Below, piece after piece: positions 1 through 32,995 of a DNA stretch of 32,995 nt; the stretch's first letter is position 1; each line of letters begins with the position of its first letter. Below the pieces are notes generated by a model, which had not been told where the DNA came from, did no database searches, and saw only the letters and a list, made by a program, of their open reading frames with translations. This DNA is from Nitrospirota bacterium (lineage in GTDB: Bacteria; Nitrospirota; Nitrospiria; JACQBZ01), in contig JACQBZ010000026.1 of NCBI GenBank assembly GCA_016194285.1, positions 1 through 32,995 of the forward strand. The letters run 5' to 3'. The translations under genes were made by a program, and so were the position numbers.

Positions 1-738
1 GGAATGGGCGAGCTTCATCTCGAGATCATCGTTGATCGGCTCTTGCGGGAGTTCAAGGTCGATGCCAATGTGGGAAAACCCCAGGTGGCTTTTAAGGAGA
101 CCGTCCGAACCAAGGCCGAGGCGGAAGGAAAATATATTCGGCAGACCGGCGGACGCGGGCAGTACGGTCATGTCTTCCTCGAAGTCGAGCCCCTTGAGCC
201 CGGGAAGGGATTTGAATTCGTCAATAAAGTTGTCGGCGGCGCGATTCCAAAGGAATATATTCCGGCCATTGAAAAAGGCATCCGCGAGGCCATGGATAAC
301 GGCGTGATGGCCGGTTATCCGATGGTTGATCTCAGGGTGAGGGTTGTCGACGGGTCCTATCACGATGTGGACTCCTCCGAGATGGCCTTCAAGATTGCGG
401 GCTCCATGGGCTTTAAAGAAGCGGTCCGTCGCGCAAGCCCGGTCCTCCTCGAACCGATCATGACGATCGAGGTGATCGTTCCGGAGGAATACATGGGCGA
501 CATCATCGGCGATCTCAACTCGCGGCGGGGAAAGATCCAGGGAATGCGGGCCCGGGCCGGAGCGCAGATTATCGACGGGCTGGTGCCGTTGAAAGAGATG
601 TTCGGTTATGCGACGGATATTCGATCCATGAGCCAGGGCCGCGCGGTCTTTACGATGCAGTTTTCTCACTACGATCACGTACCGAAGCAGATTGCGGACG
701 AGATCATCGCAAAGGTGCAGGGCAAAGCGGAAGTTTAA
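1..738 (+). CDS. fusA: Elongation factor G, C-terminal part (5' truncated by window)
   Basis: Translational GTPase that drives ribosomal translocation and, with RRF, ribosome recycling. Only the last 245 or so residues are present; the open frame continues through base 1, so the ORF-track ATG at 4 is internal (GMGELHLEI is mid-protein). Domain IV is recognisable from [19 protein letters not shown], which inserts in the decoding site, and domain V from [26 protein letters not shown]. The C-terminus ([14 protein letters not shown]) is of normal type. The GTPase domain lies upstream of the window. It sits 14 nt ahead of tuf, as in the str operon (rpsL-rpsG-fusA-tuf). Identification is secure; whether this is the main EF-G or a paralog cannot be judged, but the context argues for the main one. 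Confidence 0.97.
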
Positions 739-752
739 TCAGGGAGGTTTTT

Positions 753-1915
<1,163 letters not shown>

Positions 1916-1929
1916 AAAAGGTTGAATCC

Positions 1930-2238
1930 ATGGTTGATCAGAGAATCCGAATACGACTTAAAGGGTATGATTACCGCGTCTTGGACCAGTCCGTCATCGA
2001 GATCGTGGAAACGGTGAAGCGGACCGGGGCGAAGATTTCCGGGCCGATTCCATTGCCGACGGTGATCAACAAGTTTACGGTATTGCGGTCGCCTCACGTG
2101 GACAAAAAATCGCGTGAGCAGTTTGAAATACGAACGCACAAGCGCCTGATCGATATTCTGGAACCGACTCAGGATACCATGGACGCCTTGATGAAGTTGA
2201 ACTTGTCGGCCGGAGTCGACGTCGAGATCAAGACCTAA
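1930..2238 (+). CDS. rpsJ: 30S ribosomal protein S10
   Basis: 102-residue S10, normal family length, with the hallmark start [18 protein letters not shown] and the loop segment GPIPLPT. It is a structural protein of the 30S head and, in many bacteria, the NusE partner of NusB in antitermination. It is the first gene of the S10 operon block, only 14 nt after tuf, so it is probably co-transcribed with the str genes. No separate leader (for example an L4 autoregulatory hairpin) fits in this gap. The ATG is preceded by AAAGG; the start is unambiguous from family length. Confidence 0.98.
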
Positions 2239-2274
2239 AGAGCGGACGATTCTTCTTACGATTGGGAAATGACC

Positions 2275-2904
2275 ATGATGGTTCAAGGATTGATCGGTCA
2301 AAAGTTGGGAATGAGCCAGATCTACAGCGAGAACGGGAAGATCGTTCCGGTTACCGTGATTGCGGCGGGCCCGTGCCGCGTCGTTCTAAAAAAGACGAAA
2401 GAACGGGACGGTTATGAAGCGGTCCAGCTCTCGTTTTTGGAGGTTCCCGAGAAAAAGTTGTCCAAGGCCGAGCGAGGGCATTTAAAAAAAGCCAATGTGC
2501 CTTTTGCAAAACACCTTCGGGAATTTAAGGGCGATCTCAAGGCGGTGGAGGTCGGTGCGGTGATCGGTGCGGATCAATTTCAAAAGGGTGAGCTTGTCGA
2601 TGTCACCGGAACTTCAAAAGGAAAAGGTTTCGCCGGAGTCGTCAAGCTGCATCATTTTGCTGGCGGCCCTGAAACCCACGGTTCGATGTTTCACCGGCAA
2701 CCCGGATCGATCGGCAGCAGTTCCTGGCCGTCTCGGGTCAGAAAAAACAAGCGACTTCCGGCGCATATGGGCGCCGAGCAGGTGACGGTCCTGGGTCTGG
2801 AAGTGGTCGAGGTGCGCAAGGATGAAAACCTGCTCTTCATAAGAGGGGCGGTTCCGGGTTTCAAGGGTTCCATCTTATTCATTAAACGTTCGACACGGAA
2901 ATAA
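2275..2904 (+). CDS. rplC: 50S ribosomal protein L3
   Basis: L3, about 209 residues, an early-assembly 23S rRNA-binding protein near the peptidyl-transferase centre. MVQGLIGQKLGMSQIYSENGKIVPVTVIAAGPC and GTSKGKGFAGVVKLHHFAGGPETHGSMFHRQPGSIG are diagnostic, the latter including the extended loop with the conserved Gln. Three in-frame ATGs crowd the start (2269, 2275, 2278). The only purine-rich SD-like element, GGGA at 2264-2267, is well spaced for 2275 and too close to 2269, so I prefer 2275; 2278 is also possible. The 5' gap to rpsJ is about 36 nt. Confidence 0.96.
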   Translation: MMVQGLIGQKLGMSQIYSENGKIVPVTVIAAGPCRVVLKKTKERDGYEAVQLSFLEVPEKKLSKAERGHLKKANVPFAKHLREFKGDLKAVEVGAVIGADQFQKGELVDVTGTSKGKGFAGVVKLHHFAGGPETHGSMFHRQPGSIGSSSWPSRVRKNKRLPAHMGAEQVTVLGLEVVEVRKDENLLFIRGAVPGFKGSILFIKRSTRK

Positions 2905-2917
2905 GCGAAGAAGAATC

Positions 2918-3541
2918 ATGCCAACGATTGATGTGGTCAATTTAAGTAATGAAAAGGTCGGCACGGTCAACCTGGATGATCGTCTTTTTTCTGCCAAGGT
3001 GAACAAGCCGCTGATTCATGAAGCCGTCGTGATGCAGCGGGCATCCCAGCGTCAGGGCACTGCGGCGACGAAAACACGCGGTCTGGTCCGCGGTGGGGGC
3101 AAGAAACCCTGGCGTCAAAAGGGAACGGGGCGAGCGCGAGCCGGTTCCACTCGTTCTCCGCTATGGCGCGGCGGGGGAACGATCTTCGGACCGACACCGA
3201 GGGATTATGGATATGCCTTTCCGAGGAAAAAATATCGCGCCGCCTTGCGGGGGGTTTTGACGGCCAAGCTAAACGATGGAGCCGTTCTTGTGATCGAGCG
3301 TTTGGAGTTGGGCGAAGCAAAGACGAAACAGGTGGCGCAAATTCTGAAAAAACTGGAGGCCACCGGGCGGACCGTTATTGTGGCCTCAAACATCGATGAG
3401 AAGTTGGCCCGTGCGGTCCGGAACATTCCATCGGTGAAATTGTTGCCGGTTCAAGGGTTGAATGTTTACGATCTCGTCTGTGCCCGGCATCTGCTGATTC
3501 CCCAAGAGGTCCTCTCCCGGCTTCAGGAGGTCTGGTCATGA
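2918..3541 (+). CDS. rplD: 50S ribosomal protein L4
   Basis: L4, 207 residues, lines the polypeptide exit tunnel. The extended-loop segment KTRGLVRGGGKKPWRQKGTGRARAGSTRSPLWRGGGTIFGPTPRDY is complete and typical; this loop is where macrolide-resistance changes occur in the family. In gamma-proteobacteria L4 represses its own operon through a leader, and no comparable leader is visible here. The stop codon overlaps the rplW start (ATGA), indicating translational coupling. Start ATG 2918 lies 13 nt after rplC and has only a weak GAAGAAG SD. Confidence 0.97.
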   Translation: MPTIDVVNLSNEKVGTVNLDDRLFSAKVNKPLIHEAVVMQRASQRQGTAATKTRGLVRGGGKKPWRQKGTGRARAGSTRSPLWRGGGTIFGPTPRDYGYAFPRKKYRAALRGVLTAKLNDGAVLVIERLELGEAKTKQVAQILKKLEATGRTVIVASNIDEKLARAVRNIPSVKLLPVQGLNVYDLVCARHLLIPQEVLSRLQEVWS

Positions 3542-3831
3542 ACAGGGATCCGCATCAGGTTCTCCTCCGTCCTCTGTTGACGGAGAAGATGACCAAGCTC
3601 AAGGAGGAACAAAACAAGGTCTGTTTTCTTGTCCATCCGAGGTCCAACAAGATCGAGATCAAGCGGGCGGCCGAGGAGGTCTTGAAGGTCAAGATTGATT
3701 CGGTCCATATCATCAATACCAAGGGAAAGCGGAAACGTTTGGGCCGTTTTGAGGGAAAGCGGGCGGATCTAAAAAAAGCGATTCTGACGCTTAAAAAAGG
3801 TGAAAAACTGGAACTCTTTGAAGGAGTATAG
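3538..3831 (+). CDS. rplW: 50S ribosomal protein L23
   Basis: L23, 97 residues, sits at the tunnel exit and is a docking site for trigger factor and SRP. DPHQVLLRPLLTEKMTKL and VLKVKIDSVHIINTKGKRKRLGRFEGKRADLKKAILTLKKGEKLELFEGV match the family end to end. It starts with ATG overlapping the rplD stop by 4 nt, and AGGAGG lies just upstream inside rplD, so the start is well supported. Nothing unusual. Confidence 0.97.
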   Translation: MNRDPHQVLLRPLLTEKMTKLKEEQNKVCFLVHPRSNKIEIKRAAEEVLKVKIDSVHIINTKGKRKRLGRFEGKRADLKKAILTLKKGEKLELFEGV

Positions 3832-3869
3832 GAAAATAAAACGGGCCCCTGGTTCAATAGGAAACAACG

Positions 3870-4694
3870 ATGCCGATCAAACAGTATAAGCCAACCTCTC
3901 CGGGCCGTCGGGCCATGACCGGTTTTACATTCGATGAGATTACCAAGACCGAGCCCGAAAAGCGTCTTGTGACATTCCGGGTCCCGTCCGGAGGAAGAAA
4001 TAACCGCGGGAAGATGACCGTCCGCCACCGGGGCGGCGGTCACAAGCGGGCCTATCGCATCATTGATTTCAAACGGGACAAATTTAACATCCCGGCCAGG
4101 GTGATCGCGATCGAGTACGATCCGAATCGCTCCTCCCGGATCGCCCTGCTGCAATATGCCGATGGTGAAAAACGGTATATTATTGCCCCGGTAGGCATCG
4201 GCGTGGGCGATCGTGTTCTTTCCGGCAACGATGCCGAAATAAAACCCGGAAATGCGCTCCCACTCGGTGTGATTCCGGTCGGTACACAGGTCCACAATCT
4301 TGAGCTGAAGCCCGGCAAGGGCGCGCAGTTGGCCCGCAGCGCCGGCGCGTTTGCACAGATCATGGGCCGAGAGGCGGACTATGTTCAGGTGCGATTGGGT
4401 TCCGGCGAATTGCGGCGGATCCATGGTCGTTGCCTTGCGACGGTCGGGCAGGTCGGCAATCTGGATCATGAAAACATCTCGATCGGTAAAGCGGGTCGGA
4501 AACGGTGGATGGGCCGTCGTCCTATTGTTCGAGGACTGGCCATGAATCCGGTGGATCACCCGCATGGCGGGGGAGAAGGGAAATCCGGGCAGGGCAACCC
4601 CCATCCCGTTTCACCCTGGGGGATGCCCACGAAAGGATACAAGACGCGCAAACGGAAAGACACAAATCAATTTATCATCAAACGACGAAATTAA
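3870..4694 (+). CDS. rplB: 50S ribosomal protein L2
   Basis: L2, 274 residues (normal length), a primary 23S rRNA binder needed for subunit association and peptidyl transfer. [16 protein letters not shown] at the N-terminus, [23 protein letters not shown], and the C-terminal [15 protein letters not shown] are diagnostic; the last carries the conserved His in [11 protein letters not shown] 3870 is preceded by AGGAAAC. The 38-nt gap after rplW holds no recognisable signal. The 12-nt gap to rpsS suggests coupling. Confidence 0.98.
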
Positions 4695-4706
4695 AGGAGA
4701 GATTCG

Positions 4707-4994
4707 GTGCCCCGGTCGGTTAAAAAAGGTCCTTTTGTTGATCCGAAGCTGATGGAAAAGATCGCGGTCTTAAATGAGGCCAATGATAAGAAGATCATTA
4801 AGACCTGGGCTCGACGGTCGACCATCGTGCCGGAGATGATCGGTCACACGATGGCGGTTCACAACGGTAAAAAGTTTATTCCGGTCTACGTCACTGAAAA
4901 TATGGTCGGGCACAAGTTGGGAGAATTTGCGCCCACACGCTTCTTCAGAGGACACGGACAGGCGAGAACCGAAAAAGCGACGGCGCTCAAGTAG
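4707..4994 (+). CDS. rpsS: 30S ribosomal protein S19
   Basis: S19, 95 residues, 30S head protein contacting S13 and the A-site finger bridge. [64 protein letters not shown] is canonical. The start is GTG at 4707, preceded by AAAGGAGAG at good spacing, and no ATG is available nearby. Forty-two nt separate it from rplV. Confidence 0.97.
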
Positions 4995-5036
4995 GCCCGT
5001 CCAAGCATTGATTCATATTAAAGAGCGGAAAAATTT

Positions 5037-5438
5037 ATGGCGACGGAAGCAAAGGCGATCTTAAGATTCGTGAGAGTGGCCCCGCGCAAGGCGAGAATGG
5101 TCATCGACCTGATTCGCGGCCAGCAGGTGGCCGAGGCGATCAACATTTTGAAGTTCACGCCCCGCTCTGCTTCGCGCGTGGTGGAGAAAGTGCTCAAGTC
5201 GGCCGTGGCCAACGCGGAGAATCTGGAAATCGGCGATCCGGACGATCTTTGGGTGAGCCGGGTCTTTGTGGACGGCGGTCCGGTTCTAAAACGGTTCAAT
5301 GCGCGTTCGATGGGACGGGCCAATCCGATCAAGAAAAGAACCAGCCACATTACGGTGGTGGTCGCTTCCCGGGTCACCGGTGATGGAAAAGCGCCGTCTG
5401 AACCGGTGAAGGCACGAAAGCAGGCTTCGGCGAAATAG
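5037..5438 (+). CDS. rplV: 50S ribosomal protein L22
   Basis: L22, 133 residues, a 23S rRNA binder whose beta-hairpin reaches the exit tunnel. [55 protein letters not shown] and [18 protein letters not shown] are diagnostic. The family core ends near ITVVVAS; the last 20 or so residues ([19 protein letters not shown]) are a basic, presumably disordered tail of the sort that varies among phyla. ATG 5037 is preceded by AAGAGCGG. Confidence 0.97.
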
Positions 5439-5478
5439 CCACTCGGCGAGCCCCTATTTATTAATAAGAGAGGAAGAC

Positions 5479-6156
5479 GTGGGACAAAAGGTTCACCCGA
5501 TCGGGTTTCGTCTGGGTTATATCAAAACATGGAATTCGCGTTGGTATGCCGAGAAGGATTACGCCAAACTGCTGCATGAGGATCTTAAGATACGAAAAAT
5601 GGTCAAGGAAAAACTGGCTCATGCCGGGGTGTCCAAAATTGAAATCGAGCGTTCCGGCAATCAGGTCAAGATCAATATCCACACGGCGCGCCCCGGGATC
5701 ATTATCGGGCGAAAAGGAGCCGAGGTGGATAAATTAAAGTCGGAACTGGAAGCCAAGACCGCGCGCCAGGTTTATATCAATATTAAAGAGATCCGAAAGC
5801 CCGAGGTGGACGCTCAATTGGTAGCCGAAAACGTCGCGGTTCAATTGGAAAAACGGATTGCTTTCCGACGGGCCATGAAAAAAAGCGTCCAGGCCGCGTT
5901 GCGGTTGGGGGCCCAGGGAATCAAGATCACCTGTGCAGGGCGGCTGGGCGGATCTGAAATTGCCCGGACGGAATGGTATCGCGAAGGCCGCGTGCCCCTG
6001 CACACCTTAAGGGCCGATATTGATTACGGACTGGCCGAAGCCAAGACTACCTACGGACGGATCGGAGTGAAGGTTTTGATCTATAAGGGCGAGATGTTGC
6101 CGACCCTGCCGGAAAAGCAGGAAGGTCGGTTGGATCTTTCCTCGGAGCGACGATAA
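5479..6156 (+). CDS. rpsC: 30S ribosomal protein S3
   Basis: S3, 225 residues, forms part of the mRNA entry channel and its helicase activity. [28 protein letters not shown] at the start, the KH-type segment [17 protein letters not shown], and the C-terminal domain [52 protein letters not shown] are all present. The start is GTG 5479 with AGAGAGGAAG upstream. The TAA stop overlaps the rplP ATG by one base (TAATG), implying reinitiation coupling. Confidence 0.97.
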
Positions 6157-6569
6157 TGCTGAGTCCTAAGAAGGTTAAGTTCAGGAAGATGCATAAGGGC
6201 CGGCGGTTTGGCAAGGCCTATCGGGGTTCGGAGCTGTCCTTTGGCGAGTTCGGGCTCAAAGTTCTTGAGCCGGCCTGGATCACCGCCCGTCAACTGGAGG
6301 CGGCGCGTATCGCGATGACCCGATTTATCAAGCGGGGCGGAAAGATCTGGACCCGGGTGTTTCCGGACAAACCGATCACCAAGAAACCGGCCGAGACGCG
6401 GATGGGAAAAGGAAAAGGGAATCCGGAATTGTGGGTCGCTTCGGTTCGACCGGGTCGGATCATCTATGAGATGGACGGCGTTACCCGAGAAGTCGCCGAA
6501 GAAGCCTTTCGGCTGGCCGCGTACAAACTTCCGGTGGCCACCCAATTGGTTGCACGGGGGAAATTCTGA
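6156..6569 (+). CDS. rplP: 50S ribosomal protein L16
   Basis: L16, 137 residues, lies near the A-site tRNA elbow and is required for late 50S assembly. [88 protein letters not shown] is canonical. One-base overlaps with both rpsC (upstream) and rpmC (downstream, TGATG) show a translationally coupled trio. Confidence 0.98.
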
Positions 6570-6781
6570 TGGAACTCCAGGAAATTCGTAATCTGACAAT
6601 GGATGAACTCGTTCTGAAGGAAAAGGAGCTTCGAAAGGAGCTTTTCAACCTGCGATACCAGTTGTTGAGCGGCCGGATCGAGAATCCGCAACAGATCAGG
6701 AACTCGCGCCGCGAAATCGCGCGCATCCAGACCGTGGTTCGTGAAAAGCGTTCCGGTGCGGCGGGTAAAACGGCAGCATGA
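6569..6781 (+). CDS. rpmC: 50S ribosomal protein L29
   Basis: L29, 70 residues, a small alpha-helical hairpin protein at the tunnel exit next to L23. [60 protein letters not shown] is typical, with LRFQ-like LRYQ in the middle. The ATG overlaps the rplP stop by one base. Confidence 0.96.
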   Translation: MELQEIRNLTMDELVLKEKELRKELFNLRYQLLSGRIENPQQIRNSRREIARIQTVVREKRSGAAGKTAA

Positions 6782-6798
6782 TGAAAGGACGTTAATCT

Positions 6799-7110
6799 AT
6801 GTCGGCAGAAGCAGGCCCAAAGAAACGGCGCCGGACTTTTATCGGAGAGGTCATCAGCCACCGCATGAACAAGACGGTCGTGGTGATGATTGAAAGAGTC
6901 TTCCTTCATCCGACCTACAAAAAGGTGGTTCGAAAAACCACCAAATTGAAGGCCCACGATGAACAGAACGAGTGTCAGGTTGGCGATACGGTGAAAATTT
7001 TAGAAAGTCGACCGATCAGTAAAGAGAAGCATTGGCGGGTCATCGAAATTGTTCAGCGCTCTCAGGGCGCCTCCCCCGCGGAGGTGCAGAACCCGGCCGC
7101 GCTGTCATAA
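6799..7110 (+). CDS. rpsQ: 30S ribosomal protein S17
   Basis: S17, 103 residues, an OB-fold primary 16S rRNA binder. RRTFIGEVISHRMNKTVVVMIERVFLHPTYKKVVRKTTKLKAHDEQNECQVGDTVKILESRPISKEKHWRVIEIV covers the whole family core. About ten extra N-terminal residues (MSAEAGPKKR) and a roughly 15-residue C-terminal tail (RSQGASPAEVQNPAALS) make it somewhat longer than the usual 80-90. ATG 6799 is preceded by AAAGGA. Confidence 0.97.
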   Translation: MSAEAGPKKRRRTFIGEVISHRMNKTVVVMIERVFLHPTYKKVVRKTTKLKAHDEQNECQVGDTVKILESRPISKEKHWRVIEIVQRSQGASPAEVQNPAALS

Positions 7111-7136
7111 CGTCGTTGTGGGAGTGAGGCAGTCGA

Positions 7137-7505
7137 ATGATTCAAGATTATACCATGCTGGATGTGGCCGATAACTCCGGGGCCAAGAAAGTAATGTGCT
7201 TTCACGTCATGGGCGGATCGGGGAGACGGTACGCGACCGTCGGCGATGTGATCACCGTCGCCGTCAAAGAGGCCATTCCGCAAGCCGCGGTGAAGAAGGG
7301 CGATGTGGCGAAGGCCGTCGTTGTAAGGACGGTGAAGGAGATCCGGAGGGAGGACGGTTCCTACATCCGCTTTGATCGAAACGCCGCGGTCTTGATCAAT
7401 CCTCAGGGCGAACCGATCGGGACTCGAATCTTTGGTCCGGTCGCCCGGGAACTTCGAGGAAAGAAATTCATGAAAATTATTTCCCTCGCGCCGGAGGTGC
7501 TTTGA
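7137..7505 (+). CDS. rplN: 50S ribosomal protein L14
   Basis: L14, 122 residues, the exact family length, at the subunit interface (bridges B5/B8) and the target of RsfS silencing factor. [107 protein letters not shown] is unmistakable. Its last codons contain the GGAGGTG that serves as the SD for rplX. Confidence 0.98.
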
Positions 7506-7507
7506 TC

Positions 7508-7867
7508 ATGGGGGCCGGGGTGAGCGAGTCGCAAATTGTCCTTCCGAATTTCCGGGTCCGCAAAGGGGACACTGTGATGATCATGACCGGCAAGGATAAG
7601 GGAAAGACCGGCAAGGTACTGGAAGTGGACCGTTCGAATCACCGTGTCTTTGTCGAGAAGCTCAATATCATCAAGCGGCATATGAAGCCGAGTCAGAAGC
7701 ACCGTCAGGGCGGGATCATTGAGAAGGAAGCCCCGATACAGCTTTCGAATGTCATGATCGTCTGTCAAAATTGCGGAAAAACGGCGCGGGTTGGGATGCG
7801 TCGGATCGAAGACGGTCAAAAACTCCGTTACTGCAAGAAATGCGGGGAAATCATCGACCGCGGGTAG
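7508..7867 (+). CDS. rplX: 50S ribosomal protein L24 (C+ zinc-motif form)
   Basis: L24, an assembly-initiator protein of the 50S subunit. The KOW segment [26 protein letters not shown] and the C-terminal CQNC...CKKCGEIID are typical, and the paired CxxC motifs are the zinc-capable form. The ORF track starts at TTG 7502, but GGAGGT at 7494-7499 is only 2 nt from that TTG and 8 nt from ATG 7508, so ATG 7508 (MGAGVSESQ) is the better start. It has a roughly 10-residue N-terminal extension over the usual MxIKKGD start. It lies 2 nt after the rplN stop. Confidence 0.95.
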
Positions 7868-7887
7868 ATATTCACTTGGAGGAAGGC

Positions 7888-8541
7888 ATGGCGAAGGCGA
7901 AAGAGAAAGCAAAACCAGAAAAAGAAAAGACGCCTAAAACGGAAGGCAGGGAAAAGGCCAAGGAGAAAGAAAAAGCAAGACCGGTCCCGGAGGAGGTCTT
8001 CCCGCCTCGCTTGAAGGCGCGATACCGAGAAAAGGTCATCCCCGACCTGATGAAGCAATTTTCCTACAAAAACCCAATGCAGGTTCCCCGCCTTGAGAAG
8101 GTCGTGATCAACGTCGGGATGGGGGAAGCCATCCAGAACGCGAAACTCTTGGAGGCCGCCGTTAATGAGCTCACCCTCATTACGGGCCAGAAGCCGGTCG
8201 TGACCCGTGCCAAGAAATCGATTTCCGGATTTAAGTTGCGGCAAGGAATGGCCATCGGCTGCAAGGTGACCCTTCGCGGCGGACGGATGTACGAATTTTT
8301 GGACCGATTTTTTAATGTGGCGCTTCCCCGAATTCGTGATTTTAAGGGAGTTTCGCCGAAATCGTTTGATGGTCGTGGAAATTACAGCCTGGGCCTCAAG
8401 GAACAACTCCTCTTTCCGGAAATCAAATATGACGATGTGGTGGCCACGCATGGCATGGACATCACGATTGCGACCACGGCACGATCCAACGATGAAGGCA
8501 AGGCCTTGTTAGGGTTATTGGGGTTGCCGTTTCGAACTTAA
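7888..8541 (+). CDS. rplE: 50S ribosomal protein L5 with Lys/Glu-rich N-terminal extension
   Basis: L5 binds 5S rRNA and bridges to S13 in the 30S head. The core starts at [43 protein letters not shown] and ends at [27 protein letters not shown], all canonical. The ORF track begins upstream at 7771, inside rplX, but ATG 7888 is preceded by GGAGGAAGG at ideal spacing and gives 217 residues. L5 is normally about 180 residues; the extra 38 or so are almost purely K, E, A, R and P ([30 protein letters not shown]), probably disordered and rRNA-contacting or just tolerated. Confidence 0.95.
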
Positions 8542-8558
8542 ACCATGGGGAGAGGGGC

Positions 8559-8744
8559 GTGGCCAAAAAAGCATTGATTCTTAAAGCACAAGCGGCGCCG
8601 AAATTCGCGGTTCGGAAATACAATCGTTGTCCCGTCTGCGGCCGCTCCCGGGGATTTTTAAGGAAATTTCGCATGTGCCGGATCTGTTTCCGCAACCTTA
8701 GTCTTCGGGGAGATATCCCCGGTGTGGTTAAGTCCAGTTGGTAG
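8559..8744 (+). CDS. rpsN: 30S ribosomal protein S14, zinc-binding short form
   Basis: S14 type Z, 61 residues, the short zinc form. [60 protein letters not shown] has CPVC and CRIC, the four zinc ligands, and the family's invariant C-terminus ending SSW. The start is GTG at 8559 with GGAGAGGGG upstream. It lies between rplE and rpsH as usual. Confidence 0.97.
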
Positions 8745-8760
8745 GAGGAATTCGCCGTCG

Positions 8761-9153
8761 ATGATGACCGATCCCATTTCTGACATGTTGAACCGGATGC
8801 GTAATGCGATTCAGCGCAAATACGAATCAGTCGACATTCCGGCTTCAAAGCTCAAACAAAACATCGCCCGTCTCTTAAAGGACGAGGGCTATATTCAAAA
8901 CATTGAAACGGTATCGGAAGGCCGTCATCCGGTGCTTCGGATCAAGCTGAAATACGCGAAAGACGTCCCGATCATCAACGGACTGAGAAGGGTCAGTCGT
9001 CCCGGACGGAGGGTCTATGTGGACAAGGACGGTATACCCAAAGTGCGGGGTGGATTGGGGACGGCCGTGATATCGACGACGCAAGGCATGATGACCGATC
9101 GTGAATCGAGGAAACGCCAGGTCGGCGGGGAAGTGATCTGTTATATTTGGTGA
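8761..9153 (+). CDS. rpsH: 30S ribosomal protein S8
   Basis: S8, 130 residues, a primary 16S rRNA binder; in E. coli it represses the spc operon. [44 protein letters not shown] and the C-terminal [33 protein letters not shown] match the family fully. The ORF-track start at GTG 8722 lies inside rpsN and is rejected. AGGAGG at 8743-8748 serves ATG 8761 or the adjacent ATG 8764; I take 8761 because spacing is already long. Confidence 0.96.
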
Positions 9154-9163
9154 TTAACCGGAA

Positions 9164-9188
9164 GGGGACAGATTTGAAATCTGTCCCC
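9164..9188. repeat. REP-like perfect palindrome between rpsH and rplF
   Basis: Arms GGGGACAGATTT (9164-9175) and AAATCTGTCCCC (9177-9188) are perfectly complementary around a single G, giving a 25-nt palindrome inside a 62-nt spacer. From general knowledge, this GACAGATTT/AAATCTGTC type of palindrome is common in intergenic regions of Desulfobacterota and Nitrospirota genomes and resembles elements linked to REP-associated Y1 transposases. It has no T-tract, so it is unlikely to be an intrinsic terminator, and downstream genes are essential. Confidence 0.85.
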
Positions 9189-9215
9189 CGGCAGTAATAA
9201 TAAGGAACAACGTCT

Positions 9216-9752
9216 ATGTCGCGTGTTGGTAGAAAACCGATCTTGATCCCGTCCGGCGTTCAGGTCAAAGTGGACGAAAAAGGGGTTCATATCAAAGGTC
9301 CGAAAGGGGATCTGACCCGTTCGTTAGAAAGCGGGATCGGAGCGAAGGTGGAGGACGGTCGTGTCGTCGTCACACGGCGAAGCGACGATCGTCTACATCG
9401 GGCCAAGCACGGTCTGTTCCGCAGCGATCTTAATAACATGGTGATCGGTGTTTCTCAGGGATACCAGAAGACGCTGGAGATCAACGGGGTCGGTTTCCGC
9501 GCGCAGGTCCAGGGCCGCAACCTGACGCTGGCCCTGGGATTTTCTCACCCCACGGTGTTTGCTCTGCCCATGGGAATCGAGGCCGCGGTGGATAAGCAAA
9601 CCGTGATCACGATCAAGGGCGCGGACAAATACCTCGTCGGACAGGTGGCGGCCGAGATCCGGGACTTGAAGCGCCCGGAGCCTTACAAGGGTAAGGGCAT
9701 CAAATATGCGGGTGAAGTCATTGAACGGAAAGAAGGGAAAACGAGCAAGTAG
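9216..9752 (+). CDS. rplF: 50S ribosomal protein L6
   Basis: L6, 178 residues (normal), two related alpha/beta domains near the sarcin-ricin loop and the factor-binding site. SRVGRKPILIPSGVQVKVDEKGVHIKGPKGDLTRSL opens domain 1. The C-terminal signature DKYLVGQVAAEIRDLKRPEPYKGKGIKYAGEVIERKEGK is complete. ATG 9216 follows AAGGAAC. It is the first gene after the REP-like palindrome. Confidence 0.97.
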   Translation: MSRVGRKPILIPSGVQVKVDEKGVHIKGPKGDLTRSLESGIGAKVEDGRVVVTRRSDDRLHRAKHGLFRSDLNNMVIGVSQGYQKTLEINGVGFRAQVQGRNLTLALGFSHPTVFALPMGIEAAVDKQTVITIKGADKYLVGQVAAEIRDLKRPEPYKGKGIKYAGEVIERKEGKTSK

Positions 9753-9774
9753 GAGTTAACGGAGAAATAGAACG

Positions 9775-10143
9775 ATGCTGAACGTTCAATTAAAGGTCGA
9801 ATCCAGGGTGCGCCGTCACCAACGGGTGCGCAAAACGGTTTTCGGTTTGCCACAGCGTCCGCGGCTGGTGGTCTTTCGCAGCAATCTGCACATTTACGCC
9901 CAGATCATTGATGATGCGGCGGGGAAGACGCTGGTGGCCGTATCGACACTGGATCCGGAATGCAAGAAGAGCGTTCAGCGCGGAAATAATAAAAAAGCGG
10001 CCGAAGCGGTCGGACAGCTGGTTGCAAAACGGGCGCTGGCCAAAAACATTAAAACGGTTGTGTTTGATCGGGGTGGGTATCTGTTTCACGGTCGTGTGAA
10101 AGCCTTGGCGGATGCGGCCCGCCAGGGGGGTCTGATCTTTTGA
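9775..10143 (+). CDS. rplR: 50S ribosomal protein L18
   Basis: L18, 122 residues, binds 5S rRNA with L5 and L25. [50 protein letters not shown] and the C-terminal [28 protein letters not shown] are diagnostic; the ending [25 protein letters not shown] is nearly invariant. ATG 9775 has GGAG upstream. A 59-nt gap to rpsE shows nothing beyond the rpsE SD. Confidence 0.97.
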
Positions 10144-10202
10144 GGCCGGATCTCGTGCGCATTCATAATGTCCGTATCGTTCAATAAAAGGAGTAAAATT
10201 CG

Positions 10203-10721
10203 GTGAAAGTCAATCCTAATGAACTGACCCTGAAGGATAAAGTGGTTTTTATCAACCGCGTCGCCAAAGTGGTTAAAGGGGGTAAGCGTTTCAGCTTCAG
10301 CGCGTTGGTCGTCGTGGGAGATGGCCATGGATGGGTCGGAATGGGTAAGGGAAAGGCGGCGGAAGTTCCGGATGCGATACGAAAAGCCGTTGAGAGAGCC
10401 AAAAAGGACTTGATCAAGGTTCCGTTGAAGAATGGCACGATCCCGTACGTTGTGACGGGTCATTACGGGGCTGAAGATGTCCTGCTGAAACCGGGGGCGG
10501 AAGGTGTCGGCGTGATTGCCGGAGGGGCCGTGCGGGCCGTCATGGAAGTCTGTGGGATTCAAAACGTGGTCAGCAAGTCCTTGGGCAGCGGCAATCCTTA
10601 CAACGTGGTCAAGGCCACGCTGAGCGGACTTCAACAACTCCATGCGCCGGAAGAAATCCTGAAAATGCGTCGCTCAGACCAATCGGAAGAGGCGGGCTAT
10701 GTCGGCAAACCGGCCGCGTAA
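10203..10721 (+). CDS. rpsE: 30S ribosomal protein S5
   Basis: S5, 172 residues, in the 30S body near the mRNA entry site and involved in decoding accuracy. [75 protein letters not shown] and the C-terminal [36 protein letters not shown] are canonical. The start is GTG at 10203 with AAAGGAG at good spacing. Its end overlaps rpmD by 23 nt. Confidence 0.97.
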
Positions 10722-10893
10722 TTTGGCCATTACGTTACGACGAAGCGTCATCGGATACCCTCGTGAAAAGCGGGACGTGGTCCGATCCCTGGGACTCCGA
10801 CGCATTCGCCACACCGTTGTTCGGGCGGATACCCCGCAGACCCGCGGTATGATAGCACGAATTCACCATTTGATCGATGTGAAAGAGGTTTAG
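10699..10893 (+). CDS. rpmD: 50S ribosomal protein L30
   Basis: L30, 64 residues. [56 protein letters not shown] fits the single-domain bacterial L30 (about 60 residues). The ATG at 10699 is 23 nt inside rpsE, with GAGGCGGG as a possible SD; this is longer than the usual 1-4 nt overlap. No later ATG before the conserved core exists, so the overlap is probably real. Confidence 0.96.
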
Positions 10894-10896
10894 GCC

Positions 10897-11409
10897 ATGA
10901 GGCTCCACGAATTACAACCACAAAGCGGATCCCGGAAAAAAGAGAAACGAATCGGAAGAGGAATCGGCTCGGGACACGGCAAGACATCCACGAAGGGGCA
11001 TAAGGGGGGGCTTGCGAGAAGCGGCGGCGGGGGCAAGGGGCCCGGGTTTGAAGGCGGCCAGATGCCGTTGATCCGGCGCATCCCGAAGCGCGGTTTTACA
11101 AACCGTTTCCGTGACGAGGCCGCGGTGGTGAACTTGGAGAGTCTGAACCGGTTCAATGGAAATTCGACCGTTACGCCGGAACAGTTAAAAGATGCCGGGT
11201 TGGTTCGTCGTTCCGCAACCGCCGTGAAAATCTTGGGTCAGGGAGAGTTGAGCAAGCCGCTGACGGTCCAGGCCCACCAATTCAGCCGATCCGCGTCGGA
11301 GAAGATCCAAAAAGCCGGCGGGAAAGCCGAAATGATCCGGACGGCTTCTGACAAGTCAAATCTGTCGGTGAAGGCCCGGTCGGTCTTAAGGAGCGGCGAA
11401 GGTGTTTGA
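10897..11409 (+). CDS. rplO: 50S ribosomal protein L15
   Basis: L15, 170 residues, a late-assembly 50S protein linking 23S domains. [67 protein letters not shown] is the diagnostic Gly-rich N-terminus. The C-terminal domain (VNLESLNRF...[28 protein letters not shown]) is present, followed by about 20 extra residues compared with common 145-150-residue members. Its end overlaps the secY start by 8 nt. Confidence 0.97.
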
Positions 11410-12715
11410 ACGTTTTGTTACCAATCTTCAGAACATTTTTCATATTCCGGAACTTCGGCATCGAATTTTGTTCACGTTTGTGATGCTGGGCGTTTATCGA
11501 CTCGGCGCCCATATTCCGACTCCAGGAATTAATAACGAGGCCCTTAGTGATTTTCTGGCGGCCCAAGGAGGAGCGCTGCTCGGATTCCTGGATATGTTTT
11601 CGGGTGGTGCGCTGTCCAGGCTGACCGTCTTCGCGCTGGGGATCATGCCGTACATCAGCGCCTCCATCATCCTTCAGCTTTTGACGGTCGTCATTCCGAC
11701 GCTTTCAAAGCTGGCCAAGGAGGGTGAGCGCGGGCGCAAGAAGATTATTCAGTATACGCGCTACGGTACGGTGGCCATTTCACTCATCCAGTCCTTTGGG
11801 ATCTCCGTCGGCCTGGAGGGGATGAACAACGGGGCTTTTGTCCAGCACCCGGGCTTCGCCTTTCGCATCATGACCATGATCACTTTGACGGCCGGGACGG
11901 CGTTTCTGATGTGGCTGGGAGAGCAGATTACCGAACGGGGGATCGGGAACGGGATCTCGCTGATCATCTTCTCGGGGATCGTGGCCCGATTGCCGTCGGC
12001 TGTGATCAACACGTATCGTCTGTATGATACGGGGCAGCTGAACCTGTTTTTACTCATGGTTCTGGCCCTCTTGATGGTTGCGGTCGTGTCGGCGATTGTC
12101 TTTCTGGAGAGCGCCCGGCGGAAGATTCCGGTTCAATATGCGAAACGCGTCGTCGGAAGACGGGTCTACGGAGGGCAGAGTACTCATATACCGTTGAAGA
12201 TCAATACCGCGGGTGTGATCCCTCCGATCTTTGCTTCATCGATCATTGCCTTTCCGGCGACGATCACCGGCTTCATACAGATTCCCTGGGTCCATGACAT
12301 TTCCCGGCAACTCGCTCCGGGATCGGTGCTTTACACCTTTATGTATGTGGGGATGATCGTCTTTTTCTGTTTTTTTTATACGGCGGTGGTCCTCAATCCG
12401 GTGGATATGGCGGATAACATGAAAAAGTACGGCGGATTTATCCCCGGGATCCGGCCGGGCCAGCGAACGTCCGATTACATCTATCAAGTCCTGACCCGGA
12501 TCACCTTTGTGGGGGCGCTTTATCTCGCGGTCGTCTGCGTGATTCCGGAGATCCTGATTTATAAAATGGGGGTGCCGTTCTTCTTCGGTGGAACATCGCT
12601 TTTGATCGTGATCGGCGTGGGCCTGGACACCGCCCAGCAAATCGAGTCCCATATGCTGACACGGCATTACGAAGGTTTTCTTTCCAAGGGACGTCTGAGA
12701 GGAAGGGCGGGATAA
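11402..12715 (+). CDS. secY: Preprotein translocase subunit SecY
   Basis: SecY, 437 residues, the inner-membrane channel of the Sec translocon with SecE and SecG. Ten hydrophobic segments can be picked out along the translation. Diagnostic stretches are [27 protein letters not shown] at the N-terminus, [40 protein letters not shown], the cytosolic loop [44 protein letters not shown], and the C-terminal [31 protein letters not shown]. The start is GTG 11402, inside rplO. It is embedded in the spc operon as in most bacteria. Confidence 0.98.
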
Positions 12716-12727
12716 GCGAGGTGCGGC

Positions 12728-13369
12728 GTGCGGCTCATTTTTCTCGGTCCGCCGGGAGTGGGAAAGGGGACTCAAGCGCAGCGGCTGTCGGCCCAGCAGA
12801 GCATCCCAAAGATTTCGACGGGGGATATCCTGCGCGAGGCGGTCCTGAAAAAAACGCCCCTGGGTGTTCAGGCCAAATCGTTCATGGACAGCGGAAAGCT
12901 GGTCCCCGACGAGGTGGTCATTGGCATTATCCGGGCACGATTGAAAGAGACGGACTCCAAGGAGGGTTTTATCCTGGACGGTTTTCCAAGAACGGTGCCG
13001 CAGGCCCAAGCCCTGACCTCGATGCTCCGTCAAGACCAACGGAGTATAGACCGGGTCCTGAATTTTGAATTATCGAATGATGAATTGGTGCGGCGCCTTT
13101 CAGGCCGACGGAGTTGTCCGAATTGCCAGGCCGTGTATCATCTGGAATATAGTCCTTCGCAGAAACCGGAGCTCTGCGATCGCTGCGGCGGCAAGCTCAT
13201 TCAACGAAGCGACGATCAGCCGGAGACGATTCGCAAACGCTTGGAGGTTTACCGGTCGCAGACATTGCCGTTAATCCGGTTTTACGAGGAGCAAGGCGTC
13301 CTCGTGCGAATCGACGGATCGGGACCGCCGGAGACGGTTTATCAAAGGGTCACGGCCGCTCTCGGATAG
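12728..13369 (+). CDS. adk: Adenylate kinase with zinc-type LID
   Basis: Adenylate kinase (ATP + AMP = 2 ADP), cytosolic, 213 residues. The P-loop GPPGVGKGTQ is at residues 7-16, followed by the AMP-binding segment STGDILREAV. GFILDGFPRTVPQAQAL is the family signature near residue 80. The LID carries CPNC...CDRCGG, the four-Cys zinc type seen in many Gram-positives and in some diderm phyla. The start is GTG at 12728 (MRLIFLGPPG), with GAGGTG upstream. The out-of-frame ORF starting at 12721 is a shadow. Confidence 0.97.
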   Translation: MRLIFLGPPGVGKGTQAQRLSAQQSIPKISTGDILREAVLKKTPLGVQAKSFMDSGKLVPDEVVIGIIRARLKETDSKEGFILDGFPRTVPQAQALTSMLRQDQRSIDRVLNFELSNDELVRRLSGRRSCPNCQAVYHLEYSPSQKPELCDRCGGKLIQRSDDQPETIRKRLEVYRSQTLPLIRFYEEQGVLVRIDGSGPPETVYQRVTAALG

Positions 13370-13375
13370 ATAGCC

Positions 13376-14137
13376 ATGATCATTTTGAAATCGTCGGAAG
13401 AAATCGGCAAGATCGAAAAAGCGGGGCGGATTGTGGCGGAGGTATTGAAGGAACTGAAGGCGCAGGTGAAACCCGGGGTGACGACGCTGGAACTGGATCG
13501 AACGGCTGAAGAGGGAATACGAAAACGGGGAGGCCGCCCGGCGTTCAAGGGATACCGGGGATTTCCGGCGACCCTTTGCGCATCGGTGAACGATGAAATC
13601 GTGCACGGGATTCCATCCAAACGGGTCCTTCAGCCCGGGGACATCATCGGTTTGGATCTGGGGGCGATCGTCGATGGTTATTACGGGGATGCGGCCATCA
13701 CGGTGGCGGTCGGTGCCGTTGAGCCGGCCGTGGAACGATTGGTCCGGGTGACGGAGGAATCGCTGTATCGGGGGATCGAACAGATGAGGGTGGGAAATCG
13801 GCTGTCCGATATTTCCCACGCCGTTCAAACGCATGTCGAGGCGGCCGGTTATTCAGTGGTCAAGGATTTTGTGGGACACGGCATCGGTCAATCGCTCCAT
13901 GAAGAGCCTCAGTTGCCCAACTTCGGCCAACCCGGTCAGGGGCCCCGACTCAAGGAGGGCATGGTCCTGGCGATCGAGCCGATGGTGAATATGGGAAAGG
14001 ATGGTGTTCGCATCCTCAGCGATCATTGGACGGCCGTGACGCAAGACGGGAGTCTTTCGGCTCATTTTGAGCACACTGTCGCCGTTACCGAAGCGGGACC
14101 GCTTATTTTAACCTCGAATGATCACGGGAGAGTCTGA
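13376..14137 (+). CDS. map: Methionine aminopeptidase, type I
   Basis: Removes the initiator Met from nascent proteins after deformylation; metal-dependent pita-bread fold, 253 residues. The five metal ligands are visible: the two Asp of [13 protein letters not shown] (11 residues apart), His in FVGHGIGQ, Glu in AIEPMV and Glu in [18 protein letters not shown] is the class I active-site loop. Type I without an N-terminal zinc finger. It starts 6 nt after the adk stop and is in its usual place after secY-adk. Confidence 0.97.
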
Positions 14138-14143
14138 ACAGGC

Positions 14144-14362
14144 ATGTCGAAGGAAGACGTGGTTGAGGTTCAGGGAACGATTGTAGAGACCCTCCCGAAT
14201 GCGATGTTTCGAGTGGAACTGGAGAACGGGCACCGAGTCTTGGCGCATATCTCGGGAAAGATGAGAATGCATTTCATCAAGATTCTTCCGGGCGATAAAG
14301 TAACGGTGGAGCTTTCGCCGTATGACTTGACGCGAGGGAGAATCACGTACCGGTTTAAATAG
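14144..14362 (+). CDS. infA: Translation initiation factor IF-1
   Basis: IF-1, 72 residues, the exact usual length; OB-fold factor that occupies the 30S A site during initiation. [71 protein letters not shown] is canonical; the GKMRM(H/N)FIKILPGD stretch is diagnostic. ATG 14144 lies 6 nt downstream of map. It is followed by an unusual 151-nt hairpin-rich spacer before rpmJ. Confidence 0.98.
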
Positions 14363-14513
14363 GTACCCACGGGCCAAACCCGTGGTCCTTGGAGGCTCGT
14401 CCACGCGGGTATTGACCCCCAGCGAGCAAAGCGAGCGAGAGGGGGAGGCTCCGGTGGCTTTGCCACTGGAGGGGGCGACGCGAGCCCCTAAATATAATCA
14501 ACCAGGTGCAACC
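14363..14513. repeat. Hairpin-rich spacer between infA and rpmJ (REP-like)
   Basis: This 151-nt spacer interrupts an otherwise compact operon. Three stems are visible. CCACGGG/CCCGTGG (14367-14373 with 14379-14385, loop CCAAA). A CCCCC/GGGGG pair (14416-14420 with 14441-14445) encloses two AGCGAGC-type units. CTCCGGTGGC/GCCACTGGAG (14449-14458 with 14462-14471, loop TTT) has one G-T wobble. None has a T-tract, so termination is unlikely. The AGCGAGC motif recurs in other spacers of the window (15083, 17819, 32063, 32097). Confidence 0.75.
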
Positions 14514-14627
14514 GTGAAGGTGCGATCCTCAGTCAAAGCGATCTGTGCAAAATGCAAGGTCATACGCCGAAAGGGCGTGGTCCGGGTCATCTGCACCAAT
14601 CGACGTCATAAACAGCGTCAGGGATAG
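14514..14627 (+). CDS. rpmJ: 50S ribosomal protein L36 (C+ zinc form)
   Basis: L36, 37 residues, too short to have its own entry in the ORF track; it is the end of the 14382-14627 frame. The translation from GTG 14514 is [19 protein letters not shown] followed by [17 protein letters not shown], the standard L36. CAKC and the later C(x4)H are the zinc ligands (C+ form). AGGTG at 14504-14508 gives SD spacing of 5 nt to the GTG. The upstream portion of the ORF-track frame is repeat sequence and not coding. Confidence 0.95.
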
Positions 14628-14698
14628 GGCGCAAGAGAATCATGCCGTTTCGTGCGCAAGCCCGCCTCGGGACGGACGACTGATTTAAAGGAGGCAAC

Positions 14699-15082
14699 GT
14701 GGCCAGAATTGCGGGAGTGGATCTTCCGAGAGATAAAACGGTCGCCGTGGGCTTGACCTACGTTTATGGTATCGGCCGATCGACTTCGATGAGGATCCTG
14801 AAAACGACGGGGGTGAATCCGGATAAACGGGTGAAGGATCTTAAGGAAGACGAAATCGTCACGCTTCGAGAGACCATCGAGCGGGATTATAAAGTGGAAG
14901 GGGACCTCCGCAAAGAAGTGTCGATGAACATCAAGCGATTGATGGATATCGGAAGCTACCGGGGATTGCGGCATCGCAAGGGATTGCCGCTTCGCGGACA
15001 GCGGACGAAAACCAACGCCCGCACCCGGAAGGGCCCCAAGAAATCGATCGGCATCAAGTTGAAGTCAGAAGCCACCGCGTAA
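14699..15082 (+). CDS. rpsM: 30S ribosomal protein S13
   Basis: S13, 127 residues, 30S head protein contacting the P-site tRNA and L5. [33 protein letters not shown] at the start and the basic C-terminus [29 protein letters not shown] are canonical. The start is GTG 14699 with AAAGGAGG at good spacing. It opens the alpha operon block. The stop runs into an AGCGAGCG repeat unit. Confidence 0.97.
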
Positions 15083-15184
15083 AGCGAGCGACTGGCTCTG
15101 CCAGCGCAAGCGCGGGGTGTGGGGGCATCGGAGGACCTTGTTCCTTCTTTGCCGCACGGGCCCCAACTAATAATGAGGTAATGC
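15083..15184. repeat. Hairpin/repeat spacer between rpsM and rpsK
   Basis: A 102-nt spacer starting directly after the rpsM stop with AGCGAGCG. It contains a CTGGC/GCCAG hairpin (15092-15096 with 15100-15104, loop TCT), an overlapping GCGCAAGCGC palindrome (15104-15113) and a G-rich run. The composition and AGCGAGCG motif link it to the infA-rpmJ spacer. There is no T-tract and no ORF of note. The last bases hold TAATGAGG upstream of rpsK. Confidence 0.65.
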
Positions 15185-15568
15185 ATGGGAAATAAGAAAG
15201 GCAAGAAACGCGAGAAGAAAATCGTTCAGGTCGGAATCGCGCACATTCAGGCGTCCTTCAATAACACGATTGTAACCGTGACCGACATGAGCGGAAACGT
15301 CATGGTGTGGTCCAGCGCGGGCAATCAGGGTTTCAAAGGCTCGAGGAAGAGCACCCCGTTCGCCGCGCAGCGGGCGGCCGAGGTGGCGGCCAAGAAGGCC
15401 ATGGAGCATGGAATGCGGCAGATCGATGTTTATGTCAAGGGACCCGGATCGGGTCGAGAATCGGCGATCCGGGCCTTGCAGGCGGCCGGGTTGAAGATCA
15501 ATCTCATCAAAGATGTAACGCCTGTTCCGCATAACGGATGTCGGCCACCCAAGCGTCGCCGAGTATGA
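15185..15568 (+). CDS. rpsK: 30S ribosomal protein S11
   Basis: S11, 127 residues, platform protein lining the mRNA exit with S7 and S18. [63 protein letters not shown] and [44 protein letters not shown] are fully canonical. ATG 15185 follows AATGAGGTAATGC; the nearby AATGC ATG spacing is acceptable. Confidence 0.98.
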
Positions 15569-15593
15569 AATAAATTAAGGAGGGAAGCAAAAC

Positions 15594-16220
15594 GTGGGAC
15601 GATATATTGGATCGGTTTGCCGGCTGTGCCGACGGGAAGGGAACAAACTTTTTCTGAAGGGAAGCCGGTGCTTTACGGAAAAGTGCGCCATCGAGCGGCG
15701 AAGCTATGCACCGGGTCAGCACGGGCAAGCCCGCCCCCGAATCTCCGAATACCAAGTCCAGTTGCGCGAGAAGCAGAAGCTGAAAAGAATCTATGGGTTG
15801 CTGGAGCGCCAGTTCAGCGGGTATTTCAAGAAAGCCGCCCGTAAGAAAGGCATCACGGGTGAAAACCTGCTCCAGTTGCTCGAGAGGAGAATCGATAATG
15901 TCGTCTATCGGATGGGCTTCTGTTCGTCCCGGAAAGAAGCCCGGCAAATGGTGAACCATGGTCATTTCCGGGTCAACGGGCGGAAAGTGGATGTGGCTTC
16001 CTTTCTTGTAAAAGACGGTGATGTGGTCGAATTGAAAACGACCAGCCGTCAGTTACCGCAGGTCCAGGCGTCTCTAACCGCTGCGGAGGGGAGAGGGACT
16101 CCTCAATGGCTGGAGTTGGACAAGGCGAATTTTAAGGGTCGGGTTAAAACCATGCCGACCAAGGAAGATCTGACCGTACAGGTGAATGAACAACTCGTGG
16201 TGGAACTCTATTCCAGATGA
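15594..16220 (+). CDS. rpsD: 30S ribosomal protein S4, zinc-motif form
   Basis: S4, 208 residues, primary 16S rRNA binder and 30S assembly initiator; in E. coli it represses the alpha operon. Near the N-terminus, CRLC at residues 9-12 and the downstream CFTEKC give the four-Cys zinc-binding form. The S4 RNA-binding domain is RRIDNVVYRMGFCSSRKEARQMVNHGHFRVNGRKVDVASFLVKDGDVVEL. The C-terminus VQVNEQLVVELYSR is typical. The start is GTG 15594 after AAGGAGGGAAGC. Confidence 0.97.
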   Translation: MGRYIGSVCRLCRREGNKLFLKGSRCFTEKCAIERRSYAPGQHGQARPRISEYQVQLREKQKLKRIYGLLERQFSGYFKKAARKKGITGENLLQLLERRIDNVVYRMGFCSSRKEARQMVNHGHFRVNGRKVDVASFLVKDGDVVELKTTSRQLPQVQASLTAAEGRGTPQWLELDKANFKGRVKTMPTKEDLTVQVNEQLVVELYSR

Positions 16221-16323
16221 CCGTTTGTTATTCTTCAACGATTCGAACCCTGGAAGGATTTTTTCCTTCATCGGCTGCGGTGGCAGGATGCATCCGCCCG
16301 AGGCGGCGTGGTAAGGAGGACTT
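16221..16323. other. rpsD-rpoA spacer with two small hairpins
   Basis: A 103-nt spacer. It contains GAAGGA/TCCTTC (16253-16258 with 16264-16269) around a five-T loop, then a CCGCC/GGCGG hairpin, then the strong rpoA SD AAGGAGG. The hairpins lack a downstream T-tract, so they are not obvious terminators. They could be processing or attenuation sites; no promoter with clear -35/-10 spacing was found. Confidence 0.45.
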
Positions 16324-17322
16324 ATGATTATTCGAACCAAAGATTTCCAGATTCCCAAAAAAATGGAAATCGAAAACGAAACACTCACAGGCACCTACGG
16401 CAAATTTTTCGCCGAACCTTTTGAACGCGGATTCGGCACGACGATCGGGAGTTCCCTAAGGCGAATTCTCCTTTCCTCCATCGCGGGAGCGGCCGTGACC
16501 TCCGTTAAGATTGAGGGGGTCCTGCACGAATTTTCAACGATTCCCGGAGTCAAAGAGGACGTGACGGATATTATCCTGAATGTTAAAAATCTTCGTTTCA
16601 AGCTCCACACGGACAGGCCGAAAACCGTTCGACTGAGAAAGAAGGGACCCGGAGAAGCCCGCGCCAAGGATATTATTCATGACGCGGATGTCGAAGTTCT
16701 CAACCCCGATCTTCATATTGCGACCCTGGACAAAGAAGCGAACTTGGATATGGAGATGGTGATTCGGGTCGGAAGCGGATATATGCCGGCTGATCGAAAT
16801 AAGGAGGAAGGGATGCCGATCGGGATGATCCCCGTGGATTCCATTTTCTCCCCCATCAAGAGAGTCAATTTTACCGTTGAAAACGCTCGCGTGGGCCGGA
16901 TTACCGACTATGATAAACTGATCATGGAGGTTTGGACGGACGGCGGTGTTAAGCCGGACGATGCCTTGGCGTACGCCGCGAAGATCCTCAAGGATCATCT
17001 TGCGATTTTTATTAATTTCGATGAATCCATTGAACCGGTCCACGAGCCGGTGGATGATAAAAAAACGGACTTCAACAAGAACCTGCTCCGCAGTGTGCAT
17101 GAGCTTGAGCTTTCCGTTCGCGCGGCCAACTGTTTGAAAAACGCAAGCATCAAAACGATCGGGGATCTTGTTCAGAAGACGGAATCCGAGATGCTTCGGA
17201 CAAAGAATTTCGGTCGAAAATCGCTGAACGAGATCAAGGAAATCCTGGCCGGAATGGGGCTGTCATTGGGGATGAAAGTGGATTATCAGCCGACCGGCGA
17301 GGGAACTGAGAAAGGGGATTGA
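16324..17322 (+). CDS. rpoA: DNA-directed RNA polymerase subunit alpha
   Basis: RNA polymerase alpha, 332 residues (normal). The N-terminal dimerisation domain includes [61 protein letters not shown]. After an acidic linker near residue 240, the C-terminal domain [61 protein letters not shown] carries the helix-hairpin-helix fold that contacts UP elements and activators. ATG 16324 is preceded by AAGGAGG. Confidence 0.98.
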
Positions 17323-17329
17323 AGCCGAT

Positions 17330-17755
17330 ATGCGTCACAAAAAGCGCGGACGACAACTGGGGCGGGACACGGACCACCGTCGGGCCCTCTTCCGAAACTT
17401 GGTAACCTCGTTGTTTGACCACGAACGAATTGAAACGACGGAGGCCAAAGCCAAGGAGATCCGCGGAATCGCCGACCGCATGGTTTCCTTGGGTAAGCAG
17501 GGAGATCTGGCCGCCCGAAGACGGGCGGCATCGTATTTGATGAGTCCAAAGACGGTTTCGAAATTGTTTGCCGAGATCGCGCCTCGATTTACAAAACGCC
17601 CCGGGGGCTATACCCGTTTGATTAAGACCCGGGTTCGAAACGGAGACGGGGCGCGAATGGCCGTGGTCGAATTGGTTGTGCAGGGTCAACTCGCTAAAAC
17701 CGCGAAAGCCGTGAAAACCGAAAAACCTAAAGAGGGACCGGAATCCAATCCTTAA
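17330..17755 (+). CDS. rplQ: 50S ribosomal protein L17
   Basis: L17, 141 residues, tunnel-exit region. MRHKKRGRQLGRDTDHRRALFRNLVTSLFDHERIETTEAKAKEIRGIADRMVSLGKQGDLAARRRAASYL matches the family; the Lys-rich tail (KTAKAVKTEKPKEGPESNP) is an ordinary variable extension. It is the last ribosomal gene of the superoperon, 7 nt after rpoA, and a hairpin follows 75 nt downstream. Confidence 0.97.
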   Translation: MRHKKRGRQLGRDTDHRRALFRNLVTSLFDHERIETTEAKAKEIRGIADRMVSLGKQGDLAARRRAASYLMSPKTVSKLFAEIAPRFTKRPGGYTRLIKTRVRNGDGARMAVVELVVQGQLAKTAKAVKTEKPKEGPESNP

Positions 17756-17818
17756 AAAGGTTTTTCCGACTCTTAGTGTAAAGAACACCATTTCCCCTCA
17801 ACCTTTCTGAATCCGCAC

Positions 17819-17865
17819 AGCGAGCAAAATCCCCGGCACCAAGGCCGGGGTTCTTCAATTTTCAC
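17819..17865 (+). terminator. REP-like hairpin acting as probable terminator after rplQ
   Basis: CCCCGGC (17831-17837) pairs with GCCGGGG (17844-17850) across a six-base loop and is followed by TTCTTCAATTTTC, a T-rich though interrupted tail. It is preceded by an AGCGAGC unit. The same hairpin with the same TTCTTCAA tail recurs at 32143-32170, so it is a repeat-family member probably doubling as terminator of the alpha operon. Confidence 0.65.
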
Positions 17866-17873
17866 CTCTCCGG

Positions 17874-17904
17874 ATCTTGGAATATTTCCAGTGGGTTCCA
17901 AGAT
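17874..17904. promoter_or_regulatory. Inverted repeat upstream of the lptC promoter (operator candidate)
   Basis: ATCTTGGAA (17874-17882) and TTCCAAGAT (17896-17904) are perfect 9-bp inverted arms with a 13-nt spacer. Outer CCGGAT/ATCCGG halves extend the symmetry with a 2-nt offset. The element ends 10 nt upstream of the -35 box, an activator-like position, but it could also fold as RNA from read-through transcripts. Confidence 0.45.
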
Positions 17905-17914
17905 TATCCGGCGC

Positions 17915-17943
17915 TTTACTCAAATCCTGGCGTATGTTATAGT
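17915..17943 (+). promoter_or_regulatory. Sigma-70-type promoter for the lpt-rpoN cluster
   Basis: TTTACT (17915-17920), 17-nt spacer, TATAGT (17938-17943). Four of six bases match the -35 consensus TTGACA and five of six the -10 consensus TATAAT, at optimal spacing, after a probable terminator and in front of lptC. The expected start of transcription is near 17950, only about 3 nt before ATG 17953. Confidence 0.65.
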
Positions 17944-17952
17944 GTGTGTACG

Positions 17953-18516
17953 ATGCCGTTGCGATTTCCGAGGATCATGCTCCTGATTTTTATTGGAATG
18001 CTTCTGGCGTTGTTGGCTTGGGTTTTGTCCGTGGGCATCGAACATCCTCAAGTCCTGCCTCCATCGAGAACGCTGATCTCGAAAGCGGATATCGAAATGG
18101 AAGGGTTTACGCTCAAGCAGATTCGTAACGGTGCGGTGGAATGGGATATCAAAGCCGAGCGGGCCGAGTTATTTGAAGATCGGAAAGAGGTATTGCTCCA
18201 TGAAATGCAGGCGACCCTGCAAACTGCCGAAGGGCTCCAAGTGAGTTTTTCAGGGGATCAGGGTCTGTTAAATACGGGGACCCACGACTTTGAGATTAAG
18301 AAGAACGACGGGGATCTGGATGTATCGATGAATAACGGATTCACGATTCGGACTCCCTCGTTGAGCTGGAAGGATCAAGAGCGGGAGATTGTATCGCTGG
18401 AACCGGTTCAGATCACCGCTCAGAGACTCCGAATTCGCGGCAATCAACTGGTCGTGAAACTGGAAAATCAGCAATTTACGGTCAATGGGGATGTCCATGT
18501 TACGGCCGAGCCTTAA
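17953..18516 (+). CDS. lptC: LPS export protein LptC, periplasmic bitopic
   Basis: LptC receives lipopolysaccharide from LptB2FG and passes it to LptA. The translation has a short basic N-terminus, one membrane anchor (IMLLIFIGMLLALLAWVLSVGI, about residues 8-29) and then a beta-rich periplasmic domain starting ISKADIEMEGFTLKQIRNGAVEWDIKAERAELFEDRKEVLLHEMQATL, typical of the OstA-like fold. Length is about 187 residues. The ORF-track start GTG 17944 abuts the -10 box, so ATG 17953 is preferred; ATG 17977 after GAGG is an alternative. No kdsC/kdsD precedes it as in E. coli. Its last codons contain the lptA start. Confidence 0.88.
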   Translation: MPLRFPRIMLLIFIGMLLALLAWVLSVGIEHPQVLPPSRTLISKADIEMEGFTLKQIRNGAVEWDIKAERAELFEDRKEVLLHEMQATLQTAEGLQVSFSGDQGLLNTGTHDFEIKKNDGDLDVSMNNGFTIRTPSLSWKDQEREIVSLEPVQITAQRLRIRGNQLVVKLENQQFTVNGDVHVTAEP

Positions 18517-19038
18517 AATCATTTTGATCGCCGGTGTTTTTTTTTAAATGGCTTGCCCCTTTTTGCGGCGGAGGCGGTGACCCATTCCAAGACGCTTTCC
18601 ATCAGCTCTAAAAGCATGACGGTAAAAAACATGGAACATCTGGCCATTTTCGAGGGCGATGTGGTTATGGTCAAAGAGGATATGACCATCACCGCCCGCC
18701 ATGCGGAGGTCACGTTTGCTTCCAAGAATGCCCCCAGCGAGACCTCTAAATCGTCCTCGGGACTCGTCGCTCCTCGGTCTCAATTTGAGAATAATGAGAT
18801 CACGGTCATCCACGCGACCGGAGATGTCGTCCTGCAGCAGGGGGAGAAACGGGCTAAATCCAACGAGGCGTTTTATTATCAAAAGGAAGATAAGGTCGTT
18901 CTGTTGGGGGAACCGGTCGCTTGGGAAAAGGACTACAAGGTTACCGGAACCAAGATGACGATTTACTTGCAAGAGGATCGGAGTGTCGTTGAAGGCAGCA
19001 AAGTGTTGATTCATCCCAAAGAACCGTCTCAAAAGTAA
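18497..19038 (+). CDS. lptA: LPS transport periplasmic protein LptA, with frameshift at a T9 run
   Basis: LptA forms the periplasmic bridge carrying LPS to LptDE. The mature part ([50 protein letters not shown]... to EPSQK) has the OstA beta-jellyroll pattern. The ORF track offers only a TTG start at 18553 and no signal peptide. ATG 18497, inside lptC after a GGGG SD, encodes [16 protein letters not shown] and then hits TAA at 18545. One extra T in the nine-T run 18537-18545 would give [18 protein letters not shown], a complete signal peptide ending at a plausible cleavage site and running into the mature frame. This is either homopolymer sequencing error or polymerase slippage. Overlap with lptC is 20 nt. 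Confidence 0.82.
18537..18545 (+). other. Nine-T homopolymer at the lptA frame change
   Basis: A run of nine T lies within the codons of the hydrophobic core of the LptA signal peptide. The frame upstream closes at TAA immediately after the run. The frame downstream is open through all of mature LptA. A +1 T (or -2) change restores a continuous protein. Confidence 0.85.
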
Positions 19039-19066
19039 GTTGAGTCAAACGTTTTCAAGGCGGATG

Positions 19067-19792
19067 ATGCTCTTAAGCGCGAAACATCTTGAGAAAAGTT
19101 TTCGAAAACGCAAGGTCGTGAAAGATGTCAGCCTGGAAGTAAAGACCGGCGAAGTGGTGGGATTATTGGGGCCGAATGGTGCCGGAAAGACGACGGTATT
19201 TTATATGATCGTGGGTCTGATCGCGGCGGATCAGGGAGAGATTTATCTCGATGATCAGAACATGACGCATCTGCCGATGTATCGACGAGCCCGTCGAGGA
19301 ATCGGCTATCTTCCGCAAGAACCTTCGGTTTTTCGAAAACTGACCGTTGAAGAGAATCTTCTTGCGATCCTTGAGACGTTGGACTATTCGCCCTCGGAAC
19401 GGCAGGAACGCCTCCATTCTCTCCTCAAAGAACTGAACATTTCGCATCTTTCAAAAAATAAAGCCTATGCCTTGTCGGGAGGAGAACGTCGGAGGGTCGA
19501 AATCACACGTTCGCTGGTGACGTCGCCTCACTTTCTTCTGCTGGACGAACCCTTCGCCGGAATCGATCCCATTGCGATTATCGATATTCAGAAGATTATC
19601 GGCCAATTAAAGGCCAAGGGAATCGGAATCCTCATCACGGATCATAACGTTCAGGAAACACTTGAAATTACGGATCGCTCTTATATAATCAGTGAAGGAG
19701 AAATCCTGGAATCAGGCACGTCCCAAGTTATCGCGAACAGTTCCAAGGCCAAGGCGATCTATCTGGGAGAAAAATTTCGATTTCATGGATAA
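19067..19792 (+). CDS. lptB: LPS export ABC transporter ATPase LptB
   Basis: LptB hydrolyses ATP in the inner-membrane LptB2FG complex that extracts LPS. It has the Walker [11 protein letters not shown]-loop [22 protein letters not shown] signature LSGGERRR, Walker [15 protein letters not shown] and switch His in [13 protein letters not shown]; the C-terminal [32 protein letters not shown] is specific for LptB. The ORF track begins at TTG 19040; ATG 19067 ([12 protein letters not shown]) matches the family start and has AAGG at about 6 nt, giving 241 residues, the usual size. ATG 19064 is also possible. lptF and lptG are not in the window. Confidence 0.96.
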
Positions 19793-19793
19793 G

Positions 19794-19841
19794 CCCTCGG
19801 TGGCAACACGAGGGGCCAACCCCGCTCCAGAGAATGGGGTT
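19794..19841. repeat. Tandem hairpins between lptB and rpoN
   Basis: The first hairpin, CCCTCGGTG/CACGAGGG, has a GCAA (GNRA-type) tetraloop and one bulge (19794-19814). The second pairs AACCCC (19818-19823) with GGGGTT (19836-19841). Neither is followed by a T-tract. They are compositionally like the other REP-type spacers here and probably affect mRNA stability rather than termination. Confidence 0.55.
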
Positions 19842-19866
19842 TGTCGCGAGGCATGACATTGGTATT

Positions 19867-21285
19867 ATGAAAACCCGACTTGATTTAAGACTGACTCAAA
19901 AACTGATCATGACGCCACAGCTGCAGCAGGCGATCAAACTGCTGCAACTCTCCAGGCTGGAACTCACACAAATGGTTTCGCAGGAACTCCTTGAAAATCC
20001 CTTGCTGGACGAGGTCACGGATCTGGAGGAGGCGGTCGAAGAGAAAAAGAACGAGGAAGATGAGACCACGCCGGATACCACGGAGGTCGAGCTGTCGTCA
20101 CAGTGGGAAGAATATATCGGGGATATCCAGCGCGAAAATAAGGAAACCGAGTATCCTTCCGGGGGAGGCGACGAGCCGCCTTCTTATGAACAGACGCTGA
20201 CCCGCCCTCAGTCGCTGTCGGAGCATCTCCTCTGGCAGTTAAGACTATCGGTCGCGACCCCGGAGGAAGTCGAGATCGGTAAAATCATCATTGGGAACAT
20301 CGACGAGGATGGGTATCTCCGGATCACGGTTGAGGAACTGGCGACATTGGCCGAAGCCAAAGGCGAGGAAGTCGAACGAGCGCTCAAGCTCATTCAGAGT
20401 TTTGACCCGATGGGGGTTGGCGCGAGAGATCTCAAAGAATGTTTGTCAATACAACTTGAACAACTTGGGCTGAAAGGCTCATTGGCCGACGTGATTGTAT
20501 CCAACCATCTGAAGGAGATCGAGACTCGAAGGTTTCAGGATATTGTCAAGTCACTGGGCGTTTCTCTGGAAGAAATCTTGGCGATCGTGAAAATCATTCA
20601 AGGCCTTGAACCCAAGCCCGGTCGGCCGTTCTTAACCGATGAAGCCCAAATTATTATTCCGGATATTTTTGTGACGAAGTCCGATGACGACTACGTCGTT
20701 GTCCTTAACGACGACGGCCTGCCCAAACTGCGCATCAGTCCTTACTATCAAAAATTGCTTTTGGAAAAAACGCAAACCCCCGATGCGACCCGCAACTATC
20801 TTGAAAGCCGGTTTCGATCGGCCATATGGTTGGTTCGCAGCATCGAACAACGGAACCGTACGATCTGTAAGGTGGCGCAAAGCATCGTGAAATTCCAACG
20901 GGAGTTCTTGGAAAAAGGGGTGGATAACTTAAAACCCTTGGTCCTGCGACAAGTGGCCGATGATATTTCCATGCATGAGTCGACCATCAGTCGAGTGACG
21001 ACGAACAAGTATATGCACACCCCTCGGGGAATCTTTGAATTGAAGTATTTTTTTAACAGCAGTCTTTCACGAAGCGGGGAGTTCGGCGGGGAAGTCTCCT
21101 CCGTCACGGTACGGGAGATCATCCGTCAGATGGTGTCGGGAGAAGATCCCAAAAATCCCCTCAAAGACCAGGAGATCGTTGAACGTCTCAGAAATCAGCA
21201 TATCGAAATTGCCCGGAGGACGGTGGCGAAATACCGGGTGGAACTTAAAATACCGCAGGCCAGTCGCCGTCGCTATCTATCCTGA
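19867..21285 (+). CDS. rpoN: RNA polymerase sigma-54 factor
   Basis: Sigma-54, 472 residues, directs RNAP to -24/-12 promoters and requires enhancer-binding ATPases. Region I is KTRLDLRLTQKLIMTPQLQQAIKLLQLSRLELTQMVSQELLENPLLDE; an acidic region II follows. The core-binding domain includes IGNIDEDGYLRI and FDPMGVGARDLKECL. The C-terminus has HESTISRVTTNKYMHTPRGIFELKYFF and the RpoN box ARRTVAKYR. The ORF-track start 19834 adds 11 non-conserved residues over repeat sequence; ATG 19867 (MKTRLDLRL) is the family start, though its SD is poor. It lies downstream of lptB, a widely conserved arrangement. Confidence 0.97.
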   Translation: MKTRLDLRLTQKLIMTPQLQQAIKLLQLSRLELTQMVSQELLENPLLDEVTDLEEAVEEKKNEEDETTPDTTEVELSSQWEEYIGDIQRENKETEYPSGGGDEPPSYEQTLTRPQSLSEHLLWQLRLSVATPEEVEIGKIIIGNIDEDGYLRITVEELATLAEAKGEEVERALKLIQSFDPMGVGARDLKECLSIQLEQLGLKGSLADVIVSNHLKEIETRRFQDIVKSLGVSLEEILAIVKIIQGLEPKPGRPFLTDEAQIIIPDIFVTKSDDDYVVVLNDDGLPKLRISPYYQKLLLEKTQTPDATRNYLESRFRSAIWLVRSIEQRNRTICKVAQSIVKFQREFLEKGVDNLKPLVLRQVADDISMHESTISRVTTNKYMHTPRGIFELKYFFNSSLSRSGEFGGEVSSVTVREIIRQMVSGEDPKNPLKDQEIVERLRNQHIEIARRTVAKYRVELKIPQASRRRYLS

Positions 21286-21373
21286 AAATGCGTTTTATTT
21301 TTTGGCCGAATCCAACGGAACAACGGTTCGTTCTCCTTAACGGTAAGCGCTGTTTTTGCTGAAGGAGTGAGGC

Positions 21374-21889
21374 ATGGAGGTTACGATTACCGGTCGACAT
21401 ATGGAAATGACCCAAGCCTTGCGCGATTATACCCGGCAGAGGCTAAAAAAAGTTTCTCGTTATTCCTTTAAACCGATTGAGGCGGCCGTGAGGTTGTCCG
21501 TTGAAAAGTATCGGCATACGGCCGAGATTACGTTATGGGTTGATGGAAATCGGATTCTGGCCAAAGAAGAGACGGACGAAATGTATCGGTCCATCGACAT
21601 GGCGATGGACAAGATCGAACAGAGGTTAAGGAGATACAAAGAGAAGCTATCCCGACACAAGCCGCCGTCGGCAAGGAAAACGCCGGTGCCGAAACCGGTG
21701 AAGAAGACGCCGATGATTACACGGGAAGCCTATATTGTATCCACGCTGTCGATGGACGATGCCCTGTCCCGGTTGGCTTTGGTGAAGACCGATCACGTGG
21801 TCTTTTTCGATGATACGGATGAGCAACTGAAATTGTTGATGCGAGGAAAGAATGGCCACTTCGAATTGACTGAACTTATCATCGATTGA
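21374..21889 (+). CDS. hpf: Ribosome hibernation promoting factor, long-type
   Basis: HPF/RaiA family protein that inactivates 70S ribosomes in stationary phase; the long form dimerises ribosomes to 100S through its C-terminal domain. The N-terminal domain is EVTITGRHMEMTQALRDYTRQRLKKVSRYSFKPIEAAVRLSVEKYRHTAEITLWVDGNRILAKEETDEMYRSIDMAMDKIEQRLRRYKEKL. A basic linker follows, then a C-terminal segment REAYIVSTLSMDDALSRLALVKTDHVVFFDDTDEQLKLLMRGKNGHFELTEL of long-HPF type. At 171 residues it is slightly shorter than typical long forms. GAAGGAG precedes ATG 21374. It is in the standard position after rpoN. Confidence 0.93.
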   Translation: MEVTITGRHMEMTQALRDYTRQRLKKVSRYSFKPIEAAVRLSVEKYRHTAEITLWVDGNRILAKEETDEMYRSIDMAMDKIEQRLRRYKEKLSRHKPPSARKTPVPKPVKKTPMITREAYIVSTLSMDDALSRLALVKTDHVVFFDDTDEQLKLLMRGKNGHFELTELIID

Positions 21890-21902
21890 ACCTTAAGGAA
21901 CG

Positions 21903-22775
21903 ATGTCCATGGACCTGCGATTGGTGATCGTCAGCGGATTGTCCGGTTCCGGAAAAACCAACGCATTGAAATGTTTTGAAGACCTCGGTTTTTTTTGCGT
22001 CGATAATCTCCCGCCACCCTTGTTGCCCGTCTTTGCCGACTTGTGTATCCAATCCAGCGCCGGAATTACGAAAGTCGCCGTCGGAATCGACATCCGGGAG
22101 CGGGACTTCTTACGGGATTTTTTGGCGATTTCGGAACGACTCAAAGGAGAAGGATACCAGTATGAACTGATTTTTTTTGAAGCCGATGACGAAGTGCTGG
22201 TCCGACGGTTTTCCGAAACAAGGCGGCCCCATCCTCTGGCAAAGAATACGCCGATTCTTGAAGGAATCCAAAAGGAGAGGGAGCAGTTGGCTGAACTGAA
22301 GAAACGGTCGGACCGGATTATCGATACCTCCAATTTCACGATCCAGCAGTTGAAGGATGTCATTGCCCAATACTATTTAGATCAAGGGGAGATTCGAAAG
22401 CCCAGCATCTCCGTTATTTCTTTTGGTTATAAATACGGGATTCCCTACGAAACCGATCTGCTGTTCGATGTGCGATTTCTTCAGAACCCGAATTTTGTGT
22501 CCGAGCTGAAGCCTCTATCCGGCGAGGATCCGGCCGTCCAGGACTATGTCTTTCGGAAGCCGGAGGCGGATCGATTCATTGAGCTGGTTAAATCGTTCCT
22601 CTCCTTTCTGGTTCCATTTTATGAAAAGGAAGGCCGTCCCTATTTAACCCTCGCGATTGGCTGTACGGGAGGGCGTCATCGCTCCGTGGCCATCGCTCGA
22701 CGGCTTCATGATGATCTTAAGGCAGCCCATTATCAAGTGGTGCTGCGACATCGCGATGTCAATCGGGATCGCTGA
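21903..22775 (+). CDS. rapZ: RNase adapter protein RapZ / nucleotide-binding YvcJ family
   Basis: P-loop protein of the RapZ family, 290 residues. In E. coli it guides RNase E to the GlmZ sRNA and senses glucosamine-6-phosphate; in other phyla the role is less clear. Walker A GLSGSGKT is near residue 13, followed by ALKCFEDLGFFCVDNLPPPLLP, a family signature. The C-terminal domain has ISFGYKYGIPYETDLLFDVRFLQNPNF and AIGCTGGRHRSVAIARRL. ATG 21903 or 21909 could be the start. It follows hpf directly, without the ptsN or hprK gene often found between them. The stop is immediately followed by the ATG of the next ORF. Confidence 0.95.
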   Translation: MSMDLRLVIVSGLSGSGKTNALKCFEDLGFFCVDNLPPPLLPVFADLCIQSSAGITKVAVGIDIRERDFLRDFLAISERLKGEGYQYELIFFEADDEVLVRRFSETRRPHPLAKNTPILEGIQKEREQLAELKKRSDRIIDTSNFTIQQLKDVIAQYYLDQGEIRKPSISVISFGYKYGIPYETDLLFDVRFLQNPNFVSELKPLSGEDPAVQDYVFRKPEADRFIELVKSFLSFLVPFYEKEGRPYLTLAIGCTGGRHRSVAIARRLHDDLKAAHYQVVLRHRDVNRDR

Positions 22776-23552
22776 ATGATCAAGAAATCGAAAACGTCTC
22801 TGCTGTTAACATTGAATTTGGAGCATTGCTCTATCGAGACCGTCATTGGACTACTCAAGGCCACGACGACCGATGGAACCCTCCTCGACCAAATCGCAAA
22901 GCTGCGCCATCGGGATCAAGCCCTCATGGAGATGCTGATCAGTCACCCCAGGGTCATGCCGCAAACCTTCCTTTTTCTCTATAGCAATGCCTCGGCCGAT
23001 TTTAAAAAGCGGATTCAAGCGATAAAGAAGGAGCCCGTTTCCCCGGCCAACAAGGGCTTGGTCCCGTATCAAGGACTTGGCATAGAACCGGTCTCAACGG
23101 AAGGGGGGATTGAAAAAGATCATCCAACGGCAGATAAGGAGACGCTTTATCAACGCATTCAAAAGATGCCGGTGGCTGAAAAGGTACAATTCGCGCTACG
23201 CGCCGGAAAGGATGCGCGAAGCCTCTTGCTCAAGGATCCCAATCGTCAGGTGTCTCAGGCGGTTTTGGCCAGTCCGAAAATTACCGAGGATGAAATTCTT
23301 CTCATCGCGCAATCGCGAAACGTTTCAGATGACATTTTAAGAAGTGTCGGTAAAAATAAAGAGTGGCTAAAGAACTACTCTATTCTTTTCGCGCTCATCG
23401 CCAATCCGAAGACTCCGGTTGGGATTTCGGTCTCGCTGTTGGGGTCGGTCAAGGTAAAGGATCTGGGCCTCCTGGTCAAAAATCGGAACATTCCCGAAGC
23501 CGTTCGATCGGGCGCCCAACGTCTATTGTATGCGAAGCAAAAGCAGTCCTAA
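22776..23552 (+). CDS. Conserved-looking helical-repeat protein of unknown function
   Basis: 258 residues with no signal peptide or membrane segment, so probably cytosolic. The N-terminal part (to about 90) is predicted helical by eye, a linker with PVSPANKGLVPYQ follows, then a C-terminal series of short helix pairs: LLKDPNRQVSQAVLASPKITEDEILLIAQSRNVSDDILRSVGKNKEWLKNYSILFALIANPKTPVGISVSLLGSVKVKDLGLLVKNRNIPEAVRSGAQRLL. The recurring NP-K-T(P) / S-R-N-V and K-N-R-N-I-P motifs look like HEAT/variant-LRR-type repeats; I recall similar proteins of unknown function in Desulfobacterota and related phyla. ATG 22776 abuts the rapZ stop (TGAATG), so co-translation is likely. No specific function is assigned. 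Confidence 0.85.
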   Translation: MIKKSKTSLLLTLNLEHCSIETVIGLLKATTTDGTLLDQIAKLRHRDQALMEMLISHPRVMPQTFLFLYSNASADFKKRIQAIKKEPVSPANKGLVPYQGLGIEPVSTEGGIEKDHPTADKETLYQRIQKMPVAEKVQFALRAGKDARSLLLKDPNRQVSQAVLASPKITEDEILLIAQSRNVSDDILRSVGKNKEWLKNYSILFALIANPKTPVGISVSLLGSVKVKDLGLLVKNRNIPEAVRSGAQRLLYAKQKQS

Positions 23553-23573
23553 TTATCTTCCCCTATAATCAAA

Positions 23574-23591
23574 CCCCCTATCCTTGGGGGG
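23574..23591 (+). other. Small C5/G5 hairpin downstream of the repeat-protein gene
   Basis: CCCCC (23574-23578) pairs with GGGGG (23586-23590) across TATCCTT. The following bases are TCATGTCC, without a T-tract, so it is at best a weak or Rho-assisted terminator for the lpt-rpoN-rapZ transcript. The rest of the 189-nt spacer is AT-rich and contains the promoter described next. Confidence 0.35.
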
Positions 23592-23658
23592 TCATGTCCA
23601 TTTATGTACAATCCGACGAATTTTTTCTAAAAACATGGTTTTTTTTCAATGAAATCCC

Positions 23659-23686
23659 TTGACAAGCTGGATATAGTAAGTATACT
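23659..23686 (+). promoter_or_regulatory. Strong sigma-70-type promoter upstream of merR-like gene and pilMNOPQ
   Basis: A perfect TTGACA (23659-23664), 16-nt spacer and TATACT (23681-23686, five of six consensus bases), preceded by AT-rich sequence with T and A runs that could be an UP element. This is the best consensus promoter in the window. Transcription would start near 23693, about 50 nt before the small regulator gene. Confidence 0.75.
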
Positions 23687-23690
23687 TGCT
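23675..23690. promoter_or_regulatory. Palindrome overlapping the -10 box (operator candidate)
   Basis: AGTAAGTATACTTGCT (23675-23690) has a perfect ten-base core AAGTATACTT and near-symmetric flanks (AGTA.../...TGCT). It covers the TATACT -10 hexamer. Such a position is suited to repression, and the neighbouring gene encodes a small MerR-type DNA-binding protein, so autoregulation is a reasonable hypothesis. Confidence 0.45.
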
Positions 23691-23741
23691 ATTATTAGAT
23701 AGCTAAATCTGAAAATATTTCTCAACACTTAGGATTGAGGC

Positions 23742-23945
23742 ATGGTTCCAAATATCAGGGTTAAACGGTACAAGACGAGAGACATCTGCAAAATTTTTGA
23801 TATCTCAAAGGCCACGCTCTTTCGTTGGGAAAAGGATGGACTGATCTCCAATGTCGGCCGAGACTGGCGTAACTGGCGCCTCTACTCCAAGCATAATATA
23901 AAAGAGATCCGTAAAATCATGCAAAGCAGAAACAGCCGACTCTAG
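23742..23945 (+). CDS. Mini MerR-type (helix-turn-helix only) DNA-binding protein
   Basis: 67 residues. YKTRDICKIFDISKATLFRWEKDGLISNVGRDWRNWRLYSKHNIKEIRKIM matches the MerR-type winged helix: a recognition HTH (DICKIFDISKATLFRWEKDG), the wing (RDWRNWRLYS) and a following helix. It lacks the long dimerisation helix and effector domain of full MerR regulators, so it resembles stand-alone MerR/AlpA/excisionase-like proteins. It lies 26 nt upstream of pilM and downstream of a strong promoter with a -10 palindrome; a role in controlling pilus assembly genes is inferred from position only. GAGG precedes the ATG. Confidence 0.82.
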   Translation: MVPNIRVKRYKTRDICKIFDISKATLFRWEKDGLISNVGRDWRNWRLYSKHNIKEIRKIMQSRNSRL

Positions 23946-23971
23946 TCATTCAAAAAGGTAGGTGTCTGAAG

Positions 23972-25042
23972 ATGTTTTTTCCCTTTTCAAAAGCCAATCC
24001 CCTGTTTGGACTGGATATTGGTTCCAGTGCGATCAAAGTCGTTCAACTCAAGGAGAAGAAAACGGGTTATTATCTCGAGAAATTTGGCATTAAGACTTTG
24101 GCCCCTGAAATGATCGTGGACGGTACGGTGATGGATGCGAGCAGTGTTGGGGGTATCATAAAGGAATTGCTGGCCGAGCAGAAGATCAAGCTGAAGGATG
24201 TGGCCATTTCAATTTCCGGCCATTCCGTGATCGTGAAAAAAATTAGCCTTCCGGCGATGACCGAAGACGAACTGGAAGAATCGATCAAGTGGGAAGCGGA
24301 ACAGTATATCCCGTTCGACATCAACGACGTCAATATCGATTTTCATATTTTGGGAACGGTCGAAGGGCAGGATGGACAGCCCCAGATGAATGTCCTTTTG
24401 GTGGCGGCGAAAAAGGACAAGCTGAATGAGTACATCTCCTTGGTGGCCGATGCGGGCCTGACTCCCCGGGTGGTCGATGTGGACGCCTTTGCGATTGAAA
24501 ATATGTATGGGGTGAACTACGGCGTTCGGGAGAGTGAAGTCGTCGCCTTGGTGAATATCGGCGCCAGCGTGATGAACATCAACATCTTAAAGAATACGAT
24601 GTCGTCCTTTACACGCGACATTTCAATCGGCGGAAACCGGTACACCGAAACGATTCAGAAAGAATTGAATCTGAGTTATCAGGACGCGGAACAGGCCAAG
24701 CGATTGGAGAACCCGGAAGGGGTGAATCCCGAGGCTCTTTCCGCGGTGATGAATGCCGTGAATACCGAAGTGGCCGGTGAGGTCACCCGCTCCGTTGATT
24801 ATTTTAAAACAGCCTCCGCGCAGGAGAATATCGACAAAGTTGTTTTATGCGGAGGAGCGGCCCGATCGAGAGGACTGGTCACATTGCTGGGTGAACGTCT
24901 TGGGGTACCGGTCGAGCTGGCCAACCCTTTCAATCAAATCGATATTGATAAGAAGACGTTCAGCGTTGAAGAGGTTCAGGAGTTGGCTCCGCAGGCCGCC
25001 GTAGGCGTCGGCCTTGCGATTCGGAAGATGGGTGATCGATGA
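23972..25042 (+). CDS. pilM: Type IV pilus assembly protein PilM
   Basis: Actin-like ATP-binding cytoplasmic protein of the type IV pilus alignment complex, 356 residues. The nucleotide-binding phosphate-1 motif is FGLDIGSSAIKVVQLKEK at the N-terminus. VVALVNIGASVMNINILKNTMSSFTRDISIGGNRYTETIQKELNLSYQDAEQAKRL and the adenosine motif VVLCGGAARSRGLVTLLGERLGVPVELANPF are characteristic. It recruits PilN through the PilN N-terminal peptide. AAAGGTAGG lies upstream of ATG 23972. The stop overlaps pilN by 4 nt (ATGA). Confidence 0.96.
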   Translation: MFFPFSKANPLFGLDIGSSAIKVVQLKEKKTGYYLEKFGIKTLAPEMIVDGTVMDASSVGGIIKELLAEQKIKLKDVAISISGHSVIVKKISLPAMTEDELEESIKWEAEQYIPFDINDVNIDFHILGTVEGQDGQPQMNVLLVAAKKDKLNEYISLVADAGLTPRVVDVDAFAIENMYGVNYGVRESEVVALVNIGASVMNINILKNTMSSFTRDISIGGNRYTETIQKELNLSYQDAEQAKRLENPEGVNPEALSAVMNAVNTEVAGEVTRSVDYFKTASAQENIDKVVLCGGAARSRGLVTLLGERLGVPVELANPFNQIDIDKKTFSVEEVQELAPQAAVGVGLAIRKMGDR

Positions 25043-25590
25043 TCAAGATCAATTTACTGCCGATTCCCAAGGCCCGAAAAGCCAAGAAGCAAATGGAGAT
25101 TCAGTACGAGCTGATCTTGGCGGGCGTATTGATCGGTTTCGTTCTTGTAGCCTGCACCTATTTTTGGTATTTAATGGATTCTCGAATCGACCGTCTTAAA
25201 GATCAAAAAACCAAAGCGAACGCAGAATTGACGGTGTTGAAGGAAAAAGTCAAGGAAGTTGAAAACTATGAAAACAACAAAAAGATCCTTGAAGATAAGA
25301 ATAGGATCATTGAACAGTTAAAGAAAAATCAAGGGGCCCCGGTCCGTTTACTGGACGAACTCAGCAAGAGTATGGAGCCTCTCAAGATTTGGTTGACCAC
25401 CGTCACGGAGCAAGGTTCGCAAGTGGAAGTTGACGGCAAAGCCATTACCAATTCCGACATCGTTGAATTTATCAATAACATGAAGAATACGAAGTTTTTT
25501 ACCGATATTCAATTGATCGAATCCCGACAGGCCATTGAATTAAATATTCCGGTTTATAATTTCAAACTTCGATGCACCATGGTGATTTAA
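25039..25590 (+). CDS. pilN: Type IV pilus assembly protein PilN
   Basis: 183-residue bitopic inner-membrane protein. The N-terminal KINLLP motif (residues 3-8) is the known PilM-binding peptide. One membrane segment (LILAGVLIGFVLVACTYFWYL) is followed by a coiled coil (LKDQKTKANAELTVLKEKVKEVENYENNKKILEDKNRIIEQLKKN) and a ferredoxin-like periplasmic domain (LLDELSKSMEPLKIWLTTVTEQGSQVEVDGKAITNSDIVEFINNM). It pairs with PilO. The start overlaps pilM by 4 nt and the stop abuts pilO. Confidence 0.95.
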   Translation: MIKINLLPIPKARKAKKQMEIQYELILAGVLIGFVLVACTYFWYLMDSRIDRLKDQKTKANAELTVLKEKVKEVENYENNKKILEDKNRIIEQLKKNQGAPVRLLDELSKSMEPLKIWLTTVTEQGSQVEVDGKAITNSDIVEFINNMKNTKFFTDIQLIESRQAIELNIPVYNFKLRCTMVI

Positions 25591-26253
25591 ATGAACCTGG
25601 ATTTTATTAAAAATCTTCCAACGTATCAGAAGCTCCTGGCCCTATTCCTGATCAATATCCTCATCGTGGCCATGTTTTTCTGGTTTTTTTACCTACCGCA
25701 AAACAACCTCATTGCGGGATTGCAGACCGACCTTGCGAAACTCGAAAGCGAGATCGGAATCCAGCGTGCGAAGGTTGAGAAACTGGAGCAATTGAAAAAA
25801 GAGAATGCCGAGCTCGAAAAACAACTGGCGGAGAAAAAAGAGCAGCTTCCCCCGGAAGGGGAAGTGGCCAGCTTGCTGAAGCAGGTTTCCGACCTGGGGC
25901 TTCGGGTGGGTCTTGATTTTAAGTTGTGGAAGCCTTCTGCCAAGAAAGATAACCCCAGTGGTCTGTATGCAGAGATTCCGGTGGAGGTCGAAGTCGGCGG
26001 CGGATATCACACAACCGCCCTGTTCTTTGACAGTGTGAGCAAGCTCCCGCGAATCGTGAATATTAACAATATCAAAATGGGAACCCCGAAGGTTGAAAGA
26101 GGGCGCTTGGTCGTCCACACCGCTTTTGTGGCCACCGCCTTCGCGGCGGCCGAAGCAAAACCGGTCGAAGACAAGAAAAAACCTCAGGCCGGCGCCAAGG
26201 GCGGACCGGCCCCGGCCAAAGGCGCAAAGGCCGGGTCGCCAGGGATTGAATAA
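25591..26253 (+). CDS. pilO: Type IV pilus assembly protein PilO
   Basis: 220-residue bitopic inner-membrane protein. A short cytosolic N-terminus (MNLDFIKNLPTYQK) and a membrane segment (LLALFLINILIVAMFFWFFYLP) are followed by a coiled coil (LQTDLAKLESEIGIQRAKVEKLEQLKKENAELEKQLAEKKEQLP). The periplasmic fold follows: SLLKQVSDLGLRVGLDFKLWKP...YAEIPVEVEVGGGYHTTALFFDSVSKLPRIVNINNIKM, the PilO pattern. A low-complexity K/A/P/G tail (KPVEDKKKPQAGAKGGPAPAKGAKAG) extends the C-terminus. It links PilN to PilP. ATG follows the pilN TAA without a gap. Confidence 0.95.
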   Translation: MNLDFIKNLPTYQKLLALFLINILIVAMFFWFFYLPQNNLIAGLQTDLAKLESEIGIQRAKVEKLEQLKKENAELEKQLAEKKEQLPPEGEVASLLKQVSDLGLRVGLDFKLWKPSAKKDNPSGLYAEIPVEVEVGGGYHTTALFFDSVSKLPRIVNINNIKMGTPKVERGRLVVHTAFVATAFAAAEAKPVEDKKKPQAGAKGGPAPAKGAKAGSPGIE

Positions 26254-26258
26254 CAAAA

Positions 26259-26855
26259 ATGAGTTTTCTATTAAAGCGAGATCGGGCCGATGAACGAGTT
26301 CAAGGGCGTGGCTTTCATTGCATCGTTCGACTCTTGATCATCGGATTCGGTTTCGGGATGATCGCGGCCGCGGCCGTTGGGTGTGTAGGAGGTTCATCCC
26401 CCCCGGCCCCGCCGGCGGGAAAGCAGGCCGCGGCTAAACCCCCGGCGCCGGTGTCGACGGGGGTGGCCGAACAGAAGACGGAGGGCCAGAGCCCCCCCGC
26501 TCCGTATGTCTATAAGGCCGAGGGACGTCGGGACCCGTTTCAATCCATTTTGGTTACGGCGGAATCGGGTAAGAACTTGCAAAGCCTTCCGCCCCTGTTA
26601 CGCACGGAGATCGGCGAGCTCCGTCTGATCGGCATCGTTTGGGGTGGGTTTGGGTATTCCGCCATGGTCCAGACTCCGGATGGAAAAGGATACACCATTC
26701 ATGTGGGAACCCCGGTGGGACCCAACAACGGAGCGGTTCGAAAAATCACGGAGCGTTATCTGAGCATCGAGGAAAAATATACCGACATCTTTGGTGAAAA
26801 GAAGGTGAGAGAAGTCAGGCTGGATCTTCATCCCCAAAAGGAGGGGAGCGAATGA
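26259..26855 (+). CDS. pilP: Type IV pilus lipoprotein PilP
   Basis: 198 residues. A rather long basic N-terminus (about 24 residues) precedes the hydrophobic stretch LLIIGFGFGMIAAAAVGC, whose end is a lipobox, so Cys near residue 42 should be lipidated. A Pro/Ala-rich linker follows, then the PilP beta-domain: YKAEGRRDPFQSILV, LPPLLRTEIGELRLIGIVWGGFGYSAMVQTPDGKGYTIHVGTPVGPNNGAVRKITERYLSIEEKYTDIFG. PilP connects the inner-membrane PilNO to the PilQ secretin N-domains. The start could lie slightly downstream, but no other ATG precedes the signal. The stop overlaps pilQ by 4 nt. Confidence 0.95.
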   Translation: MSFLLKRDRADERVQGRGFHCIVRLLIIGFGFGMIAAAAVGCVGGSSPPAPPAGKQAAAKPPAPVSTGVAEQKTEGQSPPAPYVYKAEGRRDPFQSILVTAESGKNLQSLPPLLRTEIGELRLIGIVWGGFGYSAMVQTPDGKGYTIHVGTPVGPNNGAVRKITERYLSIEEKYTDIFGEKKVREVRLDLHPQKEGSE

Positions 26856-29254
26856 AACTTAAGACGCATTTTGCTCGGCGCGTGGTGAACGGACTCTTCG
26901 TGCCATTCCTAATTCTGGGAATGACCGCGTGCGCTTCCGTTCTTGAAGAAACCCAACCCGGGGACGAGCTCAATACCATTCAGGATATCTCGGTGACCGA
27001 TCAGGCGGATAAAACGGAGATCGTTGTCGTCGGTCAGAAACCCCTGGTTTATACCTCCTACCAATTGACGGATCCCGTGAGACTGATCGTGGACCTGGCC
27101 GGTGCTTCGGTCGGAAAATTCAAGGATCGATTGCCGATCGGTCAAGGGGCCGTGACGGACCTTCTTCCCATCGAAGGGGAAAAACCCAGCAACGTGGTCC
27201 GGTTGGAAATCACACTGACGGAAGCCGTTCTTTCTCACGTGAGCGCCGATGGGGAAAAGTTGTTGATCGATATCGACAAACCGACGGCTTCGGCCGGCAC
27301 CGGGCCGGCACCTTCAGCCAATGCAGCCACTCCAACGGAAGCGGCCCAGCAAACGCCGGTGCCGCCGACGGCGACGATTGAAGAGAAACCGGTGCCGAGT
27401 GAGCCGACCCTTCCGGCCGCGAAGACGGTATCAAAACTGAAGGTCGATCGGAACAAGGACACGGTCGCCGTTCGGATCACCGGGGACGGGGCTCTGAAGC
27501 CGAATGCGTTCATGGTCGCAGAAAACCGTCTGGTAGTGGATTTGCCGGACGTGACCAACAGCATCCGACCCAACACCATAGCCGTGAAGCACAAGCTCCT
27601 GAAGCGAATCCGAATCGGTCAGCATGTCAAACCCCAGATGGTCCGTGTGGTTTTTGACCTGAATTCGAAGGTCTCGTTTGCCGTTGAGCCGTCCGGTAAA
27701 GAAGTCGCCGTCACCTTAAGCGCGGCGAATGCGGAACTCCCTCCGGTTCCGGCGGCGGCCGAAATCAAGCCGAAGGAGGAACAGGCAGAAACCCCCCCGG
27801 CGGCGGAAGCGACTCCGGAAAAACCTCAAGAGAAGCCGCAGGAAGCGTCACAAGAAGCGCCCAACGAAACGCCGCAGGTGACAACACAAGAAAAGCCGCA
27901 AGAAAAACCGAATGGCCAGGAGAAGGTTAAACCGGCGCCGTCCCCCGAGGAAATAACGCTGCAGCCTGTCGTCGGATCCGTGAAGAAAGAAGATATCACG
28001 GTTCGAAAAAGATATGTCGGACGGAAAGTTTCACTGGATTTCCAAGATGCCGACCTCAGCAACGTGCTCCGGTTGCTGGCCGATGTGAGCGGGTTGAACA
28101 TCGTGATCGGAGAAAATGTGAAAGGCAAGGTGACGCTTAAGCTGATTAATGTGCCTTGGGACCAAGCCCTGGATATCGTTTTGAAGATGAACAATCTGGG
28201 CCAGGTTCGCGAGGGAAACATTATCCGCGTGGCCACGCTCGCGGACATCGCCAAACAGCAGGACGAAGAGGCCCATGCGAAAGACGCCAGGGTCAAGGCC
28301 GAGGACCTCATCACGAAAGTCATTTTTATCAACTATGCCAAGGCCGATGAACTGGCCGCCACGCTGAAAAAGTACCTGAGTCCCAGAGGTGAAATCACGG
28401 TCGACCCGCGGACAAACACCCTGATTGTTAAGGATATTGATAAAGAGATCAACGAAGCCGTAGCCCTGGTGAAGACACTCGATGCGCGCACCCCGCAGGT
28501 TCAAATCGAGGCGCGGATCGTACAGGCCGATACCGCCTTTGCCCAATCGCTCGGCATTCAATGGGGTGTGGCGTTCAGCGGCGTCAATAAAAACGGCGTT
28601 TTCGGTATCCAGGGAATCAATAGTGGGGGCACACCACCGGCGTTTGGGACATTTGCGCCCGATTTTGCGGTGAATTTACCGGCGGCCGTTAACGGTATGG
28701 GTGCGGTTCCCTCCGCCGGTTTCAACTTCGGACGGTTTACGAATTACCCGATTAATCTTGACCTGCGCCTTTCCGCGGGCGAGCTGGACGGATTGACCCA
28801 CACAATCTCGAGTCCGAAGGTGACGACGTTGAATAATGTCAAGGCCAAGATCGAGCAGGGTCAATCCATCCCATACCCGTCCTCCTCGCCCAATACGGGA
28901 ACGACGACGACCTTTGTCGACGCGAATCTGACCCTGGAGGTCACGCCTCATATCACTCCGGATCAGAGCATCATCATGAAGGTGAAAGCGGCCCGAGACT
29001 CCCTCGGCAGCTTCAGCAACCCCGCCGCGGGTCCCAGTATCGCGAGGCGATCGGCGTTGACCGAAGTGTTGGTGCGAGACCGTGAAACGACCGTGATCGG
29101 GGGAATCTTCGAGGACGAGAAAATTGATACCACGACCGGCATCCCGTTTCTTTCAAGAATTCCGTTTCTGGGATGGCTATTTAAGAATCAAACCAAGACG
29201 GACACAAAGACGGAATTACTGATTTTCCTCACACCCACAATTGTGAAGGATTAG
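26852..29254 (+). CDS. pilQ: Type IV pilus secretin PilQ with lipobox
   Basis: 800-residue outer-membrane secretin through which the pilus passes. The signal ends in LILGMTAC, a lipobox with Cys27. Two AMIN domains bind peptidoglycan (about residues 45-132 and 183-290, for example [13 protein letters not shown] and [12 protein letters not shown]). A low-complexity P/E/Q/K linker spans about 294-375. The STN/N0 domain is [30 protein letters not shown] (from about 391), then N1 ([39 protein letters not shown]), then the secretin channel from about 556 ([23 protein letters not shown] to [13 protein letters not shown]). It is the last gene of the pil operon; pilA, pilB, pilT and pilC are elsewhere. 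Confidence 0.97.
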
Positions 29255-29289
29255 GAAGGACGCGCCTGGTTTTAGCGGCGCTGGGGCTG

Positions 29290-30492
29290 ATGCTCAGGTA
29301 TCTCAACGGTGGCGAGTCACACGGCAAACTGCTTTTGGCCATCCTGGAGGGAATGCCCTCGGGTGTTCCCTTGACCGAGGCGGTTGTCAATCTCGACCTC
29401 GCCCGCCGGCAGAAAGGATACGGCCGCGGGGGGAGAATGAAGATCGAGCAGGATCAGGTTGAATTTGTCTCGGGTGTCCGGAAGGGCTTTACCTTGGGAA
29501 GCCCGATCGGGCTGCAGATCGCCAATAAAGATTGGAAGAATTGGCAGGAGATCATGGCGGTTGAACCCCCAAGGGGAGCAGCCCCGGAGGGGAGGGGCCC
29601 CGTTCTGGTTGACCCGGCGATTCAACGCGTGGTGACCAAGCCGAGGCCGGGCCATGCCGATCTGGTCGGTGCGATCAAATATGCCCATACCGATATTCGG
29701 AATGTGCTCGAGAAGGCCAGCGCCCGTGAGACGGCGATCCGCGTCGCGGTCGGCGCCGTGGCGAAGGTCCTGTTGAGTCAGTTCCAGATCACCCTCGTGA
29801 GTCATGTCCGGGAAATCGGGGGCATTCAGGCCGAAACGAGCCGATTAAGTCTCGAACAGATCCGGGAAGCGGCGGAGGCGTCCGAGGTTCGTTGCGCGGA
29901 TGCGGCCGCGGCCGGGAAGATGATCGAAAAGATCCGCGAAGCCAAAGACAAAGGCGATACCTTGGGAGGGGTGTTCGAGGTGATCGCGGACAATGTTCCG
30001 ATCGGCCTCGGGAGCTATGGTCAGTGGGACCGTCGATTGGGTGCCCGCCTGGCCTTTGCGTTGATGAGCATCCAGGCCATGAAAGGGGTTGAAATCGGCA
30101 TGGGGTTCGAATCCGCGCGACGGTTCGGTTCCGAGGTCCATGATGAAATATTCTATGACGAAGCCGCCGGACGATTTTACCGAAAGACCAACAACGCGGG
30201 CGGCCTCGAGGGAGGAATCACCAACGGCCAACCTATCGTGCTCCGCGTGGCGATGAAGCCGATCTCCACGCTCTATTCGCCCCTGAAAAGCGTCGACATC
30301 AAGAGCAAAGAGCCCTTTGAGGCGACGGTGGAACGGTCCGATATCTGTACCGTGCCGGCGGCGGGGGTCATCGGCGAGGCGGTTGTGGCCTTTGAACTGG
30401 CCGCCGCCATGATCGAAAAATTCGGGGGAGACAGCCTGATCGAGATGAAACGCAATTTCACCGGCTATCAAGAGTATGTTAAAAACTGGTAA
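29290..30492 (+). CDS. aroC: Chorismate synthase
   Basis: Final shikimate-pathway enzyme (EPSP to chorismate, reduced FMN cofactor), cytosolic, 400 residues. [88 protein letters not shown], and the C-terminal [25 protein letters not shown] are diagnostic. The segment [22 protein letters not shown] before [10 protein letters not shown] looks longer than usual and is encoded by C/G-rich repeats. It follows pilQ by 35 nt and its TAA overlaps the aroK/B ATG by one base. The pil-aro arrangement is also known in Geobacter-type genomes. Confidence 0.97.
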
Positions 30493-32099
30493 TGAAAAAC
30501 ATCGTATTGATTGGTTTCATGGGGACCGGAAAAAGCGAGGTCGGGAAACGGCTGGCCCGCGAGCTCGGTTGGGCTTTCGAGGATACCGATCTTTGGATTC
30601 AAAAACGGGCCGGCCGGACCATTCCCGAGATTTTCAAGCAATCCGGTGAGGCCCATTTCAGAAAGCTGGAGAGAGAAGTCGTGGCAGAGTTGGCCGACAG
30701 TAAATCCTGCGTAATCGCGACCGGGGGCGGTGTGGTGATGGATCCGGTGAACCTCCGCCGTCTGCAACGCAACGGAGTCCTGATCGGTTTGGAGGCTTCC
30801 CCGGATGCCATTATGACCCGAACGGCCGGGCCGGAGCGTCCGTTGCTACAGCACGGCCGACGTATTGAGCGTATCCGAGAATTGCTGAAGGTCCGGCGTC
30901 CGTTTTATCGCCTCTCCGATCACCAAATCAATACCACCCACAAGACTCCTGAACAAGTTGTGAAAATGATCCGGCATATTGTTTCAGAGCCTTCCACCCT
31001 TCGGGTCGATCTCGCAGAGCGAGGTTATCCGATCGAGATCGGGAAGGGAATTCTGCCCCGGATCGGAGAGCGGTTGGTCTCACTTGGGCTCAAGGGAAAA
31101 GTCGGCTTGATTACGAATCCACGGGTGGCTCGTCTTTATGGTTCCATCGCGTCGCGCAGTCTACGAAAGGCCGGTTTCGAGGTCGCCGTGGTCATGCTGC
31201 CCGACGGGGAGCGGTACAAGAATCTCCGGTCGGTTTCCCGCGTATATGATGAACTGGTCCGAAGATCATTTGAGCGAAGCTCGACTCTCCTGGCTCTGGG
31301 CGGTGGCGTTATCGGTGATCTGGCCGGGTTTGCGGCCGCGACCTTCATGCGCGGAATCGGGTTCGTCCAGGTCCCGACCACGCTGGCGGCCCAGGTGGAT
31401 GCAAGCATCGGTGGAAAGACCGGGGTGGATCACGCTCATGGGAAAAACCTGATCGGCTCATTTTACCAGCCGAAACTGGTCTTGATCGATCCGGAGGTTT
31501 TAAGAACGCTGATCCGGCGCGAATTCGTTTCGGGTCTTGCCGAGGTGATCAAGTATGGCGTGATCCGGGATGAAGGGTTCTTCTCCTATCTCGAAGACAA
31601 TATGGACAAGATCCTTAAATTGGAGGCGGCGGCCCTGACCCATGCCATCCGCCGGTCCTGTGCCATCAAAGCGGATGTGGTCCAAAAAGACGAGCGGGAA
31701 AGCGGGTTGAGAAAGATCCTCAACTACGGACATACCTTCGGGCATGCGCTCGAAACCGTCACGAACTACCGAACCTATTTTCACGGGGAGGCCGTTTCGA
31801 TCGGGATCGCCTTTGCCGCGCAACTGTCCGTCCGGCTCGGCCTTTCGGATGCTTCAGGCGCCCGGCGTCAAATCGAGCTCCTCAGCCGGGCGGGGCTTCC
31901 GGTCGCCTTGCCGAAAATCAAGGCGGCCGATATACTTAAAATTATGAAGCTGGACAAGAAAGTGACCGACAGGAGAATCCATTTCGTTCTGGCCGAAAAG
32001 ATCGGCCGGGTCGCAGTAAAGCCGGTGGAAGAAAAGGAGATCGTCGGGCTATTGAATCAGCATAGCGAGCGCAATCCCCGCCTGCGAAGGCGGGGTTAG
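30492..32099 (+). CDS. aroK-aroB: Bifunctional shikimate kinase / 3-dehydroquinate synthase fusion
   Basis: 535 residues combining two shikimate-pathway steps. Residues 1-165: shikimate kinase with Walker A GFMGTGKS (8-15), the shikimate-binding DTD (31-33), GGG (78-80) and LID ERPLL. Residues about 170-525: 3-dehydroquinate synthase with PDGERYKN, LGGGVIGDLAGFAAATFMRG, VPTTLAAQVDASIGGKTGVDHAHGKNLIGSFYQP and metal ligands in SGLAEVIKYG (Glu), NYGHTFGHALE (His) and FHGEAVSIG (His). Both active sites look intact. These genes are often adjacent but separate. The last residues, SERNPRLRRRG, are encoded by a REP-like hairpin that also supplies the TAG stop. The start overlaps aroC by one base. Confidence 0.96.
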   Translation: MKNIVLIGFMGTGKSEVGKRLARELGWAFEDTDLWIQKRAGRTIPEIFKQSGEAHFRKLEREVVAELADSKSCVIATGGGVVMDPVNLRRLQRNGVLIGLEASPDAIMTRTAGPERPLLQHGRRIERIRELLKVRRPFYRLSDHQINTTHKTPEQVVKMIRHIVSEPSTLRVDLAERGYPIEIGKGILPRIGERLVSLGLKGKVGLITNPRVARLYGSIASRSLRKAGFEVAVVMLPDGERYKNLRSVSRVYDELVRRSFERSSTLLALGGGVIGDLAGFAAATFMRGIGFVQVPTTLAAQVDASIGGKTGVDHAHGKNLIGSFYQPKLVLIDPEVLRTLIRREFVSGLAEVIKYGVIRDEGFFSYLEDNMDKILKLEAAALTHAIRRSCAIKADVVQKDERESGLRKILNYGHTFGHALETVTNYRTYFHGEAVSIGIAFAAQLSVRLGLSDASGARRQIELLSRAGLPVALPKIKAADILKIMKLDKKVTDRRIHFVLAEKIGRVAVKPVEEKEIVGLLNQHSERNPRLRRRG

Positions 32100-32107
32100 C
32101 GAGCGAA
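32063..32107. repeat. REP-like element overlapping the 3' end of aroK/B
   Basis: Hairpin CCCCGCC (32076-32082) / GGCGGGG (32089-32095), loop TGCGAA, flanked on both sides by direct repeats TAGCGAGCG (32063-32071 and 32097-32105). The core AATCCCCG(C)...(G)CGGGGTT matches the elements at 17819-17865 and 32141-32170. The aroK/B stop TAG is the first triplet of the right flank. Confidence 0.8.
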
Positions 32108-32220
32108 TCAAAATAAGGTTTTCTCCACCCGGATCGAAGAATCCCCGGCTGTGAAGCCGGGGTTCTTCAAAGCGGGGTTCTGATAAAAACCGGCCCGGTA
32201 TCAACCGAAGGAGGATGGAA
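32100..32220. other. Spacer between aroK/B and the lipoprotein gene
   Basis: A 121-nt spacer made largely of repeat sequence: the right flank of the first REP-like element, a T/A-rich stretch (AAAATAAGGTTTTCTCC), the second hairpin (32143-32162) and an AGCGGGGTTC partial echo (32171-32180). The AAGGAGG SD of the lipoprotein gene is at 32208-32214. No convincing -35/-10 pair was found. Confidence 0.5.
32141..32170 (+). terminator. REP-like hairpin with TTCTTCAA tail, possible terminator after aro genes
   Basis: CCCCGGC (32143-32149) pairs with GCCGGGG (32156-32162), loop TGTGAA, followed by TTCTTCAA. Stem and tail are identical to the element after rplQ (17831-17858), differing only in the loop. 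Two operon ends with the same structure suggest either a repeat family used as terminators or terminators that became the target of repeats. Confidence 0.6.
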
Positions 32221-32763
32221 ATGGCCAGAAAACGATATGATATTGGTTGGTTGTTTTGTTTGATTCTTTTATTACAAAGCTGTGGCAATGATGCCTCCTT
32301 TGATGCGGTAGTGGAACCGGCGACCCAGACATCAACAGGGTGTACATTCACGGCGATAACAGTTACGGGACCCATTGGAGGCGCTACTCCTGTCTATTGT
32401 CAAACAGTGGGCCCTGTACAGTTCCATGTACAGAGGTCCGCGGACGATACAACCCCGGTGGGCGATGCAAATGTTAGGATTGATATCGGGAACAGCGTGG
32501 GCGACGGTGTTTTGCTATTAAATTCTACAGGGACGGCCTGTTTTAACGGCGGCGATCCCACTGCCAGTCCTCCTCCATCCGGCTGTCTCTCACTTGATAC
32601 GAAGACGGATAAGTTCGGTGTTGTTTCATTCCAGGTTCGAACCACTCCGATCGAGGGTTGTGACGGCGCCACTACAGATATCACAAGCAGTACATTTGCA
32701 CGGGTTACGATTTCCAATTCTAGTGGAAACTGGCAGATGGACAACACGATCAAATGCAAGTAG
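32221..32763 (+). CDS. Small Cys-rich lipoprotein with possible Ig-like domain
   Basis: 180 residues from ATG 32221. AAGGAGG at 32208-32214 directly abuts the ORF-track ATG 32215, so 32221 (spacing 6) is the better start. The signal RKRYDIGWLFCLILLLQSC ends in a lipobox (LLQSC). The mature part is Thr/Ser/Gly-rich, with six further Cys and a beta-rich look. VQFHVQRSADDTTPVGDANVRIDIG...LDTKTDKFGVVSFQVRTT resembles bacterial Ig-like (Big-1-type) domains, in which T-D-x-x-G is typical. No function is known to me. It is flanked by repeat hairpins and a terminator-intron pair, so it may be accessory. Confidence 0.82.
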   Translation: MARKRYDIGWLFCLILLLQSCGNDASFDAVVEPATQTSTGCTFTAITVTGPIGGATPVYCQTVGPVQFHVQRSADDTTPVGDANVRIDIGNSVGDGVLLLNSTGTACFNGGDPTASPPPSGCLSLDTKTDKFGVVSFQVRTTPIEGCDGATTDITSSTFARVTISNSSGNWQMDNTIKCK

Positions 32764-32825
32764 GCCTCAACGACTTTGTTCGCCATTAATCCGGTTTTTG
32801 GTTAAACGCGTTATCCAATCCATTG

Positions 32826-32857
32826 GCGCTCCGGTTTTTTACTGGAGCGCTTTTTTT
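32826..32857 (+). terminator. Intrinsic terminator after the lipoprotein gene
   Basis: GCGCTCCGGT (32826-32835) pairs with ACTGGAGCGC (32841-32850), ten pairs with one G-T wobble, five-T loop, followed immediately by seven T (32851-32857). This is the most classical Rho-independent terminator in the window. The group II intron begins 2 nt after the T-tract. Confidence 0.92.
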
Positions 32858-32858
32858 A

Positions 32859-32995
32859 GTGCGCCCGGCAGGGCGCACTCACTTGGAGGTGAAAATCCTC
32901 TACGGACCCTGATGACGGGAACCGTTAGCCGAACCGTAAGGGCTGCCGCCGTGAGGCGGGGTCTGAAGGAAGCGGTAAGCAAATCCCCGGCCCAA
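32859..32995 (+). mobile_element. Group II intron, class C-like, 5' end (truncated by window)
   Basis: The sequence starts with GTGCGCCC, a typical GTGYG group II intron 5' end, and folds into an 8-bp stem GTGCGCCC/GGGCGCAC with a GGCA loop. It continues with the domain I elements GTTAGCCGAAC...GTAAGGGC and TCTGAAGGAAGCGGTAAGCAAA, which resemble the start of well-studied IIC introns such as that of Oceanobacillus iheyensis as I remember it. Insertion right after a terminator T-tract is the hallmark target of class C. Domains II-VI and any reverse transcriptase/maturase ORF lie beyond the window. Confidence 0.85.

Follow-up and report, generated by a model that had tools for sequence, protein, structure and literature searches.

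Gene X, located in a 32,995-nucleotide stretch of DNA from the phylum Nitrospirota, class Nitrospiria (the window), represents a previously unnamed, conserved protein family for which there is no Pfam or NCBIfam model. Its product is predicted to be entirely helical and carries a strongly basic C-terminal domain. We tentatively propose that this protein acts in the cytosol as an RNA- or ribosome-binding accessory factor or adaptor, in which a basic solenoid would lie on RNA while the N-terminal part makes contact with a protein or has a regulatory function. Adjacency to tlyA is conserved across the orthologs, and the copy found in the window, located behind rapZ, is an exception. The survey shifts the focus for X from RapZ to TlyA and RNA.

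Gene X and the architecture of its product

According to Pfam assignments, the gene order in the window is rpoA-rplQ-lptC-lptA-lptB-rpoN-hpf-rapZ-X-merR-pilM-N-O-P-Q-aroC-aroKB. The locus of X comprises the following features:

21903..22775, + strand: rapZ, the 5′ neighbor of X, in contact with it only in the window's own family f1 (Pfam)
22773..22778, + strand: junction of the rapZ stop and the X start, TGAATG, compatible with translational coupling
22776..23552, + strand: gene X, helical-repeat protein of 258 aa (ORF with an ATG start, conservation of homologs)
22809..23027, + strand: N-terminal helical domain of X, residues 12–84 (alignment, model, charge)
23028..23135, + strand: variable linker of X, residues 85–120, predicted to be disordered (pLDDT below 50, alignment)
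23136..23549, + strand: C-terminal helical domain of X, putatively a solenoid, residues 121–258 (conservation, C-terminal model, charge)
23742..23945, + strand: gene for a small MerR-type HTH protein of 67 aa, the 3′ neighbor of X (Pfam)
23972..25042, + strand: pilM, the first gene of pilMNOPQ (Pfam)

The rapZ gene was identified by matches to PF03668 (E 1.5e-49) and PF22740 (E 1.6e-45). Since its TGA stop codon occupies positions 22773–22775, the ATG of X directly abuts rapZ and starts on the next base, as stated in the initial annotation of this DNA. This 0-bp junction is not fixed, even within f1, where it varies from a 1-bp overlap to a 6-bp gap. X is a real gene, evolutionarily conserved and subject to purifying selection. 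It is present in a single copy in its own genome and has full-length orthologs with 67%–79% identity within f1; the dN/dS ratio was 0.10–0.17 for close relatives in this family and 0.07 in a second family, and 23 columns were invariant in the alignment of 18 members. Therefore, X is more than a chance ORF.

Several other loci of the window deserve mention. In the rpoN-hpf-rapZ cluster (19834–22775), no gene is located between hpf and rapZ, and thus ptsN, which occupies this place in E. coli, is absent from it. A single ORF (30492–32099) encodes a fusion of shikimate kinase and 3-dehydroquinate synthase, for which several relatives have separate ORFs. The 182-aa ORF 3′ of aroKB (32215–32763) had no Pfam match, and its homolog is present in the same aro cluster of another locus, L092.

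The orthologs of X share a common architecture: about 70 N-terminal residues form a helical part, which a variable linker connects to a C-terminal domain with a length of about 139 residues; the N-terminal part is missing in some Nitrospiria (families f6 and f7). The full-length model is all-helical, with pLDDT below 50 only in residues 1–11 and 85–120. The C-terminal domain is the best conserved part of the protein, with R148, L151, E173, R189, W197, and N210 being invariant in the orthologs, and its AlphaFold model built with 72 sequences consists of helices throughout (pLDDT 95.9, pTM 0.86). When the profile was compared with itself, two halves with weak similarity emerged, spaced by about 45 residues (P ~1e-4). 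The short helical repeats with NPKTP and KNRNIPE motifs, recognized in the initial annotation, agree with the all-helical model, and the motifs correspond to residues 210–214 and 235–241, respectively. Neither a signal peptide nor a membrane helix was evident from inspection of the sequence by eye. Pfam, NCBIfam, and PDB searches assigned X to no catalytic family, in line with the earlier remark that it contains no known catalytic motif.

Distribution and gene neighborhoods

The profile search of 396 Nitrospirota genomes revealed X-type matches in 130 of them, representing 85 of 169 genera. Strong matches were found in about 123 genomes, this number being obtained by subtracting seven genomes with weak or paralog-level matches only, as judged from the match table. 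Scanning of genome contigs with one X sequence retrieved only close relatives. Searches of plasmids and of viral contigs yielded no matches to X, and a literature search returned nothing on the protein or on its gene pair. NPKTP-type proteins similar to X may also occur in other phyla. In the phylogenetic tree, the X orthologs formed one clade (100/100) apart from the paralogs. The paralog contains the C-terminal module twice, in tandem. Many of these genomes carry it, and no operon partner recurs beside it; the tandem-module paralogs (L094–L103 and L105) were mostly found in single-gene contexts.

The tlyA gene, whose product contains FtsJ and S4 domains and is of the rRNA methyltransferase type, is located directly 5′ of X in 71 of the 103 mapped orthologs, and in 61 of these the spacing is from −25 to +30 bp. 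The usual gene order is ispA-dxs-tlyA-X, often followed by genes encoding a PLP decarboxylase and a spermidine-synthase-like protein. X is separated from tlyA in Nitrospiria and in family f20; in the latter, neither tlyA nor a rapZ/pil partner was found beside X in the stretches read. In Nitrospiria and f17, X is located behind rapZ and, where the contig extends that far, before merR-pilM, and the latter pair is kept next to X in the Nitrospiria-side lineages. Family f18 bridges the tlyA and merR-pilM contexts since its gene order is tlyA-X-merR-pilM (L077, L119, and L121). The contexts of X shift slowly along lineages, as evidenced by 13 changes of context labels on the ortholog tree versus 40.5 in shuffles.

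Arrangements of the rapZ-(merR)-pilM type without X were found in several lineages (L107–L115). In genome G008 (L112:3755–4735), the lipoprotein-like gene and merR are separated by 980 bp at the place expected for X; this stretch contains no convincing ORF and may be a remnant of X. The small MerR-type HTH gene adjoins pilM in many genomes of Nitrospirota, whether X is present or absent, and its product is a candidate regulator of pil genes.

The initial annotation suggested a functional link of X with RapZ or with the LPS/sigma-54 cluster, which does not stand up to the survey. Adjacency to rapZ is not conserved across the orthologs; direct contact is confined to f1 and is thus a peculiarity of one bacterial family. 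In other Nitrospiria-type families, a gene for a UbiX-type flavoprotein and/or a small lipoprotein-like gene is located between rapZ and X. Such insertions were observed in L054–L056, L087, L088, and L090, and the lipoprotein-like gene had no Pfam match. Outside Nitrospiria and f17/f18, most X orthologs follow tlyA and have no rapZ or lpt nearby. In two genomes assembled in single contigs, the distance between X and rapZ was 253–803 kb (rapZ at 711,674 and X at 1,514,836 in G208; rapZ at 1,081,564 and X at 1,334,543 in G293). Since the orthologs sit elsewhere and X and rapZ are so far apart, the family is largely scattered with respect to rapZ and lpt. Of the neighborhood seen in the window, rapZ and lpt are missing beside most orthologs, and part of the family retains merR-pilM, which speaks weakly for a link with the pil genes.

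Possible functions of the putative basic solenoid

The C-terminal domain carries a net charge of +9 to +18, with a mean of +13.7 over 103 orthologs, and the N-terminal part is acidic (−6.1 on average). The C-terminal domain is about twice as highly charged as TlyA and comes close to a ribosomal protein; ribosomal protein L17 encoded in the window has a charge of +18 over 141 aa. In terms of best-window charge, X (13.6) was at the top of 19 families of the same neighborhoods, followed by a family with 8.5, and the values for TlyA and RapZ were 7.2 and 5.1. In a cruder comparison, with shadow ORFs included, 3 of 43 families reached or exceeded the value of X. At least 90% of the orthologs have basic residues at 14 positions, including R148, R189, K212, and R244.

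RNA or ribosome binding is proposed mainly because of this charge pattern, which is circumstantial as a pointer to such a function. X would be a soluble, cytosolic, two-part protein in which a flexible linker joins an acidic helical segment at the N-terminus to a basic C-terminal alpha-solenoid of distant LRV/ARM/HEAT-like repeats, probably without enzyme activity of its own. We infer that the solenoid could bind RNA, probably rRNA or a pre-ribosome in view of the rRNA methyltransferase TlyA as the usual operon partner of X, and that the N-terminal part could contact a protein or regulate the binding. In f1, the rapZ message probably also serves for the translation of X, with no special tie of X to RapZ. 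One point against the tie to TlyA is that TlyA was found in 394 of 396 genomes, irrespective of X, and X in about a third; therefore, TlyA does not need X. Foldseek revealed no fold match of X to a known RNA binder, and a basic surface would be just as compatible with binding to DNA, acidic proteins, or the head groups of lipids.

Should X indeed interact with ribosomes or pre-rRNA, it would represent a new ribosome-maturation accessory factor outside model bacteria. Nitrospirota are environmental bacteria, including nitrite oxidizers and sulfate reducers. A broader reading, in which X founds a phylum-wide family of RNA/ribosome-binding alpha-solenoids with a tandem-duplicated paralog and a partner in TlyA-type rRNA methylation, re-wired to the rapZ/pil unit in Nitrospiria, seems unlikely.

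The X-merR-pilM order in f1 (the window), f7, f9, f17, and f18, the last of which still has tlyA upstream, suggests that X could be a cytosolic accessory protein of type IV pili that takes part in assembly or regulation jointly with PilM and the small regulator of the MerR type. However, most X orthologs are not located near pil genes, pilM is present in 391 of 396 genomes versus about 123 for X, and merR-pilM occurs without X in genomes of f2, f14, and f23. We consider a pilus function rather improbable.

A similarly low probability is given to X being a general protein-protein scaffold, for which the operons would be mere convenient expression contexts shared with housekeeping genes. ARM/HEAT-like solenoids often bind peptides, and the best Foldseek matches of X were peptide-binding ARM-like proteins, with insignificant E-values. 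Furthermore, since PilM, TlyA, and RapZ (the latter found in 303 of 326 genomes) are all near-universal, co-occurrence is uninformative and cannot discriminate between partners of X. On the other hand, the uniformly high basic charge and the 14 conserved basic positions would be atypical of an ordinary peptide binder.

A strongly basic alpha-solenoid would also suit a DNA-binding or nucleoid-associated helical-repeat protein of the AlkD-type, HEAT-like and without catalysis, but no AlkD-type sequence or fold was present among the matches listed and the neighborhoods of X are not related to DNA repair, making this function quite unlikely. It is highly improbable that X regulates RapZ or acts as its partner, for instance through control of the RNA-binding C-terminal domain of RapZ: the junction is tight throughout f1 and E. 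coli RapZ binds RNA, which would suit a basic helical-repeat partner, but elsewhere the two genes are separated by other genes or by hundreds of kilobases, and nearly all genomes lacking X contain RapZ.

Relation to known families and folds

No matches of X to Pfam or NCBIfam models were found at E ≤10. Comparison with PDB sequences yielded only a chance match (E 1.8), and PDB sequence matches such as those to POU homeodomains over 35 residues were rejected as chance. Together with the literature search, these results bear out the earlier impression that the family is uncharacterized. Foldseek searches with the full-length and C-terminal models returned no significant match (best E 0.1 and 0.28, respectively); for the C-terminal domain, the highest TM-score among the matches listed was 0.38, and the top matches were ARM/HEAT-like with E >0.2. 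Pfam scans of the X orthologs yielded weak matches only.

Weak matches also involved two families of the DUF type. DUF4274 (PF14096) matched 25 of 72 orthologs (best E 1.4e-4), but these stayed below its cut-off and no match was found in the genome of the window at E ≤10. DUF2336 (PF10098) weakly matched one paralog (E 0.0055), but the score was 16.6 versus a cut-off of 34.6, and X itself had no match. X resembles ARM/HEAT proteins in being all-helical, and its best Foldseek matches were designed ARM repeats, ZYG11B/ZER1, CLASP2, and PP2A PR65; however, the scores were insignificant and there was no Pfam ARM or HEAT match.

As for the LRV repeats (PF01816; LRV_2, PF25591), X itself has no PF01816 match, with none at its locus at E ≤10, and the spacing in its profile self-match, about 45 residues, differs from the 26-position LRV unit. 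An LRV structure was found neither among the 50 Foldseek matches listed nor when PDB sequences were searched with the profile (E ≤10). On the other hand, X shares with LRV proteins short helical repeats and an N-P-x-T-P-like motif, and weak LRV matches were found in 9 of 72 orthologs (best E 1.4e-3). Since the double-domain paralog L099, with its tandem modules, just passes the LRV cut-off (21.9 versus 21.6 bits), X is likely distantly akin to LRV repeats.
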